Shown piece by piece: positions 1 through 64,000 of a DNA stretch of 64,000 bases. A program made the translations under genes and the position numbers. How positions within the stretch are numbered: the first letter of the stretch is position 1; the number at the start of each line of letters is the position of its first letter. This stretch comes from Blastocatellia bacterium (lineage in GTDB: Bacteria > Acidobacteriota > Blastocatellia > Chloracidobacteriales > JADJPF01), in NCBI GenBank assembly GCA_025057015.1, contig JANWYG010000009.1, positions 62,001 through 126,000 of the forward strand, in the 5' to 3' direction. The notes beneath the pieces are model-generated. The model saw only the letters and a list, made by a program, of their open reading frames with translations. It did not search any database and was not told the DNA's origin.

Positions 1-315
1 AAAATATTCAAGCTTTAGTCCTCGATCAGCAGCACGTGCAGCAAGCCAGCTAAGTATCTCAGGTAGTTCAGCTTCCTGAGGAATAAGCGGGCTGAGTGAT
101 TGGTAGATTTGCTTGGTTCGACGTAAAGCTGCTTCTAGCTCTGCAGAGTTCTTTTGCAGACTTTCATTCGCGTCATTTTCGGCTCGCTTCTTATCTACCT
201 CTGTCTTCTTTAGCCTGAGCCTGCCGCGTTCTGAAGACAAATAGACAGCCTCGGCCAGTTCTATGATAGAAAAAGCAACCAGTATCGATATACAAATAGA
301 CACTATCAGCCTCAT
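1..315 (-). CDS. pilO: PilO-like pilus/secretion inner-membrane protein (partial, C-terminus outside window)
   Basis: This reading frame starts with ATG at 315 and stays open to the window edge for 105 codons. The N-terminus is a membrane segment (about residues 3-20, LIVSICISILVAFSIIELAE), then a charged coiled-coil stretch of about 50 residues, then the start of a folded domain (LPEILSWLAARAADRGLKL). This is the layout of PilO/GspM-type proteins, which sit in the inner membrane and pair with PilN. Its ATG overlaps the stop codon of the upstream PilM-PilN fusion (ATGA), so the two are translationally coupled, and PilO normally follows PilN. The call rests on topology, context and the short conserved-looking domain start. 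The C-terminal ferredoxin-like domain is not in the window. Confidence 0.72.
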   Translation of the reverse strand, partial: MRLIVSICISILVAFSIIELAEAVYLSSERGRLRLKKTEVDKKRAENDANESLQKNSAELEAALRRTKQIYQSLSPLIPQEAELPEILSWLAARAADRGLKLEYF

Positions 316-1790
316 CTAACTTCTCCTATTACTTCCTTTATCTTTACCAACGGAGTCAGTGGCACTTCACCAACATACTTACAAGCTATTTCATACTGTC
401 CAGGACTATTTTTATCGTCGTAGACAGGTATGACATTGGCAAAAGTTCCGACACTTTGTCCCAACCTGTTTGCAAGTGCCACCACTGCCGAGCGATCCAA
501 GGCATATCCCTTGAGCTTGACATCAGTATTTTCTATATACAGCTCCTTAAAGAAGACTCCCTCAGGTACGCGGTAGCTTAGCTCATAAAGCACTTTCCTC
601 ACGGTAAGCTGATTGCGGCCTATTTGCTCTATGATGGAAAGCTTTGCCTTCAGATCCTCAAGCTGAGCTCTGTAACTGTTGTGTAACGAACGTACCTCGG
701 CAAGCCTTTTTGCGCGGTTTTCTTCGACTAACTCCTGTTGCCGAAGAAGTTCTTCTTCTTGATACAAAACAACTCCGTGATATCCGACTACGAGAAGTGC
801 TACGAAAACTGCTATAACTATAGCGTTTGTCTGCAAGGCCGATAGAGCTTGAAGGAAGACACTGAATCTCCTTTGCTTGTAGCTACTGCTGACATCATCT
901 GCTACCACGCTAAGGGTGTTCTCTAGACGTCTCGGCAACTCTTTTGACGCAACCCAGTCGGTTGTCGAAAGATTGATGCCTACGCAATCAAGCATCATCG
1001 CCGCAGAAGCAATAGCAACCGTCAGGCGATGTGCTTGCTGTTCTAAATGAGAAAAAGCTTCTTCATTTAGCTTATCGGTCTTAATAGGCAGATAGGACAA
1101 TGCAGAAAAATACTCTACTTTGGCCAAAGCTCGCATCTGCTCCGCTTCCTTTTCGCTACAGTCACCGCAGAGCAAAACTCTATCAGGCCGCCCTGCTTTC
1201 TCTATAATTATTTTGGCTAAGTCTGAAAGTTCAGTCCTACAAACTTCGAAAGAAGATATCCATAGTGGCATGCCGTTATGTACCACACAAATCGTCAAAT
1301 AATCTCCACAAAAACATGCTATGAGAGCTTTCTCTTGCCTACTTTCGAAACGGTACAAATAAACCAGCGATACTGCTACGTGTCCCACAGATAGTTTCTT
1401 TAGGACAGGAAAAATAGTTGACACACCGCTTACTACTTCGTCAGCTGTAGTCTTTTCTACAGCGGCTACTATCGCACCGTCATCCACACCCACGTAGTCA
1501 ACTATTTGACGCTCCAGATCAAGGCTAAATTTACGCACCTGCAGTTCGAACGTCTCAGTAGTAAACTCTTCTACGGCGAAGGCTACTGCATGCGAATCTC
1601 CAAGAATGACACAGACCGATTTTGCAGCAGCAAGACTAGTCTCAGCGTTACCTTCTTCTGTATGGTACTCGAAAGCTTCGAGTCTATACTTCTTACCTTC
1701 TAAACGAAGCTTTACGACTTTAGTGATAGCCTGATTAGACACGTCTACAGACACTACTTCCTTGGCCTCACCAAACACTCGGCCTAGCAT
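312..1790 (-). CDS. PilM-PilN-like fusion protein of a type IV pilus / type II secretion platform
   Basis: The protein has 492 residues. Residues 1-300 form a soluble region with the look of a PilM/GspL actin-like cytoplasmic domain, although no clear nucleotide-binding motif stands out. One membrane helix follows at about 322-343 (NAIVIAVFVALLVVGYHGVV), then a coiled coil at about 345-390, then a PilN-like periplasmic domain at about 400-480 (LSYRVPEGVFFKELYI). In most type IV pilus systems PilM and PilN are separate proteins. GspL of type II secretion joins the same two parts, so this is a GspL-like arrangement. The stop codon overlaps the start of the PilO-like gene. A sigma-54 type promoter lies just upstream, and a GGGGAGAA ribosome binding site precedes the ATG. 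A GspL assignment is equally possible. The component role is fairly secure but the exact system is not. Confidence 0.7.
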   Translation of the reverse strand: MLGRVFGEAKEVVSVDVSNQAITKVVKLRLEGKKYRLEAFEYHTEEGNAETSLAAAKSVCVILGDSHAVAFAVEEFTTETFELQVRKFSLDLERQIVDYVGVDDGAIVAAVEKTTADEVVSGVSTIFPVLKKLSVGHVAVSLVYLYRFESRQEKALIACFCGDYLTICVVHNGMPLWISSFEVCRTELSDLAKIIIEKAGRPDRVLLCGDCSEKEAEQMRALAKVEYFSALSYLPIKTDKLNEEAFSHLEQQAHRLTVAIASAAMMLDCVGINLSTTDWVASKELPRRLENTLSVVADDVSSSYKQRRFSVFLQALSALQTNAIVIAVFVALLVVGYHGVVLYQEEELLRQQELVEENRAKRLAEVRSLHNSYRAQLEDLKAKLSIIEQIGRNQLTVRKVLYELSYRVPEGVFFKELYIENTDVKLKGYALDRSAVVALANRLGQSVGTFANVIPVYDDKNSPGQYEIACKYVGEVPLTPLVKIKEVIGEVR

Positions 1791-1828
1791 AAGCTATTCT
1801 CCCCAACTCAAAATTCAAAATTGCTTAG

Positions 1829-1844
1829 AGCAGCTTTTGTGCCA
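1829..1844 (-). promoter_or_regulatory. Sigma-54 (-24/-12) promoter for the pilus-like operon
   Basis: Read on the minus strand the site is TGGCACAAAAGCTGCT. The GG (-24) and GC (-12) elements have the required spacing, and the -24 box TGGCAC matches consensus exactly. Transcription would begin near 1818, giving a leader of about 28 bases that contains the ribosome binding site of the PilM-PilN gene. Sigma-54 control of pilus genes is known in other bacteria. An NtrX-type sigma-54 activator is encoded in this window at 6995-8329, but nothing here shows that it acts on this promoter. Confidence 0.68.
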
Positions 1845-2136
1845 GACTCTGTCCTACTACGAAAACCTGTAGTCTGGAGAAAGGCTTCGCTTCGATACTT
1901 CCAATCAAAGCTGTAACAGCTGCTGTGGATGCCTAATCTGACAGTCTAAACCTGCCAGTTTTGGCATAACTTGCAGAGCACCTTTTTTATCGTTTCGACA
2001 GAGCGGGATATTGCTACTATTTTTCCGATAAGTTAATAAAAGTAAGCTAATTAAGGTAAGTAAGCTATTCTTCCGTATAAGGATAGAAGCACAGTGACTT
2101 TTTCCGAAAGTAGAGAATTTCGCTAATGATCGGTAT
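1845..2136. other. Intergenic region upstream of the pilus-like operon, no gene seen
   Basis: The gap between the genes ending at 2137 and starting at 1790 is about 346 bases and holds no convincing coding frame. Besides the sigma-54 promoter at its left end it contains an AT-rich part at about 2030-2075 with the short direct repeat GTAAGCTA/GTAAGCTAT. An upstream site for a sigma-54 activator would be expected in this stretch, but I could not pick out a clear palindrome. Confidence 0.5.
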
Positions 2137-2922
2137 CTAATATGTTAAAAACTCGTCCTCTTCTATCTTCGTATGAAACTTAACCTGGCTATACTGTATC
2201 TCCTGAACAAACCTACCTTCTTCATAGAGAACAACTCTCATAGGCAACAAGGTGTTTTGTACAGGCCTGAAGTCAAAAAACGATTCCTTGAATTTAGTAG
2301 CTGTAGCGCCAGGCGACAGGACGACTTCATATTCAAGGTGGAGGATACGATAGGTTTTGACACTGACATAGAAGCGGGTCTTCGAACCGTCGCGGTGTGT
2401 AAGGTCTAGAACCACAGTTGGAATACCCACTATAGTTTCGAAGCCGACATAGGCTACTTTTGACTCCCTCTCGCGGTAGTATATCAAGGCATCATGGTTA
2501 TGTTTGAGCGAAGCAAGGAAACTTGCTTCTGCGTCAGGAGAAGGTGTAAAGCCAAGTCCATCACGCGCAGCCCAAACAGTATAGCCGTTGTATCCAAAGG
2601 TAAGCTTCTGTGCAGGTAGCTCCACATCTATTCTAGTCTGATCCTCACCAGGACCGTCTTTCCTTATAAACTTACGTACGATCTTACCGGTTATCTCGCG
2701 ATTGTCTATCAAGAGACGAATATTACCTTCCAGGATTCCATTATTCCGTACGTGCTTCCACTCCGGCCGCCCACCATAAGCAAGTATCACCAGCTCAGCA
2801 ATTTGCTCGCCAGTCAGCTTCTCGATCTGCTTCATTCTCTCAGCAGTTTCTTTATCCAGCTTTTTATCCCCTACAGCAAGAGCTAATTGCGCAAGAAGAA
2901 GCAGCAAATATAATAACCTCAT
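2137..2922 (-). CDS. Secreted LolA-like / outer-membrane lipoprotein-sorting family protein
   Basis: The protein has 261 residues with a signal peptide at about 1-16 (MRLLYLLLLLAQLALA). The mature part is mostly beta strands with alternating hydrophobic residues, and short stretches such as NGYTVWAARDGLGF and GSKTRFYVSVKTYRILHLEY. These resemble the LolA/LppX-like fold of periplasmic lipoprotein carriers, in which a conserved strand ends in 'd..t..il.....'. The family is common in Acidobacteriota with unknown cargo. The gene stands alone, divergent from the ATP-grasp cluster, with a TATAAT box upstream. The fold call is moderate and the function is not known. Confidence 0.5.
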   Translation of the reverse strand: MRLLYLLLLLAQLALAVGDKKLDKETAERMKQIEKLTGEQIAELVILAYGGRPEWKHVRNNGILEGNIRLLIDNREITGKIVRKFIRKDGPGEDQTRIDVELPAQKLTFGYNGYTVWAARDGLGFTPSPDAEASFLASLKHNHDALIYYRERESKVAYVGFETIVGIPTVVLDLTHRDGSKTRFYVSVKTYRILHLEYEVVLSPGATATKFKESFFDFRPVQNTLLPMRVVLYEEGRFVQEIQYSQVKFHTKIEEDEFLTY

Positions 2923-2958
2923 AAATCCTCACAAATCAGTGTACGTCCAAAGAGTTTG

Positions 2959-2964
2959 ATTATA
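2959..2964 (-). promoter_or_regulatory. -10 box (TATAAT) for the LolA-like gene
   Basis: The minus strand reads TATAAT here, 37 bases upstream of the ATG at 2922. The -35 region at the right distance is poor, so only the -10 element is supported. Confidence 0.4.
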
Positions 2965-3078
2965 CACTCATTGACGTAACCCTGCGAAGTCTAGGGGGCT
3001 TTTTCCGGTTGACTTTGTAATCACCTCTTTGTAATGTTGCAAACTAGCCATACTCAAAATCCAAATAGAGGTAAGAAG

Positions 3079-4035
3079 ATGAAAATAGGTATCCTAGTAG
3101 GTAGGGAAAATACTTTTCCACCAGCTCTTATAGAAAGGATAAACTCGCTCAACCGTGGCGTCACGGCCGAGTACATAAAAATAGGTGGGGTAAAAGAGAA
3201 GCAACCTTGCCCTTATAGGGTCATCCTTGACAGAATATCGCATGAAATTCCTTTCTACAGATCATACCTGAAAAACGCAATTCTCGATGGAGCTATAGTA
3301 GTCAACAATCCATTTTGGTGGTCGGCGGACGATAAGTTTTTCAACTACTCACTTGCAGCACGCCTTGGTGTTGCCATCCCGAAGACCGTCCTACTGCCGC
3401 AGAAAAATTACAAAGAAGGAGTCGTGTCCGAGTCGTTGCGTAACCTAGAGTTTCCACTTAAGTGGCAAGAAATAGTCGATTATGTAGGGCTACCTGCCTG
3501 GCTCAAGCCCCACGACGGTGGAGGTTGGAAGAACGTTTTTAAAGTCAAGTCTCTACGCGAGTTGATAGACGTCTACGACCACACAGATCAGTTATGCATG
3601 ACTCTCCAGGAACACATAGCATTCGACAGGTACGTTCGCTGCTACTGCATACGCCAAAAGTACGTGAGGATGATGCCTTATGATCCTGCCCTACCCTATC
3701 CAACCCAGTACATCAAAGTCAAGATAGAAGACTATATTGACAAGGACTTGCGCGATAGAATAGAACGCGATTGCATTACTATCTGCAAAGCTCTCGGTTA
3801 TGACATCAACACAGTGGAGTTCGCCATCAGAGATGGCATACCATATGCTATTGATTTCATGAATCCTGCTCCCGACGCAGATAACTTTTCAGTAGGTCTA
3901 GAAAACTTCGAATGGATGCTAACTCAAGTCTCCGAGCTGCTGATAGATTATGCACTGAACGGCGTGCCCACAAGAAAAGCCCATAGGTGGGACGACTTTC
4001 TAAATCAACAGATAGCTACTACCACTACAGCTTAG
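3079..4035 (+). CDS. ATP-grasp domain enzyme of unknown substrate
   Basis: I place the start at the ATG at 3079 because GAGGTAAGAAG lies directly before it. An upstream ATG at 3034 has no ribosome binding site. The resulting protein has 318 residues and begins MKIGILVGRENTFPPALIER. The N-terminal third is a pre-ATP-grasp Rossmann-like domain and the rest is an ATP-grasp fold, with a lysine-bearing strand (LPAWLKPHDGGGWKNVF), a mid strand (MTLQEHIAFDRYVRCYCI) and the late metal-binding strand (GIPYAIDFMNPAPDADNF, with D and N as likely Mg ligands). Such enzymes ligate a carboxylate to an amine or thiol. It is followed by a second, circularly permuted ATP-grasp gene, so the two probably act in one pathway. 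The substrate cannot be read from the sequence. Confidence 0.75.
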   Translation: MKIGILVGRENTFPPALIERINSLNRGVTAEYIKIGGVKEKQPCPYRVILDRISHEIPFYRSYLKNAILDGAIVVNNPFWWSADDKFFNYSLAARLGVAIPKTVLLPQKNYKEGVVSESLRNLEFPLKWQEIVDYVGLPAWLKPHDGGGWKNVFKVKSLRELIDVYDHTDQLCMTLQEHIAFDRYVRCYCIRQKYVRMMPYDPALPYPTQYIKVKIEDYIDKDLRDRIERDCITICKALGYDINTVEFAIRDGIPYAIDFMNPAPDADNFSVGLENFEWMLTQVSELLIDYALNGVPTRKAHRWDDFLNQQIATTTTA

Positions 4036-4043
4036 CAACTTAA

Positions 4044-4066
4044 GGGGTCGAACCTTCACCGACCCC
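4044..4066 (+). terminator. Hairpin between the two ATP-grasp genes (attenuator or terminator-like)
   Basis: A 7-bp perfect stem GGGGTCG/CGACCCC with a 9-base loop is followed by ATTTTC. It lies in the 52-base gap between the two genes. The short T run makes it a weak terminator, and it may instead tune the ratio of the two products or protect the mRNA. Confidence 0.45.
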
Positions 4067-4087
4067 ATTTTCAACAGGAAGGTAGAT

Positions 4088-5443
4088 ATGGAAAAAATAC
4101 GTGAAGCAGTCGCCTACTACAACTCATTGCTCGAGCAAACTCCTTCCAGGATGGAGGAGCTACGCGACGTATTAACCGAAAAAATCAAGGAAAGAAAGAT
4201 GATTTTTGGCGGTAGACCACTGAGCCCCTACCTTCGTCCGCACTTCGTATCAGTAGAACAATGGGACTACATAAAGAGCGTCTGTCGCGTCATCTGGCGC
4301 TGCATAGAGAAGATAGGCATAGCAATTAAGGAAGATGTTAAGCTCCAAGATGAAATAGGCCTAAGCGCCGCTGAACGCGAGCTAGTAGCCATAGATCCAG
4401 GATTCAGCGGAATATCCATCAATTCCAGGCTGGATTCTTTTCTTACAGAAGATAGCTACCAGTTCGTAGAGCTGAATGCTGAAAATCCTGCCGGTATTTC
4501 TTATTGCGAGGTTATGGCAAAGATCTTTCTAGACCTACCAGTGATGAAAGAGTTCTCCGAACGTTTTGCAGTCTATCCACTCTATGCCAGAAAACACATG
4601 CTTGCTACTTTGCTCAAAGCCTACTCCGAATGGAGCAACAGTAGAAACGGCAAGCCCAAGATAGCCATAGTTGACCTACGAGGCTTACCCACGCAGTGTG
4701 AATTCGAACAGTTCCAAGAATTTTTCCGTAGCGAAGGTTATGAAGCTGAGATAATCCATCCTGATGAACTAGAATACTCCGGCGGCAGACTACGCCGAGG
4801 CGATTTTGAAATAGATATTGTCTACCGAAGGCTACTAGTAAACGAATTCCTAGAGAACATAGATACCGCTCGGCCATTACTTGAGGCATATCGCGAGCGA
4901 GCAGTCTGTGTTGTCAACTCTTTCCGATCCAAGTTCGTGCATAAGAAGATGCTCTTTGGGCTGCTGACTGATGAGAAAAACTCTACTCTCTTTTCTCAAG
5001 ACGAATTAGCTGCCATATCAAAACACATACCCTGGACTCGCAGGATGCGTGAATGTAAAACACTCTATGAAGGTAAAGAAATCGACCTCGTAGAGTTTGC
5101 TCGACAAAACCGTGAAATGCTCGTCCTTAAACCAAACGATGAATATGGCGGCAAAGGCGTATTCGTCGGCTGGGAGCTAGATCAGTCTCAATGGGATGAA
5201 GCAATACAAACTGCGCTCAATGGAGACTACCTGCTACAAAAACGCGTAGGTACAGCACGCGAGGTCTTCCCCTACTTCTCAGAAACGGGTGAGATCTCGT
5301 TCCTTGAACAGCTAGTCGATCTGGATCCTCTACTTTTCTATGGAGAAGTCCAGGGAGCTTTCACTCGATTATCCAGTACTTCGCTATGCAACGTCACTTC
5401 CGGTGGTGGTATGGTACCTACGTTTGTCATCGATAGAAAGTAA
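4088..5443 (+). CDS. Circularly permuted ATP-grasp family protein
   Basis: The protein has 451 residues. The N-terminal half has the pattern of circularly permuted ATP-grasp proteins, including DGFSGIS-like ([14 protein letters not shown]) and the acidic strand [19 protein letters not shown], where E and N are likely metal ligands. The C-terminal half carries the lysine strand [20 protein letters not shown], with a glycine-rich nucleotide-binding turn. This group is related to glutathionylspermidine synthase-like and peptide-ligase-like enzymes. An AGGAAGGTAGAT ribosome binding site precedes the ATG. The gene lies downstream of another ATP-grasp gene and 9 bases before the UshA-like lipoprotein. 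The substrate is unknown. Confidence 0.75.
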
Positions 5444-5452
5444 AGGAGATGT

Positions 5453-6544
5453 ATGCGATATCTGAGAATAATCTTGCTTACTCTAGCAGTCGCCTGTGGC
5501 AGCAACATTTCTAAGATCGATCTCGCTGCTAAATCTGCAAACATAGACGCAGCCCAGCGAGGTACCACTTTGGAAGAAAAGCTAGGAGTAGATGATCGGG
5601 CAGCAATAGCATTTCTCTATGGAGCTGACATGATGGGCAATCTAGACACCTGTGGCTGACATGCCCGCCCTTTGGGCGGTCTAGCACGGCGTGCTAGATA
5701 TGTAGAAGCATTCCGAGAAAAGTTCAAAGATATCGCTACGCTACACGTAGACATAGGGCATATCTTTCAGGAAGACTTTAGTGTGCCCCTGCGAGAAGAC
5801 TTTGAGGTCATGAACAAGTGGGTGCTTAAAGGATTCAGCCGCTTTAAACTAGATGCGGTTAACCTTTCCCACCATGACCTGGCATACTGCACTTATGCCT
5901 TTGGAGCAGCATTTAAACAACTATCTCAAGAAACACCAGTGATAGAAAATCTTATCACTGCAAATGCTGCTCCCTCAACACCCGACAAGACGGTAGCTAC
6001 CCCAAAACCATATCTGATAAGCGAGGTTACCCTGCCTAGGCTCAACAGAAGACTAAAGGTTGGCTTTATAGGACTTACCGAAGAACCAATTAGCTCGAAT
6101 CCTAACAGGGCCTTCGTAGTAGTAGATCCAATCCAGCAGCTTAAACAAGTGCTGCCGCAAGTGCGTGCCAAGTCTGACTTAGTAGTAGTGTTGGCATACG
6201 TCAAACCAGATGTAGCAAAGCAACTAGCTCAGCAAAATGCAGGTATAGATGTAATTCTAGCAGCAAATCACTTGGCACAACCGCCCGATGCTTCTCGCGA
6301 AGGTAAGACTATAATCGCTTATGCTTGGCAACAAACCAAGAGCATAGGCGAACTGAGGCTATATTTAGACTCCTCAGGCAAAGTAGTCGATTACATGAAT
6401 CGCTACTTGGTACTAGACAAATCAATACCAGATGAACCCGAAGCTGCAAAGCTCGTCTTACAGGCGAAAGCAGCTATAGATGAAGCAAAGTCCCATATGG
6501 ATAAAAAGGCAAACACTACAAGCATTGCAAGGCCAGGCTTCTAA
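5453..6544 (+). CDS. UshA-like lipoprotein, candidate selenoprotein with in-frame UGA (Sec69)
   Basis: I read one gene of 363 residues through an in-frame TGA at 5657-5659, although the two halves look like separate frames (5453-5659 and from 5672). It starts with a lipoprotein signal (MRYLRIILLTLAVACGS, lipobox LAVAC) behind an AAAGGAGATGT ribosome binding site. Around the TGA the sequence is GNLDTCG-U-HARPLGGLARRARY. From family memory, UshA-like metallophosphoesterase relatives have a Cys-Gly-Cys at this place, before the same PLGG.ARR segment, and an UshA-like (seleno)protein group has been named. A SECIS-like hairpin follows at 5680-5698. Later family landmarks remain: NLSHHDLAY, ILAANHLAQPP and a C-terminal strand region ending in a 'LVLDKSIPDEPE' segment. 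Several expected metal ligands of 5'-nucleotidases are altered, so phosphatase activity is doubtful. The alternative is a nonsense mutation. Confidence 0.78.
5657..5659 (+). other. In-frame UGA, proposed selenocysteine codon
   Basis: The TGA is codon 69 of the UshA-like gene. It follows TGT GGC (Cys-Gly) and precedes CAT GCC CGC CCT TTG GGC GGT. Coding sense with unchanged base composition continues for 294 codons in the same frame. Confidence 0.75.
5680..5698 (+). promoter_or_regulatory. Candidate bacterial SECIS hairpin
   Basis: TCTAGCAC / GTGCTAGA form a perfect 8-bp stem closed by the 3-base loop GGC at 5688-5690. The loop begins 29 bases after the UGA, and its first two bases are G. Known rules for bacterial SECIS elements ask for a small apical loop 16-37 bases downstream of UGA with a G in its first two positions, so both conditions are met. 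A second hairpin (CCGCCC/GGGCGG, loop TTT, 5665-5679) lies between it and the UGA, but its loop has no G and is too close to the UGA. SelB binding is inferred only. Confidence 0.65.
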
Positions 6545-6545
6545 A

Positions 6546-6998
6546 ATGCAAGACCTTACTAAGATCCTCCCACAACTTCTGAAAACTGCGAATTGTAGCG
6601 ATGATTTCGTCGAAAGTGCTTGCATATTTGCCTGGAAGATGTCAGCAGGGGAAGCAGTATGCCATGCGACGCTACCTTTTAAGCTCGTCAAGAGAACCTT
6701 TCTCGTCAAGGTATCCGACGAAACTTGGAAAAAGCAGCTACAACTTATCTCCGGTCAACTTCTCTTCAAGATAAATGCTCTATTAGGAACGCCCCTAATT
6801 ACTCATATAGAATTCTTAGTAGACGCCGAGGCGGTAAAACGTGCTAGAAAGGCAAAATCTTTCTCCCCAACAGAAGCATATCTCGATCCAGAACTTGTCA
6901 AATTCTCAAGCGTCATTCACGATGAAAGTCTACGCGAGCAGTTCCTAAAAGCAGCCAGCAAGTACCTACAAGCACAGCAGCAGACAAGCAAGCTTTAA
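6546..6998 (+). CDS. dciA: DciA family protein (DUF721), probable replicative helicase loader partner
   Basis: I start this gene at the ATG at 6546, one base after the stop of the UshA-like gene, rather than at an ATG inside that gene. The product has 150 residues. The core matches the DUF721/DciA pattern: W at 'IFAWKMSAGEAVCHATLPFKLVKR', then the 'TFLVKVSDETWKKQLQLIS' strand-helix and 'LFKINALLGTPLITHIEFLV'. DciA proteins bind DnaB helicase and single-strand DNA and are the ancestral helicase operators of bacteria that lack DnaC. The C-terminal 50 residues are a variable, probably disordered tail. The gene is convergent with the NtrX-type gene, overlapping its end by 4 bases. The family call is good and the role is by homology. 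Confidence 0.72.
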   Translation: MQDLTKILPQLLKTANCSDDFVESACIFAWKMSAGEAVCHATLPFKLVKRTFLVKVSDETWKKQLQLISGQLLFKINALLGTPLITHIEFLVDAEAVKRARKAKSFSPTEAYLDPELVKFSSVIHDESLREQFLKAASKYLQAQQQTSKL

Positions 6999-8329
6999 GG
7001 TTGACCATTTCTCGGTATACCCAAAGCCTTCATTCGCCTGTAAAGATGGCTACGATCAATCCCTATGGCTTCAGCAGTGCGAGATATGTTCCATTGCCAT
7101 TCGGCAAGTTTGCGACAAAGAAATTCTCGTTCATAAGCTTCGCTTGCCTCTTTGTAACTGCTAAAGTCATAGCTTGAAGCAGGCTTTTCAGAACGTCGAA
7201 TCGGCAAATCATTGGCAGTTATCTTGACTTTTGGCACCATTATCACGATTCGCTCGACCAGATTACGCAGTTCCCGCACGTTACCAGGCCAGTCATAGTT
7301 CTGCATTAACTCGATGGCATCGACGGTAAACTCTTTGACAGGTTTATTGTTACGCGCCGCAAAAACTCTATTGAAATGTTCAACAAGCAAAGGAACGTCT
7401 TCAAGATGCTCTCTGAGAGGCGGGATTTGAAAGGGAATCACGTTGAGCCGATAGAACAGGTCCGCCCGAAAATTGCCGCGTTCCATTTCCTCAGCAAGCC
7501 GCTTGTTTGTAGCAGAAATGATGCGCACGTCTACGCTTATAGCCGTAGAGCTTCCGACAGGCTCAAACTTTTGCTCTTCAAGTACTCTTAAGACTTTTGC
7601 TTGCATCTTTGGACTCATGTCGCCTACTTCATCAAGAAAGAGCGTCCCTTGATGAGCAAGCTCGAACTTGCCCTGCTTCGGGCTACTAGCGCCTGTAAAA
7701 GCTCCCTTGACATGCCCAAATAGCTCTGACTCTATCAAGTCTTCTGGTACTGCGGAGCAGTTCATCGCCACAAAATTGTTCTTTGCACGCTGCGACTGAC
7801 GATGCAGGGCATTTGCGACAAGCTCCTTACCTGTACCTGACTCACCATAGATAAGCACTCTTCCTTGTGTCGGTGCAGCTATTGCTATCTGCTGACGCAA
7901 TGCCCTCATAGGAGCACTTTCTCCTATGATCTCTAGAAGCGACTTGCGATTCTCGACAGCTAGCCCATGTTGCGTTAACGCAAGCTTCACCGTCTGCACG
8001 GTTTTTTCTAACTGTAGCGGCTTTTCTATAAAGTCCAGAGCCCCCATCTTCGTCGCTTTGACGGCAGTCTCTATAGTAGCGTGTCCAGAGATCATCACTA
8101 CCGATGTTTCAGGGCAAACTTCCTTTATTCTTTCTAGCACTTCGATCCCATCCATACCTGGCAACCACACATCTAGAAGGACACAACCATAACAGCGACT
8201 GGAAACCAGCTTAACGCACTCCTCGCCACTTGCTACGGTTTCAACTTCAAAGCCTTCATCTTCCAGAATGCCCTTCAGCGATTGCCGTATACCCGCCTCA
8301 TCATCAACTACAAGAATAGCGTTATCCAT
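6995..8329 (-). CDS. ntrX: NtrX/NtrC-type sigma-54 response regulator
   Basis: The protein has 444 residues in three domains. The receiver spans about 1-120, with D9/D10 and the phospho-acceptor D53 in LLDVWLPGMDG, plus K103. The AAA+ sigma-54 activation domain spans about 133-370, with Walker A GESGTGKE (162-169), the GAFTGA loop that touches sigma-54 (209-214) and Walker B LFLDEVGDM. The Fis-type helix-turn-helix at the end reads NISRTAEAIGIDRSHLYRRM, which resembles NtrX more than NtrC. It overlaps the 3' end of dnaE by 8 bases. No histidine kinase is adjacent, so its partner lies elsewhere. It is a candidate activator of the sigma-54 promoter at 1829-1844, which is inference only. Confidence 0.88.
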   Translation of the reverse strand: MDNAILVVDDEAGIRQSLKGILEDEGFEVETVASGEECVKLVSSRCYGCVLLDVWLPGMDGIEVLERIKEVCPETSVVMISGHATIETAVKATKMGALDFIEKPLQLEKTVQTVKLALTQHGLAVENRKSLLEIIGESAPMRALRQQIAIAAPTQGRVLIYGESGTGKELVANALHRQSQRAKNNFVAMNCSAVPEDLIESELFGHVKGAFTGASSPKQGKFELAHQGTLFLDEVGDMSPKMQAKVLRVLEEQKFEPVGSSTAISVDVRIISATNKRLAEEMERGNFRADLFYRLNVIPFQIPPLREHLEDVPLLVEHFNRVFAARNNKPVKEFTVDAIELMQNYDWPGNVRELRNLVERIVIMVPKVKITANDLPIRRSEKPASSYDFSSYKEASEAYEREFLCRKLAEWQWNISRTAEAIGIDRSHLYRRMKALGIPRNGQP

Positions 8330-11300
8330 TTCTCCAGCCCACGCCTAAAGCCTCTATACTTTGCCGCAGTTCGAGACTTGGCCTTATTCTGACAAACCTA
8401 TTTGGACGTATTCTGACTATTTTATCAGTTAGCTCTACTTCTATCTCTACAGGACAATCGCCTCTATGCCCATCCAGTAACTCAAACAACCGATCGCCTA
8501 CGGCCGCCTCCATAGGGGCTTTGACCGAAAGCAGCACTTTCGAGGCGTTGCGCTCAGCAATACCTTCCAACAGCTGCACATCCTCAAGTATGACGCAAAC
8601 AGCTTCATCTTCTATCTCAAGCTTACCCGAAACTAGTACAGGACGCTCGCTAGAAAGTCTTTTTTCTATCCTAGCAAAGACATCCGGCCAGATGACTAAT
8701 TTGACTGCCGCAAACTGGTCTTCAAGTTGAGCTAAGGCAAAGCGATCACCTTTCTTTGTAGTGCGCGTGTTCAGTGCTGTTATCACGCCACCTACCTTTA
8801 CTTGTGTGCCATGAGGCAGAGCGCCGAGACTGTCAATATCCGTCGTAGCAAATCGAGCAAGCACTTCTTGAAAACCTTCGAGCGGATGACTTGTTATATA
8901 AAATCCCAAAGACTCCTTCTCTGCCATAAGCAGCTGCTCAACACTCCAAGGAGAGACTCTAGGCAACTCAAACTGCTTATCTGCAGCAGTCACGAAAACT
9001 TCAAACAATGACTCCTGGCCATGCTGAGAGTTACGCTGAGCTCTTGTGCCATGAGCTAGAGCATCATCTATAGCAGCGAAGTTGCAAGCACGCCAAAGTG
9101 TCGGATCTTCCTGAGAAAGACTATCAAAAGCACCTGCTTTAATCAGGCTTTCAAGCAAGCGTCTATTTACCGCTGTTGCAGCAACTCGTTCGGTAAAATC
9201 ATAAATGGAAGTAAAAGGCCCTCTTTGCCTAGCAGCAATTATCGCCGAAACTGAAGCTTGCCCTATACCTTTGATAGCAGCGAGCCCAAACCTGATAGTA
9301 TTGCCACGAGGAGTAAAGGTATCTAGGCTAGCGTTTACGTCCGGTGGAAGCAGCTGTACGCCCATCTGTTTTGCTTTTTCTATATAACGGGCTACCTTGG
9401 CAGAGTTGCCAAGTTCATTCGACAGCACGGCTGCCCAGAAATGTGTCGGGTAGTGAGCTTTCAAATAAGCAGTCTGATAGGCAAGTATTCCATAAGCAAC
9501 CGAGTGACTGCGATTGAACGCATAATCAGCAAAACCTTCCAGCCTTCCCCATAGAGCCTCGAGCTTTTCTCGATCGTGGCCAGCTAAGACCGCACGTTCA
9601 AGAAACTTTGCCTTATGTGCCTCAAGTTCCTCGCGCTTTTTCTTACCCATAGCTCGACGTACGAGATCAGCTTCTCCAAGCGAATAACCTGCCAGAATTT
9701 GAAATATGGCCATTATCTGTTCTTGATAGACAGGTACACCATAGGTATTGCCCATTACATCCCGTAGCTGAGGGATCTCATAACGCACTTGCTTTCGCCC
9801 GTGTCTGCGCTCTATGTAATCATCCACCATACCACTGTCTATTGGGCCGGGCCGATAGAGCGCGTTAAGCGCTGCCAGATCCTCTAAACTCTCAGGTTTC
9901 ATTCTCCGACAAAGCTCCTTCATACCGTCGGATTCAAACTGAAATATGGCATCTGTCTCTCCCTCGGCAAACAGTCTCAGCGCTATCGGATCATCAAGTG
10001 CAATCCGCGAAAGGTCTATCCTAACACCCGTATCGCGCTCTATCATCTTCAAACAATCGTCTATGATCGTCAAAGTAGTAAGACCCAGGAAGTCCATCTT
10101 GAGCATGCCGGTCTTCTCTAGGTCCGTCATTTCGTATTGCGTAGCAAGCTCATCCTTAGGAGACTTATATACAGGCACTAACTCGTAGATAGGCTTTGGA
10201 GATATAACCACACCAGCAGCATGCAGTGACGCATGCCGCGCGCAACCCTCTAGCCTACGAGCGAGATCTATCACTTTTGCCACTCGCTCATCATTCTCGA
10301 TAGCAGCACGTAGCTCTGGTACCTGTCTAATAGCCTCATCAATAGGTATGTTGCGACCTCGTACAGGCGGGGGGATCAGCTTTGCTATCCTTTCAACTTC
10401 GGCATAGGGCATCTCTAACACCCGCCCTATGTCCTTGATCACAGCCCTTGAGGCCATCGTTCCGAAGGTGATTATCTGCGAGACGTTCTCACGCCCATAA
10501 AACTCACTGACATAGTTGATCACAGCAGCTCTGCCGCGAACACAAAAGTCGATGTCTATATCCGGCATCGACACCCTTTCTGGATTAAGAAAACGCTCGA
10601 ACATCAGCTCGTATTCCATAGGATCGACGTCGGTGATAAAAAGCGAGTAGGCTACGAGGCTACCAGCAGCTGACCCACGACCCGGCCCTACGGGAATGCC
10701 TTGCTGCTTTGCAAACCTAATAAAGTCCCAAACTATCAGGAAGTATCCCGCAAAGCCCATTCTCTTTATCGTCTCTATCTCATGTTCAAGACGTGTAATA
10801 TACTGCTCTAAAGAGTAGCGCAGCTTGCCCTTTGCCGCAGCTTGCTTAAGTAACTCGCAGCGCTCTTGAAAGCCCTCTCTTACGACTTTCTCAAAGTAAG
10901 TGTCGACAGTATATCCCTCTGGCACGGGGTAGAGCGGCAGATAATTCTTGCCTTTTGGCAGCTGTAAGTCACACTTTTCAGCTATCTCGAGAGTACAAAG
11001 CAGAGCTTGGGGTAATTCGTCACCAAAAACACTCCACATTTGCTCAGCGCTACGTACGTAGTGGCAGCGGCTATAACGCATCCTATTCGGGTCACGTAGC
11101 GATTTGCCAGTTTGAAGACATATCAAGGCATCGTGAGCTTCATAGTCCTCTTCAGTAAGAAAATGGCAATCATTAGTCGCTACTATAGGAATACCAGTCT
11201 TCTTCGATAATTCAACCAATAGAGGATTGATCCTTTGCTGCTCGGTGAGCCCATGGTCTTGTATCTCTAGATAGTAGTTGCCTTGGCCGAAGATATCTTG

Positions 11301-11792
11301 AAACTCAAGAGCAGCACGAGCAGCTTCATCAAACTTCCCAGCAAGCAACAATGACTGTGGCAGCCCTCTCAAACAAGCCGACAATCCTATCAAGCCTTGA
11401 GAATGTTCAGCCAGTAACGCTCGATCTATCCTCGGTCTGTAATGATAGCCCTCTATATACCCCATAGAGGAAAGCTTAACGAGGTTATGGTAGCCCTGTA
11501 GGTCTTTTGTAAGCAGTACCAGATGATGGTATTTCTCTTGCTCAGGCCGGACCGCTTTGTCAAATCGTGACCCTGAAGCAAGATAAGCCTCCATGCCTAT
11601 AATAGGCTTTATGCCAGCAGAGCGCATAGTATCGTAGAAAGAAATAGCTCCAAAGAGATTGCCATGGTCGGTAATTGCCGCGGCTTTCATTTGGAGCTCG
11701 TTTAGCCGTTTTGCCAACGGCGCATGCTGTATCGCACCGTCTAGAAGGCTAAAGTCAGTATGAAGGTGTAAGTGCACAAATTCTTTCGACAT
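8322..11792 (-). CDS. dnaE: DNA polymerase III alpha subunit
   Basis: The protein has 1156 residues, the usual length of DnaE1. The N-terminal PHP domain keeps its metal motif (HLHTDFSLLDGAI and ITDHGNL). The palm has the catalytic acidic motif PDIDIDF within a region starting GPGRGSAAGSLVAYS. The finger and thumb region includes FGLAAIKGIG. An OB-fold follows near 1000-1080 (VKVGGVITALNTRTTKKGD). It is the replicative polymerase, acting at the fork with the clamp and DnaB. It lies 1 base from the M2 peptidase gene and overlaps the start of the NtrX-type gene, so the three are likely co-transcribed. Confidence 0.97.
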   Translation of the reverse strand: MSKEFVHLHLHTDFSLLDGAIQHAPLAKRLNELQMKAAAITDHGNLFGAISFYDTMRSAGIKPIIGMEAYLASGSRFDKAVRPEQEKYHHLVLLTKDLQGYHNLVKLSSMGYIEGYHYRPRIDRALLAEHSQGLIGLSACLRGLPQSLLLAGKFDEAARAALEFQDIFGQGNYYLEIQDHGLTEQQRINPLLVELSKKTGIPIVATNDCHFLTEEDYEAHDALICLQTGKSLRDPNRMRYSRCHYVRSAEQMWSVFGDELPQALLCTLEIAEKCDLQLPKGKNYLPLYPVPEGYTVDTYFEKVVREGFQERCELLKQAAAKGKLRYSLEQYITRLEHEIETIKRMGFAGYFLIVWDFIRFAKQQGIPVGPGRGSAAGSLVAYSLFITDVDPMEYELMFERFLNPERVSMPDIDIDFCVRGRAAVINYVSEFYGRENVSQIITFGTMASRAVIKDIGRVLEMPYAEVERIAKLIPPPVRGRNIPIDEAIRQVPELRAAIENDERVAKVIDLARRLEGCARHASLHAAGVVISPKPIYELVPVYKSPKDELATQYEMTDLEKTGMLKMDFLGLTTLTIIDDCLKMIERDTGVRIDLSRIALDDPIALRLFAEGETDAIFQFESDGMKELCRRMKPESLEDLAALNALYRPGPIDSGMVDDYIERRHGRKQVRYEIPQLRDVMGNTYGVPVYQEQIMAIFQILAGYSLGEADLVRRAMGKKKREELEAHKAKFLERAVLAGHDREKLEALWGRLEGFADYAFNRSHSVAYGILAYQTAYLKAHYPTHFWAAVLSNELGNSAKVARYIEKAKQMGVQLLPPDVNASLDTFTPRGNTIRFGLAAIKGIGQASVSAIIAARQRGPFTSIYDFTERVAATAVNRRLLESLIKAGAFDSLSQEDPTLWRACNFAAIDDALAHGTRAQRNSQHGQESLFEVFVTAADKQFELPRVSPWSVEQLLMAEKESLGFYITSHPLEGFQEVLARFATTDIDSLGALPHGTQVKVGGVITALNTRTTKKGDRFALAQLEDQFAAVKLVIWPDVFARIEKRLSSERPVLVSGKLEIEDEAVCVILEDVQLLEGIAERNASKVLLSVKAPMEAAVGDRLFELLDGHRGDCPVEIEVELTDKIVRIRPNRFVRIRPSLELRQSIEALGVGWRNG

Positions 11793-11793
11793 A

Positions 11794-13587
11794 CTATAGC
11801 TGTGGTAAGGTATGCTTGCGACCTTTGTTTACCTGCTTGAGATATTCAAGCAACGGTTCAAAATACCGAACCATCGCCGCTGCACTCAAATCTTCCCCTG
11901 TATTCTCACGCAGTACTAACCGCCAGTTGCGAGAGCTGCCAGGACGCATTATCTGCTTGAGGAAATCACCTGCTGCTTTCTGACCATAATAGTTAGTAGC
12001 ATGTGGGTCTTGCTTTAACATCTTCGCTATATGGTCATGTAGCTGAAACAACAAGACATACGATAAAGCATAGTCATAATACGCCGCCGGATCGTCGTTA
12101 ATATGAGTTTTTGTACAAGCATCACAGTAAGCCTCCGAGCGACGCATTGGAGGTACTATACCCTGATATTTCTTCACTAGCTCCCACCACCTAGCATTAT
12201 ACTTGCTCTTAGGAAGGTTCTTCTCATATAGCTCATACTCAAAGTGACTCATCACGCCAGCAGAAAACGGTATAAAGACGACATAGTTTAGAGCTTCTTT
12301 GAGTAATGCTTGCATTTGATCCACGCGTGCATCCTTGCTAACAAGTCCCCTTTGCTCTAGAAAAGGTCGCTGCATTGCCGCAAGTCCCATCAAGCTGCCT
12401 ATCGCCTCGTGATATGCGCGATTTGCACCCTGTCGCAACAGCAGTGGCACGTCAGGATTGGAATAAGTCAGATAATAGTATATGTGCCCCAGTTCGTGAT
12501 GGGTAGTCTCATACCACTCGGCATTTGGCTCGACACTCATAAGAGAGCGCACGTCTGTATCATTATCCATGTGCCATGCACTAGCATGGGTGTTCTTCTT
12601 GTACTTAGCATCAGGTGGAAGCGGATACAGAGACGATTTTTCCCAAAAAACTTTTGGTAAAGGCTGAAAACCGAGACTTTTATAGAAATCCTCAGCTTGC
12701 TCTACTATCCACTCAGCACTTTTGTCCTTGAGTGCAGCATCTAGATTGAGCCCTTCGACCTCAAGCATAGGGCTCCAGTCTTGGCCCCATCTGTTCGGAA
12801 GCCAGTCTGCAGGTAGATATTCCGGAACGGGAGCCTTATACTTCTTTGCCAGTTCGTAGCGAGCATAAGTATGTAACTCGCGATAGAGAGGACGTAATTG
12901 CCTGTTTATGTCATCGACCAGCTTGAGCATTTGTTCGGCAGTCATGCCGTACTCGCTTACCATATAACTGAAGTAAGACCTGTAGCCGAGCGCTCTTACA
13001 GTGGCATTTCTAAGGTCCCTTAGCTCTGCCAGGCCATCTTTAAGACGAGTACCTACTTCCTTAGAAGCCAACCAAACTTCGCGACGCTCCCTTAGGTCCA
13101 CTGAACGCTTGAGCAAATCATCTATCTGATTCGTAGAAATAGATTGACCTTTTAACTTGAAATCGTAACCATAGAGCTTTTCGTTCTGAGCAACCTCGGC
13201 AGCTATGCGGCGCTTCACCAGCTCTTTTACAGTCGCAGGATTATTTGCAGCGTTAAACAGTATGACTTCTAGCTGCCTTACCTGCAACTCAGTAAGTTTA
13301 TCACGGTGCTTGAGAAATTTCTGAGCACGTTCGATATTCTCCTTGCTACCGGTAAACTCAGCCAGTTTTTCCTGAGCCTCGCGAGTAGCACGAGCGTTTG
13401 TATCATCGCCCTCCACTATTTTGATATTTGCTTGCCACTCAGCTTCCACAGCTATGGTACGAAGCTCGTTCCAGCGCTTGGTGTATTCGTCTATAAACTG
13501 CTGCACTTCAGCACGTATGTCCGACGACTCTACTTTAAACAGCGGAAGCATAAGTAAGATAAAAATGATTACCACGGCTATCCTCAT
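11794..13587 (-). CDS. Secreted M2 family peptidyl-dipeptidase (ACE-like)
   Basis: The protein has 597 residues with a signal peptide (MRIAVVIIFILLMLPLFKVES). It shows the zinc peptidase motif HELGH within YETTHHELGHIYYYLTYS, and the third zinc ligand Glu about 25 residues later in AYHEAIGSLMGLAA. The helical scaffold and the late segment KYQGIVPPMRRSEAYCDACTKTHINDDPAAYYDYAL match the M2 clan of angiotensin-converting enzyme homologues, which remove C-terminal dipeptides from peptides outside the cytoplasm. GGAGGAAACAG precedes the start. The start overlaps the end of the Fic-like gene by 4 bases. Bacterial M2 enzymes are frequent in Acidobacteriota. The physiological substrate is unknown. 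Confidence 0.92.
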   Translation of the reverse strand: MRIAVVIIFILLMLPLFKVESSDIRAEVQQFIDEYTKRWNELRTIAVEAEWQANIKIVEGDDTNARATREAQEKLAEFTGSKENIERAQKFLKHRDKLTELQVRQLEVILFNAANNPATVKELVKRRIAAEVAQNEKLYGYDFKLKGQSISTNQIDDLLKRSVDLRERREVWLASKEVGTRLKDGLAELRDLRNATVRALGYRSYFSYMVSEYGMTAEQMLKLVDDINRQLRPLYRELHTYARYELAKKYKAPVPEYLPADWLPNRWGQDWSPMLEVEGLNLDAALKDKSAEWIVEQAEDFYKSLGFQPLPKVFWEKSSLYPLPPDAKYKKNTHASAWHMDNDTDVRSLMSVEPNAEWYETTHHELGHIYYYLTYSNPDVPLLLRQGANRAYHEAIGSLMGLAAMQRPFLEQRGLVSKDARVDQMQALLKEALNYVVFIPFSAGVMSHFEYELYEKNLPKSKYNARWWELVKKYQGIVPPMRRSEAYCDACTKTHINDDPAAYYDYALSYVLLFQLHDHIAKMLKQDPHATNYYGQKAAGDFLKQIMRPGSSRNWRLVLRENTGEDLSAAAMVRYFEPLLEYLKQVNKGRKHTLPQL

Positions 13588-14357
13588 CTGTTTCCTCCTA
13601 CAAATATAGCTATCACTTCATCAAGAGACCGGATCAAAGAGCGAGCAAATAACTCTACACCAGGCTGCGTAAACATCTGAAAAGACGCCGACAAGGCCTG
13701 CCCGTAGCCCACAGCGTCTTTAACTATGACAGGAGGAAGGCCCGCACGAATCGTGTACGCTCCTGCTACCAGCAAAGCTAGCCAATCATTTAGACTTTCA
13801 AAAGGCTGCAAGTCAACCAATCGCAAGTGTACCAACCAAGCTTGCTCGACAGGGTGTAATTCGCCGAAGGCAGGCGTGGCAAACCAACTCAGCGCATTTT
13901 CTACGAGCTTCACAAGCAATGCACTCTCTACAGGTTCATGGCCTGTTGCTACAGAACGCCCTACTCCAGTTCTATAAACTCCACCATCAGATGAACTTCC
14001 TTCAGCAAGCAAGGTGTGAATTTCAAGCAAAAGCTCTTGAGTCAATCTAAAATCAGGCGAGTCGGCTTTTTTGTAAACGTAACTACAAGCATTTGTCAGT
14101 GCATTAACAGGCCGAAGGTGTTGAGGTAAATCGTCTAAAGCTGGGTCAGCACCAATAAGATAATCTATGGCCTCAATATCTTCCCAGCCACTTAATTTAA
14201 GTAAGCTCAGCACTTGTTGATTGAGGTAATATCGAGCTATCTCATTCAGAGGCAAGGGTTCAAGCGTTTTCAATGCAGCTTGTCTAGAAGCTAGCTCACT
14301 AACCCACCCGTAAGATGGACGAGATTCATTGTATATAGGTAACTTTGGCATAGCCAT
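13584..14357 (-). CDS. Fic-fold protein with a degenerate active-site motif
   Basis: The protein has 257 residues. The central region has the Fic helical layout: an ITEE-like loop region (LTQELLLEIHTLLAEGS), 'GVYRTGVGRSV', the helix 'HPVEQAWLVHLRLVDLQPFESLNDWLALLVA' and 'GLPPVIVKDAVGYGQAL'. In active Fic enzymes the motif is HPF..GNGR. Here it reads QPFESLNDWL, so the catalytic His is Gln and the phosphate-binding GNGR is lost. AMPylation is therefore unlikely, and the protein may be a structural or regulatory derivative. It is the first gene of the block leading to the M2 peptidase and dnaE. No good ribosome binding site is seen before its ATG, but a promoter-like TATACT lies at 14386-14391. 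Confidence 0.6.
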   Translation of the reverse strand: MAMPKLPIYNESRPSYGWVSELASRQAALKTLEPLPLNEIARYYLNQQVLSLLKLSGWEDIEAIDYLIGADPALDDLPQHLRPVNALTNACSYVYKKADSPDFRLTQELLLEIHTLLAEGSSSDGGVYRTGVGRSVATGHEPVESALLVKLVENALSWFATPAFGELHPVEQAWLVHLRLVDLQPFESLNDWLALLVAGAYTIRAGLPPVIVKDAVGYGQALSASFQMFTQPGVELFARSLIRSLDEVIAIFVGGNR

Positions 14358-14385
14358 ATGTTAGAAATTAGCTGAAGGGTGGTCA

Positions 14386-14409
14386 AGTATAGTAAGGCAG
14401 TATGACAGG
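14386..14409 (-). promoter_or_regulatory. Sigma-70-like promoter for the Fic-like gene
   Basis: The minus strand has TATACT (14391-14386), preceded by TTTGCC/TTGCCT at a 15-16 base spacing. The start codon at 14357 lies about 20 bases beyond the expected transcription start. Confidence 0.38.
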
Positions 14410-14415
14410 CAAAGA

Positions 14416-15072
14416 CTAATCTTTTAGATCCTTAAGCATTTCCTCATTAAGCGGTTGCGTTGACCGTTCGTTTGGCCAGTCTCGCCTGAAGGCTTGGTAT
14501 TGTCCCGTACTGGCATTGAACAGATAAGACCTTTCAGACTTGCTAATCTCGTGCACTATGGAATCTAGCTCGATAAATCTATCTGCTACGTCGATAAGCC
14601 TAGGAGAAGTGTTTGACCTGAAGCCAGCTACCTCCACTCGCACGCCTTTATACGCCACAGCATTTACAGCATACGCAAAATCCTCGTCCCCGCTCACTAA
14701 TATCGCCGTATCATATTTGTCGGCGAGCGAGAGCATATCGACCGCAATCTCAACGTCAAGATTCGCCTTTTTCGTACCATCGGGAAAAGTCTTCAGTTCC
14801 TTTTCTACGACACGATAGCCATTGCGCCGCATCCAGAGCAAGAAGCCTTGCTGCCTTTCAGCATTCTGATCGACACCAGTATAAAAAAATGCTCGCAGTA
14901 GCGGGTCATCACCACGCAACACTTCGAGCAGTTTGGCGTAATCTATCTCGACTCCTGCCGCCCGAGCTGCATGAAATAAATTATTACCGTCGATAAAAAT
15001 GGCTATTCTTCCCCTCGGGCTTGCAGGTTTGTTAGTTACCACTGGATACTTACCGGTAGTGAAGGCACACAC
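14416..15072 (-). CDS. NYN domain protein (LabA/DUF88 type), probable PIN-like nuclease
   Basis: The protein has 218 residues. From residue 21 it follows the NYN pattern: RIAIFIDGNNLFHAARAAG with the first catalytic Asp, then KKANLDVEIAVDML (second acidic cluster), TAILVSGDEDFAYAVNAVAYKG (third) and GVRVEVAGFRSNTSPRLIDVADRFIEL. These Asp residues form the metal site of PIN-like RNases. The first start codon (GTG at 15072) has its AGGAAGG box rather far upstream, and a GTG ten codons later is an alternative. Whether it cuts RNA is not shown. It sits 28 bases behind the P-loop NTPase gene. Confidence 0.8.
   Translation of the reverse strand: MCAFTTGKYPVVTNKPASPRGRIAIFIDGNNLFHAARAAGVEIDYAKLLEVLRGDDPLLRAFFYTGVDQNAERQQGFLLWMRRNGYRVVEKELKTFPDGTKKANLDVEIAVDMLSLADKYDTAILVSGDEDFAYAVNAVAYKGVRVEVAGFRSNTSPRLIDVADRFIELDSIVHEISKSERSYLFNASTGQYQAFRRDWPNERSTQPLNEEMLKDLKD
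15046..15058. promoter_or_regulatory. Near-copy of the TetR operator half
   Basis: ATACTTACCGGTA here matches 12 of the first 13 bases of the palindrome at 19306-19323. It lies in the first codons of the NYN gene. It may be a secondary regulator site or chance. Confidence 0.25.
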
Positions 15073-15100
15073 AGGCTTATTTTACCTTCCTGTAAACTAA

Positions 15101-15757
15101 CTAGTCAAAGGGAAAGGCAGATGTAGTCACCAAGCTAAGCAATCCAAATACCTTTGGATGTGAAAGAGTAATATAAAGATCATTAACCACTAATAAGTCG
15201 TCAACGCCTCTCAAACTCGACAGCTCACTAAGCACGCTCGTAAGCCTTCTTGGCGAGCAACTGTTTCTTATGTTGACGATTACAACATCTACTTTCGGCA
15301 CGAGAGCGTAGACAGAAGGTTTCCACCTAAGCCGAGAAGAAGGATCTACTACAATCATAGACAAAGTACACTCACTCGGAGGTAATATCGAGTTACTTTC
15401 TATGACGACGCCGCTTAAACCTGAAAAAAGAGCTTCTGCATCTTGCCAAGCACGAGCCATTCCACTAGACCTCGCTACTACCCAAGCAACCGAGCAAGCA
15501 CCTGCTTTATGAAATCGGTCTGTATCAGTACCTTCTACAAACAATGTCTGTGGCTCAACTATTAGTTCATAGTCGCTTCCAAGCGAGCTACACACACCAC
15601 AACTACGCCCGCCACGAGGGCAACCGTTGGTTTCCTCTGTAACACGCGTGACCTTGAGTGCTGCAAAGCTTGTCAAATGCCTAAGCAGTATCTCGCACAT
15701 AGCTGTCTTTCCACAGTTACTTGCAGCACCAGCTACTAAAATTTTTATCAGGCCCAC
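15101..15757 (-). CDS. Small P-loop NTPase, MobB-like, with Cys-rich motif
   Basis: I choose the GTG at 15757 because GGAGG lies five bases before it. The longer frame would start at TTG 15769, inside the ribosome binding site. The product has 218 residues. It opens with a beta strand and a Walker A motif (ILVAGAASNCGKTAMCEILLRHL), then a Cys motif CPRGGRSCGVCSSL, then 'DTDRFHKAGACSVAWVVARS' and 'GVVIESNSILPPSECTLSMIVVD'. The order strand/P-loop, then 'D..R...AGA', then 'viESN' resembles MobB and related GTPase chaperones of cofactor synthesis. The Cys cluster hints at metal binding. Function is unknown. Confidence 0.55.
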   Translation of the reverse strand: MGLIKILVAGAASNCGKTAMCEILLRHLTSFAALKVTRVTEETNGCPRGGRSCGVCSSLGSDYELIVEPQTLFVEGTDTDRFHKAGACSVAWVVARSSGMARAWQDAEALFSGLSGVVIESNSILPPSECTLSMIVVDPSSRLRWKPSVYALVPKVDVVIVNIRNSCSPRRLTSVLSELSSLRGVDDLLVVNDLYITLSHPKVFGLLSLVTTSAFPFD

Positions 15758-15799
15758 AGTGTCCTCCAAGAAAAATATTTTGCCCTCTGAGACATCTTA

Positions 15800-15805
15800 T
15801 ACAAT
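15800..15805 (+). promoter_or_regulatory. -10 box placed for a near-leaderless mRNA
   Basis: TACAAT ends 9 bases before the ATG at 15815, and there is no ribosome binding site between them. Transcription starting about 7 bases after the box would give an mRNA with only 2-3 leader bases. Confidence 0.4.
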
Positions 15806-15814
15806 AATTTAGTT

Positions 15815-16264
15815 ATGGGCACGCTATTACTCCTGTTGCTTTTTCTTGGACAAGACAAAAAGCCTGTCTATGACCAGCCTATCAGGAGCATAGAAGAAAG
15901 TCTTTATGTCTCTAGAATCGAACGCGAACAAGAACGGTACAGAAAAATCGTCGAAAGCGCTGAAGAAATAGTTAAGCTCTGTAACTCTCTAACTGCTGAA
16001 GTTGACAGACCTCAGTTGATAAAAAAAATAGAAAAGGTAGAAAAACTGGTCAAGAAGATTCGCTCAGAACAAGGCGGCGATGACGGTGAAGAGACAGTTC
16101 TTACGCCAAATATCGACCTCAGACTCAGGATGCAGCAGCTGGCAAAGCAAATACTCGATGAAACTAAGCTGCTCAATAGACACTCGATTTCTGCTAGCTT
16201 AATAGACAAAACTAATGAAATGATCCAGATTATCAAGGCAATAAAAAGCAGTGAAAACAGATAG
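15815..16264 (+). CDS. Small secreted helical protein of unknown function
   Basis: The protein has 149 residues. The first ten residues (MGTLLLLLLFLGQD) are a short hydrophobic signal, and the rest is highly charged and helical with a likely coiled coil (RIEREQERYRKIVESAEEIV; LIKKIEKVEKLVKKIRSE). I do not recognise a family. It starts without a ribosome binding site and lies 5 bases before the VWFA gene, whose product is also secreted, so the two probably form an operon and may act together in the envelope. Confidence 0.6.
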   Translation: MGTLLLLLLFLGQDKKPVYDQPIRSIEESLYVSRIEREQERYRKIVESAEEIVKLCNSLTAEVDRPQLIKKIEKVEKLVKKIRSEQGGDDGEETVLTPNIDLRLRMQQLAKQILDETKLLNRHSISASLIDKTNEMIQIIKAIKSSENR

Positions 16265-16269
16265 TTTAA

Positions 16270-17118
16270 ATGTTAGCTTTACTCTTTCTCCTCTTCCTTC
16301 AAGATCCCCCAGAAGAAACAATACACATATCGACTGACTTAGTACTTATCAATGCCACCGTTACCGACCTGTCAGGTCGGTTCGTGCCTAATCTGAGGCG
16401 GCAAGATTTCATACTTCGCGCAGACGGCGAGAGGAAGGAAATAGCACACTTTGCAAACGAAGAAGCACCATTTGCAGCTGCTATACTGATAGATACAAGC
16501 GCAAGCATGAACACTCGACTACGACGAGCTTATCTTGCTGCAATAAACTTTGCTGAAAATCTGAGAGCAGACGACGTGATCGCAGTATACGCCTTCAACA
16601 CTCAAATAACTCTTCTAACGGACTTTGTACCCGGCCATAAGCTGATACCCGACTGGCAAATGCGAGCATACGGAGTTACACGGCTCTACGATTGCCTCTA
16701 TGAAGCTATAGAAAAGTTGTCAACGCGCAAAGAGCTACGCAGAGCTGTAGTACTTATCTCTGACGGTGAAGACACGCGTAGCATCCGCAGCAGCGAGTCT
16801 GTGCTCAAACTAGCCCTACAGAAAGGTGTAGTCATCTACGCCATAGATATAGCTGAAAACTCAAACTCGCCAAGACTTGAACAGCTCCGCTCGCAAGCTA
16901 TACTCAAAGAATTTGCCGAAAAGACCGGTGGGCGCTATGTTCGCTCCGCCGGAGGACATCTACTTGCAAACTCGCTTGCCGAAATAGCCCAAGAACTCCG
17001 CTCACAATATACACTTGGCTTCTATCCAGATAAGAGAGACGTAAAGTGGCACACTTTGACGCTCGAAGTTATAGAACACAACGGTCCTCTAAAAGTACGT
17101 GCTCGACAAGGCTACTGA
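16270..17118 (+). CDS. Secreted VWFA-related protein of the acidobacterial type
   Basis: The protein has 282 residues with a short signal peptide ([11 protein letters not shown]). The opening strand [30 protein letters not shown] is the N-terminal extension typical of the acidobacterial VWFA-related family. It leads to a von Willebrand A domain with the metal-site motif DTSASMNTR (DxSxS), a following Thr (GVTRLYDCL) and the late Asp in [12 protein letters not shown]. The end ([32 protein letters not shown]) is also typical. Such proteins likely bind other proteins at the envelope; their role is not known. It is convergent with ddl and overlaps it by 7 bases. Confidence 0.88.
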
Positions 17119-18197
17119 AACGGTATGATGAGATTTCTACTCCTATCTCTCTTACGCTCAAGCGCCAGCTCTATCAGTTGCTCTACCAGCTCTGGATAAG
17201 AGACACCACTTATCTGCCACAACTTAGGATACATGCTGATCGAAGTAAAACCCGGTATAGTATTTATCTCGTTTAGGTAGATCTTACCGGTCTGCCTTTC
17301 CATGAAAAGATCTACCCGAGCCATTCCAGAAGCATCTATGGCACGAAATGCCTGGAGCGCAAGCTGCTGCATACTTAAGATAACCTCATCAGGAAGTTTG
17401 GCTGGTAACTCAAAACGAGTTTTATCGTCCACATACTTATCGTTATAATCGTAGAATTCAGCCCCAGGAATAATTTCCCCTGGAAGGCTTACCTTAGGGT
17501 CATCGTTACCCAGAACGCTCAACTCAAACTCGCGGGCATCTACTCCTTGCTCAACTATTATCCTGCGGTCATACTTGCAGGCTAGCTCTATGGCAGGCAC
17601 TAACTGTCCGGCAGATTTGACCTTAGATATTCCCACAGAAGAGCCTAAATTAGCCGGCTTTACAAAAACTGGATATCTCAACCTCTCCTCAATCATCCTA
17701 AGGACAGAGCCTTTGTCTCTTTCCCACTCAGAACGCAAGAAATGCGCGTTTTCTACTACGGGAAGGCCATAAGCTGCGAAGACCTTCTTCATCAAAATCT
17801 TGTCCATACCGACAGCAGAAGCAAGTACCCCACAACCTACATAGGGAATGTCGGCTATCTCGAACAGGCCTTGAATAGTACCATCTTCGCCATACGTGCC
17901 ATGTAGTACCGGAAAGGCAACATCAAGCTGCTTGTAAAAACTCATCTGAGCATCTATGCGCACAAGCACTGGATGTGTGGCGTCGCTCAACAAAGCTACC
18001 GGATATCCATGCCTTACTACAATTTCTGGCACCAAACTTTCTTCCGATGTCAGCCACTTGCCCTCTCGCGTAATAGCTATTGGCACTACCTCATACTTGT
18101 CTTTATTTATAGCATCTATAATTGACTGTGCAGATCTAAGCGATACTTCATGTTCGCCCGAACGGCCACCGAAAACTACGCCCACTCGAATCTTCAC
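17112..18197 (-). CDS. ddl: D-alanine--D-alanine ligase
   Basis: The protein has 361 residues, within the Ddl range. It opens with [20 protein letters not shown], the substrate-loop motif with the catalytic Glu in EHEVS. The ATP-grasp body has '[20 protein letters not shown]', '[18 protein letters not shown]' and the metal-binding end '[23 protein letters not shown]'. It joins two D-Ala for peptidoglycan in the cytoplasm. It lies about 65 bases downstream of the PilC-like gene on the same strand. Confidence 0.96.
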
Positions 18198-18262
18198 TTG
18201 ATAAGCTCCTTACGACAAAAATAAAGTTGGATAGATACCACTTCAGAGCAAGCAAAGCAAGT

Positions 18263-19246
18263 TCACTTGATTGAAGTTCCCAGCTTCTCAAAATACCCAG
18301 CATAGAAGCTGATGACGAGATAGGCTATGTAGATAGCCACAGCAAGGTACAAAACAAGAGGAATTACTACGAGAGCAGCTTTGACGGCTTGTTCAACTTC
18401 AAATTCGTAGTAGCTCGCCGCCTTATCCAACATTCGATCCAGCTCACCTGTACGCTCACCAGTTGCCACCATTTCTAACAACTCTCGAGGGAAAATGCCA
18501 CTCGCTGCAAAGGCTTCGCTTAGTACCAGACCTTTGTCTAACCCCTCTTGAATTACGGCTGTAGAATTTTGTAAATACCGGTTCGCCAGAGCTACTCTAG
18601 CAACCTTAATGCAGGAAGGCAGGTCTACACCGGCAGAAAATAGTACCGATAAACTTCTGCAAAAACGCGCCAAAGCAAGTGCCCGTAGATGCTTTCCAAG
18701 CACTGGTATCAGCAATATTAATCTATCAAAGTCATCTCCTAGCGCTGCTCTTGTAAGCAAATAAACAAAATAGGCAGCAGCAACCAGTATCATAATCCCT
18801 GTTACTACTCTGCTTACCTCCGCTACATAAGCGGCCAAACCTGAAGTAAAAAGCATCACTAGAGGGGGAATGAAAATAGCAGCAACCAAAAGCAAAACCG
18901 GATAAAGCAACGCTCCAGCAAACTTTTTACGGTTTATATATCCTCGCTCTCTCAACCGGGCCATTTGAAGAAAACTCTCATCTAAACGCCCCCGCATCTC
19001 ACCAACTGCAATTAAAGCTAGTTCGGCTTCCGAAAACATCCAAACACCTTTAGCTGCTTGAGTTACCGTTAACCCTTGTCTCAAATAATCAACCATCTTC
19101 TTGGCATCCCGCCGTAATTCAGAACTGGACAGTTGCTCACTAGCTAGAAGTATACCCTCAACTATCGGTATGCCAGCAGAACAAAGCTGTCCCAATTTTT
19201 CATAAAATATCGACAACTCCTTACTCTTGTACATCCTTTGCCTCAC
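18263..19246 (-). CDS. PilC/GspF-like inner-membrane platform protein (T2SSF domain)
   Basis: The protein has 327 residues from GTG, or 323 from the ATG at 19234, which has a better GTGAGG box. Two T2SSF repeats are visible, at about 12-130 (FYEKLGQLCSAGIPIVEGILLASE; EAELALIAVGEMRGRLDESFLQMA) and 200-320 (FCRSLSVLFSAGVDLPSCIKVAR; ELLEMVATGERTGELDRMLDKAASYYE). Membrane helices follow at about 110-135, 148-170 and 290-320. It is shorter than a typical PilC/GspF (about 400), mostly at the N-terminus. It may belong with the PilM-PilN/PilO genes at the left edge, but it is a single gene 16 kb away. Confidence 0.85.
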   Translation of the reverse strand: MRQRMYKSKELSIFYEKLGQLCSAGIPIVEGILLASEQLSSSELRRDAKKMVDYLRQGLTVTQAAKGVWMFSEAELALIAVGEMRGRLDESFLQMARLRERGYINRKKFAGALLYPVLLLVAAIFIPPLVMLFTSGLAAYVAEVSRVVTGIMILVAAAYFVYLLTRAALGDDFDRLILLIPVLGKHLRALALARFCRSLSVLFSAGVDLPSCIKVARVALANRYLQNSTAVIQEGLDKGLVLSEAFAASGIFPRELLEMVATGERTGELDRMLDKAASYYEFEVEQAVKAALVVIPLVLYLAVAIYIAYLVISFYAGYFEKLGTSIK

Positions 19247-19282
19247 TTCTTCTCAGCTCTGTAGAGCATCCACATTTTCGGG

Positions 19283-19310
19283 TTGCCTTACCAGAAAAAT
19301 CTTGTATACT
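19283..19310 (+). promoter_or_regulatory. Promoter of the TetR regulator gene
   Basis: TTGCCT (19283-19288), a 16-base spacer and TATACT (19305-19310) form a fair sigma-70 promoter. Transcription would start near 19317, inside the palindromic operator. Confidence 0.55.
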
Positions 19311-19323
19311 TACTGGTAAGTAT
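19306..19323. promoter_or_regulatory. TetR-type operator palindrome
   Basis: ATACTTAC-TG-GTAAGTAT is a perfect inverted repeat with 8-base arms. It covers the -10 box and the expected start of the regulator gene, so autorepression is likely. A further half-site CTTACCAG lies at 19287-19294 inside the promoter. The site is also between the divergent PilC-like gene and the regulator. Confidence 0.7.
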
Positions 19324-19340
19324 CTTAAGGTTTAGCGAGA

Positions 19341-19934
19341 ATGTCTAAAGAAGCGAGCCGTCTAAAGACACGAGAGCATATACTACAGGTAGCCAGAGAG
19401 CAGTTTTACCGCAAGGGATACTCTGGGGTTTCCATCAACGAAATAGTAGACGAGCTGGAAGTAACCAAGCCCACGGTATACTATCATTTTGGGAGCAAAG
19501 CTGGCCTCTTTGCAGCACTCGTACAAGATGCGTATGACAGGTACTACGAGCACAGGCGCCAAGCCGTAGATTCAGCAGCACCAGCTGCAGAGCAAATCTA
19601 CCAAGTCATAGCAGCAGACTTTGCTTGTTGCCTGGCAGAAACTGACCTTGTGAGGTTCGTAGTGGCACTGACTTTCGCATTGCCTGAAGATCGACCCGAA
19701 GACTTCAGCAAATACCTGACCAGAGACTATGAATTCTTCCGTTCGATAATAGAGCGTGGGATAGAACGTGGCGAGCTATGCTGTAAAGATGCCGGCGAGG
19801 CCGCAATAGCGCTCCAAGGAATCATAGCAGTAAACATCTTGTCGTTTCTACAAATGGGACAAGGCAAAGAGTTTCTCTCTCCTGAACGCGCTCGTATTCT
19901 GGCCGACATTCTTCTAAACGGTATTAAAGCTTAG
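19341..19934 (+). CDS. TetR/AcrR family transcriptional regulator
   Basis: The protein has 197 residues. Residues 10-58 form the TetR helix-turn-helix (TREHILQVAREQFYRKGYSGVSINEIVDELEVTKPTVYYHFGSKAGLFAAL). The remaining helices form a ligand-binding domain without recognisable specificity. It is followed 8 bases later by a fatty-acid hydroxylase gene, so a lipid-related ligand is plausible. A perfect palindrome at its own promoter suggests autoregulation of the two-gene operon. Confidence 0.9.
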   Translation: MSKEASRLKTREHILQVAREQFYRKGYSGVSINEIVDELEVTKPTVYYHFGSKAGLFAALVQDAYDRYYEHRRQAVDSAAPAAEQIYQVIAADFACCLAETDLVRFVVALTFALPEDRPEDFSKYLTRDYEFFRSIIERGIERGELCCKDAGEAAIALQGIIAVNILSFLQMGQGKEFLSPERARILADILLNGIKA

Positions 19935-19942
19935 GAGAAGCT

Positions 19943-20701
19943 ATGAAAAAAGATATCACGCGAGATTGGAAACAATTTATCCCCGTATATTTCTTCGGTT
20001 CTATCGTAGTCTTTATCAGTTGGGCAGCATGGTTTTCCCAAAGCATTTCGCTACTTGATGCAGTGGTGCTAATAATTTGTGGCTTTCTCAGCTGGAGCTT
20101 CGTAGAATACTGTCTACACCGGTTTATCTTCCACTACGATGCCAAGTCTGAACTAGGAAAGAAGTTCGTCTATTACCAACACTTACAGCACCACGAGTAC
20201 CCGCGACAGCTAGATCGACTGTTTGCAAAGCTCAGTACAAGTACGCCGGTCTCGGCTTTATATCTGCTAGTTGCTTACTCACTCCTAGGCTCATGGGCGT
20301 CAGCCGGATGCCTCTACATAGGCCTAGTAATTGGCTATTTTCTATACGAGTTTTTGCACTATCAAGCGCACCATATGTCGCCCAAGTTAGGGATCCTGAG
20401 ATATCTCAAGAAGTATCACCTACTGCACCACCATTCTCGCAGCAACTTGCGGTATGGAGTAACAAGTCCATTACTCGATATCCTGTTTGGTACTTATGCA
20501 CCGCTGCCAGTTAAGAGCGTACTAACCAACAAACTCAACCCTGTAGCGTCAAAAGTAGCGCGCAAAGTGGAAAACCAGGTTGATCGCCTAGTAGAGCAAG
20601 TCTCCGAAAGCACTACCAGAGTCACCAAAGCTACAGAAGCGATAGCTGAAAAAGCTAGCTCAACGCTATTACCAAAATCAGCAAAAACTAGCTCTACTTA
20701 A
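19943..20701 (+). CDS. Fatty acid hydroxylase family membrane protein with a Lys/Ala-rich tail
   Basis: The protein has 252 residues. It carries the di-iron histidine boxes of the fatty acid hydroxylase superfamily: HRFIFH, YQHLQHHEYP, HYQAHH and HLLHHHSRSNLRYGV, on a scaffold of about four membrane helices (for example PVYFFGSIVVFISWAAWF and TPVSALYLLVAYSLLGSW). The pattern resembles 2-hydroxylases of fatty acids. The last 60 residues (KVENQVDRLVEQVSESTTRV...) are hydrophilic and helical, phasin- or apolipoprotein-like, and are not part of the enzyme fold. It lies 8 bases after the TetR gene, with its own GGAGAAGCT ribosome binding site. Confidence 0.85.
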   Translation: MKKDITRDWKQFIPVYFFGSIVVFISWAAWFSQSISLLDAVVLIICGFLSWSFVEYCLHRFIFHYDAKSELGKKFVYYQHLQHHEYPRQLDRLFAKLSTSTPVSALYLLVAYSLLGSWASAGCLYIGLVIGYFLYEFLHYQAHHMSPKLGILRYLKKYHLLHHHSRSNLRYGVTSPLLDILFGTYAPLPVKSVLTNKLNPVASKVARKVENQVDRLVEQVSESTTRVTKATEAIAEKASSTLLPKSAKTSST

Positions 20702-20725
20702 ACATCGGCCTTAGGCTCAAGAGAA

Positions 20726-20748
20726 AGAGCTCTGTTTATCAGAGCTCT
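20726..20748 (+). terminator. Hairpin after the fatty acid hydroxylase gene
   Basis: A perfect 9-bp stem AGAGCTCTG/CAGAGCTCT with loop TTTAT lies 25 bases after the stop codon. No T run follows, so it is more likely a 3' mRNA end stabiliser or a weak terminator. Confidence 0.45.
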
Positions 20749-20981
20749 AACTACTACCTCTTGCTAATCCCTCCAGCAAAGTTTTTAAGCCCGCTATGCT
20801 TTAAGCTTGCTGCAAAAAATTCTAACTTCCCCTGCTGCTTTCCTCAGACAGGAATATCTGCAGCGACCAAGCACGCCGTAAAAAGAGGCCTAGCTCACCA
20901 CCCAGCCGAGCTCTATCTACTAATTCGAAAAGGTTATTTTCACTAGACTTCCCAAGCTACTGGTCTAACAGAGCATATAGT

Positions 20982-21011
20982 TTGATCAAAGATAACAAGT
21001 CTTGCTAGAAT
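20982..21011 (+). promoter_or_regulatory. Promoter of serA
   Basis: TTGATC (20982-20987), an 18-base spacer and TAGAAT (21006-21011) precede the ATG at 21052, with an AAGGTG box before the start. Confidence 0.5.
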
Positions 21012-21051
21012 CTACTTTTTTAAGCTTCATTAATCCTATTAAGGTGTCGTT

Positions 21052-22635
21052 ATGAAGATATTAGTTTGTGGAAACATATCTGAACAAGGGCTGCGGATAC
21101 TGGAAGATGCCGGAGAGATAGAAGTTGACCGCAAGCCAGAACTTAATCAAGAGCAGCTTTTAGCGATCATAGCAAATTATGACGCTGTCATTGTAAGGAG
21201 CGAAACAAAGATCACTTCTTCTGTCATAGCAGCAGCCGAGAAGCTCAAGCTGATAGGACGTGCCGGATCGGGCGTAGACAACATAGACGTAAAAGCCGCA
21301 ACGCAGCGCGGTATCGTAGTGATGAATACTCCTGGTGGAAACACGGTCACTACGGCCGAGCATACGATGGCGCTACTACTTTCCATAGCTAGAAACGTAC
21401 CTCAAGCTACGGCTTCTGTAAAAGCAGGCAAATGGGAAAAGAAAAAGTTCCAAGGAGTTGAGTTATTTAACAAAACGCTTGGAATAATAGGCCTAGGCAA
21501 GATAGGCAGCGTCGTAGCTTCTAGAGCGCAAGGTTTTGGCATGCGTGTAATAGCTTATGATCCGTTTCTTACCCGTGAGGCTGCTGCAAAAATGAACATA
21601 GAGCTCGTCTCATTAGATGATCTCTATTCTCGCTCAGATTTCATCACCATACACACACCTCTGACTGCAGAAACAAAAGGAATGATAGGCAAGGATGCCT
21701 TTGAGAAGATGAAAAAGGGCGTCAGAATAATTAATTGCGCCCGTGGTGGCTTGGTGGATGAAGCCGCACTTTACGATGCCATACAAAGCGGTAAAGTAGC
21801 AGCTGCAGCACTCGACGTGTTTGCCCAGGAACCCGTCCCAACAGACCATCCTCTACTCAAACTTGATCAGGTCGTCTGCACGCCACATCTAGGTGCTTCT
21901 ACTGAAGAAGCTCAGATAAACGTCGCTGTAGCCATAGCTGAACAGTTCGTCGATTTCTTTAAAAAAGGGACTATAAGAGGCGCTGTAAACGCCCCAACCA
22001 TAGGTGCAGACCTGCTCGAACAACTAAGGCCATACCTTGAGCTTGGTGAAAAGCTCGGGCTCTTTCTTGCTCAAACCCTTGACAAAAACCTTCGTCGGGT
22101 CAAGATAGAGTATTCAGGCACCGTAACAGAATACGACATCAAGCCGGTCACTCAGTCCATTCTAGCTGGCTTGTTCTCTCAAATGAGCGATCGAGTCAAC
22201 TTTGTCAATGCTGGCATAATAGCTCAAGAACGTGGTATAGACGTAAGCGAATCACTTTCCCGCCGAGCAGTCGATTTCGCTAGCTTGATAGAGGTCAGCG
22301 TAGAGGGTAGCAATAGTGTAAGCACTGTGGCAGGCACGGTCTTTGGAAAAAATGACATACGAATAGTCAAGATAAACGACTTTCATCTGGAAGCTATCCC
22401 GAAAGGTCATATGCTACTTTGTAGCAACAGAGACGTACCCGGAGTGCTTGGTAGACTTGCTACACTTCTAGGAGACAACGGGATCAATATCGGCAGGCTT
22501 TATCTCGGACGCAAAGAGATAGGTGGTGCTGCACTAGTGTTGTGCGAAATAGATACTCCGGTAACTGATGAGATCGTAGCGAAGCTTGCAGCATTACCGG
22601 ATATTCTCTCAGCAAGGAAGATCTACCTTGGCTAA
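21052..22635 (+). CDS. serA: D-3-phosphoglycerate dehydrogenase
   Basis: The protein has 527 residues, the long form of the enzyme. The NAD-binding motif is GIIGLGKIGSVVASRA. Catalytic residues are seen in 'INCARGGLVDEAAL' (Arg), 'FAQEP' (Glu) and 'TPHLGASTEEAQ' (His). After the catalytic core come an allosteric substrate-binding domain (about 320-450) and a C-terminal ACT domain (GHMLLCSNRDVPGVLGRLATLLGDNGINI), which commonly senses serine. It makes the first step of serine synthesis. It appears to be a single-gene unit with its own promoter and a shared terminator. Confidence 0.97.
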   Translation: MKILVCGNISEQGLRILEDAGEIEVDRKPELNQEQLLAIIANYDAVIVRSETKITSSVIAAAEKLKLIGRAGSGVDNIDVKAATQRGIVVMNTPGGNTVTTAEHTMALLLSIARNVPQATASVKAGKWEKKKFQGVELFNKTLGIIGLGKIGSVVASRAQGFGMRVIAYDPFLTREAAAKMNIELVSLDDLYSRSDFITIHTPLTAETKGMIGKDAFEKMKKGVRIINCARGGLVDEAALYDAIQSGKVAAAALDVFAQEPVPTDHPLLKLDQVVCTPHLGASTEEAQINVAVAIAEQFVDFFKKGTIRGAVNAPTIGADLLEQLRPYLELGEKLGLFLAQTLDKNLRRVKIEYSGTVTEYDIKPVTQSILAGLFSQMSDRVNFVNAGIIAQERGIDVSESLSRRAVDFASLIEVSVEGSNSVSTVAGTVFGKNDIRIVKINDFHLEAIPKGHMLLCSNRDVPGVLGRLATLLGDNGINIGRLYLGRKEIGGAALVLCEIDTPVTDEIVAKLAALPDILSARKIYLG

Positions 22636-22643
22636 ATCCAGTT

Positions 22644-22660
22644 GGGGCGCTAGTCGCCCC
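22644..22660. terminator. Bidirectional terminator hairpin between serA and glgC
   Basis: GGGGCG/CGCCCC with loop CTAGT lies between two convergent genes, 9 bases after the serA stop and 7 before the glgC stop. There is no long T run on either side. Confidence 0.6.
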
Positions 22661-22666
22661 TAATCT

Positions 22667-23956
22667 TCATATGACCGTTCCGTTAGGTATCAACGTACCT
22701 TTCGGAATGATTACTATACCGTCGCGAATATAGTAGTTTTTGCCGTCATATTTTTGCAGTCCTTTTTCATTGACTATCCTAACGTTCGAGCCTATCCGCA
22801 CGTTTTTATCTACTATAGCCTTGCGTATGATGGTTCGCTCACCTATACCTATCCAAGGAATGCCACTCTCCTTGTCCCGAGCAAGTTCCTCCCAAGTCTG
22901 GTAGAAATCTGCACCCATAATCAGCGACCGTTCTATGCGCGTCCCACCACCTATACGGCACCTTATTCCTATTATGCTATTTTCGATTACCGACTCGTTT
23001 ATTATGCACCCTTCTGATATTATCGAATCACGTACTTCACAGCCCTGAATCTTACTACCGGGTAGATATCTCGGTCGGGTATAGATGGGAGCCTTGGCGT
23101 CGAAAAAATTAAACTTAGGTATTAAGCTCGTCATGTCCATATTCGCCTTGTAGAAGGCGCTTATAGTACCTATATCCTCCCAGTAACCAGTAAAGAGGAA
23201 CGCCTGCACGTTATATTCCTTGATAGCAGCCGGAATGATCTCACGCCCAAAATCGACCTGCGACACGTCTCTGGTAAGCACGGTATCCAATACTTCTTTG
23301 TTGAAGATATATATACCCATAGAAGCTAGATAAGGTTTCCTTTCCGCTTCCTCCTTAGTTAGACCAAAGGCTGTGGTGTCTACCCACATGGACTTCAGCA
23401 GCTCACCCTTTGGTTTTTCTGCAAATTCTATTATCTTGCCCTCTGAGTCAGTCTTAAGCAGTCCAAAATCAGAAGCATTTGCTTCGGCCACAGGGGTGAC
23501 CGAAATAGTTACATCTGCTTTAGTCTCCAAATGGCGCTTGAGAAAATCCCTGTAGTCCATCCTATAAAGATGGTCGCCTGAAAGAATGAGAATGTATTTC
23601 ACATGCCAGTCAGCAAAATGCCTAAGGTTCTGCCTCACAGCATCAGCCGTTCCCTGAAACCAGTTTGCATTGTCAGGGGTCTGCTCTGCTGCAAGTATTT
23701 CCACAAAACCATCCGAAAAGCTGCTAAAACGATAAGTTCTTGCAATATGTCTATTTAGGGAAGCAGAGTTGAACTGTGTCAAAACGAATATCTTGATGAT
23801 ATCAGAATTAAGGCAGTTACTGACCGGAATATCTATCAACCTATACTTCCCACCTAGCGGAACAGCCGGCTTCGAGCGTTCGCTGGTTAGAGGAAACAGC
23901 CTAGTACCCTGTCCGCCGCCGAGGATTACCGCAAGTACGTCTTTAGTCGAGCCCAT
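22667..23956 (-). CDS. glgC: Glucose-1-phosphate adenylyltransferase
   Basis: The protein has 429 residues. It begins with the nucleotidyl-transferase motif [42 protein letters not shown]. It continues with [15 protein letters not shown] (catalytic Asp) and '[13 protein letters not shown]' and ends in a left-handed beta-helix ([24 protein letters not shown]) as in all ADP-glucose pyrophosphorylases. It supplies ADP-glucose for glycogen. No glgA or glgB is adjacent. The AGGAGGG-type box lies in 'CTAAGGAGGGTTAGG' upstream of the ATG. Confidence 0.96.
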
Positions 23957-23967
23957 CCTAACCCTCC

Positions 23968-23996
23968 TTAGAAAAATAATCGAGAGATAATATAAT
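23968..23996 (+). promoter_or_regulatory. Promoter of psuG
   Basis: TATAAT at 23991-23996 is preceded at 17 bases by TTAGAA. The psuG start is 43 bases downstream, with a GAGGAT ribosome binding site. Confidence 0.4.
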
Positions 23997-24038
23997 CCGC
24001 TCTCAGCTTTTCCAAAAGACTTTCACACGAGGATACTT

Positions 24039-24947
24039 ATGTCGACATCAGTAATCATCTCTGAGCAAGTAGCAGAATCTAAATCCCGTGCCGTAGCACT
24101 TGAGTCGGCCGTGATAGCTACGGGCCTACCCTTTCCCAAAAACCTAGAAGCAGCCTTTGGTTGCGAGGAAGTCATAGCAGCAGCCGGCGGTGTACCAGCC
24201 ACGATAGCCGTACTTGAAGGTATACCTACGATAGGATGCAGTAAAGAACAAATAAAAAACTTAGCCCAGACTCCTGGTGTAAAAAAGACTAATTTAAGCA
24301 ACCTAGCAGCAGTAGTCGCAGAGCGCTGCTACGGAGCTACTACAGTATCAGCTACTATGCATCTTGCTACATCCGTAGGAATTAAGGTCTTCTCCACTGG
24401 TGGGATAGGAGGGGTTCACAAAGATGCAGAGGTAACTTTCGATATATCAGCCGATCTTACAGCCCTTACACGCTATCCAATGGTAGTCGTCTGTGCTGGT
24501 GCCAAATCGATACTTGATCTTCCTCGCACGGTGGAGCTGCTAGAAACCCTAGGCATTCCCATCGTCGGTTACTGTAGCGATCGTTTCCCCGCTTTCTATT
24601 CAAGAGACAGCGGTATCAAACTCGATATAGTGGCTGAAACCCCTAGAGAAGTAGCAAACATAGCCAAGACACATTGGGAGCTTGGCCTGAATACAGCAAT
24701 ATTGGTTGCTTTGCCGATACCACAGGACCACGAAATACCTCAAAAAGAAGTCAATAAGCTACTTTCCCAAGCTCTCGACGATGCTAACCAACAAGGCATT
24801 CGAGGCAAAGCCCTGACACCATTCCTGCTCAGCAGACTCAAAGAGCTCTCCAGCGGCAAGACGCTAGAAGCTAACTTACTACTTCTTAAAAATAACGCTC
24901 GACTTGCAGCAGAAATAGCAGTCTGCCTATCAGAAGTTCACTGCTAG
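24039..24947 (+). CDS. psuG: Pseudouridine-5'-phosphate glycosidase
   Basis: The protein has 302 residues, the normal length. Family landmarks are AVALESAVIATGLPFPKNLE, KKTNLSNLAAVVA, GATTVSATMHLA, 'VFSTGGIGGVHKDAEVTFDISADL' with the catalytic Lys, 'VVCAGAKSILDLPRTVELLETLG' and 'RGKALTPFLL'. It splits pseudouridine 5'-phosphate into uracil and ribose 5-phosphate. The usual partner kinase PsuK is not next to it. Its end overlaps azoR by 18 bases in convergent orientation. Confidence 0.95.
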   Translation: MSTSVIISEQVAESKSRAVALESAVIATGLPFPKNLEAAFGCEEVIAAAGGVPATIAVLEGIPTIGCSKEQIKNLAQTPGVKKTNLSNLAAVVAERCYGATTVSATMHLATSVGIKVFSTGGIGGVHKDAEVTFDISADLTALTRYPMVVVCAGAKSILDLPRTVELLETLGIPIVGYCSDRFPAFYSRDSGIKLDIVAETPREVANIAKTHWELGLNTAILVALPIPQDHEIPQKEVNKLLSQALDDANQQGIRGKALTPFLLSRLKELSSGKTLEANLLLLKNNARLAAEIAVCLSEVHC

Positions 24948-25556
24948 TTCACAAGCTTGTCTCTTAGCCGCCTCGAACCTCTGAGAAAAACGCTCTCCTG
25001 GAGCAGTTGTAGGATCTACCTTTATCGAATGTATCTCTTTTATGCCGATAAAACCAAGTATTAGCTCTATATAACTTGTTTGCATATCTAGGGCTTTGGT
25101 TACATCCGCGTCATACTCACCACCACGAGCGTAAATAACGGCAGCCTTCTTGCCTTCTAGCAACCCCTTATATCCAGTCTGTGGCGAGTAACTGAACGTA
25201 AGTCCTGGCTGAACTAACACATCCAGATAATGCTTCAGCTTGTAAGGTATGGAAAAGTTCCACATCGGCAAGCTTAGCAAATACTTGTCGGCCGAGCTGA
25301 ACTGATTGCAAACGTCCACTACAGCTTGCCAAGCAGCGGCTTCCTCTTCAGTGTGCTCTTGTCCAGCAAGAATACGGTACTTTGCATTTATGACGTAGCC
25401 GTTAAATTCTGGCAAAGCATAGTTCCAAAGATCTATGGTCTCTATCACCTCGTTGGGATGAGCAGCACGATATGCTTGAAGAAACTCTTTTGCTACTGCT
25501 ATTGAATATGAGCGCTCCTTGCGTGGGGAAGCCTCTATGTAAAGAAGATTAGACAT
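24930..25556 (-). CDS. azoR: FMN-dependent NADH:quinone oxidoreductase / azoreductase
   Basis: The protein has 208 residues with the AzoR flavodoxin-like pattern: LYIEASPRKERSYSIAVAKEFL (FMN phosphate loop), 'LLSLPMWNFSIPYKLKHYLDVLVQPGLTFSY' with the MWNF FMN-contact motif, and 'KKAAVIYARGGEYD'. These soluble dimeric enzymes reduce quinones and azo compounds. The gene is divergent from der, with 81 bases between them. Confidence 0.93.
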   Translation of the reverse strand: MSNLLYIEASPRKERSYSIAVAKEFLQAYRAAHPNEVIETIDLWNYALPEFNGYVINAKYRILAGQEHTEEEAAAWQAVVDVCNQFSSADKYLLSLPMWNFSIPYKLKHYLDVLVQPGLTFSYSPQTGYKGLLEGKKAAVIYARGGEYDADVTKALDMQTSYIELILGFIGIKEIHSIKVDPTTAPGERFSQRFEAAKRQACELAVNF

Positions 25557-25590
25557 CGAAAGCTCCTTACAGGTTAGCAGTAAGCCTTAT

Positions 25591-25596
25591 TATAAT
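25591..25596 (+). promoter_or_regulatory. -10 box of the der promoter
   Basis: TATAAT lies 41 bases before the der ATG, which has an AGAGGTAAC ribosome binding site. The -35 region is not recognisable. Confidence 0.4.
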
Positions 25597-25637
25597 CGTA
25601 CTTTTCTCAAAACCCTAACTAACAGAGGTAACTTTGT

Positions 25638-26966
25638 ATGAAGCGACTACCGCTAGTGGTGATAATAGGCAGGCCAAATGTCGGCAAATCAACACTTTTC
25701 AATCGATTAACGGAAAGTCGCCGGGCCTTAGTCGCAGATATTCCTGGTCTAACTAGAGATCGCATCCATGGAGTCGTCAAATGGGCAGGCCATGAATTCG
25801 AGCTGGTAGACACAGGTGGAATAATACCAGATGAAGAAGCGCTTATTCCAACAAACATTCTGAAACAAGCACGAATAGCGATAGAACAGGCAGGTTTAAT
25901 CCTCTTCATAGTTGACGCAAAAGCCGGTATAACTCCTCTCGACGAACAGATGGCTAGTATGCTACGTACGGTTGGCAAGCCAGTTTTCGTCGTCGCAAAC
26001 AAATCTGACAGCAACTCTTCAGAGCAACTCTCCGTGGATTTCTATAGGCTCGGCTACGAAACAGTGCTACCTGTTTCAGCCGAACAAGGCAACGGGATTG
26101 GCGAGCTACTGGATGAAATAATCAAGCTTCTTCCCTCACCAGAAACTGAGCAAGAGCACAAAGAAGAGATCAAAATAGCCATCATAGGCAGGCCTAATGT
26201 GGGCAAGTCGTCTCTAGTAAACAGGCTACTTGGCGAGGAACGTGTCATAGTCTCTCCCTTGCCCGGCACTACGCGTGATGCTGTAGACTCTTTGCTAGAG
26301 CATCAAGGCAGACACTATAGGCTGATCGACACAGCCGGGATCAGACGTAAAGGCAAGACAACAGAAGGTGCAGAAAAGCTTTCTGTAGTGATGGCCAGAA
26401 AACACATGCAGATGGCTGACGTAGCCATACTGCTAATAGACGCTGTAGAAGGTCCGACAGCGCTCGACGCTCATATAGCTGGATACGCTACGGAGGCCGG
26501 CTGTAGCATCATTCTTGCTGTCAACAAATGGGATCTTGTGAAAAAAGACAGTTTGACCGCTATAGTCTTTGAAAAATCCTTACGCGAGAAGATGAAGTTC
26601 CTCGACTACGCCCCAGTAGTTTTTATTTCAGCTACTACGGGGCTAAGAGTAGTCAAGTTACTAGAACTTGCCGAGCGCGCTTACCGAAGCAGGCATTTAA
26701 GGATAGGAACAGCCGAGCTTAACGAATTCTTCGCCCGAACTTTGGCCCAGCCGCGTGCCAGCACTCCTGCCAAACGACCCGTCAAGGTGCTCTACATCAC
26801 ACAAGCTTGCGTTGCTCCGCCTACCTTTGTTCTCTTTACGAACGCTCGTAGCCCGGAAGACAAGCTACACTTTTCTTATGAGCGGCACATAGAGAACAAA
26901 CTGCGAGAGCACTTCGACTTTTACGGCACGCCTATCAGATTCAAACAGCGATACAAAACTAGCTGA
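25638..26966 (+). CDS. der: Ribosome assembly GTPase Der (EngA)
   Basis: The protein has 442 residues with two tandem GTPase domains, the signature of Der. Both P-loops read GRPNVGKS (about residues 11-18 and 183-190). Switch/G3 motifs are DTGG and DTAG, and the G4 motifs are NKSD and NKWD. The C-terminal KH-like domain follows ([28 protein letters not shown]). It acts in 50S subunit maturation. The 3' end overlaps thiG by 8 bases in convergent orientation. Confidence 0.98.
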
Positions 26967-27735
26967 TTACACCTTGAAGTGGACTACTGGCCGAGGCATA
27001 AAGCCTACGCGGCATGCGTCCTGCAAGATAAGCTTTGCGACCAGCCTCGACGGCAAGCTTCATTGCTTCAGCCATAAGAGGTGGATCTTTAGCTTCGGCA
27101 ACGGCTGTATTAAGCAATACTCCGTCCATACCCAGCTCCATAGCGATAGTCACATCCGAGGCAGTACCAACTCCCGCATCCACTATGATGGGCACCTCTG
27201 TAATCATCTCCCGCAAGATACGCATAGTAGTGAAGTTTTGTATACCGAGCCCCGAACCTATAGGAGCGGCAAGCGGCATTACTGCAGCAGCGCCGGCATC
27301 TACTAATCGCTTAGCAGTAACTATGTCGTCATTAAAGTAGGGAAGAACTATAAAACCTTCCTTTACCAGCACGTGGGTAGCTTCGACGAGGCCGGTATTG
27401 TCAGGATAGAGAGTCTTTTCGTCACCTATGACTTCGAGCTTTATCCAAGCGGTACCCAATATTTCACGTGCTAGGCGCGCTGTTCTTATAGCCTCCTGGG
27501 CAGTATAACAGCCTGCCGTATTGGGCAATATCTTTACACGCTTGCTGTCAATATAGTCGAGAAGTGTTCCGCGTCCAGCTTGACTGAGATCGATCCGCCG
27601 AACTGCTACGGTTACCATCTCAGTACCAGAACGTCGATGCGCCTCAGCCATCACTTCGTTACTAGTATACTTTCCTGTGCCAAGCATCAGCCTGGAATTA
27701 AATTCATGCCCAGCTATCACTAGCTTATCTGTCAT
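26959..27735 (-). CDS. thiG: Thiazole synthase
   Basis: The protein has 258 residues. It begins [19 protein letters not shown] and carries the Schiff-base lysine region ([17 protein letters not shown]), '[10 protein letters not shown]' and the phosphate-binding '[37 protein letters not shown]'. It builds the thiazole phosphate of thiamin from deoxyxylulose phosphate and ThiS-thiocarboxylate. ThiS is encoded 21 bases upstream. ThiO, ThiH and ThiF are not in the window. Confidence 0.97.
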
Positions 27736-27756
27736 CTAAACCCCTTTTGACGGCTA

Positions 27757-27957
27757 CTAACCACCGCCGACAAAATGAACCACTTCCAGTGTATCACCAT
27801 CTTTAAGCACAGTCGTAGCCCACTCTCCGCGTTTAACTATGTTGCGATTAAGCTCAACCGCAACCAGCTCTAGGCGCAAATTAAGGCTTTCAAGCAGCTC
27901 GAATATAGATATATTCTCTTTGACCTCCCTTTGCTCACCGTTTAGGTATATTTTCAT
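27757..27957 (-). CDS. thiS: Sulfur carrier protein ThiS
   Basis: The protein has 66 residues with the ubiquitin-like fold pattern ([27 protein letters not shown]). It ends in VHFVGGG, the Gly-Gly C-terminus that is adenylated and turned into a thiocarboxylate. It sits between a gene of unknown function and thiG, in one operon. Confidence 0.95.
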
Positions 27958-27959
27958 CT

Positions 27960-28784
27960 TCAGCGTCGACGAATCAGGTGCTTTACTTCAGCTTCACCAA
28001 ACTCTGAAGAAGTTTGAACTACTATAGCGGCACTACCAGCGTTAAACCTAGGAAGGATGACAGGAATAACTGACACTCCATCGTTTCCCGTACGACTGGT
28101 ATACACCTGTGGCTTAAAGGTAGTGCCTATGACCTTAATTATCACCGGAACCCCGGCAAGTGGCTGGTCGTTACGTTTGACTTCGGCTTGAAGAACCACT
28201 GAATCCCCAGCATAGAACTCCGTACTACCTCGAAGCTTGATTTCCAGCTTTTCCTCCATGCGCTCTGCCTGTAGATACTCAAAAATAATCTTATCCAGAT
28301 CAAACTCAGCAAACAGCGCTGGGACGGCTTCAGAAGCAGCAGTCTTAGCCGAGTCAATAGGTTCAGCAGGAAGAGTACCTAATTGAGCTGCAGGAACACT
28401 TGGCTGCGCTGAAGGGATAGTAGTAGAAGTAACAGCAGGCACTTCAGGCGGTACAGGCATTTGAGCAGAAGGTGCAGAAGTCTCCGTGGCTTGTTGTTGC
28501 TGTGCTTGCCTCTGCTTATTAAGCCGCTCAACTAACTCCTGTATTCGCCCTGCTTTGATTATCGCTAGTATCGTGCGATGCTGTTTCTCCAGCATCGCCT
28601 GAAGCTGCTCTTCAGTAATGCCATTCTCAAGCTCTTTCTGATAGTAAGTTCTCTTAGCAGCTAAGATAGCTCCGCGTACGTATACCAAAGACTCTATGAC
28701 AGGATTATTAGCTCCTTTGTCCTCAGTCTGTACGTGATATGTCACACCACTGTAAGATATGTCGGTATTATATCCAGTAAGCAT
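27960..28784 (-). CDS. Conserved protein of unknown function, first gene of the thiS-thiG operon
   Basis: The protein has 274 residues. Its first 70 residues ([41 protein letters not shown]) form a conserved-looking module that I recall from Acidobacteriota but cannot name. A helix with many Gln ([13 protein letters not shown]) and a Pro/Ala/Ser/Thr-rich linker at about 115-155 follow. The C-terminal 80 residues look like a beta-sandwich ([40 protein letters not shown]). There is no signal peptide. The stop codon lies 2 bases before thiS, so translation is coupled, but a thiamin role is not evident. Confidence 0.6.
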
Positions 28785-28903
28785 CTAGCTGTTCCCTACT
28801 AATTATTTACTGACATTCTTAGATAACGAGATACTACTACAGCAGAGAAAAAGCTGCAAGTTCCCTCTCTCATCGAGCAATAAAGAAAACTGTAGTACTC
28901 GGG

Positions 28904-28932
28904 TTGACTGTCAGATAGTTTAGCAGTAAACT
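28904..28932 (+). promoter_or_regulatory. Promoter of the lytic transglycosylase gene
   Basis: TTGACT (28904-28909), a 17-base spacer and TAAACT (28927-28932) lie before the ATG at 28961. Confidence 0.55.
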
Positions 28933-28960
28933 TGCAAAAACCTCTGAAAAATGGCGTCTT

Positions 28961-29809
28961 ATGCGAGCTTTATTCTGTGTGCTACTGCTTAGTTCCTTAG
29001 CTATAGCTCAAACTGAAGATCGAAAAAAAGTACTAGATAACTTTGATCTAGCTCCTGAAATACCTGCTTCTGAGGTCGTCGAAAAACCCAAATACGCGGT
29101 TAAGTCCTCGATAAAGAAAAGCATCAAAAGAGAATCCAAGTCAGAGGAATACAAAGAACTAAAGATTGTCGACGTACAGCAATCTGCTCAGCCCAAGATT
29201 TACGCACAGCTAAACTCAAGCATAGATGATTTTGGTCGGATAGTACTAACAAGCGAAACAATAATAGTACAACCGCTACCGACCGGGTCATCTCCTATGG
29301 GCACTACTGACACTACCGGAAGCAGCGAGCTAGACGAGCTGATTCTGAAAGCTGCCAAAAAGTACAACGTCGATCCTAGACTAATATTAGAAGTGATGAG
29401 ACAAGAGTCAGGCTTCCGTAGAACAGCTCTCTCACCCAAAGGGGCGCAAGGATTAATGCAGCTAATTCCAGCCACAGCCACACGCTTTGGCGTTTATAGG
29501 CCTTATGATCCACAGGAAAATATCTTCGGTGGCACACGTTACTTGAGGTTTCTGCTCGACAAATTCAAAGGAAACGTCGAACTCGCTTTAGCAGGGTACA
29601 ATGCTGGCGAGAATGCCGTTATACGATATGGATTTACCATCCCGCCATATCGAGAAACCCGCGACTACGTACGCAGCATCTTAGCTCGCTATCGAAGCAA
29701 GTACCACCAGATTACAAACGCTCAGCCAGAGCAACCAGCGGCACGTACGGCTCCCCTTATGATCTTTGCAGCCGAAGACGGAAGAGCCATCTTATCTAAT
29801 AACTACTGA
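28961..29809 (+). CDS. Secreted lytic transglycosylase (SLT domain)
   Basis: The protein has 282 residues with signal peptide MRALFCVLLLSSLAIAQ. A basic linker of about 100 residues (PKYAVKSSIKKSIKRESKSEE) leads to the SLT domain at about 125-240, with the catalytic Glu in LEVMRQESGFR, the 'GAQGLMQLIPATA' motif, 'NIFGGTRYLRFLLDKF' and 'LALAGYNAGENAV'. It cleaves peptidoglycan glycan strands in the periplasm. No partner genes are adjacent. Confidence 0.93.
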   Translation: MRALFCVLLLSSLAIAQTEDRKKVLDNFDLAPEIPASEVVEKPKYAVKSSIKKSIKRESKSEEYKELKIVDVQQSAQPKIYAQLNSSIDDFGRIVLTSETIIVQPLPTGSSPMGTTDTTGSSELDELILKAAKKYNVDPRLILEVMRQESGFRRTALSPKGAQGLMQLIPATATRFGVYRPYDPQENIFGGTRYLRFLLDKFKGNVELALAGYNAGENAVIRYGFTIPPYRETRDYVRSILARYRSKYHQITNAQPEQPAARTAPLMIFAAEDGRAILSNNY

Positions 29810-29810
29810 A

Positions 29811-29843
29811 ACTTCCGAAAGAAGTAGGGCTATTTTATCTTTT
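29811..29843 (+). terminator. Weak terminator after the transglycosylase gene
   Basis: ACTTC/GAAGT with loop CGAAA is followed by a T-rich run (TATTTTATCTTTTT). The run overlaps the last codons of the convergent gene. Confidence 0.4.
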
Positions 29844-30774
29844 TGACATAGTATCTATCCGTCTTTGGATCTTTAGCCAGCAAATAGGTGACAGGAACTA
29901 CCTGAGAGGTCTTTTTATCTATGAGCTTCAGTACAAGAATGCCTTTCTGTTTGTTGAAATCCACAGGATAAATCCCCCTCAGTCCAGACTCAACATATAT
30001 AGAGCCATAGCCGTGTATCTTATTGTCCCAAATGACCACATACAATCGATCAAAGTCTATCTCCTCGTCCCGACTAAAAGTAAACTTATCTAAAATTATG
30101 TAGTGGTATTCCTCACGCCCAGTTTGGTCATCGATGACCGAGCCGAAAGGTACCCAAGCAGCAATGCGACGACTACCACCGGGTAAAGCGGCTATAGCTT
30201 CTGGAGCTTTAATCTCCACCGAGTCTGCATACAACCAACCAGCCCGGGTCAAATACTCATTACCTAGGCGAACCTTGTACCACCTGTCAAAACGTCTTTC
30301 ACCTGTATCAACTATCCTCTCAGTTCGCACACGTTCTAAAATATCAACCTCTGTTGAAGCCGGTAGCAGAGTCAAAACTTCACTGTCTCGGCTTGGGGAT
30401 AGCCTCAATTTCAGCTTGTCTTTAGTGCGTCCTCGAGCCTGCACCTGAATAGAACTGCTTTCTTCAGCGAGCTTTCTCGATTCAGAAAGAAGCCTCTTAC
30501 TCAAAACTTGCCTACCTTCAAGCCAACCTTCCAGAAAGTCTTCTCCGACAGGTTTATAACGCACACGCACATATTCGCGCTGATTGACCGTCTGACGCTC
30601 TAGTATCTCTACTTCCTCGCCAAGCTTGAGCTCCCTCAACGAAGTCGTTACCAAAGCTGTAGATGTAAGTAGCTTAGCTTTATCAAAGATCACTACTGCC
30701 TGTTCTAAAGGCCTGTCAGGCTTATCCGTTATGCATGAAAAAAGCAATAACATGATGGGAAATAATTTGCGCAT
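29830..30774 (-). CDS. SH3-domain lipoprotein of unknown function
   Basis: The protein has 314 residues with a lipoprotein signal (MRKLFPIMLLLFSCITDK, lipobox LFSC). Two bacterial SH3-like modules are suggested, at about 25-85 (ALVTTSLRELKLGEEVEILERQTVNQREYVRVRY...GWLEGRQV) and 115-185 (KLRLSPSRDSEVLTLLPASTEVDILERV...WYKVRL...AGWLYADSV). The C-terminal 100 residues are beta-rich and unassigned. SH3 modules in secreted proteins often bind cell wall peptides. It is one base after the preceding lipoprotein gene, so the two are in one operon. Confidence 0.65.
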   Translation of the reverse strand: MRKLFPIMLLLFSCITDKPDRPLEQAVVIFDKAKLLTSTALVTTSLRELKLGEEVEILERQTVNQREYVRVRYKPVGEDFLEGWLEGRQVLSKRLLSESRKLAEESSSIQVQARGRTKDKLKLRLSPSRDSEVLTLLPASTEVDILERVRTERIVDTGERRFDRWYKVRLGNEYLTRAGWLYADSVEIKAPEAIAALPGGSRRIAAWVPFGSVIDDQTGREEYHYIILDKFTFSRDEEIDFDRLYVVIWDNKIHGYGSIYVESGLRGIYPVDFNKQKGILVLKLIDKKTSQVVPVTYLLAKDPKTDRYYVKKIK

Positions 30775-30775
30775 A

Positions 30776-31345
30776 CTACTTCCTTGCAGGCCTCTTAGAC
30801 TTTACTTGCTCGAAATGTTCTTCGCTCAACATTTTTTCTGCTTTAAAGACGCTTACCAGCGCACTCTTCCAAGCTTCGTGTAGCACAGAATCCAAGAAGT
30901 AATACTCCTCGCCTGCCAAGACTAAGGTAGAACCTAGCGCATAGCGCTTTTTGACCTCTTCAAAAAGAGCAGGATCTTGCCTTCTGAACAGCTTCGAAGT
31001 AGCATCATTCCTTTTATCTAAGAGCCGACGTATAACAACTATATCATCTAGGGTAGCTGCTATATAGCTTCTAGACTTCTTGTCAGCATAGGATTCAGTC
31101 AAGGCTAGGAAGCGATTTACACTAGCTTCTGCATCGAGCAAATATTTTAGGAAATGCTCAACTGACTGTTTGTCATCAATCTTATAACTTCTCAGCTTGC
31201 GCAGTTGTCCTAAAACTTCTTCAGCAGAAGACTTGTATCTGCTCCAGTCTGACACTTCACTCTTCTTGTTACAGGCAAAAAAAAGCAAGGCGAGAAAAAG
31301 TACTAAGACAAGCTTCAACAAAAAGCTGTGAACTAGAACCAACAA
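30776..31345 (-). CDS. Small helical lipoprotein of unknown function
   Basis: The protein has up to 189 residues. The frame begins with TTG, and no ATG is present, so the exact start is uncertain. The signal ends in a lipobox (LALLFFACNKKS). The mature part is helical (SAEEVLGQLRKLRSYKIDDK; ALFEEVKKRYALGSTLVLAG). No family is recognised. It is upstream of the SH3 lipoprotein and behind a strong terminator, so it starts a separate operon. Confidence 0.55.
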   Translation of the reverse strand: MLVLVHSFLLKLVLVLFLALLFFACNKKSEVSDWSRYKSSAEEVLGQLRKLRSYKIDDKQSVEHFLKYLLDAEASVNRFLALTESYADKKSRSYIAATLDDIVVIRRLLDKRNDATSKLFRRQDPALFEEVKKRYALGSTLVLAGEEYYFLDSVLHEAWKSALVSVFKAEKMLSEEHFEQVKSKRPARK

Positions 31346-31380
31346 GTTACAGTAAGATAGATTACAAAAAGAAAATGCTA

Positions 31381-31404
31381 CCCTGCCCAGAAAGGTGGGC
31401 AGGG
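31381..31404 (-). terminator. Rho-independent terminator
   Basis: On the minus strand, CCCTGCCCA/TGGGCAGGG form a 9-bp stem with a 6-base loop, followed by TAGCATTTTCTTTTT. It ends the operon of small genes at 31411-35321. Confidence 0.85.
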
Positions 31405-31410
31405 CCTGTG

Positions 31411-31776
31411 TTACGCCAGGCGTTCAAGTATGCCGCGCAGCCGGCGGCTGAGTATTGGATCGTTTTGTGCAAAGTCAGATATAGTATCAAGCATAGTCTC
31501 CATGTCAATACGACTACGGACTTCAGGCCCTACTAGATTGGAAACTATAGCACGAGCTGCTTTATCTATAGCTACGCGAGACATAACAGAATTATTCATA
31601 TCTACAGATTTGACTATACTAGTAAGAGCAGAGCGTAGAGGCGAGACCGTCTTCAGGTCGGCTTTTTCGGCAACGGCATCAAGCGTTGCTTGAAAGTTTG
31701 CCCGATCCACACCGTGTGTATTGTCTGCAGTATAAGTTTCTATGTTAGGTATGTTAAATCTATTATCTATTTTCAT
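31411..31776 (-). CDS. Small soluble helical protein of unknown function
   Basis: The protein has 121 residues without a signal peptide or membrane segment. The first 35 residues look disordered (MKIDNRFNIPNIETYTADN) and the rest is helical (SALTSIVKSVDMNNSVMSR; MLDTISDFAQNDPILSRRL). A GGGGG box precedes the ATG. It is the last gene of the operon of small proteins. No family is recognised. Confidence 0.6.
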   Translation of the reverse strand: MKIDNRFNIPNIETYTADNTHGVDRANFQATLDAVAEKADLKTVSPLRSALTSIVKSVDMNNSVMSRVAIDKAARAIVSNLVGPEVRSRIDMETMLDTISDFAQNDPILSRRLRGILERLA

Positions 31777-31785
31777 GGCATCCCC

Positions 31786-32169
31786 CTAGGGCAGCACGTC
31801 CAATATAGCTTCTGCCATCTTGCCGAAAGCCCCTTCAGGATCGAGTTCGACGGCGCGTATTAATGCCTCACGCGCCCGATCGAACTCCTTCTTCATAAAG
31901 AAGGCTTCCCCAAGATGAGCATAAGCATAAGCGCTCTCTGGGTTCTTCTTGAGCGCTTCTTCGTAGATCTCGATACACTCGTCCAGCTTACCTTCTACAA
32001 AAAGAGTAGTTCCTATAGCGACTTGAGGGACTTCCGAGTTTGGCCTCAACAAAGAGACTCCTGTAAAAACTTCTCGTGCTTCCTCATATCTACCAGCATC
32101 TCTATAGATAAATCCTGCTTCCATAAGGAAATCTATCTCTTCCTGAGAAACCAGCGAAGTATCGAGCAT
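31786..32169 (-). CDS. Small TPR protein resembling type III secretion SycD-like chaperones
   Basis: The protein has 127 residues made almost entirely of three TPR units (AGFIYRDAGRYEEAREVFTG; VAIGTTLFVEGKLDECIEIY; AHLGEAFFMKKEFDRAREAL). Length and repeat number match SycD/LcrH class II chaperones, which also begin with a short helix, but generic TPR adaptors look the same. It lies between two small unknown proteins, with gaps of 9 and 12 bases. Confidence 0.6.
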   Translation of the reverse strand: MLDTSLVSQEEIDFLMEAGFIYRDAGRYEEAREVFTGVSLLRPNSEVPQVAIGTTLFVEGKLDECIEIYEEALKKNPESAYAYAHLGEAFFMKKEFDRAREALIRAVELDPEGAFGKMAEAILDVLP

Positions 32170-32181
32170 GCGCTACCTCTC

Positions 32182-32553
32182 TTACTTGACGTTTCTTATA
32201 GCCGACATAGATGCGTCGTGACGAGATTTGAGAATATTTGTCAGCACTTCGATCGTACGTGATTGCGATTGTATGCGCTCCTGCAGACTGATGAGCGCTA
32301 ACTGGTTCTGAAATTGCTGCTGCAAAGCATTCTCAGCAGCGACTGAATTGAGCGCCCTATTAGCCTGAGGATCATTCGGATTAACATTTCCAAGTCCGAG
32401 ATCTCCGTTACCTATGTTGTCTACGTTACTGGTAGAAGTGGTACCACCAAGATCAAATCCTGCACCGCTTGACCTGCGCGAAGCTGGACTACTAGCAATA
32501 GAACGAATGCTGCTTAGATCAAAAAAGCTATTGTTAATACCTTGTATCGCCAT
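32182..32553 (-). CDS. Small soluble protein of unknown function
   Basis: I start this at the ATG at 32553, because GGGAGG lies 6 bases before it; an upstream TTG at 32571 lacks one. The product has 123 residues: a Ser/Gly/Asn-rich first half (SSPASRRSSGAGFDLGG) and a helical, Gln-rich second half (AENALQQQFQNQLALISLQE, likely coiled coil). Low complexity plus a C-terminal coiled coil is seen in secreted or filament-forming substrates, but I recognise no family. Confidence 0.5.
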   Translation of the reverse strand: MAIQGINNSFFDLSSIRSIASSPASRRSSGAGFDLGGTTSTSNVDNIGNGDLGLGNVNPNDPQANRALNSVAAENALQQQFQNQLALISLQERIQSQSRTIEVLTNILKSRHDASMSAIRNVK

Positions 32554-32618
32554 TATTATCCTCCCAATCAACTTGCATTGTTTATCTTATTATCGGAAAG
32601 CTACACTGAAAGTTGCCT

Positions 32619-32930
32619 TTAGCTGCTCTTAAGCTTCGCTTTAACTTCAAGTAGCTCTGCTGCAAGCTGCATAGCCCGCCCGTAGGCATTCAGAATTTTC
32701 TGTGCATCTTCGGCATCTTGCCGTGTGCCACTGCGAACTACTCTATCAAATTCTATACATGAATTTTCGCACTTCCGAAAAATAGCCCCAAAGTTCTCTC
32801 GCTGCAGATATTTCTCGAAAACAGGATAGTGTCGCTCGAAAACAACTTCATCGGTTTGTTGCTGTTGCTGAGGCGCTTGCCTCATATACTGCCAGTCTCC
32901 TGCTTTAAACGCCTGAAATTTCTCACTCAT
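32619..32930 (-). CDS. Small soluble helical protein of unknown function
   Basis: The protein has 103 residues, no signal peptide, a Gln run near residue 20 (APQQQQQ) and two long helices (RHYPVFEKYLQRENFGAIFR; DAQKILNAYGRAMQLAAELL). GGAGAGCTT precedes the ATG. It lies 12 bases after the large TPR gene in the same operon. Confidence 0.55.
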   Translation of the reverse strand: MSEKFQAFKAGDWQYMRQAPQQQQQTDEVVFERHYPVFEKYLQRENFGAIFRKCENSCIEFDRVVRSGTRQDAEDAQKILNAYGRAMQLAAELLEVKAKLKSS

Positions 32931-32942
32931 AAGCTCTCTCCG

Positions 32943-34526
32943 CTACTTTAGTTGCCAACTTACTTCAAATGCTACCGAGTCAGTACCTTCATTTTCCACA
33001 GCCAATACTACAGTATACATATTTGCTTGAGAAGGCTGCTCTATCAACTGTATTTCAGACTTTCCTGATAACTTCCTAACTTTTGCCAATACCTCCTGAT
33101 GAGGCAAACCGTCAGTGCGTACCTTGACATCTGTAGGCTTGCCGCCTGACACCTGCTCAACATCTACAAACGGCCCTTGAACTCTCACTATAGCCCTACC
33201 GGTAATCTGCCCCGACCAACTTACGATGCCCTGGCGACGCAACTCCCACTCTATCTCAAAGCTCACTTCTTCTTCCTTCTTCGTATCGAGAGCAAACACA
33301 GCTGTGAAACCGTTCGTAGCATCAGGTGCCTCAACTTGCCGAACTACAGCAGTGCCAGTTAGACGTTTAAACCGCTTTATCAAATAAGGTACTTCTGGGA
33401 GCCGCTCACTTATCGAAGCTTTGCTTACATCCCCTTCTACGACAACGTTTTTGCCGCGCAGCTTGAGTTTGGTCACACCAGGTGCAACTCTGCAAACACA
33501 AACAGTTCTTCCTCTTGCTGGCAACGGAGGCCCAAGCCGCAGAGCTATTTCTTCTAACCTTTGCTTTATTTGCCCGTCCTCAACTAGGACGTCCATAGCT
33601 GCTTTATACTCGCGCTCCGCTTCTAAATACTTACGGTTCAGATAAAGCTGTTCACCCCTCTGCTTCTGATAATGTGCCTGCGCAATACGTAGTCCTTTCT
33701 TAGCCTGCTCATTATTCGGCTCTAAAGCTAGTACTTCGCGAAACTTAACTAACGCGTCTTCATATGCTCCATCAGACAGCTTGTTTTCAGCAAATTTCAA
33801 CGTCGCAGCTACATCAAGCTTAAGTAGCCCATCCAACGCTTTCTGGTTTTTAGGTTCATACTCTGTAACCCGCATAAAATATCTACGCGCAGCATCTTCG
33901 TTGCCTGCCACTAACTCCGCCTCGCCCAGTGCCAACAAGGCTCTTACCATCTTCTCGCGAGTTTCAGAATTACTAGATATCCTGAGCAGCTTTTCCAGAT
34001 ACTCTAACGCAACGTCATATTTTTGTTGAGACAAAGCAGCCTCTGCAAGATGCTTGTACAAAACCGGTACCTGCTCTATAGCCTTTACATCATTTGGCCT
34101 AAGCAGGAGTATCTGTTGGTACAAAGCTAATTCTTGAGCATAGGAGCCTTTCGGAAGATTTTTAACCTCTAAGTGAAGCTTAGCTACTTGCTGCTGCTTA
34201 TCTAACAGTTCTATAAGCTCAGGTGTAGCAGATTTGTCCTTACGGCGACGTGCAGCTTCATCAAGGTATTGCAGAGCTAAAGTATAATTGGTCGCATCTA
34301 TCAGCTCCGAGCTTTTTCTTATGTAATAGTCTAAAGGCTTGCCCTTAGGTACAACAGGCCCTCGACTCGAACTGCTGCCACTTCGCCCTCCAACTTTAGC
34401 CTTCTTATTATCAGGAACTACGTCTGCCGGCTGACTCCCTTTGCCTTTGCCCCTGCCTATTACAGGCCCTTCCTGCGCAACTGCTAGGTTACATACTACG
34501 AAAAACAACAGAAGCTGTATCTTCAT
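32943..34526 (-). CDS. Secreted TPR protein with C-terminal beta repeats
   Basis: The protein has 527 residues with signal peptide MKIQLLLFFVVCNLAVAQ. A Gly/Lys/Ser-rich linker precedes about six TPR units (65-325). The C-terminal 190 residues contain two related beta modules (ISERLPEVPYLIKRFKRLTG...VVRQVEAPDATNGFTAVFAL and VLAKVRKLSGKSEIQLIEQP...NMYTVVLAV), each ending in a 'V.FE..W.L' strand. No enzyme motif is visible. It may be a periplasmic scaffold for the small proteins encoded behind it. Confidence 0.7.
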   Translation of the reverse strand: MKIQLLLFFVVCNLAVAQEGPVIGRGKGKGSQPADVVPDNKKAKVGGRSGSSSSRGPVVPKGKPLDYYIRKSSELIDATNYTLALQYLDEAARRRKDKSATPELIELLDKQQQVAKLHLEVKNLPKGSYAQELALYQQILLLRPNDVKAIEQVPVLYKHLAEAALSQQKYDVALEYLEKLLRISSNSETREKMVRALLALGEAELVAGNEDAARRYFMRVTEYEPKNQKALDGLLKLDVAATLKFAENKLSDGAYEDALVKFREVLALEPNNEQAKKGLRIAQAHYQKQRGEQLYLNRKYLEAEREYKAAMDVLVEDGQIKQRLEEIALRLGPPLPARGRTVCVCRVAPGVTKLKLRGKNVVVEGDVSKASISERLPEVPYLIKRFKRLTGTAVVRQVEAPDATNGFTAVFALDTKKEEEVSFEIEWELRRQGIVSWSGQITGRAIVRVQGPFVDVEQVSGGKPTDVKVRTDGLPHQEVLAKVRKLSGKSEIQLIEQPSQANMYTVVLAVENEGTDSVAFEVSWQLK

Positions 34527-34589
34527 AGATAGCCGTACATCCCAAAAAGAACTCTAACAACAAGTCAAAATTAAAAGCCCTCCACTCAG

Positions 34590-35321
34590 TCAAGGCCTCA
34601 ATATCCAAAACCAGAAAAATATTCCTATCCCCAACAAAGCAGTAAATATGCTGGCTGCTAACAGAGCCTTCTCCGTAGCAGTAAGACCAAGGTGAGTCTG
34701 GGGTACGTACGTCAAGAACTTCGGAAGAACTAGCTGCTGCTGAGAGCTGCCTAGAACGCTCAAACATGTAGGCTCACCATCGGCATCCATCTCAAACAGC
34801 TTATCTAGCTTAGGCACTTCACTCAGCTTAGGCACCTCTTCTGTTGGTTCTTCCTCGCTTCCCGCAGCAGGGGCAGTACTTTCTGAAGAAGTCAGTACCG
34901 GTACTTCAGCTGTCTTTTCAAGCTCTTCTTCCTGCTGCTTTTCGAAGTCATCAAAAATCCTCTTCCGAACCGACGGCGGCAACTGCGCAGTATGCTCCAA
35001 ATCACAGTCACCATTCTGAGAAAGTTCTTCCTTATCAACATCTACAGAATCCGCAGAATCCCCAGGAAAGTCTTGCACCTCAACAGACACTGACTCTGCC
35101 TTAACTTTGTCAGAAGGTGATATAGCCTCAGAACCAACCGTATCTGGTAGAACCACGGCCTCAGACTCGCTACAAAGCCCGGCCCCAAAAACAGCCATAG
35201 CTTGTTCAGCCACAACAGGTTGCAAGACAGCAGACCGTTTCGGCGGCGGTAATACTCGACCACAACTTCTGCAAAATTTTTTTCCTTCCCTATTCTGAGT
35301 ACCACAGAACGGACAGAACAT
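34590..35321 (-). CDS. Zinc-ribbon membrane protein with acidic linker
   Basis: I use the ATG at 35321, preceded by AGGCAAGAAG, giving 243 residues. The N-terminus is a zinc ribbon (MFCPFCGTQN...KFCRSCGRVLPPP, four Cys). Next come about 170 residues of acidic, low-complexity linker (Glu/Ser/Pro rich). One C-terminal membrane helix ends the protein (AASIFTALLGIGIFFWFWIL). The layout suggests a tail-anchored cytoplasmic protein. It is the first gene of the operon. Confidence 0.6.
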   Translation of the reverse strand: MFCPFCGTQNREGKKFCRSCGRVLPPPKRSAVLQPVVAEQAMAVFGAGLCSESEAVVLPDTVGSEAISPSDKVKAESVSVEVQDFPGDSADSVDVDKEELSQNGDCDLEHTAQLPPSVRKRIFDDFEKQQEEELEKTAEVPVLTSSESTAPAAGSEEEPTEEVPKLSEVPKLDKLFEMDADGEPTCLSVLGSSQQQLVLPKFLTYVPQTHLGLTATEKALLAASIFTALLGIGIFFWFWILRP

Positions 35322-35386
35322 CTTCTTGCCTACTATCAACAAGATAGCAAGTTTATCTTACCTTACCAAAGCCAACACTTGCAAGC

Positions 35387-35923
35387 ATGCAACTTCTGTA
35401 TTCCCTACAATCTACTAAACAAGTAGAATGCACATCAAGTATGCACCTAGACCACAAGAGAAAGTACACTTTTGAACCACAAGAAGTCCTCTGCACTTGC
35501 TTGAAAGTAAGCAGATGGGAAGTAGAAAAAACAATCGACAACATAAACGTATTCACCATAGCAGAGCTGCGTAAAAAGTGCTGCGCAGGTGGCGGCTGCG
35601 GCTCTTGCCACGAAGAGCTCGCCAGATTGCTATTGAGCCGACAACTAGGCAGAAACTTAGACTTCTACACTAACTGCCCAATAGCTGGTTGTGAACCTTG
35701 TACCGCTCGTGACCTCGAAGAAGAGATCGTCTCGTTTGTAAAAGAACACATAAACCCTATGCTCGCTCCTCTAGGTTGCTTTGCCCAAATCCAGGAACTA
35801 GATGAGGAAGTGTTATTAGACATCCGTCCTGCTAACCAAGATGTAAAATATACCCTCAGCTTTCTCATAGAGGTCGAATTTACAACCAAGTTCGCCGGAC
35901 GAGTAAGGCTTCTACTACTGTGA
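35387..35923 (+). CDS. BFD-like [2Fe-2S] domain joined to a NifU-C-like domain
   Basis: The frame gives 178 residues; the true start may be the internal ATG at 35441. The first domain has the CxC...CxxC pattern of BFD-like domains (EVLCTCLKVSRWEVEKTI and CCAGGGCGSCHEELARLLLS), which bind [2Fe-2S]. The second domain (EEEIVSFVKEHINPMLAPLGCFAQIQELDEEVLLDI) resembles the NifU C-terminal fold but lacks the CxxC at its usual place, so it would not hold a cluster there. It may be an electron carrier or a NifU-derived cluster-handling protein. It is monocistronic. Confidence 0.6.
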   Translation: MQLLYSLQSTKQVECTSSMHLDHKRKYTFEPQEVLCTCLKVSRWEVEKTIDNINVFTIAELRKKCCAGGGCGSCHEELARLLLSRQLGRNLDFYTNCPIAGCEPCTARDLEEEIVSFVKEHINPMLAPLGCFAQIQELDEEVLLDIRPANQDVKYTLSFLIEVEFTTKFAGRVRLLLL

Positions 35924-35955
35924 TGTGAAGACCTGTTAACTTCGTTTAGTCCTTC

Positions 35956-37020
35956 CTAGAAACCTGGATAGTGAGATAACTTGGTCTTCTTATCCAAACC
36001 ATTGTCTCCAGCTAACTGTTTCAGGGCAGCAGCCTGCGAAATATCTCCTATAACTATCAGCGTATCCCCCTCTTCAAGTAACACTTCTGAGCTAGGGTTA
36101 TAGATATAGTGCTGCTCTGCTCGTTTCCTAACGGCTATTACAATCAGCCCCGTCTCATTCTTTATCTCAGATTGAGCAAGTGACTTACCCAACAGAGGAG
36201 ATCCAACCTGCAAAGTTACTTCCTCTATCCTGAGAGTTTTATCTTCTCGTTGCAGCATCAGATCTAAAAAGGAAACCACCGTAGGCCTTAGCATCACAGA
36301 AGCCATCCTCATGCCGCCTATACGGTTCGGCGACACCACGCTATCAGCTCCCGCTGTAAGCAACTTCTTTTCAGACTCCTGATCCACAAGTCGTGAGACT
36401 ATCTTCATCTTACTGTTGAGGGCCCTTGCCGTAAGTACTACAAACAGGTTGTCTCGATCAGTGTCAAGAGCGCTGATTAATCCAACAGCCCGCTCTATTC
36501 CAGCCTGTTGCAGAACGGCGTCCCGAGTAGCATCACCTATGATGTAGCAAAGGTCCCTGTAATCTATCCTTTCTATCGCATCCCTACGCTTTTCTATTAC
36601 TACAAACGGTTTTTTGGTTTTTATAAACTCTTCTGCTACACATCTGCCTGTCTCACCGGCACCGCAGATAATATAGTGTTTAGAAAGTGCTCTTAACTTT
36701 TGTTCCATTCTGTGCCTCTTAATTACACGCCCGAGTTGACCATCGACTATAAACGCGGCAAATATACTCAGCCCGTAACCTATTATACCCAAGCCCGTAA
36801 GAATCAAAAAAACTGTAAATATGCGCCCTGCAGGAGATAAAGGATGTGTTTCACCGTATCCTATAGTAGAAAGAGTTATTACCGTCATGTATATGGCATC
36901 AAGTAACGGCCAGTCCTCTATTACGACGTAACCGCTGACACCAACTACTGAAATAAAGAGAACCACTGCTCCTACTTTGAGCAGCTTCCTCTCAAAGTAC
37001 TCTTCTTCGTAAAGATTCAT
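35956..37020 (-). CDS. Two-helix K+ channel with RCK domains
   Basis: The protein has 354 residues. Transmembrane helix 1 lies at about 15-33 and the pore helix carries the selectivity filter TIGYG at about 52-56. Transmembrane helix 2 lies at about 64-92. RCK_N follows, with the nucleotide-binding IICGAGETGRCVAEEF and the acidic strand-end 'FVVIEKRRDAIER'. RCK_C spans about 250-340 (LQVGSPLLGKSLAQSEI...DTLIVIGD). This is the MthK-type layout. The end of the PP2C gene abuts its start, so they share an operon. Confidence 0.93.
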   Translation of the reverse strand: MNLYEEEYFERKLLKVGAVVLFISVVGVSGYVVIEDWPLLDAIYMTVITLSTIGYGETHPLSPAGRIFTVFLILTGLGIIGYGLSIFAAFIVDGQLGRVIKRHRMEQKLRALSKHYIICGAGETGRCVAEEFIKTKKPFVVIEKRRDAIERIDYRDLCYIIGDATRDAVLQQAGIERAVGLISALDTDRDNLFVVLTARALNSKMKIVSRLVDQESEKKLLTAGADSVVSPNRIGGMRMASVMLRPTVVSFLDLMLQREDKTLRIEEVTLQVGSPLLGKSLAQSEIKNETGLIVIAVRKRAEQHYIYNPSSEVLLEEGDTLIVIGDISQAAALKQLAGDNGLDKKTKLSHYPGF

Positions 37021-38817
37021 CTAGAAGATCAAGTTGCGAAAGATAAAATATCTACCGAAAGTATTACCTTCATCATCAAGAATAGGGGCACTGTACCGTT
37101 TCGTCCTAATAGACATCCCACGATCATTCCATACTCGTATCTCATCTTCTACCGTCAACTTCGGGTTGTTGATAAGCTCCGTAAACCTCATTAGCTGCTT
37201 TTCTGGTTGCTCATAGAATCGCTGTATCTTTTTAAGTACTGCCCTGTACCCAAACCCTACTATTTGATCCCTTTTAACTTTATGAAAGTGCTCGAACGTA
37301 GCATTAACAGCAGTCACCCAACCTGCATTGTCGAGTATCAGAATGCCGTCACTGCTTGAGTCGATAATAGTCTGAAATATCTTCTGCCTAGCCTTCTCGG
37401 CAGCCTCCAGCTCGTTACAAAGGTTTTGATTTTCAGCTTCCAGATAAGCCTGCTCGTAGCGCAGCTTCTCAAGCAGTCTTACTTTATGCACATGAGATCT
37501 GAGCTTGAGAAGCAGCTCCCGCTCATCCAGAGGAAAGACTAGACACTCATCAGCCCCACTACTTAAGCTCTCTATCACCTTAGATCTGTCAGTATGCGAG
37601 TTTGAAATCAACACTACCGGCACGTTGCGAAATCGCTCGTTGGCCTTAAGCGCCTGACACATAGCTATTCCGGTTATCTTAGGTAATTCAGTAACTGCTA
37701 TGATAAGACGAGGATTCTCGGTAATAGCTTTTGCCAGTCCTTCTTCACCATCCGACGCCGTAAGCAGCTCATAGTACCCCCTCAATACTTCCTCAAGCGA
37801 TTCCCTGCGATAAGGATCCCCGTCAATAAGCAAGATACGTTCCCTCGTTGCTTCGGGCTCAGGCATCTTCACGTCAGGTCCTGAAGGACGTACAAGCGCA
37901 GGAAACGTAGTATCCACCTTCTCTACACGCGCGGCAGTCGAAATTTCCGGCACTAGACCACCCTGCAAGAAACCACTATTAGCCCGCTCTACAGGCACTC
38001 CGTACTCTACTACGGCTAATATACAAGTGATGTTATCCTTACCACCGTGGTAGTTAGCTATGTCTATAAGTCCTTTGCAACCCGACTCTATGTCCGGCGC
38101 AGCTAGTATCAACTCCTCTAGCTGCTGGTCCTTGATCATATTCGACAGTCCATCTGAACAGAGCAGAAGATAATCCCCATCGTAAAGGTCTATCGTCGAA
38201 GTAACTGGATAGACCGTGGGCTCAGCGCCTAAAGACTGAAGGATGACATGTCGATAAGGATGCGTTTCTGCCTCTTCAGGTCGGATGATATTAGCATCTA
38301 TGAGCGTTTGCACCATGGACTGGTCCTTAGTCAACTGGAATATCGTCTCACTTCTGACGACGTAAGCGCGGGAATCACCTATTTGAACTATATGCGCCTT
38401 GTCACCCTGTATAAGCATAGCAGTCAACGTAGCTCCCATGCCTTGCTCATCAGGGTTCTTCTGAGCACGTGTCCAGACAGCTAAGTTAGCTTTTTTTGCG
38501 ATCTCAGCAAGCAACTCACAGCCTGACAACTTGTTATCAGGCTTAGTAATCTCCGAACGAAACGTCTCTACCACTATCCGACTGGCAACTTCGCCTGCAT
38601 TGCGTCCTCCCATTCCGTCGGAAACAAGTAGCAGCACACCGCGCTCTTGCAAAACAAATTGACACAAGCGCCCAAGCGGAGGCTCTACCTTCGTGGTAAG
38701 ATCGACCACTAACAGATTGTCTTCATTGTTATCCCGAACGCGACCTACATCCGTATTCCCGGCTACCTGTATTAGATCGACTACGGCTGAGTCACCATAA
38801 CCTTGCCTTTGGTTCAT
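37021..38817 (-). CDS. PP2C phosphatase - pseudo-receiver - PAS protein
   Basis: The protein has 598 residues in three parts. The PP2C phosphatase (about 12-255) keeps its metal motifs: GRVRDNNEDN, LVSDGMGGRNAGEVAS, LLLCSDGLSN and GGKDNITCILAV. The receiver fold (about 325-440) lacks the phospho-acceptor Asp, since the usual D..MP segment reads VTELP. A coiled coil (about 450-480) and a PAS domain (about 485-598, IIDSSSDGILILDNAGWVTAVNATFEHF) complete it. The PAS domain may sense a ligand and tune the phosphatase. The K+ channel follows with no gap, which suggests a link between phospho-signalling and ion flow. Confidence 0.88.
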   Translation of the reverse strand: MNQRQGYGDSAVVDLIQVAGNTDVGRVRDNNEDNLLVVDLTTKVEPPLGRLCQFVLQERGVLLLVSDGMGGRNAGEVASRIVVETFRSEITKPDNKLSGCELLAEIAKKANLAVWTRAQKNPDEQGMGATLTAMLIQGDKAHIVQIGDSRAYVVRSETIFQLTKDQSMVQTLIDANIIRPEEAETHPYRHVILQSLGAEPTVYPVTSTIDLYDGDYLLLCSDGLSNMIKDQQLEELILAAPDIESGCKGLIDIANYHGGKDNITCILAVVEYGVPVERANSGFLQGGLVPEISTAARVEKVDTTFPALVRPSGPDVKMPEPEATRERILLIDGDPYRRESLEEVLRGYYELLTASDGEEGLAKAITENPRLIIAVTELPKITGIAMCQALKANERFRNVPVVLISNSHTDRSKVIESLSSGADECLVFPLDERELLLKLRSHVHKVRLLEKLRYEQAYLEAENQNLCNELEAAEKARQKIFQTIIDSSSDGILILDNAGWVTAVNATFEHFHKVKRDQIVGFGYRAVLKKIQRFYEQPEKQLMRFTELINNPKLTVEDEIRVWNDRGMSIRTKRYSAPILDDEGNTFGRYFIFRNLIF

Positions 38818-38963
38818 AACTCGTACAGCTTAGAAAATATATCCCTAAGCACGGCTATAAGCAACTCGTATCGAGTAGATCAAATCATCGGCAGGTAAAG
38901 ATAAATTTCCTCAAGAAGTATTAGGAAAAATACAAAAAAGCGCTGCTAAGTTAATAAAACGCT

Positions 38964-39653
38964 TCAATCACCCCAACTCGTTGACTTGCTTACTCCTCCC
39001 CATAGATTAAACGGATCTTGCTCAAACCTGATTCCATAGTTACGCTCTTGTTCCAACTTCATCAAAGCGCGCTGCAAGCGCAACCGCTGCTCTAACTTGA
39101 GCTCTCTGGCCGCTTTCGATAACAAGGTGGCGTTCTTCTCCGAAAGTTCCTTGTCAAGCAAAGCTATCTTCACCTCTATTTCCTGCCTAAGCTGTGCCTC
39201 ACGTTCGCGAACTGCAGCCTCTATCAAAGCTTTGACCTGTTGTTCATCAACAGAAAGAGCAGCCGTTTCCACCTTGTTAAAAAGCCCCAGCTTTACACTA
39301 AAGCCGGTGGCATCATACCTTATCTCGGTGTTCAACGCGGCCGCTACAGTCAGCATAACCAGACAGGCAACAGCAGAAACTGCCGCATATCTCAGCATGG
39401 GAAAAACAGCAAGCATCTCCTCGAGATACTCAGCTATCGACTTACGCTTCGTTGCTTCGAGCGGCACTACTATCTGCGGCACATCACCTAATTGCCAGCT
39501 CTGCAAGCTAGTTCTTACGGCTCTAAAACTTGCCTCTTCTACTCGACAGCTGCTGCAGCTTAGCAAGTGCCTCCGAAAAGCTCGCTCTTGCTCAGCATCC
39601 ATCTCGCCATAGAGATAGGTAATCAAATCTTCCTTACGGTCACAGTGTTTCAT
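38964..39653 (-). CDS. Anti-sigma factor (zinc-finger type), membrane-bound
   Basis: The protein has 229 residues. It opens with a ZAS-type zinc-binding motif (HCDRKEDLITYLYGEMDAEQERAFRRHLLSCSSC; H...C..C). A membrane helix lies at about 88-106 (AAVSAVACLVMLTVAAAL). The periplasmic part is a Glu/Lys-rich coiled coil (EAAVREREAQLRQEIEVKIA). Its start overlaps the end of the ECF sigma gene by 4 bases, the usual arrangement of a sigma/anti-sigma pair. Confidence 0.9.
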   Translation of the reverse strand: MKHCDRKEDLITYLYGEMDAEQERAFRRHLLSCSSCRVEEASFRAVRTSLQSWQLGDVPQIVVPLEATKRKSIAEYLEEMLAVFPMLRYAAVSAVACLVMLTVAAALNTEIRYDATGFSVKLGLFNKVETAALSVDEQQVKALIEAAVREREAQLRQEIEVKIALLDKELSEKNATLLSKAARELKLEQRLRLQRALMKLEQERNYGIRFEQDPFNLWGGVSKSTSWGD

Positions 39654-40210
39654 AGCGCTCCTTTGATATGACTTAAGCGCTGCCTAAGCTGCTCAAGCCC
39701 AGTATAAAGACGCGTCTTTACAGTGCTGACAGGTATACCAAGTACTTCAGCTATTTCATGAAACTTCATCTGCTGATACTCTTTCATGACAATAACTTCC
39801 CGCATCTCGGCAGGTAACCCCATCAACGCTCTCCTTACTATCTTTGATAGCTGTGCCTTCTGCATAGCTTCATCCAAAAAGTCAGACTCGACCGAAGGCT
39901 CATAACCAACCTCTTCCCGCTGACATTCCAGTGAAAGATTGTTACCTCGAGTTCTCATCACCGTATGACAACAGTTAATTGCTATACGATATAACCAAGA
40001 GGAAAACTTCGCCTCACCGCGAAACTTCGACAAGTTGCGGTATGCTAGTAAGAAAGTCTCTTGACAGACATCATAAGCATCATCTTCTCTGCCAAGTATC
40101 CGCAATGCCAAGCCATAGATCTGACGTTGCCATCTATTGACTAAAACTTCGAACGCCCGCTGCTCACCCTTGAGTACCTTTTCTACAAGCTCCTCGTCAC
40201 TAAACTGCAT
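39650..40210 (-). CDS. ECF family RNA polymerase sigma factor
   Basis: The protein has 186 residues. Region 2 is [61 protein letters not shown]. Region 4 ([40 protein letters not shown]) has the helix-turn-helix that reads the -35 element. The anti-sigma gene overlaps its end. The signal is unknown. Confidence 0.95.
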   Translation of the reverse strand: [186 protein letters not shown]

Positions 40211-40276
40211 CCCTGCCCACTTCTAGGACAACATCTGATACTATGATGGAAAACCCGAGGCGAAAGTCTGAAAACT

Positions 40277-41290
40277 TCAATCCTGCTTGGACTCATTCCA
40301 AGCTTGCATTATCAGTGCTTTGAGCATTGCTGCAGCCTGAGCCATACGCCGCGCCTTAAGCTCAAGCACAGTAAGCTGCTTCCCCTTAACCTGCTCAGAA
40401 TAAGCAAACCACCGCTTTAAATCGAATTGACCACCCTCTAAACCAGCAGCACCTGCACGACAAAGCATAGGCAAATAGTCATAACCGCTCAACAAAGCAT
40501 CTATAGTCACTTCATATGGATCAATTCGACGGCTATCTAAATCAGCTATAAGTAAAGCAGATTCAAAGTGCTTCCAAAACTTCTCTCTGAGTGCCCGATC
40601 CTGCTCGTGTAAAAAGATATCACCCTCTATAGCCCAATGCAGATTATGCTTGACAGAACGCCCCTCATTACACGGACAGCTAAAACCTTGATAGTCAACA
40701 GTAGAGTGCAAAGGCTGATAAGCATCGCTCAGATAGTGAGATAGATATCCTATCCATAAGAACGGGATCTCGTTCGTAGAAGCATCTTTAAAACTTGCTA
40801 CAAGATTTCTATAGCACTCCCGAACACGAAAGGTCACATATCCAGCCGTTTTGTAGCGAATATCTTTAGGATCGTCAGGTAGATCCTTTCTAGATATCTT
40901 ATTTGCGCCGTCGGGCGAAAACCGGCGCCTTTCCGGATCGCTTTGAAACAGCTCGCAATCGAGGTAATGCATTCTGTCTTCAGTACTGTCAAACACCGAT
41001 ACAGGAGATTTTATCAAGGCAAGCTCATCAGGTCTAAAACTATAAAGGTCAAGCCCATGGTCTGGACGCTCTGGATCTTCCAAGCTAACCACGTATTCAG
41101 CTAGCTTGTCGAGCTTCTGACTGCCGCCAAGTCCCTCCAAGAGCAGTTCTTTGAGCTGCTGAGGAGCCATAGGATCTTCAACTATCAGCTTTACTGCAGC
41201 ACGTGTTATGAGAATATGTCCCTTACGAGACCAAGCAATTGAATCGCTAGTAAGTAGCAGAACAACTAAGGCTACGGCCGACAACCTCAT
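40277..41290 (-). CDS. Secreted S1/P1 nuclease / zinc phospholipase C-like protein
   Basis: The protein has 337 residues with a signal peptide (MRLSAVALVVLLLTSDSIAWS). After cleavage the N-terminal Trp of 'WSRKGHILITRAAVKLI' would be a zinc ligand, as in S1/P1 nucleases. Other expected ligands are in LWIGYLSHYLSDAYQPLHSTVDYQG and NLHWAIEGDIFL (His/Asp). These three-zinc enzymes cut nucleic acid or phospholipid outside the cell. Family placement is good; the substrate is not known. It overlaps the end of hemL by 4 bases. Confidence 0.8.
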   Translation of the reverse strand: MRLSAVALVVLLLTSDSIAWSRKGHILITRAAVKLIVEDPMAPQQLKELLLEGLGGSQKLDKLAEYVVSLEDPERPDHGLDLYSFRPDELALIKSPVSVFDSTEDRMHYLDCELFQSDPERRRFSPDGANKISRKDLPDDPKDIRYKTAGYVTFRVRECYRNLVASFKDASTNEIPFLWIGYLSHYLSDAYQPLHSTVDYQGFSCPCNEGRSVKHNLHWAIEGDIFLHEQDRALREKFWKHFESALLIADLDSRRIDPYEVTIDALLSGYDYLPMLCRAGAAGLEGGQFDLKRWFAYSEQVKGKQLTVLELKARRMAQAAAMLKALIMQAWNESKQD

Positions 41291-42576
41291 CGAATTTCTC
41301 CAAAAGCCTTCCTTACAGCAGTAAGCGTCTTTTCTATTTCTTCATCAGCATGACAAACGCTCAAGAAAGCGGCTTCAAACTGCGAAGGAGGTAAGTAGAT
41401 ACCTTCTTTAAGCATAGTTCGGAAAAAGCGAGCAAAAAGCTCGGTATTCGAGGCTTTTGCGCTCGGCCAATCAGTAACAGGTTTGTCAGTAAAGAAAACA
41501 GTAAACATCGAACCAGCTTGGTTTACCTTTACAGGCACGCCTAAAGCTGCAGCAATAGAAACGATGCCTTCGCAAAGCTTTCGCGTAGCAGACTCAAGCT
41601 TGGTATAGACTGAATCATCCAACAGTCTCAAAGTAGTAAGCCCTGCGGTCACCGCTAGCGGATTACCTGAAAGCGTACCAGCCTGATACACCGGCCCTGA
41701 AGGAGCAAGCATCTGCATTATCTGCCTACGTCCACCAAATGCTCCCATCGGTAGCCCTCCACCTATTATTTTGCCAAGACAAGTAATATCTGGCTTGACG
41801 GGATAGATCCCTTGCGCTCCCGCACGAGAGAGCCTAAAGCCTGTCATCACTTCGTCGAAGATCAACAAAGCACCATAGCGCGAAGTAAGTTCGCGAAGCG
41901 CTTCTAAAAAGCCAGCTTTTGGTAGCACACACCCCATGTTGCCAGCTACTGGCTCGACTATGACACAAGCTATTTGCTCACCTAGCTGCTCGAACAGCAT
42001 CCCAAGAGCTTCTTCATCGTTGTAATCGACAGCCAAAGTATGTTTGGCAAAGTCAGCAGGTACTCCCGGGGAGTCAGGTAATCCAAATGTAGCTACTCCA
42101 GAGCCAGCCCTTACCAGCAAGGAATCACCATGCCCATGGTAACAACCTACGAACTTGACTACTAGATTGCGCCCTGTGTAACCACGAGCAAGCCTTATGG
42201 CACTCATCGTGGCCTCAGTGCCTGAACTACACAACCGCAACATTTCTATAGACGGCACAGCACGGCAGATCTCTTCAGCAAGCAGCAGCTCTAGCTCCGT
42301 AGGAGCACCGTAAGATGTCCCTCGCTCAGCAGCTCGCTGTAAAGCCGATATAACCTCAGGGTGTGCATGCCCCAAGATCATCGGCCCCCAAGAACATACA
42401 TAGTCTATGTAGGTTCTACCATCTACATCAGTTATATACGCGCCCTTAGCCGAAGATATAAAAAGTGGTTTCATGCCGACAGCACGAAACGCCCTTACAG
42501 GTGAATTTACTCCACCGGGAATAAGCTTTTCGGCACGCTCAAAAAGCTCTGTAGAACGTGGTCTAGTAAGATCCAT
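41287..42576 (-). CDS. hemL: Glutamate-1-semialdehyde 2,1-aminomutase
   Basis: The protein has 429 residues. Family landmarks: LFERAEKLIPGGVNSPVRAFRAVG, 'SSGTEATMSAIRLARG', 'FVGCYHGHGDSLLV', 'LLIFDEVMTGFRL' and the PLP lysine in CLGKIIGGGLPMGAFGG. It makes 5-aminolevulinate for tetrapyrroles by the C5 route. The stop overlaps the next gene's start by 4 bases. A TATAAT box lies upstream on the minus strand near 42606-42611. Confidence 0.97.
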   Translation of the reverse strand: MDLTRPRSTELFERAEKLIPGGVNSPVRAFRAVGMKPLFISSAKGAYITDVDGRTYIDYVCSWGPMILGHAHPEVISALQRAAERGTSYGAPTELELLLAEEICRAVPSIEMLRLCSSGTEATMSAIRLARGYTGRNLVVKFVGCYHGHGDSLLVRAGSGVATFGLPDSPGVPADFAKHTLAVDYNDEEALGMLFEQLGEQIACVIVEPVAGNMGCVLPKAGFLEALRELTSRYGALLIFDEVMTGFRLSRAGAQGIYPVKPDITCLGKIIGGGLPMGAFGGRRQIMQMLAPSGPVYQAGTLSGNPLAVTAGLTTLRLLDDSVYTKLESATRKLCEGIVSIAAALGVPVKVNQAGSMFTVFFTDKPVTDWPSAKASNTELFARFFRTMLKEGIYLPPSQFEAAFLSVCHADEEIEKTLTAVRKAFGEIR

Positions 42577-42668
42577 AACTCAAGCCCGAAAAAATTTAGC
42601 TTTAATTATAAAACAAACTCGAGAAAGATCTCGACGCAGCTACTCTGCATACCTTTTGCTCAGCTTAA

Positions 42669-42698
42669 TTGCAAATATCCAAAGCCAAACGCTATAAT
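42669..42698 (+). promoter_or_regulatory. Promoter of the sdhCAB operon
   Basis: TTGCAA (42669-42674), an 18-base spacer and a perfect TATAAT (42693-42698). The leader to the sdhC ATG is about 33 bases and contains AGGAAAAAGCT. Confidence 0.65.
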
Positions 42699-42737
42699 CG
42701 GCTGTAGGCTAAATACAATTTGCCCTAGGAAAAAGCT

Positions 42738-43394
42738 ATGAGCATCAAGATGTCAAACATTTTCCTGCTACGCAGACTACACTCACTTACCGGAGTAGTG
42801 CCCGTTGGCGTATTTCTAATAGTCCACCTATACACAAACTTTGCCGTAGTTAAAGGAGCGGATAATTTTAACAAAGCCGTACAGAACCTGAGAGTTACTT
42901 TGCCAGGCCCGCTGCTACCCATGGCAGAAATACTACTAATAGGGCTGCCTATACTGTTTCATGCCCTACTGGGTATTTACATAGCTCATACTATGCGCAG
43001 CAACGTCACTTCTTACTCGTACGCCAGAAACTGGCTGTATTTTTTCCAACGCGTAGCAGGTGTAGTGCTGTTCTTCTTCATAGCGGCGCATGTAGCAACG
43101 ATGCGTTTTGGACTTTTTGGACATTTGTCAGTGGATCACCATGTCTATGATCCTGTAAATACCCCCTACACGATAGTCCGAGATGCACTACAAAACCCGT
43201 TTGTACTAGCTTTCTACATAATAGGCATCTTGGCAAGTGCCTACCATCTCAGTTACGGATTGTGGAGCTTTGCTATCCACTGGGGCATAACCGTAAGAGA
43301 AGAAGCCCAGAAGAACTTCCAGTGGGTCTGTGCTGCAGTCGGTGTCGGCGTCGCAACGCTCGGCGTAGTCTCTGCACTTACCTTTGTCAAATAA
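42738..43394 (+). CDS. sdhC: Succinate dehydrogenase cytochrome b subunit
   Basis: The protein has 218 residues and five membrane helices (for example VVPVGVFLIVHLY and VAGVVLFFFIAAHVATM). The helices carry His residues (HLYTNF, HALLGIYIAH, HVATMRF, YHLSYGLW) that can hold two hemes. This is the single-subunit type B cytochrome seen in Bacteroidetes, epsilonproteobacteria and Acidobacteriota. It anchors SdhA and SdhB and passes electrons to or from quinone. Confidence 0.94.
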   Translation: MSIKMSNIFLLRRLHSLTGVVPVGVFLIVHLYTNFAVVKGADNFNKAVQNLRVTLPGPLLPMAEILLIGLPILFHALLGIYIAHTMRSNVTSYSYARNWLYFFQRVAGVVLFFFIAAHVATMRFGLFGHLSVDHHVYDPVNTPYTIVRDALQNPFVLAFYIIGILASAYHLSYGLWSFAIHWGITVREEAQKNFQWVCAAVGVGVATLGVVSALTFVK

Positions 43395-43428
43395 GTTTGG
43401 GGGGCAGCAATAGTGGCGGAGGTAAAAG

Positions 43429-45207
43429 ATGAGTAAAGTAAACCCAAAAAGACGAATAGCTGTAGTCGGCGGTGGCTTAGCTGGCCTTATGGCTGCTATC
43501 AAGGTCGCTGAAGCAGGCTACAACGTAGACTTGTTCTCCTTAGTACCTGTCAAACGGTCACATTCGGTCTGTGCGCAAGGCGGTATAAACGGAGCGGTAA
43601 ACACTAAAGGCGAAGGCGATAGTCCCGAGAAGCACTTCGAAGATACTCTCTACGGAGGAGACTATCTAGCAGATCAGAAGCCCGTTAAGGCCATGTGTGA
43701 GATGGCTCCGTCGATAATATACATGTTTGACCGAATGGGAGTACCTTTCAATCGTACCAAGGAAGGGTTGATAGACTTCAGGCGCTTTGGCGGAACACTC
43801 TACCACAGAACAGCCTTTGCCGGCGCTACTACCGGCCAACAACTGCTCTATGCATTAGACGAGCAGGTCAGACGATACGAAGCCGAAGGCCTGGTTACTA
43901 AATACGAGGGCTGGGAGTTCCTTTCGGCAGTGCTAGACGACAACGGAGTCTGTAGAGGCTTGATAGCAATGCACCTAAGCTCGCTCGAGGTGCATGCCTT
44001 TGCAGCCGACGCAGTCATCATAGCCACCGGCGGCATAGGAGCTATCTTCGGTAAGTCGACTAACTCGGTCATCTGCACCGGCAGCGCACAGTCAGCCCTA
44101 TACCAACAAGGAGCAAAATACGCAAACGGCGAGTTTATACAAGTACATCCTACAGCCATTCCCGGAGAGGACAAGCTGCGCTTAATGTCTGAATCCGCCC
44201 GTGGCGAAGGTGGCAGAGTGTGGGTACCGCGTGCTAAAGGTGACAAACGCAAGCCTACTGACATCCCCGAAAACGAGCGTTGGTACTTCCTGGAAGAGAA
44301 ATACCCCAAGTATGGAAACCTAGTCCCGCGAGACATAGCTACCAGAGAAATATTCCAAGTCTGCCTCGATGGTTACGGCGTCGACGGTCAGATGCAAGTC
44401 TACCTAGACCTAACTCATAAGTCCGCTGAAGAACTAGACCGCAAACTTGGCGGCATCCTAGAAATATACGAGATGTTTGTCGGTGATGATCCACGGAAAG
44501 TTCCCATGCGCGTCTTTCCAGGCATGCACTACACGATGGGTGGCCTCTACGTAGACATAAATCAAAAGACAAACATAGATGGCATATATGCTGCTGGTGA
44601 ATGCGATTTCTCAATACACGGAGCTAACCGCCTTGGAGCCAACAGCCTCGTATCTTGTATTTACGGCGGAATGATAGCAGGTCCAGAAGCAGTTAAGTAC
44701 TCTAAAGGTCTAGAAAAGCATGTCGACCTGTCTGATCCAATCTTCGAGCGTGAACGTAAGAAAGAGGAAGAAATTAACGAAAGGCTCAAGAACAAACGAG
44801 GTAAGGAAAATCCTCAACTCCTGCACGAAGAAATGGGCAAGTGGATGACAGAAAACGTCACGGTGATCAGGTACAACGACAAACTCAAAAAAACAGATGA
44901 AAAACTGAGGGAGCTACTTGAACGCTACGAAGACATAGACATAAACGAAAGTAACTTCTGGGCATCACAAGCGCTGCCTCATGCTCGCCATCTCAAAAAC
45001 ATGCTAGAACTTGCAAGAGTAATCACACTGGGAGCACTGCTTAGAAACGAAAGCCGAGGTGCACACTACAAGCCCGAATTTCCCGAACGAGATGACGAAA
45101 ATTGGCTCAAGACTACTATAGCCACTTATACGCCCGAAGGCCCAGAAATAAGCTATCAGCCCGTAGATACCTCGCTCGTAAAACCGCGTCCACGTAAGTA
45201 CAACTAA
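43429..45207 (+). CDS. sdhA: Succinate dehydrogenase flavoprotein subunit
   Basis: The protein has 592 residues. The FAD-binding motif is IAVVGGGLAGLMAAIKVAEAG, and the covalent-FAD His lies in SVCAQGGINGAVN/HSV context. Catalytic motifs include 'GTLYHRTAFAGATTGQQLL', 'HPTAIPGEDKLRLMSESARGEGG', and 'FPGMHYTMGGLYVDINQKTN...IYAAGECDFSIHGANRLGANSL'. GGAGGTAAAAG precedes the ATG. It oxidises succinate or, in a type B complex, may also run as fumarate reductase. Confidence 0.97.
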   Translation: MSKVNPKRRIAVVGGGLAGLMAAIKVAEAGYNVDLFSLVPVKRSHSVCAQGGINGAVNTKGEGDSPEKHFEDTLYGGDYLADQKPVKAMCEMAPSIIYMFDRMGVPFNRTKEGLIDFRRFGGTLYHRTAFAGATTGQQLLYALDEQVRRYEAEGLVTKYEGWEFLSAVLDDNGVCRGLIAMHLSSLEVHAFAADAVIIATGGIGAIFGKSTNSVICTGSAQSALYQQGAKYANGEFIQVHPTAIPGEDKLRLMSESARGEGGRVWVPRAKGDKRKPTDIPENERWYFLEEKYPKYGNLVPRDIATREIFQVCLDGYGVDGQMQVYLDLTHKSAEELDRKLGGILEIYEMFVGDDPRKVPMRVFPGMHYTMGGLYVDINQKTNIDGIYAAGECDFSIHGANRLGANSLVSCIYGGMIAGPEAVKYSKGLEKHVDLSDPIFERERKKEEEINERLKNKRGKENPQLLHEEMGKWMTENVTVIRYNDKLKKTDEKLRELLERYEDIDINESNFWASQALPHARHLKNMLELARVITLGALLRNESRGAHYKPEFPERDDENWLKTTIATYTPEGPEISYQPVDTSLVKPRPRKYN

Positions 45208-45218
45208 GGGAGGGACAA

Positions 45219-45965
45219 ATGACTAAGTCGGTAAGACTAAAGATAAAGAGAAAAGATAATCCCGATGCTCCTTCCCGATGGGAAGAGTTTGAAATACCAT
45301 ACCGCCCAAGCTTAAACATCATCTCCTGCCTAATGGAAATACGCAAAAATCCGGTCACGAAAGACGGCAAAAAGACCTCACCCGTGGTTTGGGAATCTAG
45401 CTGCCTAGAGCACGTCTGCGGAGCCTGCAGTATGATCATCAATGATCAAGCTCGGCAAGCCTGTAGCACACTCGTCGATCAGCTCGAACAACCTATAACT
45501 CTAGAACCGCTCACGAAATTTCCTACTATCCGAGACTTACGAGTAGACCGTAGCAGGCTCTTCAATGATCTACGCCGGGCAAAGGCTTGGATACCGATAG
45601 ACGGAACGCATAATCTCGGCCCAGGCCCACGGCTGGATGCAAAGACCCAGGAAATACGCTACAAACTGTCTACCTGCATGTCTTGTGGCGTCTGCATGGA
45701 AGTCTGCCCTCAGTATAGCTCCAAGACAGCTTTCGTCGGGCCAGCAGTCATCAATCAGGTCAGACTTATGAACCTGCATCCTACAGGCGCACTTAACAAG
45801 CATGAACGCTTAGAAGTAATGATGGGCCCAGGAGGTATACAAGACTGCGGTAATGCCCAAAACTGCGTAAAAGCTTGTCCTAAGCATATCCCGCTCACAG
45901 AGTCCATAGCTGATATAAACAGACAAACTACGTGGGAAGGTATCTTCGGCTGGCTGAAGCCATAA
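45219..45965 (+). CDS. sdhB: Succinate dehydrogenase iron-sulfur subunit
   Basis: The protein has 248 residues. The [2Fe-2S] site is SSCLEHVCGACSMIINDQARQAC. The [4Fe-4S]/[3Fe-4S] sites are CMSCGVCMEVCPQ and NCVKACPKHIP. It follows sdhA after 11 bases, with GGGAGGGAC before the ATG. Confidence 0.97.
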   Translation: MTKSVRLKIKRKDNPDAPSRWEEFEIPYRPSLNIISCLMEIRKNPVTKDGKKTSPVVWESSCLEHVCGACSMIINDQARQACSTLVDQLEQPITLEPLTKFPTIRDLRVDRSRLFNDLRRAKAWIPIDGTHNLGPGPRLDAKTQEIRYKLSTCMSCGVCMEVCPQYSSKTAFVGPAVINQVRLMNLHPTGALNKHERLEVMMGPGGIQDCGNAQNCVKACPKHIPLTESIADINRQTTWEGIFGWLKP

Positions 45966-45968
45966 CTC

Positions 45969-47801
45969 TTACATAATCAGACGCACGCCTCCTAAATCGC
46001 TTATATTGTGCGGAAAACGATCGCCCGGTGTCCCGATGAACATATAGTTCTTTGGGACACCGAGCTTCTTTGACAATCGCTCGATCAGCTCAGGCCCGAA
46101 CTGACCCCTTACGCACACTAAGTCTATCCTCAGTTCAGGATAGATCCTGTCCAGTACCTCTATCTGCTGCTTCAGACTAGAGACATAATTATCTGTCTCG
46201 TAACAATGTACTACACGCAAATGCTTCGTCTGTTCATTCTGTAGTACGTATAGCGCCGCTTTGTTTAAAGTAGAGATATTGTCACCTTTGGAAAAAAACA
46301 CTACAGCCTGGCTATTTATTCTCTCTATATGCTTAGTTATCCATCCTGATACCCGTTGATTCAGCTCCTTGATCTTTTTTATAGCATTGTCAAGCATCAA
46401 CAAGACGAAATTGAGCAGGTGTATACGATAAAGCATTATCCAAACAGCACTGGCTGCAAAAAGGAAATAGAAGAAAAATATCTTCAAGTACTCTGGATTG
46501 ATGAATATATTGCCTAGAATTCCCGCAAAAACCGCCAGTAATCCGATGAGTATGCTTATCCAACTAGCCTGCACTTCTCTTGGCAGACTGCTTCGCTTGA
46601 CCTTAAGCATAGCATTCCCTAAAGCAAACAACCCCATTACGCACAAAAAGGACAAAGTATAGACACCAGCAAGAGCTTCTATACGTCCCTTCGTGACGAT
46701 AAGTATCGAGCTACAAAGCAAGAAGAAGGATATAAATATCCAATGAGTCGTACCTCGAAAACGGTTTTCTATAAGCAAGAATTGCGGTAAACATCTGTCA
46801 AGTGCCATGCGCTTTACTAAGCCAGCCACACCCACGTAGCTCGTCAACACGGCACCCGACAGCACAAGCACTGCATCTACACTAACAAGTAGCTGCAGCG
46901 GTCTACCTAAGCTAAGCAAACCCATATAAGCCAGCAGATCATTCTTATGCTCAGCCAAATCGCTCAGCTTTACAAGGCCTAAGGAAAGAAAGCTGATCGT
47001 AGGATTGAAGATCGTCACTGCCAGCCACATGTTTCTCAAAGTCTTAGGAAAAACACCCTTGTCTTGCTCTTCAATAAAGTTTGCCGAGCTTTCAAAGCCG
47101 CTCAGCCCCAGCATAGCTGAAGCAAAGCCAAAGCTGATTGCCGTCCAAACGCTGCCAGGTAGTGGCTGTGTTAAATTCTCAAGTAAAATGCTGCGGTTTT
47201 GGGCTACAGCTATTCCACCAGCTACGATAAGCACCAGCAGGGTAATCATATGAATGCTAAACAGTATCAGCGCTACCATAGCTGACTCAGATATGCCCAT
47301 TATGTTAAGAAACGCAAATGCCGCAAGTAAAACTATCGTCGCCCAAAAGACGTTGAGGCCCGGCCAAAGATTGTGCGCATAGTGCATCGCTTCGCTTGCA
47401 CTAATCACAGCAGTGGCAAGATAAGAAAGCAAGGTAAGACAAGCAGCCAACGAGGCTTTCTGCTTGCTGGTAGTGTTCAGAAGCACATTATAAGCACCGC
47501 CGTTTAGAGGCAACGCAGAGCCAACTTCAGCGTAGATACTACGGAAGATATAAAGCACACCCGCAACTATCAACAGCGATACCGGGGCATATATACCTGC
47601 ATACATCGCGCAGAGTGCAGAAACATACAGACAACTCGACGTGATATCGTTTCCACATATAGCAGTCGATTTCCATTGACCTAACTTGATTTGATGACGC
47701 GGATAGATAGCAGTCATCTCAGTTTGGAAATCTAAGTACTCAACCTTCCCCCAGCCAGCAAAATCCCTAGAAACTGCTGGGCTGTTCTCAACACTACTCA
47801 T
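45969..47801 (-). CDS. APC family amino acid permease with C-terminal soluble domain
   Basis: The protein has 610 residues. About 12 membrane helices span 60-470, with the APC signature ICGNDITSSCLYVSALCAMYAG (helix 1) and GLSGFESSANFIEEQ (helix 6 region). The last 140 residues are soluble and contain a Rossmann-like or USP-like fold (LRVVHCYETDNYVSSLKQQI...PNYMFIGTPGDRF context), which may regulate transport. It is divergent from rex, sharing a 79-base region with an inverted repeat. The substrate is unknown. Confidence 0.88.
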   Translation of the reverse strand: MSSVENSPAVSRDFAGWGKVEYLDFQTEMTAIYPRHQIKLGQWKSTAICGNDITSSCLYVSALCAMYAGIYAPVSLLIVAGVLYIFRSIYAEVGSALPLNGGAYNVLLNTTSKQKASLAACLTLLSYLATAVISASEAMHYAHNLWPGLNVFWATIVLLAAFAFLNIMGISESAMVALILFSIHMITLLVLIVAGGIAVAQNRSILLENLTQPLPGSVWTAISFGFASAMLGLSGFESSANFIEEQDKGVFPKTLRNMWLAVTIFNPTISFLSLGLVKLSDLAEHKNDLLAYMGLLSLGRPLQLLVSVDAVLVLSGAVLTSYVGVAGLVKRMALDRCLPQFLLIENRFRGTTHWIFISFFLLCSSILIVTKGRIEALAGVYTLSFLCVMGLFALGNAMLKVKRSSLPREVQASWISILIGLLAVFAGILGNIFINPEYLKIFFFYFLFAASAVWIMLYRIHLLNFVLLMLDNAIKKIKELNQRVSGWITKHIERINSQAVVFFSKGDNISTLNKAALYVLQNEQTKHLRVVHCYETDNYVSSLKQQIEVLDRIYPELRIDLVCVRGQFGPELIERLSKKLGVPKNYMFIGTPGDRFPHNISDLGGVRLIM

Positions 47802-47833
47802 AATGATCTAGACCTTTCTTTTCTAACTCGGAC

Positions 47834-47864
47834 AACTGGTTTTCCTGACATAACCAGTTCTGGT
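47834..47864. promoter_or_regulatory. Inverted repeats between the permease gene and rex
   Basis: AACTGGTT (47834-47841) and AACCAGTT (47852-47859) are perfect inverted copies. ACCAG-TT-CTGGT (47853-47864) forms a second, compact palindrome inside the rex promoter spacer. It does not match the usual Rex box (TTGTGA...TCACAA), so it is either a lineage-specific Rex site or a site for another regulator. Confidence 0.5.
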
Positions 47865-47873
47865 ATATATAAA
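47845..47873 (+). promoter_or_regulatory. rex promoter, giving a leaderless mRNA
   Basis: CTGACA (47845-47850), a 17-base spacer and TATAAA (47868-47873) match consensus in 10 of 12 positions. Transcription would start at about 47880-47881, on the A of the ATG. There is no ribosome binding site before it. Confidence 0.58.
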
Positions 47874-47880
47874 TCGCGAA

Positions 47881-48543
47881 ATGAAAAAGATACCAGAACC
47901 TACCATAGACCGTCTATCCATATATCTACGCTGCCTGTCGACGCTAGAAAAAGAAGGGGTAGAAACTATCTCTTCGCAAGAACTAGCAGCACGCTTTAAC
48001 CTACACTCAGCTCAGATAAGAAAGGACCTAGCTCAATTCGGTGAGTTCGGCGTGCGTGGAACCGGCTACCACGTAAAACGCCTGCGAAGCTGCATAGAAC
48101 GTATACTCGGACTAGACGTACCAAGAAACATAGGCGTTATAGGTGCAGGAAACTTAGGTCGAGCAATTGCCGACTACGAAGGATTTCTAGAAACTAACTT
48201 CACCGTTGCAGCCCTGTTTGATAATGACCCTGCTAAAATCGGCTTGAAGACTAAACTCGGCGTGCAAATATATGATGTAACCGATCTAAAACAAGTTATC
48301 AAAGACAAGTCCTTGGACATTATAGTCCTAGCTCTGCCTGCAACCGTAGCCCAGCAAGTCTTAGATCAAGTAGTCGAAGCAGGTATCAAAGCCGTGCTTA
48401 GCTTCGCTCCAACCCAGCTAAACGTCCCAGAAGACGTAAAACTCAAGGTAGTAGACCTAACGGTATCTCTTGACACGCTCTCGCAATCACTGGTAGCCCA
48501 CAGATTAGAGGAAAATTTACTTGTTACTGATCTCGACCCTTAG
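47881..48543 (+). CDS. rex: Redox-sensing transcriptional repressor Rex
   Basis: The protein has 220 residues. A winged helix (about 8-78, with SSQELAARFNLHSAQIRKDLAQFGEFGVRGTGY) is followed by a Rossmann domain with GVIGAGNLGRAI (88-93 loop) and the conserved 'FDNDPAKIG' that reads NADH. Rex represses fermentative and respiratory genes when NADH is low. Here it stands between a permease and the microcompartment genes, so those are likely targets. The start is leaderless by sequence. Confidence 0.96.
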   Translation: MKKIPEPTIDRLSIYLRCLSTLEKEGVETISSQELAARFNLHSAQIRKDLAQFGEFGVRGTGYHVKRLRSCIERILGLDVPRNIGVIGAGNLGRAIADYEGFLETNFTVAALFDNDPAKIGLKTKLGVQIYDVTDLKQVIKDKSLDIIVLALPATVAQQVLDQVVEAGIKAVLSFAPTQLNVPEDVKLKVVDLTVSLDTLSQSLVAHRLEENLLVTDLDP

Positions 48544-48576
48544 CAGTTACGTGTTCTGTATACACTGCAGGCAAAG

Positions 48577-48582
48577 TATAAT
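48577..48582 (+). promoter_or_regulatory. -10 box of the aldolase/microcompartment operon
   Basis: TATAAT ends 9 bases before the ATG at 48592. The stretch before it has GTGTTCTGTATACAC, loosely related to the repeat at rex (GTTCTGgTATA). No ribosome binding site lies between, so a near-leaderless mRNA is expected. Confidence 0.5.
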
Positions 48583-48591
48583 GTTCTCCTT

Positions 48592-49386
48592 ATGACGATG
48601 TCGAAGGAAGCTCTAAAAGAACAAATCTGTGTTATAGGCCGGCGATTGTATGAACGCGGGCTGATAGCTGCCGGCGATGGCAACGTGAGTGTCCGCGTCG
48701 ACGACACCATACTGACAACCCCACGATCGGTCTGCAAAGGATTCCTGAAACCAGATATGATCGTCAAAGTCGCCCTCGACGGAAAAAAGCTAGAAGGTCA
48801 GATGGCTCCATCTTCAGAGCTTCCTATGCATATTCTGATATATAAAGAACGTCCAGACGTACACGCCGTAGTGCATGCCCACCCGCCTGTTGCCACCGGC
48901 TTTGCTGCAGCCGGACAACCTTTAGATAAAGCCATCGTCTCGGAAGTAGTTCTAACTCTAGGCTGTATCCCACTAGCAGCATACGGTACACCATCGACAG
49001 ACGAACTTACCGATACCCTGCGTCCACTTGTCAAACACCACGACGCAATACTGATGGCCAATCACGGTGCCGTTGCATACGGCGCTAACCTCGAAGTTGC
49101 TTACGGCAGAATGGAAACTATAGAACACATAGCTCGTATCAGCCTCGTTGCAAGACTTCTCGGAGGAGAAAAAGAGCTAACTCACGACGAAGTACAGAAA
49201 CTTATTGAACTTCGAGAAAAAGCAGGTTATATGTCAAGTGATAAGCGGTACCAAGCTTGTGGCTTCCTTAAAGAAGTACCGCTACGACAAGAAGAAACTT
49301 TTACCCTTACTAAAAGTGAATTAATAGAACTTGCAAAACGTATAGAATTACAACTTAAGGAGCGATTATGGAAGCACTCGGAATGA
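48592..49386 (+). CDS. Class II aldolase (FucA-like) of the microcompartment locus, with tail
   Basis: The protein has 264 residues. The zinc aldolase motifs are present: [28 protein letters not shown] (catalytic Glu, HxH) and the third His in [12 protein letters not shown]. The family splits fuculose-, rhamnulose- or related deoxysugar phosphates into DHAP and an aldehyde. The body ends near residue 230. A linker and an amphipathic helix ([19 protein letters not shown]) follow, like the encapsulation peptides that target enzymes into microcompartments. Its last 19 bases overlap the BMC-H gene. The aldehyde product would suit a sealed shell; the actual substrate is unknown. Confidence 0.85.
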
Positions 49387-49655
49387 TTGAAACTAAAGGA
49401 CTCGTCGCTAATATCGAAGCAGCAGATGCTATGGTGAAAGCCGCAAATGTCACTCTGGTAGGATACGAAAAGATAGGTGCTGGACTGGTTACCGCTATAG
49501 TCCGTGGCGATGTTGCTGCCGTTAAAGCTGCTACCGATGCTGGTGCAGCAGCCGCACGCCGCGTCGGCGAGCTCATCAGCGTACACGTCATACCGCGCCC
49601 GCATACTAGCGTCAACGAAGTACTGCCTGTATCTCACGAATCAAGAGGCAAATAG
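49368..49655 (+). CDS. Bacterial microcompartment hexamer shell protein (BMC-H)
   Basis: The protein has 95 residues, the usual BMC-H size. It matches the PduA/EutM pattern: [57 protein letters not shown]. The pore loop is KIGAG, close to the KIGSG of PduA. It tiles the facets of the shell. AAGGAGCGATT precedes the ATG within the aldolase gene. Confidence 0.97.
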
Positions 49656-49924
49656 TGATAGTAGCCAGAATCATAGGTACGGTAGTCGCCACGAGGAAAG
49701 ATCCGCGACTAGAGGGTAGAAAATTACTCATCGTCCGACCTGTAGATCTCAAAGGTAAAGATGAAAATACTTTCCTCGTGGCTATAGATACTGTTGGTGC
49801 AGGCTTTCGTGAAAAAGTACTAGTCGTTCAAGGTAGCTCCGCCAGACTAGCACACGGTCTCAAGGACTGCCCCGTCGATGCCGCCATTATCGGAATAATA
49901 GACACGATAAAAGTAGACGATTAG
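49655..49924 (+). CDS. Bacterial microcompartment vertex shell protein (BMC-P, EutN/CcmL)
   Basis: The protein has 89 residues and starts with GTG, which overlaps the BMC-H stop (TAGTG). It has the EutN/CcmL pattern: MIVARIIGTVVATRKDPRLEGRKLLIVRPVD, 'FLVAIDTVGAGFREKVLVVQGSSAR' and 'PVDAAIIGIIDTI'. Pentamers of this protein close the vertices of the shell. It is the last gene of the locus, and the next gene is convergent with a 4-base overlap. Confidence 0.96.
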   Translation: MIVARIIGTVVATRKDPRLEGRKLLIVRPVDLKGKDENTFLVAIDTVGAGFREKVLVVQGSSARLAHGLKDCPVDAAIIGIIDTIKVDD

Positions 49925-51822
49925 TTGCCCTTGCTGCTATCTACTCGTCGCGGCGAAGAAGCAGGCCTACCCACGCGCGGTTTACCTTTCGGAAAACTAA
50001 ACCGATAGCTTACAACTTCTTCCCACCTACCTAACTGCCTACTCTCTTCAAAAGTCACCTCGGCTACTTCTGCCACTACATCAAGCAAGCCAACCACTTC
50101 TTTGCCAAAGCTCTCTTCTAAGCTACTCTCTTCGTCAGTAGTAACATCGTTGCTACTTGTAGCAACAACCGCCGCCTTATCTAGCACTTCGAAGACTTTT
50201 GCTGCTGCTTGCCGATCTGAAAGCCTCACTACTCGATAGCTAGAAAGCCTATCAAAGTGTAAGCGTGGATATACGGCTGCTACCGGAACCTTGAGCTTTT
50301 CAAAGTACTCCTTGTTGTTACTCACTATCAAAAGATCTCCGTCTAACACGTAGCTTACACCTCGGTCGATTAAGGGAAATATCAGATGCCTACCACTAAC
50401 ACTGTCCCCACTCCACTGAGGAGCAGCATTTTTAGAAGCAAGAAGCCGGTACTGCAGCATCTGTCTCAGAGCAGCTTCGAAGCGTTCTTCGGAAAAAACT
50501 TTCGGTTCCCTAAGCAGCATAATCAGCCCATAGTCGGTAGAAATAAACGTCCCTAAGCTACTATTTCCGAACTGTGCAGCTAAAATCGGCTTGGCTGGTT
50601 CAAGAGCTTCCCGCATCATAACCTCCACAGCCCTTCGCCTTTCTGCCAGCTTCTTTCTCAACTCTTCACTTAAAGCTACTCCTCCGCCAGCACTGACGGG
50701 ATCGTCGATGTTCACCCTATAATCCTCACCTAGCGCAGCATAATGCCAGTCGTCAGTCTCCCCCAAAGAGTAATACTCATCCTTTCTAGCATACGCTAAC
50801 CGATAAAAATCCTCCTCAGAAGAAGTATCTTCGTAGTAGTAAAAACCTGTTCTTCCCTTAGTTTCTTTTACCTCTGGCCTAAACAATAACCATTCAAACA
50901 GGCCTAGATAGCTCTCCGGAGTAACAGGATTAATCCGATGACTTACATATGGTACTCTCACGGCTACCTTGCGTAATTGAGCAGCTTCAAACGTTAAAAC
51001 TGGCTCCGAACTTTTCAGCAAGTACGTCCTACGCTCGACTATATCGGTTATCTGATCAGCCAAAACTCTAAATTCCAGGTCTATTACTGCGGTGCGAATC
51101 TGCGAAAGCTCTTCAAAGTTGCGATACAACCAGTACCGGTGAAAATGCTTCCCACTACCAACCTTGGCAAAATCCACCCACACGGTTATATCGTGAAAGT
51201 TGCCTACCATAGCCTCCGCATAGTCCGAGCGTTTCATAAGCGAATCTTTACCTTCATTATCCAAGTTTGCCAAAGCATCAAGTAAAAGACGCTCACGACT
51301 TGCGACTATTAAAAGACCGTCTATATGCGCCCAACAAACTTGGAACTTGATTGATGGCGTGCCACAATAATAAGTACGCCCCAGTTCAGACCGCTTCTTG
51401 TCAAAGTTTGAGATAGATAATAGTTTCGCAACCGAATTCGCCCTAGCTATAAAGATAAACTGCGTGTCACCTATGTCATACACTCCCAAAACAGCCTCGC
51501 CGTCGATTGCTGCTTTGATAGCATCCAGAGTGACACTGCCAGATAAGCTACTCTCCAAGTCCGCTAAACGCTCAGCTAACTTCAGCCCAAGTCGCCGCTC
51601 TAACCAAAGCTTGCGATTGCTACTCCTATAGTAACGCTCTGCCAGTTTACTAGTTTGCCACTGTGTTATCTGCTTCGGCAGATCTTTAAATCTTACGTAA
51701 ATCAAGCAATCGGCAGGAAGTAACCCTTCTAGATTCATATTGTCAGTTCCAACGCTGCGTACCCTATCGGCAGAAGTTGCTAGAGTGCTTAAGCAGACCA
51801 AGCAGAACAATACTATACGCAT
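49921..51822 (-). CDS. Secreted protein of unknown function, DUF3352-like
   Basis: The protein has 633 residues with signal peptide MRIVLFCLVCLSTLATS. The opening (LEGLLPADCLIYVRFKDLPK, SGSVTLDAIKAAIDGEAVLGVYD) has the LP.d...y.r..dl pattern of DUF3352-type proteins in Acidobacteriota and others, in which repeated alpha-beta units estimate 'values' from the sequence of the protein itself; function is unknown. It is the last gene of the envelope operon, 18 bases behind the giant TPR gene. Confidence 0.5.
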   Translation of the reverse strand: MRIVLFCLVCLSTLATSADRVRSVGTDNMNLEGLLPADCLIYVRFKDLPKQITQWQTSKLAERYYRSSNRKLWLERRLGLKLAERLADLESSLSGSVTLDAIKAAIDGEAVLGVYDIGDTQFIFIARANSVAKLLSISNFDKKRSELGRTYYCGTPSIKFQVCWAHIDGLLIVASRERLLLDALANLDNEGKDSLMKRSDYAEAMVGNFHDITVWVDFAKVGSGKHFHRYWLYRNFEELSQIRTAVIDLEFRVLADQITDIVERRTYLLKSSEPVLTFEAAQLRKVAVRVPYVSHRINPVTPESYLGLFEWLLFRPEVKETKGRTGFYYYEDTSSEEDFYRLAYARKDEYYSLGETDDWHYAALGEDYRVNIDDPVSAGGGVALSEELRKKLAERRRAVEVMMREALEPAKPILAAQFGNSSLGTFISTDYGLIMLLREPKVFSEERFEAALRQMLQYRLLASKNAAPQWSGDSVSGRHLIFPLIDRGVSYVLDGDLLIVSNNKEYFEKLKVPVAAVYPRLHFDRLSSYRVVRLSDRQAAAKVFEVLDKAAVVATSSNDVTTDEESSLEESFGKEVVGLLDVVAEVAEVTFEESRQLGRWEEVVSYRFSFPKGKPRVGRPASSPRRVDSSKGN

Positions 51823-51840
51823 ATGCCTCCTTTAGAGTAG

Positions 51841-54800
51841 CTACCACATACCCAACGGCTGGAAGTCCAACGAGTAGTTGAAAGTCTTCTTTACCTTGCC
51901 TTCAAGAAGTGAAGCACGCTGCTCATAATTCTGCCTATACTCATCACCTAACCTAGCAAGTAACTGTTTTTCATAGCGCAGTGCACGTTCATAGTAACCC
52001 TGCTTCTCAGAAGCTTCAGCCAGCAACCGCAGCAACGACACCTCATATTCCTCTAGCCTCGCAGCAGTAAGTTCACTCAAACTTGCCTCTAACCCTTTAA
52101 CGGCCCGCACCTTCAACTCTTGCGGGTTTGTAAATATCGATTCTTTATCAGCCAGATAAAATGCAGCTTCTATAAGTCCGGCGGATAGATTTGCCCTTAT
52201 ATGCTGCCACCTAGCAGGTTCTATCGTTAGACTATAACCTCGTTCAAAATGCGAAGAAGGATCCTCGCTCTTTATCTGCGCAAACAACTGCTGAGGAACA
52301 TTTCCCTGCCGCCTCTGCAAATCTATCTTCAAAACAGTTATCAGCGGATCGATAGAGTGTTCAGACAACTCTTCTAAAATATGTAATGCCTCTTTCCATC
52401 TATCGATTCTTAGCTCTATTACTCTAATAAGCCCAGCAGTCTCAGCATCCACTTGCGGATACTCTGCCAGCACCTGCGTCAAAACCGCATTTTTTGCGAT
52501 ACTAGGCGACATCTCTACAAATCTAGTAAGCAACATCAGAGCCGAAGTTCTATAGAAACTGTTCATATTTCCTGCTGCCAGAGCCTCTATAAGCAGCCTG
52601 ACTGCAGCTTGCATGTCCCCGCTTACTGCAAACAAGCGTGCTAACTCTAACCGATGTGACGCAGTATAGGCCACTACCTTTTCATACTCTGCAGCAAGAT
52701 CTAGCCTACCAGCCTTAGCTGCCATCTCAGCAGCAGCCATCAACATCTCCTGCGGCTTGAAAGTACTGCTATCAACATAGCTGCCTTCAGTAGAGGCAAT
52801 TGCAGCAAAGTAGTCAGCCAACTTATAGAGTAAATACTTGCTTGGATTACGAGCAGCTTCTGCCACCATCTCAACTGCCTTTAGGGCTCTATCTCTAGCA
52901 CCCCCTGCTAGTTCCGCAGACACATAACCTACAAAGTAGGCCACTTCGAGCTTGCCATTAGCAAGTAAGCCAGCATAAACCCGTGCCATCAAGTCATCGG
53001 CAGCTTCATTACTGACAAAGCTCTTCAGTAGCTTGCCAGCTTGCTGTGCCCTTTTAATCGAAGGCAGTTGACCTCGACGGCTCTGATATAGACCGCAGTA
53101 GTGCTCTATTGCTCGCATAGCCTCAGACTTGCGGCCCGTAGCCAACAGAGCTCTTATACGCAACAGCTTCACCTCGTCAGGTAACACTTCCCGCCCAAGA
53201 TAAGGCTTCTCGAGGCCATTAAGTATTCCAAAAGCATCAGCAGCACTACCCTTGTCCAAAAGTAGCTCCGCCAGTTTTAGCCTTAGAGTGAGCCACCTTG
53301 GAAGATTGGTCTCCCAATGACCTTGTGACAGGTCAATATATTCATTCTCAGCCAGTTCATACTCGCTTCCATAAACATTAAAAGCTACATTTCGCGCTAT
53401 CAAGAAGCCTCTAAAACCGGGGTTATAATCCGACACTACAACAGGAGTAAGCGCTACTAGTCGCTCCAGCAATACCCTTCGATCGCCTAGCTCGGCCTCT
53501 AACATAGCCGTAAGGAACTGCTCCAACCTATCCTTAGAAACTGCAGCAGCGGCATCAGCAAGTTTCGAGACAACGTCTCTATCTGTCTGAGCTATCAGTT
53601 TGATAGGTTCTACCAAGTCAGCTATAGGAGTAGCTGACGAAATGCTCTTGATAAGTCGCTCATTAACAGCAACAGCAGCTTCCTCTGCCAGTCCAAACTT
53701 GCTCATCAGCTTAAAATACTCCACAAGGGTTTTAGGCTCAGCCTCTCGGCAAGCCTCACTCCAAATTTGCTTTGCAGAATTTTTATTGCCCATCCGCCAA
53801 TAAGCTTCCCCAAGTTCTAACTTCAAAGAAGGTGAGGAGGGCTCAAGCGCAAGAGCAAGTTTGAAATGTTCTACGGCACGCCCATACTCAGACGAAGACA
53901 AATAGAGACGAGCCAACTTAGCCTGCATTGAAGCATCTCTTGGTCGAGCTTCTATCTGCGCAAGTAAAAACTCACGCGAAGGACCGCGTCTGCCAGATTC
54001 TAGTAACCACCTGCCATAGAGATATGCAACCGCAAAGAAGTTGTAACCCTTAGCTGCACCACTACGTCCCTTAGCCGCAACAAGTTGGCCTATACGCACT
54101 GTGCCCAGCGCACGCTCGAATGTCTGCGCCGCTAGGTCAGAAAAGTCTCGCATCAGCAAAGCGACCTCACCAGTCCTAGATAACTGCCATTCCTCTGACA
54201 GCGACACAGATGCTATAGCCTTGTAAGCTAAGTCCCTTTCTCCACGTCTTACCAGAAACCTTATAAGCTGTAGCTTAAAAGGGCTATACTGTTCCACTAA
54301 AGCCTCAAGCTCGCTGCGATTGTTTAGCAGCAGTAACTCAAAATACCTAGCTATGTACTCATCATCAGTTGTGACTAGGTTTCCTACCATAGAACGGTAG
54401 TAGTCTCTTAGTGCTGAGAGCTCACCTTCGGTATCATTTAGGTAACGACATAACACTGCTAACCGACGAGCATAGTCAAACTTCGTCCTATAGAGATCTC
54501 GCTTGTACTCTCTCTGTAAAAGCTCCTTACATCGCTCAAATAAACCCAGATCGAAGTAGAAATCAGCACATGCTCTCAGCGCTAAATGATACTCATCAGC
54601 CTTCTCAAGTGGTGCCCGAGCAAGCCGTCTAAGTAGTACCATCTCAACTATCCTTCCTATTCCACAGCGCTGAGCCAGTCTAAATAGCACTTCCTCCCGC
54701 CGAATCGTCAGCTCGTCGGTAACTGAAGAGGGTAGGCTTGTCTCAATAAGTGACTCAAGCTGTTTGGCTTCCCCACCTCGTGCACTCTCAAATCGCAGTA

Positions 54801-57800
54801 CTGCAATCGCATCAGGTATAGCCTCATCAATCTCAGCTAAGTTGCGTCTCACCTGTTCCTTATTCGCAGAGGTACTCAGGGCTGCTTCCGTCAATGAACG
54901 CAGTCGCCAGAGTTCTTTATAGAGTTCAATCAAACTTATACCTTTGTCAGCTAGCTCCTTTGCATAGTTACCTATTAAATAGCTCGTGATGTATCCTTGT
55001 GAAAGAGCCTTCTCGTATGCCTTTATCTGTTCAAGGTAGTACTCCGATCGTGAAATGGTGCTGTAGCTGCGCAAAAAGTCCTTTGCAACTACAACCTGAG
55101 TTTGTCGTGAAAGCTGTCTAACTTTCTGTGCAAGAAACAGATACGATTGGTTATTGCGAGCTATTTTGCTTAAGGTCTCCAGTTCAGCTAAGGCTTCACT
55201 AAACCGCCGCTGCTGCAGTAAACAGTCAGCATACGCCAAACGCAAATCCAGTCTTTGAGGTTCCTTAGAGAGTGCCCGAGCGTATTCAGTACCAGCAGTC
55301 GCCCAATCCTGCTCTTGCTCGTATATCTTCGCTAAAATGAGATTCCATCTATAGTTTCTCGGTGACTCTGTACAAGCACGCAAGTAGTAACCTTTCAATT
55401 GCTGCAGATGACCATGCCGTTTGGCATAAGCAAAAGCATCTCCCAAAATAGCATCATTGTTAGGATCAGCGTTTAACAATGCTATATAACTCTGTACTAT
55501 CGCTTCAGAGTCTCCTAGAGCCAGATACTTGCTCAGCATAAGGTTTCTTATAGAGTAAAGAGTGCTGCGTAGCTTATCCTCGTCATCTATCGATGTAGTA
55601 GCGTGCCTGATTAGCTCTTCTTCTAGTTGCTTAAGCTCAGGTAACTTTTTCTGCTTAACCAAGCTTTCTGCAAGTCGCGAGTAAACCACCTCATTGAGCG
55701 GGCTTCTTGCGTACAGTAATCGCAGAGTCTCTTCCTCTTGCGCTAGTTTCGAGTCAAGTGCCTGATAAGTAGCCAGTTCTAATCCCAGTTCGTATTGAAA
55801 CTTGCCCACAGCACGATCTACAGACTTCGCAAGCAGATCAAGCACTTTTGCTCGCTCATTCATCCGCCAAAAAAACCGCACAGCAGACCTAATAAGGCCA
55901 TAGTTGGTAGGATATTCAGCTAGCAGGCTTTCATACTGAGCTTCAGCTTGTTTTGCCAAGCCTTTCTGCTCATATGCGTTAGCAAGGTATATCCCATAAG
56001 CAAGACGCGGTAACCCTTTTGGTGAAACTGCCACCAATCGCTCTAGAACTCGTACTTCATCTTCAACTAGACCCTCGCGAGAAAAAAACCTCCTAGCAAG
56101 ATCCAGAAACTCTACGTCACTACTAGTTTGAACATACTTTCGAAAGAAAGAGGCAGAGGCAATTATATCTATTTCACCAAGTAGTAGAGCATAATTTAAA
56201 AGTAATCTGCAGAATTTCTTGCTATCATTTTGGAAATTTTTTAAGCTACTTTCTACCGTAGAATCGATCAAATTACGAAGCTGTTTACTTTTCTGAGCAA
56301 GTACCTGCAAGCGGTCTCTACCGCTGCCATACGAGCTTTCAGCAAGAGCATTTACATACTCAGCCACAGCGCGAGCATAATCTCTTTTGCCTTCATAAAT
56401 CGCACCTGCTTGAAAGGCGTACAGATAGGGCTGCTTTGTCTGCTGACGCAGTTGTCCTATTACCTGCAAGGCTTCATCATAGTGATAGTAATCCCAATAA
56501 ATGCTGGCAACGGTCAGATACATATCTGCATCGCCCTTGCCAAGAGCTAATAGAGAGTTCCAATATTGCCTAGCGCTGTCGAAATCGCCTAGCTCTGCAT
56601 AAATCTCACCAATAGCCGTCTTCAGAGCCTCATCTGCAGGATAGATTTCAGACAAACTCTTCTTTACCTCTATAGCCTCTTCAAGCATCTTAGAATCTCT
56701 TTGACCAAGCGACCTGAGTAGTATAGCTAGATCATTGGCATACTCTTTATTCCCAGGATATGACGCAACAAGTTTACGGTAGGAAGCTACAGCAGATTCA
56801 AAGTCAGAAAGCCACATAGAGGCATCCGCGACAAACTTCTCATAAGCAAATGCTGTTGGACTATCTCCTGTAACTTTCAACCTCGCCTTTTCCCTATAAG
56901 AAGCAATCTCGCCAGACCTTGCCAGCATTTCTAAACATTCTTGTTTAGTGCCATTAAAATAGTATCTAAAGACTAATTCGCGATATTTCGGATTACTTTC
57001 ACCAAACTTTCTATAGTACTTCAGTAGACCTTTTAGAAAAGACTTGTTTGCTGGAAATCGTTCGTTTGCAAGAGTGTACAGCCGTAGATAGAGTTCACGA
57101 TCAGCACTTTCCTGATCGTTTAATTCGACGACCTTCTCTAAATAATCCTGCAAGTCGGCCTCATCGAGAAGTCTAGCTAGCTGCTGCGAAATTTCTAGAA
57201 ACTCTTTATACCGCTGCTGTCGAATATACCAACGCGCAAGCCTCGCTTGCCAAGATTTATCCTGCCCCAAAGCCCTAAGCGCAGCATTATAGACTTCCAG
57301 CTGCTCTTCTATCAGGCCCTGTTCTGACAGCCAAGCAAGAAACTTCTCGTATAAACCTTCCTCATTAGGATGCTTCTTTATCTGCGACCAGTAAAACTGC
57401 AGTACCTTCTGAGGCTCTTCGTTCGCAACAAGCACACCAACGTATTTCTCAAAGACTTGTTGATAAGTGACCTTAGTACCAAGGCTCGTAGCAAGTACCA
57501 AATCGAGATTGACCTCAGTCGGTCTATAAGCACGTTCGATATATTCTGCATAGCTAGAATCATAACTAGCTCCGTCGGCCGCAGATTCCTGTTGGACAGA
57601 GTTATAATCTTCGTAGGTAACTTCTCCAAACTGGGTAAGCGATAGATATGTCAGGCTCGGATTCAGTAAGCGGCTGGTTTTATCAGCATACTCTTTTTCA
57701 ACTCTTATGAGCGGTCTACCACGTTTACTTAGCAGATCCAGTAGTTGCTCATAAAGACTATAAGCTTTGTCCTTCTGTCCGAGTTTGACATAAACATCTG

Positions 57801-59277
57801 CTACCTTGCTAAGAGCGCTAGCAAAGTAAGGCGAGCGGCGAGCATCAAGAGAGAGCATCTCAGCTACTAGCTTATCTAACAGCACTTCTTGGCCTGTTTC
57901 GGCCAATACCTCACACATTTTCGCATACATTGCAGGAAGGACCGTAGAGTCAGGTTTTTCTTTCCTATAAGCTTCGAGGAGGTAGTAAGCCAGAGCCCTG
58001 TTAAAGTGCAGATCGGCTGCTCTATCTAATTTACCATACTCACGCTGCAAGTTTACGTCGGCAAGTATCAAAGAAAGTATGCCGCCAAGTGCTCCCGGTG
58101 TACGTTCACTACGAGCTATGTCTTCATAAATTCCTATGTTGCCTGACGACAAAATGCTACGCTCGTAACGGCCATCTGCTAAAGTGACAAACAAACGATA
58201 AAGTATCTCAGCAAGTTGTGTGCTACCTTGCTTGAGCCCACCTGTTATGTACAAAGTGTAGAAATAACGCGAGGCTTTGTCTGTACGGCCTGCTGCAAGC
58301 ATTAGCTGTGCAAGCGTCAAAAGCTCGTCTTGCGTCCAGTTTGATTGACGCGCGCTTTCGAGCCTTTCTATGACTTTCATAGAGTTATAGCGATCGACTC
58401 GATAGTACCAAAGATGGAAAAGGCGCATCGCCAAGCGAAAATCGGCCGGATTGTTAAAGAAGCTGCGCTCAAGCTCCAGCCTATAGGCTCTTAGCCTGTT
58501 GTTAGCGCTTAGAAACTCGTAGAACTCGTAGCTTAAATCAGACGACCAGAAGACATCGAAATGGTCTATGAGAAACTTCTCTGCATCATCAATTCTGTCA
58601 GTAAGCTTTAGCAACTCAAAATTCTTGCGGACAAAGTACTCTCTATGCTGAGGATATTTCTGCTCATACTGAGCTAAAAAAGGTGGTATACGGTCATACA
58701 GCTCATTTCCCTGCAGGTACTCAATCAAGCGCTCGAAGAGGTCAAACTCGCTTTCGGTAAATACAGTTTCCCGTGGATCAAAGTAGACCTCGAGTGAATG
58801 TTGTTGAGCGAGCTGCAGTAACTCTGCAAACAGGGAAGAGCGTTCTTCTATAGGCACCTGCCCGATCAATCTCTTTAACACCCTGACTTCATCTGCATAC
58901 TGCGCCCTTGAGTGATAAAACTCTGCAAGCTTTCTGAGCATCTCCGGCGAAGGAGAAGTTTCGACAAGTTTATTCATCTCTGCTTCTGCTCGAGCAAAAT
59001 CTTTTATCTCAACGAGCTTATCAACAAGAGCCAGCCTGAGAGAAACATTTTCAGGATATTTTGCTAACAACTGGCTAACTTGATCGACAGTTTGCAGCGC
59101 AGGCCTAGGCATTCGTGCTAGAACACCAAAAAACTCAACCTCAGCGTAGAGAGCCTTATCTAGCTCCATATCAACCGATGAAGGCGAACTGACCGCAAGC
59201 TTTGCCCGCGTGCTATGTTCAACTTGTAAGACTAGAACTATAGACACGCACAAAAAGACAAATAATCTGCTTTTCAT
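51841..59277 (-). CDS. Giant secreted TPR protein (2478 residues)
   Basis: The protein has 2478 residues (roughly 280 kDa) with a signal peptide (MKSRLFVFLCVSIVLVLQVEHSTRA). Almost the whole length is tandem helical repeats of TPR/SEL1 type, for example LRLALVDKLVEIKDFARAEA, AIYWDYYHYDEALQVIGQLR-like units and ELGEAYWRMGNKNSAKQIW. No catalytic domain, membrane helix or sorting signal is evident, and the end (NYSLDFQPLGMW) is short. Such a long solenoid would make a scaffold or docking surface in the periplasm or outside. Its start overlaps the VIT-VWA gene by 4 bases, which implies coupled production. Confidence 0.85.
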   Translation of the reverse strand: MKSRLFVFLCVSIVLVLQVEHSTRAKLAVSSPSSVDMELDKALYAEVEFFGVLARMPRPALQTVDQVSQLLAKYPENVSLRLALVDKLVEIKDFARAEAEMNKLVETSPSPEMLRKLAEFYHSRAQYADEVRVLKRLIGQVPIEERSSLFAELLQLAQQHSLEVYFDPRETVFTESEFDLFERLIEYLQGNELYDRIPPFLAQYEQKYPQHREYFVRKNFELLKLTDRIDDAEKFLIDHFDVFWSSDLSYEFYEFLSANNRLRAYRLELERSFFNNPADFRLAMRLFHLWYYRVDRYNSMKVIERLESARQSNWTQDELLTLAQLMLAAGRTDKASRYFYTLYITGGLKQGSTQLAEILYRLFVTLADGRYERSILSSGNIGIYEDIARSERTPGALGGILSLILADVNLQREYGKLDRAADLHFNRALAYYLLEAYRKEKPDSTVLPAMYAKMCEVLAETGQEVLLDKLVAEMLSLDARRSPYFASALSKVADVYVKLGQKDKAYSLYEQLLDLLSKRGRPLIRVEKEYADKTSRLLNPSLTYLSLTQFGEVTYEDYNSVQQESAADGASYDSSYAEYIERAYRPTEVNLDLVLATSLGTKVTYQQVFEKYVGVLVANEEPQKVLQFYWSQIKKHPNEEGLYEKFLAWLSEQGLIEEQLEVYNAALRALGQDKSWQARLARWYIRQQRYKEFLEISQQLARLLDEADLQDYLEKVVELNDQESADRELYLRLYTLANERFPANKSFLKGLLKYYRKFGESNPKYRELVFRYYFNGTKQECLEMLARSGEIASYREKARLKVTGDSPTAFAYEKFVADASMWLSDFESAVASYRKLVASYPGNKEYANDLAILLRSLGQRDSKMLEEAIEVKKSLSEIYPADEALKTAIGEIYAELGDFDSARQYWNSLLALGKGDADMYLTVASIYWDYYHYDEALQVIGQLRQQTKQPYLYAFQAGAIYEGKRDYARAVAEYVNALAESSYGSGRDRLQVLAQKSKQLRNLIDSTVESSLKNFQNDSKKFCRLLLNYALLLGEIDIIASASFFRKYVQTSSDVEFLDLARRFFSREGLVEDEVRVLERLVAVSPKGLPRLAYGIYLANAYEQKGLAKQAEAQYESLLAEYPTNYGLIRSAVRFFWRMNERAKVLDLLAKSVDRAVGKFQYELGLELATYQALDSKLAQEEETLRLLYARSPLNEVVYSRLAESLVKQKKLPELKQLEEELIRHATTSIDDEDKLRSTLYSIRNLMLSKYLALGDSEAIVQSYIALLNADPNNDAILGDAFAYAKRHGHLQQLKGYYLRACTESPRNYRWNLILAKIYEQEQDWATAGTEYARALSKEPQRLDLRLAYADCLLQQRRFSEALAELETLSKIARNNQSYLFLAQKVRQLSRQTQVVVAKDFLRSYSTISRSEYYLEQIKAYEKALSQGYITSYLIGNYAKELADKGISLIELYKELWRLRSLTEAALSTSANKEQVRRNLAEIDEAIPDAIAVLRFESARGGEAKQLESLIETSLPSSVTDELTIRREEVLFRLAQRCGIGRIVEMVLLRRLARAPLEKADEYHLALRACADFYFDLGLFERCKELLQREYKRDLYRTKFDYARRLAVLCRYLNDTEGELSALRDYYRSMVGNLVTTDDEYIARYFELLLLNNRSELEALVEQYSPFKLQLIRFLVRRGERDLAYKAIASVSLSEEWQLSRTGEVALLMRDFSDLAAQTFERALGTVRIGQLVAAKGRSGAAKGYNFFAVAYLYGRWLLESGRRGPSREFLLAQIEARPRDASMQAKLARLYLSSSEYGRAVEHFKLALALEPSSPSLKLELGEAYWRMGNKNSAKQIWSEACREAEPKTLVEYFKLMSKFGLAEEAAVAVNERLIKSISSATPIADLVEPIKLIAQTDRDVVSKLADAAAAVSKDRLEQFLTAMLEAELGDRRVLLERLVALTPVVVSDYNPGFRGFLIARNVAFNVYGSEYELAENEYIDLSQGHWETNLPRWLTLRLKLAELLLDKGSAADAFGILNGLEKPYLGREVLPDEVKLLRIRALLATGRKSEAMRAIEHYCGLYQSRRGQLPSIKRAQQAGKLLKSFVSNEAADDLMARVYAGLLANGKLEVAYFVGYVSAELAGGARDRALKAVEMVAEAARNPSKYLLYKLADYFAAIASTEGSYVDSSTFKPQEMLMAAAEMAAKAGRLDLAAEYEKVVAYTASHRLELARLFAVSGDMQAAVRLLIEALAAGNMNSFYRTSALMLLTRFVEMSPSIAKNAVLTQVLAEYPQVDAETAGLIRVIELRIDRWKEALHILEELSEHSIDPLITVLKIDLQRRQGNVPQQLFAQIKSEDPSSHFERGYSLTIEPARWQHIRANLSAGLIEAAFYLADKESIFTNPQELKVRAVKGLEASLSELTAARLEEYEVSLLRLLAEASEKQGYYERALRYEKQLLARLGDEYRQNYEQRASLLEGKVKKTFNYSLDFQPLGMW

Positions 59278-61637
59278 AAGCTCGCCCCTATGATTTCTAC
59301 CTCTATTTCTACTTGAGAGTTATTGTGGGCAAAATCTTCTGCACAGACCAAGAGAAAGTATTTACCGGCAGGTATGTCGCTAGGAATTCTGATACTACCG
59401 ACAGAAAGCTTTTCCTGCGGCGACCATTGCAGGCGCACCGGCTGCGCACCATAAAATCTAGCCGTCAAAAGTGCAGTATCTGGATCAGCATCAACCTTTA
59501 TTTGCAACTGCTCGCCTGGCTTCAGCATGCTTCGTTCGACAAAGGCTTTAAGCCGTGGCGGATGGCTATCGATTACGAAGTTCTTCTCCTCTTCATAACC
59601 TCGGCCACTGCGGTCCGTCAGTATAAGCCTACACTTATACATCCCGTCAGGTATATTCTTGGGAGCTAGGAAACGACCCTGCCAGACACCCTCTGAAGCT
59701 AGATAAGTAAGCGGCAACACCAGTCCAAAAGGAAGAACAGCGGTAATAGCTACCACTGACGGATCAGCCTTTATCCGTATTACTGGATCTCCCGGTTGGA
59801 TGATTCGCGGTCGTAACAGCGACCGCGGTGCAGCTATAAAAGCAGTGTAAGGAGTAACAAACTTGTACTTTTGCGAAAGCCTAATGATTTCCTCTATTAG
59901 ATCGGCACGCTCACCTTCAAGATCTATTTTACGTAGCAAGGCATCGACCCGCGCACGTGCCCATAAACGCGGTAGGTGGTCGTGAGTAGTATCTAGCTCA
60001 GGCAACAGAATCTCACGAGTAACATCTACCTTACTTCCTCCATACATTCCGGAAATCTTAATCTGTTCAGTAGCGGGATTTTTGTACCTACCTACTATAG
60101 AAAAGCTAGACCCATCGAAAACAACCGCATTTGAGTCGTAATAGACATCATAAAGATTACTACTTGCCTCAAACTTAGGAGCATTTAGTGCCGACTGTCC
60201 TATCTTGTCAAAAAACAAGCTCAAAGCAAGAGACAGCTCTTCTGTTTCTCGATATTGTACATAATACCCTTGGCACTTTTTGACCAGCTCTTCTAGAAGA
60301 GTTTGCTGCACATCGCCACCTATGCCAAAAGCATAAAGTTTTAATTTCAGCTTGCGCTGCGCTGCTGCCGCTTCAAACTCAGTTGCTATCGGCTTGATTG
60401 AAAGTTCATCCAGCGTAGGATTAGCATCCGTAATTAGAATGATGCTAGCGTCCGACTTTAGCTGATTAATAGCAGCTCGCAAAGCAGCAACTATCGACGT
60501 ACCATTCCCCAGAGGAGTTTCGCGTACGAAGGAAAGAGCAGCATCTACATTCTCAGCCGTAGCTGCCACGGCAGATACTGAAAACGACTTAGCCACTTCA
60601 TTAAAAAGTATTACATTGAAAGTGTCCTGTGGGCGCAGCTTGTGCAGGAAAGCTTCCACGGCTTCATACGCACGAATTATCTTCTCGCCATGCATAGACA
60701 GCGACGTATCAAGCAAGACAATTATTTGTCGCGGAGGCAAACTATCAGCAGTACCAGCCAAACGTTGAACTGCTGACTTTCCCGATAGGTTATATATAAC
60801 AGTAGCTTGAAAGTAGCCTTCGGGCTGGCGATCTATTCGCGTCGGATCGCGCAAATCATAAGCGGTTATTCGCTGCGGTGAGCGATAAGCTGCAAAACTT
60901 ACATCAGAACGCTCTACTTTGATAGCATATCTAAAAGACAGATCTTCATCTAAGTAGACATCCTGAGCTGAATACTCGGCTACAAACTCGCTATCACTTA
61001 TGGTCGTTATTTTCAAAGGATATCTCCTGGAAGATTCAATTAACTCGATCGGAAGATCATTGAGTACCCGTGCACGAAAAGAAAATTCTTTGACGCGCTG
61101 TTGTCGTCCTCCAGAAGGCTTGCAAGGAAAGCTAAATCCTACGGTTAGGCTGTCTACTGGCAGCATTTCGGTATACTCTAATTCGAGTCGCTTCGTACCA
61201 TATCCTGGAATAGGAGCTACTTTCACGTTGAATGCCGTAGCGGTACCTTGCTCATCATCTTGCGTAAGTAGTCCTGGATCTATGCGTGGGCTTTTTATCT
61301 GCGCATATACTTCTTCTGCGCGAGCCTTTTCCATCACTACCGCAGGCAGTCGCACGAGCCCGTCCCAAACGGCAAAGTCAGCTACCGTAGCTCTTGGTGG
61401 CAAGTCAAACAGATATTTTCCTTCGAGCGTACGCCCGACATGGCTTGCAAACACTTGTGTAACAGTAACATAGGCATGCTGATTATCTATTTTTGCCTCC
61501 ACTACCATCTTATCAAGCGAAAGCACCGAGTCATCAGGTCTACCGATGTCAGTAGCTATCAATATTCCTGAATCCGTTCTAGCTACAGCGGTGAAGTAAA
61601 CCAACGCAGCAGTAAATAACAAGGCACTTCTTTTCAT
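59274..61637 (-). CDS. Secreted VIT and VWA domain protein
   Basis: The protein has 787 residues with signal peptide MKRSALLFTAALVYFTAVA. A VIT domain (about 30-160; ATVADFAVWDGLVRLPAVVMEKARAEEVY) is followed by a VWA domain at about 305-480, with the metal site DTSLSMHGE, a Thr in GNGTSIVAAL and LITDANPT. After a helical stretch (ARARVDALLRKIDLEGERAD) come two or three Ig-like beta domains. VIT-VWA proteins bind other proteins in a metal-dependent way. It overlaps both neighbours by 4 bases. Confidence 0.92.
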   Translation of the reverse strand: MKRSALLFTAALVYFTAVARTDSGILIATDIGRPDDSVLSLDKMVVEAKIDNQHAYVTVTQVFASHVGRTLEGKYLFDLPPRATVADFAVWDGLVRLPAVVMEKARAEEVYAQIKSPRIDPGLLTQDDEQGTATAFNVKVAPIPGYGTKRLELEYTEMLPVDSLTVGFSFPCKPSGGRQQRVKEFSFRARVLNDLPIELIESSRRYPLKITTISDSEFVAEYSAQDVYLDEDLSFRYAIKVERSDVSFAAYRSPQRITAYDLRDPTRIDRQPEGYFQATVIYNLSGKSAVQRLAGTADSLPPRQIIVLLDTSLSMHGEKIIRAYEAVEAFLHKLRPQDTFNVILFNEVAKSFSVSAVAATAENVDAALSFVRETPLGNGTSIVAALRAAINQLKSDASIILITDANPTLDELSIKPIATEFEAAAAQRKLKLKLYAFGIGGDVQQTLLEELVKKCQGYYVQYRETEELSLALSLFFDKIGQSALNAPKFEASSNLYDVYYDSNAVVFDGSSFSIVGRYKNPATEQIKISGMYGGSKVDVTREILLPELDTTHDHLPRLWARARVDALLRKIDLEGERADLIEEIIRLSQKYKFVTPYTAFIAAPRSLLRPRIIQPGDPVIRIKADPSVVAITAVLPFGLVLPLTYLASEGVWQGRFLAPKNIPDGMYKCRLILTDRSGRGYEEEKNFVIDSHPPRLKAFVERSMLKPGEQLQIKVDADPDTALLTARFYGAQPVRLQWSPQEKLSVGSIRIPSDIPAGKYFLLVCAEDFAHNNSQVEIEVEIIGASL

Positions 61638-63535
61638 AAGGCACTCACTTCAACTTTGATTATTCCATTCATAGTACCTATATAGAGCTGAGAAGATTTT
61701 CTCGCTATAGCGGTAACGTTACCCGAAGGAAGGCCACTACGTAGCCTCTTCCACCGTCGGGTCACAAGATCCATTATCCACAGCCCATCATCGAGAGTAC
61801 CTACATAAAGTCGAGCTTCATCAGATACTATAGCATTAAAGTTTACTTCACATCGGCCTAGTTCAAGCGTTTTTATTCCATTCTCATCAAGTACACTAAT
61901 GCCGCCGCCATAAGTACCTATGTAGAGACGGTCTGCTACTGCAAGCAAGGCAGTTATCCAATTTGCAGCAAGTGGCGAATTAAAAGTCGAATAAGTCTTT
62001 ACAATTCGCCCATACTCAAACACTGCTAGTCCGCCTAAAGTAGCTACATATAGCTTGTTGTCAAATTCACAAGCAGCATACACGCTGCTAGACGCAAGAC
62101 CATTCAGTGTAGTGTAATTCCTAAAACCACTTTTCTGTCCTATACTCAAGCCTGCGGCAGTAGATAATGCTAACAGCTTTCTTGCTGCTGAGTCTGGATA
62201 TGCAGCCATCACTCTTGAAGATATTAAGCCGATGCTGACAATGTTTTTAGAGATGATACCATCTGACTGGTTTAGCAAAGTACGCTGCAACTGTTCGTCA
62301 AAGATGACAAGGCCGGCAGAAGTCGCAACAAACATTCTTTTACTTTCTCTATCCCATAACAAAGCGTTTACTTCCCTCACATACTCATCCTCTATGTGCT
62401 TCACAGAGTTACCACTGAAAATGTCGAGTCCTTTTGAAAAGTAACCTATCCATATCCTTTCTTGTTCATCTACGGCAAGAGAAGTAATGGCATTATCGCT
62501 AATGGTCAAGTCAGGTAGTTGCAGTCTAGTAAAGTGCAACTTTCCTTGCGGCGTATTCGTAGCTATCCAGCTACCTTGGTTGCTTAGCAGCACAAGTTGA
62601 TTGTCTAGGGCAAGCAGCTTACAGGTTGAAGTTTTTGGCCAAGGATGGTCTATCGGCGTGAAAGTCTCTACTGGTCGATCTAGCTCAAAACTGAATAGCT
62701 CTCCGGTATCTCTCAGTAGATAACCTCTATTAGCAAATATGGCAAACGAAGCTAAGCTTGGCAAGGTAACAAGTGGCACAGCGCGATTACTATCTGCAAC
62801 GACTTCGGCAAGTCCCATATCAGTTGCCACAAATACCCTGTTTTCAGAGGCGATTATAGAAACGACGCGTTCTGACTGCAGTCCTTCTTGCCGACCATAG
62901 CTTAGTGTGTACCCGTGTCGTCTGACGATCAGTCCATCGGCGAAGGTGCCAAAGTAACCCGTGCCGTATGATTCGGCCACAGCTGTAAAAAGGCCTTTTA
63001 CAGCTTCGCAGCGAAAATTTTCGCCATCATAAGCAAACAGGCCTGAACCAGCTATATACAGCTGGCCGTTGATTACCTGCAAGGAGTTTATGCGCTGCAA
63101 TTTACGCTTGAGACGGTATTCTCGCAGCGTTTTTCTGTCATATGACATCAGGTATCCTTCGGCGCTACCGAAGAACAGCTGTGAGTTATACACTGCAAGG
63201 CAGGTAAGATCGTTGCTTGGGAGGCCATCGAGAGAAGTTACTGTTTGACGAACGGAAAAGTCCTTATCTAGTTCCAGCAGGCCGGCGGCAGTTGCTGCCC
63301 ATAAACTACCGTCATACCAAGCCAGCGCTCTCACTTCCTTGCGAGCAAGTAGCCCAGCTTTGCTCAACAAGTCTGAAGGACGGAGTTCTACAATTTCGCA
63401 CTCTAGGTAGTCATCCTCAACCTGAAGCTTGGTAATAGCCCTTTTTGCTTTGAAATAAGTCGCAATGGTCCAACCTAGCAAAGACAAGAGCAAGAAAAGG
63501 ATAAGATAGCTTGCAAGCTTTTTGAAAGCAGGCAT
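61634..63535 (-). CDS. Membrane-anchored beta-propeller sensor-like protein
   Basis: The protein has 633 residues. One N-terminal membrane helix (about 8-27, YLILFLLLSLLGWTIATYF) anchors a periplasmic domain of repeated propeller blades, such as VRALAWYDGSLWAATAAGLLEL, ITSLAVDEQERIWIGYFSKGLDIF and VTAIARKSSQLYIGTMNGII. These are the two-component-regulator propeller repeats, but no histidine kinase or other output domain is present. It may bind a carbohydrate or a partner from this operon. Its end overlaps the VIT-VWA start. Confidence 0.82.
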   Translation of the reverse strand: MPAFKKLASYLILFLLLSLLGWTIATYFKAKRAITKLQVEDDYLECEIVELRPSDLLSKAGLLARKEVRALAWYDGSLWAATAAGLLELDKDFSVRQTVTSLDGLPSNDLTCLAVYNSQLFFGSAEGYLMSYDRKTLREYRLKRKLQRINSLQVINGQLYIAGSGLFAYDGENFRCEAVKGLFTAVAESYGTGYFGTFADGLIVRRHGYTLSYGRQEGLQSERVVSIIASENRVFVATDMGLAEVVADSNRAVPLVTLPSLASFAIFANRGYLLRDTGELFSFELDRPVETFTPIDHPWPKTSTCKLLALDNQLVLLSNQGSWIATNTPQGKLHFTRLQLPDLTISDNAITSLAVDEQERIWIGYFSKGLDIFSGNSVKHIEDEYVREVNALLWDRESKRMFVATSAGLVIFDEQLQRTLLNQSDGIISKNIVSIGLISSRVMAAYPDSAARKLLALSTAAGLSIGQKSGFRNYTTLNGLASSSVYAACEFDNKLYVATLGGLAVFEYGRIVKTYSTFNSPLAANWITALLAVADRLYIGTYGGGISVLDENGIKTLELGRCEVNFNAIVSDEARLYVGTLDDGLWIMDLVTRRWKRLRSGLPSGNVTAIARKSSQLYIGTMNGIIKVEVSAL

Positions 63536-63538
63536 ATA

Positions 63539-64000
63539 CTATAGGTTTTCACGCATTTTTGCACGGCAGCTGGGACAAATTATAGTATAGTCAGGGATGA
63601 CGCTTCTTCCTACTTCTATCCGACAAATTTCACACACTACCGGGTAGGTATAAGCCGAAGATTCTACCACCCATATGGGAGGACGTTTTCTCATTTCTTC
63701 GCGGGTGAGACTTAGGTCGTCGGGATCGGGGTGTTGTTGTGCCGGAGAAGGTGAATATACCTGGTCATCAGGAGTTGAGTATTCTTGTGGTGGACAAGAT
63801 GGAAAGACCAGTTCGTCCGGCTCCGGGTATTGTTGTGTAGGAGCCGGTGAAGATAAAAACACCTCGGATGACTCTGCAGCGTAGGAATAGTCATCCTGCA
63901 GGGTATCTTTCTCTCTCAGAGCTGCACCAGAGAGAGAATCTTCTAAGTCTGTTTCCTGAATGAGCCGCCTAGTATCTATGACACTGCGTCCCGAAATCTC
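63539..64000 (-). CDS. Zn-finger protein with Pro-rich repeats (partial, N-terminus outside window)
   Basis: The reading frame is open from the window edge (64000) to the stop at 63539; the GTG at 63862 is only an internal start. The visible 153 codons hold an acidic leader (RLIQETDLEDSLSG), then three degenerate Pro/Asp repeats of about 15 residues (QQYPEPDELVFPS, QEYSTPDDQVYSPS, QQHPDPDDLSLT), then a four-Cys zinc finger (VVCEICRIEVG...IICPSCRAKMREN). There is no membrane segment in the visible part. It lies 3 bases before the propeller gene and is the first visible member of the operon. Confidence 0.65.
   Translation of the reverse strand, partial: EISGRSVIDTRRLIQETDLEDSLSGAALREKDTLQDDYSYAAESSEVFLSSPAPTQQYPEPDELVFPSCPPQEYSTPDDQVYSPSPAQQHPDPDDLSLTREEMRKRPPIWVVESSAYTYPVVCEICRIEVGRSVIPDYTIICPSCRAKMRENL

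Follow-up and report, generated by a model that had tools for sequence, protein, structure and literature searches.

The forward-strand reading frame at positions 5453 to 6544 of a 64,000-nucleotide stretch of a Blastocatellia bacterium contig (referred to here as the window) is interrupted by a TGA triplet. This raises the question of whether the triplet ends translation or encodes selenocysteine (Sec) and, in the latter case, what the resulting protein would do. The relevant features are as follows.

3034 to 4035, forward strand: upstream neighbor without a Pfam match, in conserved synteny
4088 to 5443, forward strand: upstream neighbor encoding a circularly permuted ATP-grasp-like protein, in conserved synteny
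5441 to 5452, forward strand: Shine-Dalgarno stretch AAAGGAGATGT, overlapped by the stop of the ATP-grasp-like gene (from reading of the sequence)
5453 to 6544, forward strand: predicted UshA-like selenoprotein gene, 363 amino acids, with Sec as residue 69 and a TAA stop at 6542 to 6544 (NF041198, E = 3e-36; AlphaFold pLDDT of 92.7)
5453 to 5500, forward strand: predicted N-terminal export signal or membrane anchor (MRYLRIILLTLAVACG) with an uncertain lipobox (from the translation and a PROSITE-type pattern)
5651 to 5659, forward strand: Cys67-Gly68-Sec69 motif (TGT GGC TGA), C-G-[U/C] being invariant in the alignment
5657 to 5659, forward strand: putative selenocysteine UGA codon, in a column with UGA or a Cys codon in all motif-bearing homologs and UGA in the syntenic orthologs
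5665 to 5679, forward strand: second hairpin CCGCCC-TTT-GGGCGG with a perfect 6-bp stem, between the UGA and the SECIS stem
5680 to 5698, forward strand: predicted bacterial SECIS hairpin with an 8-bp stem and a GGC loop (folding, rules, and covariation)
6546 to 6998, forward strand: downstream neighbor of the DciA family (PF05258, E = 2.5e-8)

A single gene with an internal UGA codon

Translation of the region yields a single frame of 363 codons, in which the TGA at 5657 to 5659 is the sole internal stop, and AAAGGAGATGT, directly 5' of the ATG at 5453, represents a good ribosome-binding site. A standard ORF caller splits this gene in two, with the second frame starting from a TTG codon at 5672. 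A previous reading of this DNA, made from the sequence alone, had joined the two adjacent frames into one gene and predicted that standard gene callers would split or truncate it; both statements agree with these results. Searches of the window against Rfam and of the window protein against Pfam produced no matches, and the numbers of promoters and terminators were no higher than in shuffled sequences.

A search for relatives of this gene across the phylum (297 genomes) and the order (14 genomes) found many. Of the 49 loci aligned, the window gene and 46 further ones contain the motif, and in all 47 the codon at the site in question is either UGA or a Cys codon. The remaining two are L040, a fragment that lacks the motif, and L048, a canonical nucleotidase paralog from the same genome. 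The proposal of the sequence-only reading that Sec replaces a Cys of the relatives is thus supported by all 46 other motif-bearing homologs; these are phylogenetically nonindependent, although a quick tree requires at least five changes between Sec and Cys. No other sense codon appears at this site in the motif-bearing rows. The invariant positions of the alignment are C67, G68, C/U69, P73, G75, G76, G102, N171, and L321, and the window protein shares with the NF041198 family the segment CG[U/C] followed by PxGG.aRR. The two syntenic orthologs (L055 and L062), at ∼50% identity, both have UGA. Past the UGA, the window gene differs from them at 120, 79, and 192 and at 124, 90, and 194 sites of the first, second, and third codon positions, respectively. 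This third-position excess indicates that there is one coding frame, in which constraint continues beyond the UGA.

The SECIS hairpin

The putative SECIS element is formed by TCTAGCAC (5680 to 5687), the loop GGC (5688 to 5690), and GTGCTAGA (5691 to 5698), which make up a perfect 8-bp stem spanning the codons L-A-R-R-A. The loop begins at the 29th base past the UGA, leaving 28 nucleotides in between, and the stem-loop energy is −11.1 kcal/mol. The rules for bacterial SECIS elements (spacing of 16 to 37 nucleotides, loop of 3 to 9 nucleotides, a G in loop position 1 or 2, and a minimum free energy of −7.5 or lower; PMC13188914) are all consistent with these values, and an energy of −10 was reached at ∼3% of the codon positions drawn at random from these genes. 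The hairpin occupies the same position across the Sec homologs, and its covariation at synonymous positions is far above that in shuffled alignments.

The covariation test relied on two stem pairs in which both bases are third codon positions, where mostly protein-neutral changes are possible. Among the 25 UGA rows, L040 included, these two pairs were of the Watson-Crick type in 46 of the 50 cells (mean of 18.8 and maximum of 31 in 20,000 shuffles), one pair appearing as GC, AT, or CG and the other as CG, GC, AT, or TA. Among the 23 Cys members, Watson-Crick pairs filled 11 of the 46 cells, which is the chance level (shuffle mean of 12.5). Pairing in the Sec homologs and its chance level in the Cys homologs argue that the RNA structure itself is under selection, so the hairpin noticed by the sequence-only reading holds up by its coordinates, by the SECIS rules, and by covariation. 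Such a test of synonymous sites offers a clean way to call SECIS elements in the UshA-like family.

The same trend was seen in a wider set of 76 BLAST-confirmed UGA genes gathered by a UGA-anchored DNA pattern (41 and 38 versus shuffle means of 23 and 19). It is weaker there because of Myxococcota members without a hairpin at that place: many of the UGA members from this phylum (L093 to L172) lack one at the position used in Acidobacteriota. The statement on SECIS is therefore restricted to Acidobacteriota and similar members, and the SECIS elements of those Myxococcota genes must be located elsewhere or have a different form.

Selenocysteine machinery and the status of the UGA codon

The window comes from a genome of 3.33 Mb (97% complete) that encodes SelA (546 bits), SelB (416 bits), and SelD (357 bits), as well as a tRNA-Sec with the anticodon UCA that was called by both Infernal and ARAGORN, so the machinery that the sequence-only reading had named as decisive for its proposal is all present. 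A second tRNA-Sec-like match proved to be a tRNA-Ser and was rejected. The selD gene (L050; G000:C5:10711-11637, minus strand) has its own in-frame UGA in the motif VACGGU, where CGGU is the usual Sec site of SelD, which independently points to the decoding of UGA as Sec in this genome. Across the sampled genomes, selA was found in 51 of 52 genomes with a UGA-bearing match versus 141 of the 245 others (Fisher P = 4.5e-10); the genomes are nonindependent, and the position of the TGA was checked only in the loci whose sequences were retrieved.

If the gene were a pseudogene, the UGA would have arisen from a Cys codon as a true stop, with the rest of the gene decaying, or would be a sequencing error. 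The Cys-coding duplicate in a sister genome (L056 in G302) does place Cys forms nearby. However, 363 codons without a second stop, the UGA shared with syntenic orthologs at ∼50% identity, the covarying SECIS hairpin, and the complete Sec machinery make this origin extremely improbable, and the same TGA in orthologous loci speaks against the sequencing error that would have undone the sequence-only reading. Equally improbable is a UGA that works as a real stop, with translation restarting at the TTG codon at 5672 to give two polypeptides. A frame starting from this TTG exists, but such an arrangement would break the invariant CG[U/C]-PxGG segment in two, whereas the relatives, including all Cys forms, have a single continuous frame and the AlphaFold model presents one domain that is confident across the site. 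Judging from its sequence and that of its relatives, the region from 5453 to 6544 almost certainly encodes a selenoprotein, with the UGA at 5657 to 5659 specifying selenocysteine. In the likely course of events, SelB carrying Sec-tRNA(Sec) would bind the hairpin at 5680 to 5698, and the ribosome would read the UGA as Sec.

Family placement and gene neighborhoods

UshA-like (COG0737) selenoproteins with a CxU motif were reported in the 2008 GOS survey (PMC2398784) and are also listed in reviews (PMC9312934 and PMC13188914), so the window gene is not a newly discovered kind. Its protein matches the N-terminal domain of the NCBIfam model NF041198, UshA-like (seleno)protein, PCGU (profile positions 21 to 269, 125 bits), with Cys-Gly-Sec at the same place and the same exchange of Sec and Cys; this profile match and the motif position both sustain the assignment made in the sequence-only reading. 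The motif reads TCGU in the window protein and PCGU in NF041198. That model has a length of 519, part of which is a tetraheme cytochrome region at the C terminus; the window protein lacks this region and contains no CXXCH heme motif. Owing to the lack of this region, the score falls far below the model cutoff of 275 bits, as do those of the sister orthologs (115 to 119 bits), while the tested tetraheme members score 263 to 276 bits. Annotation based on this cutoff should therefore miss the window gene, which means that the curated model for naming such genes fails to reach it.

The window gene is a cytochrome-less member of the known UshA-like CxU family, and such members are common: 51 of 76 UGA members have no heme motif within the stretch read (some of these stretches being incomplete). 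Of 35 aligned members, 13 have a fused tetraheme domain of the Cytochrome_C554 type, and the quick tree requires a minimum of six changes in cytochrome presence. A related domain is described by NF049981, UshA-like (seleno)protein family 2, to which the window protein has a weak match of 28 bits against a cutoff of 140; the motif listed for that family is CxxU rather than CxU. The literature searched contained no paper that addresses the function of NF041198.

The order of the genes for the protein without a Pfam match, the ATP-grasp-like protein, the UshA-like protein, and DciA is kept in the window genome and in two genomes of its family, and the DciA gene adjoins the UshA-like gene in six compared loci, including the window. 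Neither the ATP-grasp-like nor the DciA neighbor is a redox gene. Further members of the family adjoin genes for ResB and cytochrome c assembly. At L085:3523-6415 and L086:5700-8583, a Cys-type UshA-like gene is followed by genes for MauE and a glutathione-peroxidase-like protein; Tat-like genes are close by.

Fold, metal site, and export

The AlphaFold model and its matches to CD73, YfkN, UshA, and SoxB (PDB matches with E values of 1e-20 to 1e-16 and a query TM score of ∼0.6), along with profile similarity, point to the calcineurin-like fold of the 5'-nucleotidases and SoxB. Unlike these enzymes, the window protein has almost all metal ligands replaced and contains the extra CGU segment; the C-terminal nucleotide-binding domain of the UshA-type nucleotidases is absent. 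The dinuclear ligand set (ND.H, GD, GNH, H, GH.H) is not preserved: in the eight columns that hold the ligands of the canonical paralog L048, the window protein has D, M, H, H, H, Y, N, and L. The alignment and the model show a calcineurin-like nucleotidase domain with a decayed metal site. Since the ligand columns are scattered across the alignment, while C-G-[U/C] is invariant, the loss is a trait of nearly the whole CGU/CGC family, and the window protein is not the odd member that the sequence-only reading took it to be. Of 48 rows, 40 retain an Asp or Glu in the first ligand column, and His is kept at two ligand columns in 10 and 14 of 48 rows; some members may bind metal, possibly through Cys or Sec.

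The N terminus suggests export of the protein across the cytoplasmic membrane, to its outer face. Its previous description as a lipoprotein did not find support. The PROSITE-type lipobox pattern fails because Arg5 lies within the excluded stretch (a weak test, as the pattern is negative for nearly all rows), and a Cys for a lipobox is missing from the closest orthologs, which makes an uncleaved anchor just as likely as a lipoprotein.

Putative function of the Cys-Gly-Sec center

In the UshA-like family, an invariant Cys-Gly-Sec/Cys center is set in a dead nucleotidase fold, to which many members have a tetraheme cytochrome fused. A Cys-Gly-Sec motif is likewise found in the redox proteins of the Sep15/SELENOF type, which have an unrelated fold. 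The Cys67-Gly68-Sec69 segment near the old active site can be expected to be the conserved working center of the protein, in which Cys67 and Sec69 most likely cycle between the selenol/thiol and selenenylsulfide forms. The protein would then act on thiols or peroxides as a redox enzyme, or it would relay electrons. The fused relatives probably exchange electrons with the tetraheme c-type cytochrome that they carry; the shorter form in the window would need a separate electron partner.

Alternatively, the protein could be a selenoprotein in which the CGU pair serves as a metal ligand in a rebuilt hydrolase site, similar to that of SoxB or UshA, and not as a redox couple. The fold and profile matches to metal-dependent nucleotidases and SoxB, the acidic residue at the first ligand position, and the separation of UshA-like proteins from families with a conserved Cys-based redox motif in the GOS paper (PMC2398784) are in keeping with this option, but the scatter of the remaining ligand columns and the tetraheme fusions or adjoining redox genes of the relatives speak against it and make it unlikely. 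A redox role of the Cys-Gly-Sec center, suggested by the motif, the fusion, and the neighbors, is probable. The redox-active pair envisaged in the sequence-only reading has gained strength from the fused cytochromes and the redox neighbors in relatives, with its chemistry still being a matter of deduction. An extracytoplasmic selenol-thiol redox protein built on a dead nucleotidase scaffold appears to be the best functional reading. It can be suggested, more tentatively, that the cytochrome-less branch missed by the annotation models might constitute a new class of extracytoplasmic selenol-thiol oxidoreductases with a dead nucleotidase fold and a separate electron partner.

A Sec-to-Cys switch in a sister genome

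Two copies of the gene are present in the genome G302: L062, which has UGA and occupies the syntenic locus, and L056 (L056:175-1392, on G302:C25), which has TGT and lies at a different locus. The Cys-coding duplicate has a complete 7/7 SECIS hairpin and, in the quick tree, is nested in the Sec clade that contains the window gene. The intact hairpin and this nesting indicate a recent change from Sec to Cys that left a SECIS relic; L056 thus captures such a switch, with its SECIS element now useless.

What the first reader, a model, noticed from the sequence alone, without database searches (positions are those of the whole stretch)
31411..35321. Operon of small unknown proteins built around TPR proteins
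One operon (ended by a strong terminator at 31381-31404) encodes a zinc-ribbon tail-anchored protein, a secreted TPR protein with beta repeats, three small helical proteins without signal peptides and a 127-residue TPR protein with the shape of a type III secretion chaperone. Small soluble proteins plus such a TPR chaperone resemble accessory modules of secretion systems, but no secretion ATPase or ring gene is present. It may be a new envelope assembly or export module.
Basis: inference. Interest (0 to 1): 0.5.

Follow-up and report, generated by a model that had tools for sequence, protein, structure and literature searches.

The report
Needle genes of "needleless" secretion system
Four small genes here look like the needle kit of an unusual bacterial injection machine whose other parts lie elsewhere in the genome, and the same kit heads a related machine of predatory myxobacteria that the literature calls needleless.

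Summary
The six genes are real: one strand, 9-65 bases apart, ending at a terminator. [quoted passage not shown] Four of the six genes (p103, p123, TPR127, p121) form a module ordered small protein - needle candidate - TPR chaperone - unknown, resembling YscE-F-G. The p123 family occurs in 13 of 58 genomes examined (own included); 12 of these have injectisome-type SctV, the other 45 lack both. It extends to Myxococcota, where the whole module heads the T3SS cluster in 7 of 7 long clusters read and p123 precedes SctI-SctJ in 3 of 3 second loci. Papers of 2012-2025 call that system needleless. In a blind scan, 15 of 53 family members matched Pfam's needle model, more than any other family, weakly. 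No secretin reached the SctC cut-off in 8 genomes. The upstream zinc-ribbon and secreted TPR genes are not shown to belong. Export and polymerisation are untested; the structure model shows only one helix.

The parts
32182..32553 (-). p123: needle (SctF/HrpA-like) candidate, 123 aa, C-terminal signature LKSRHD...N
   Evidence: Family in 13/58 genomes, 12 with injectisome-type SctV; 67 loci in named genomes; PF09392 needle 15/53, TIGR02105 SctF 11/53, HrpA pilin 10/53, all weak; beside SctI-SctJ in second myxobacterial loci
32619..32930 (-). p103: small protein in the SctE position (putative co-chaperone of the needle subunit)
   Evidence: 12/58 genomes; homologues directly upstream of the p123 family in Chloracidobacterium and Myxococcaceae; 26 of 67 loci against 0 of 881 distant ORFs; no T3SS family in Pfam
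31786..32169 (-). TPR127: SctG/LcrH-type TPR chaperone
   Evidence: LcrH_SycD 1e-10, CdsG 1e-9, SctY 4e-5, HrpB1_HrpK 8e-4; a relative starts 5-119 bases after the p123-family gene in 26 of 67 loci
31411..31776 (-). p121: fourth gene of the module, function unknown; directly before SctU in Chloracidobacterium and G019
   Evidence: 12/58 genomes; 49 of 67 loci against 0 of 881 distant ORFs; no T3SS family in Pfam
32943..34526 (-). TPR527: secreted TPR protein with C-terminal beta domains; same operon, T3SS role not shown
   Evidence: Order kept in 3 of 3 same-family copies; C-terminal domain in 41/58 genomes; model pLDDT 75.7, best Foldseek rows are TPR proteins
34590..35321 (-). Zinc-ribbon, tail-anchored protein with acidic linker; same operon, T3SS role not shown
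   Evidence: PF13240 2e-7; C-terminal hydrophobic stretch read from the sequence
31380..31405 (-). Terminator-like stem-loop at the end of the operon

Best explanation
p103, p123, TPR127 and p121 are the needle module of a non-flagellar T3SS of the secretin-less kind known from myxobacteria. Shown: the module is linked to T3SS core genes in relatives, in a fixed order, and this genome has core T3SS genes on other contigs. Inferred: p103 and TPR127 hold the C-terminal helix of p123 in the cytosol so that it does not polymerise early, as YscE and YscG do for YscF (recalled). Once ring (SctJ), rod (SctI) and export gate (SctRSTUV) are built, p123 is exported by the SctN/SctV machine and polymerises on the rod. 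p121, next to SctU in several genomes, is an early substrate or switch factor. With no recognised secretin of its own, the filament either ends in the periplasm or leaves through a channel of another system, such as a Tad or type IV pilus secretin.
For: Own genome: SctV; SctU 371.5 bits over 358 with FlhB 328 under 349; SctR and SctN over T3SS cut-offs (and also over a flagellar one each); SctQ 100.2 against 100.8; SctJ and SctN by Pfam. Linkage: Chloracidobacterium p103-p123-TPR-p121-SctU; G019 p103-p123-TPR beside SctD-like, V, J, K, L, N, and p121-SctU on another contig; myxobacterial long cluster p103-RHD-TPR-p121-sigma-I-J-K-L-N-O-P-Q-R-S-T-U in 7 of 7 read (Citreicoccus, M. qinghaiensis, five unnamed; in L246 SctK was not matched); second locus RHD-SctI-SctJ in 3 of 3 read. 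These regions were picked because an RHD gene or SctV of an RHD genome lay there. 27 of 27 genomes in the genus of M. qinghaiensis have the gene. Co-occurrence with SctV in 58 genomes: 12 both, 1 p123 only, 45 neither, Fisher 1.5e-11; with the SctV cut-off strictly 11, 2, 45, 3e-10; counting any SctV-model hit 12, 1, 4, 41, 2e-8 (related genomes are not independent). In genus g13 one genome has both and 9 have neither. Needle models top the blind scans; the same kind of scan of p103 and p121 relatives gives no T3SS family.
Against: Needle hits are weak: where bits were shown they are under the curated cut-off, and the window protein itself hits no T3SS model. The AlphaFold model of p123 is one helix 62-122, pLDDT 63, residues 1-51 under 50, no Foldseek match in the PDB: the helix-turn-helix of needle subunits is not shown. 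No PDB sequence match. p103 hits no SctE family. G010 has p123, p103 and p121 but no SctV hit; G017 has a p123-like gene without p103 or p121, and its SctV is under the cut-off. In Polyangia loci the p123-p121 pair stands without T3SS genes within 8 kb, and only 21 of 67 loci show a strict core gene in the DNA held. 4 of 49 genomes with the motif had no SctV/FlhA-type hit at all. LcrH-type chaperones usually serve translocators (recalled).
Confidence: 0.8

Rival explanations
1. The p123 family is not the needle but another T3SS substrate, such as a translocator or tip-like protein with its class-II (LcrH-type) chaperone; the real needle is another small protein, such as the 73-aa tandem genes between SctU and SctV in Citreicoccus, the 83-aa gene of G019, or a relative of the 199-aa protein on C8.
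For: TPR127 scores best with LcrH_SycD. One A6 member each hits SseC and SctB2. Short proteins with a similar C-terminus exist (L238:346-567 and 808-1044; L040:3564-3815), and the own genome has a weak second match on C8:83319-83600, E 0.0015.
Against: Needle models match 15 and 11 of 53 members against 1 each for the translocator models. Position before SctI-SctJ in second loci. The three short proteins scanned hit no needle model.
Confidence: 0.13
2. A new envelope assembly or export module unrelated to T3SS.
For: Two of the six genes (zinc ribbon, TPR527) have no shown link to T3SS and sit in the same operon.
Against: Relatives of the other four genes lie beside T3SS genes in other genomes, and this genome has a T3SS.
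Confidence: 0.04
3. A decaying remnant of a T3SS without function.
For: T3SS genes lie on three large contigs, C8, C10 and C15, and no SctC-type secretin passes the cut-off.
Against: The SctV, TPR127 and p123 frames have no stops inside, the order is kept in the same family and the gene is kept in 27 of 27 genomes of a distant genus.
Confidence: 0.03

Closest known systems
Myxobacterial 'needleless' T3SS* (MXAN_2434-2464 in PMC10433427 and PMC12075869; 'Myxo' NF-T3SS of PMC3459982)
   Same: Same four-gene module in the same order at the head of the cluster in relatives of Myxococcus. Own SctV groups with Myxococcaceae SctV in a quick tree (SH-aLRT 95). No secretin over the SctC cut-off (8 Blastocatellia genomes).
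   Different: Here the module lies on another contig than the core and SctV, and a zinc-ribbon and a secreted TPR gene precede it. The papers state that needle, secretin and translocon are lacking (passages). M. xanthus itself was not identified by name in my searches.
Ysc-type needle genes yscE-yscF-yscG (order recalled)
   Same: Order small protein - needle candidate - TPR protein, followed in myxobacteria by p121, sigma, SctI, J, K, L
   Different: p103 matches no SctE model. p123 is 123 aa, myxobacterial copies about 190 aa, against roughly 80 aa (recalled), with a Gly/Ala/Ser-rich first half.
HrpA pilin of plant-associated T3SS (NF053530, PF09589)
   Same: 10 of 53 members hit NF053530, best 2e-5; 2 of 53 hit PF09589
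   Different: Weak hits (20.9 bits against cut-off 34 for the G019 copy); no secretin found for this system

Membership tests
Non-flagellar T3SS (machine of this genome) | Injectisome-type export gate rather than flagellar | tested here: met
   SctV and SctU over the T3SS and under the flagellar cut-off; SctR over both
Non-flagellar T3SS (machine of this genome) | ATPase, ring lipoprotein, sorting platform | tested here: met
   SctN over T3SS and FliI_clade2 cut-offs, SctJ over the Pfam cut-off, SctQ just under (100.2/100.8); SctK, L, O, P by reading
Non-flagellar T3SS (machine of this genome) | Dedicated outer-membrane secretin SctC | tested here: not met
   0 of 8 genomes over the cut-off; weaker hits also in 6 of 14 control genomes
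Myxo-type T3SS* | SctV groups with myxobacterial SctV | tested here: met
   9 Blastocatellia rows one group (100), next to 6 Myxococcaceae rows (95); quick tree, 53 rows, SH-aLRT only; position of canonical systems not firm (87, drawn open)
Myxo-type T3SS* | Same accessory module and gene order | tested here: met
SctF/HrpA needle or pilin subunit (p123) | Match to a needle or pilin model above its cut-off | tested here: not met
   Best family-member hits 2e-4 (PF09392), 3e-3 (TIGR02105), 2e-5 (HrpA); bits of these best members not shown; those shown are under cut-off; window protein none
SctF/HrpA needle or pilin subunit (p123) | Gene next to SctI-SctJ or needle chaperones | tested here: met
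SctF/HrpA needle or pilin subunit (p123) | Helix-turn-helix subunit | tested here: inconclusive
   Only a C-terminal helix 62-122 is modelled
SctF/HrpA needle or pilin subunit (p123) | T3SS-dependent export and polymerisation | not testable with these tools
   Needs experiment
SctG/LcrH TPR chaperone (TPR127) | Small TPR protein beside its client and matching chaperone models | tested here: inconclusive
   LcrH_SycD 1e-10 and CdsG 1e-9 but under the cut-offs; adjacency met
SctE co-chaperone (p103) | Match to SctE models | tested here: not met
   No T3SS family among the hits of 10 members; called SctE-like by position only

The most novel reading that the evidence does not exclude
The whole secretin-less T3SS lineage, including the predation T3SS* of Myxococcus, is not needleless: it builds a filament of RHD-family subunits that crosses the periplasm and hands cargo to an outer-membrane channel borrowed from a Tad or type IV pilus system. 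The ancestral injectisome would then have had a needle before it had a secretin.
Probability: 0.45. Interest if true: 0.92.

Novelty: new variant of a known kind. Interest (0 to 1): 0.78.

Why it matters
The T3SS* of predatory myxobacteria is described as lacking a needle, and the current model lets Tad-pilus tips stand in for it (PMC12075869, passages). A conserved needle candidate with its chaperones at the head of that cluster turns an open question (how T3SS* substrates leave the cell) into a one-gene test. It also bears on how injectisomes arose: Abby and Rocha 2012 inferred that SctF was lost in the Myxo lineage, whereas these data suggest it was missed. And it places such a T3SS in free-living Acidobacteriota (Blastocatellia, Chloracidobacterium), a group for which Abby and Rocha listed flagella but no NF-T3SS.

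Tried and rejected
Rejected: a new export module (T3SS core found elsewhere in the genome); flagellar origin (SctV and SctU score as injectisome type); TPR527 as a T3SS-specific part (domain in 41 of 58 genomes). Led nowhere: PDB sequence searches (chance-level hits only); Foldseek with the p123 model (no match); Pfam on p103 and p121 relatives; FliA-type promoter pattern; a SctC-type secretin. SctE, SctX or SctH identity for p103 and p121 was considered and not supported by any model.

Dropped rows and limits: alignment A6 holds 49 of the 67 loci plus the window, two Chloracidobacterium copies and the 83-aa G019 gene; 18 loci were left out as partial, near-identical or doubtful. The loci were found through the pattern [TS]N[ILV][LM]K[SA]RHD, so conservation of those positions in A6 is partly by construction; Q91 and N121 lie outside it. 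Profiles A7, A8 and TPRg used were built partly from the same loci; distances there depend on first-start ORFs. The tree used 53 rows; L184, L188, L189 and L206 were not put in. In one search the window queries came out empty; the T3SS queries ran, and RHD, p103, p121 and TPR queries were used.
Full report
What is there. The six ORFs lie as described: zinc-ribbon tail-anchored protein, secreted TPR527, p103, p123, TPR127, p121, with gaps of 9-65 bases and a terminator-like stem-loop after the last. The order is kept in 3 of 3 same-family copies (L036, L037, L038).

The machine. The window is G000:C10:62001-126000 of a 3.33-Mb genome in 23 contigs. The only FHIPEP gene found is on C15; it scores 817.6 bits with the SctV model (cut-off 692) and 682 with FlhA (cut-off 772). 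A 171-aa TPR gene lies directly upstream of it and is 37% identical to TPR127 over 111 residues. SctJ and SctN are on C8. Reading that stretch gives, on one strand, a FliA-like sigma factor, a 190-aa protein with a rod-like C-terminus (SctI; Pfam rod model only 0.05), SctJ, SctK-like, SctL, SctN, SctO-like, SctP-like, an FHA-containing SctQ, a FliO-like protein, SctR, S, T, U, a 166-aa protein, a TPR protein and a 199-aa protein. SctU passes its T3SS and not its flagellar cut-off; SctR and SctN pass both kinds; SctQ is 0.6 bits short. No needle gene was recognised there. No secretin passes the SctC cut-off in 8 genomes.

The module in relatives. Among 58 genomes (own included), the p123 profile is found in 13. 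SctV is over its cut-off in 11 of these; a twelfth, G017, has 669 bits; the thirteenth, G010, has no hit. None of the other 45 has SctV over the cut-off; four have lower hits, three of which were put in the tree and fell in a flagellar-like group. Fisher: 1.5e-11 with G017 counted, 3e-10 without, 2e-8 if all lower hits count; relatedness makes these optimistic. Within genus g13, G019 has both and nine others neither. p103 and p121 are each found in 12 of 58, the 13 minus G017. In Chloracidobacterium (named through L119) the order is p103-p123-TPR-p121-SctU. In G019, p103-p123-TPR lies beside SctD-like, SctV, SctJ, SctK-like, SctL and SctN, and p121-SctU on another contig. In G017 a p123-like gene is directly upstream of SctU.

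Beyond Acidobacteriota. A scan of 84,980 named genomes gave 67 loci, most in Myxococcota. A second T3SS locus carries its own RHD gene just before SctI-SctJ in 3 of 3 read (L223, L251, L252). All 27 genomes examined in the genus of M. qinghaiensis have the gene; none is named M. xanthus in my results, so that step is inference. Over the 67 loci, profile searches find p103-like ORFs in 26, p121-like in 49 and TPR relatives in 27 (26 within 5-119 bases), against 0, 0 and 2 hits in 881 distant ORFs. 21 of 67 loci hold a strict core T3SS gene. In Polyangia the pair RHD-p121 stands alone within 8 kb, though most of those genomes have a SctV/FlhA-type gene: 45 of 49 genomes searched, 19 over the SctV cut-off. 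A quick SctV tree of 53 rows places the nine Blastocatellia rows together (100), next to Myxococcaceae (95).

Is p123 a needle? Each of 53 family members was scanned blind. In Pfam the family with most matches is T3SS_needle_F (15; next 3); in NCBIfam SctF (11), then HrpA pilin (10), then 5. The hits are weak, at E up to 0.1, and the window protein has none. In the Citreicoccus protein the match covers residues 145-184 of 187 against profile 30-69 of 71, i.e. the C-terminal end. The AlphaFold model gives one C-terminal helix and a disordered first half, and no PDB match. So the case rests on position, chaperone neighbours, co-occurrence and the blind scans, not on one strong hit.

The two upstream genes. 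The C-terminal part of TPR527 is found in 41 of 58 genomes, 29 of them without p123, mostly as its last 95 residues. Its model is TPR plus beta domains. The zinc-ribbon protein has no further link. They may share only the promoter.

Literature. Passages seen: Abby and Rocha 2012 (PMC3459982) state that Myxo systems lack secretin and SctF; reviews of 2023 (PMC10433427) and 2024 (PMC10849154), a 2024 study (PMC11509652) and a 2025 study (PMC12075869) call it needleless or needle-less. Searches listed no paper that I could see naming a needle for T3SS* or a T3SS in Blastocatellia; most listed papers were seen as listings only, and the library holds open-licence papers only. Thiery 2022, the primary T3SS* study, was not read.

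Verdict. Needle module of a secretin-less T3SS: 0.8. Novelty: new variant of a known kind.

Noticed in passing
L238:346-567 and 808-1044 (Citreicoccus, between SctU and SctV): Two tandem, near-identical 73-aa genes ending in TNLMKKMDEMAKAAIGNLK, a second needle-like C-terminus in the same cluster; no Pfam hit.
   Followed up: partly
L040:3564-3815 (G019) and L063:1450-1659 (Chloracidobacterium): Short 83- and 69-aa proteins with a related C-terminus beside TPR chaperone genes and possible translocator-like genes.
   Followed up: partly
L039:10396-10773 (G019): A CdiI-type immunity protein (PF18593, 1.4e-11) beside the TPR chaperone of the needle module, with a 527-aa protein of unknown function next to it: possibly an antibacterial T3SS effector and immunity pair.
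   Followed up: no
L035:7291-9285 (own genome, C13): A 384-aa protein followed by a 179-aa LcrH-like TPR protein, a candidate T3SS substrate with chaperone away from the core cluster.
   Followed up: no
L078:13356-14918 (own genome, C8): SctQ-like protein with an N-terminal FHA domain, an unusual fusion (FHA normally sits in SctD; recalled).
   Followed up: no
window 34590-35321: The acidic linker of the zinc-ribbon protein and its relatives repeats [DE][DE][IVM]P[VIL]L motifs, which could be docking motifs.
   Followed up: no
window 30776-31345: Lipoprotein (Trep_dent_lipo 3e-4) downstream of the operon; by eye a relative lies at the same place in L037 and L038.
   Followed up: no
L078:9495-9995 and L238:2326-2805: A roughly 160-aa protein with a similar C-terminus follows SctU in both the own genome and Citreicoccus: another possible conserved T3SS gene without a name.
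   Followed up: no
L118 (JAHFBD010000092.1): A contig labelled Melainabacteria carries a fragment identical in its C-terminus to a Blastocatellia copy (L117) from the same sampling series, probably a binning error.
   Followed up: no
L033:1 to about 17000 (own genome, C15): About 17 kb upstream of the SctV region read as N and were left alone.
   Followed up: no
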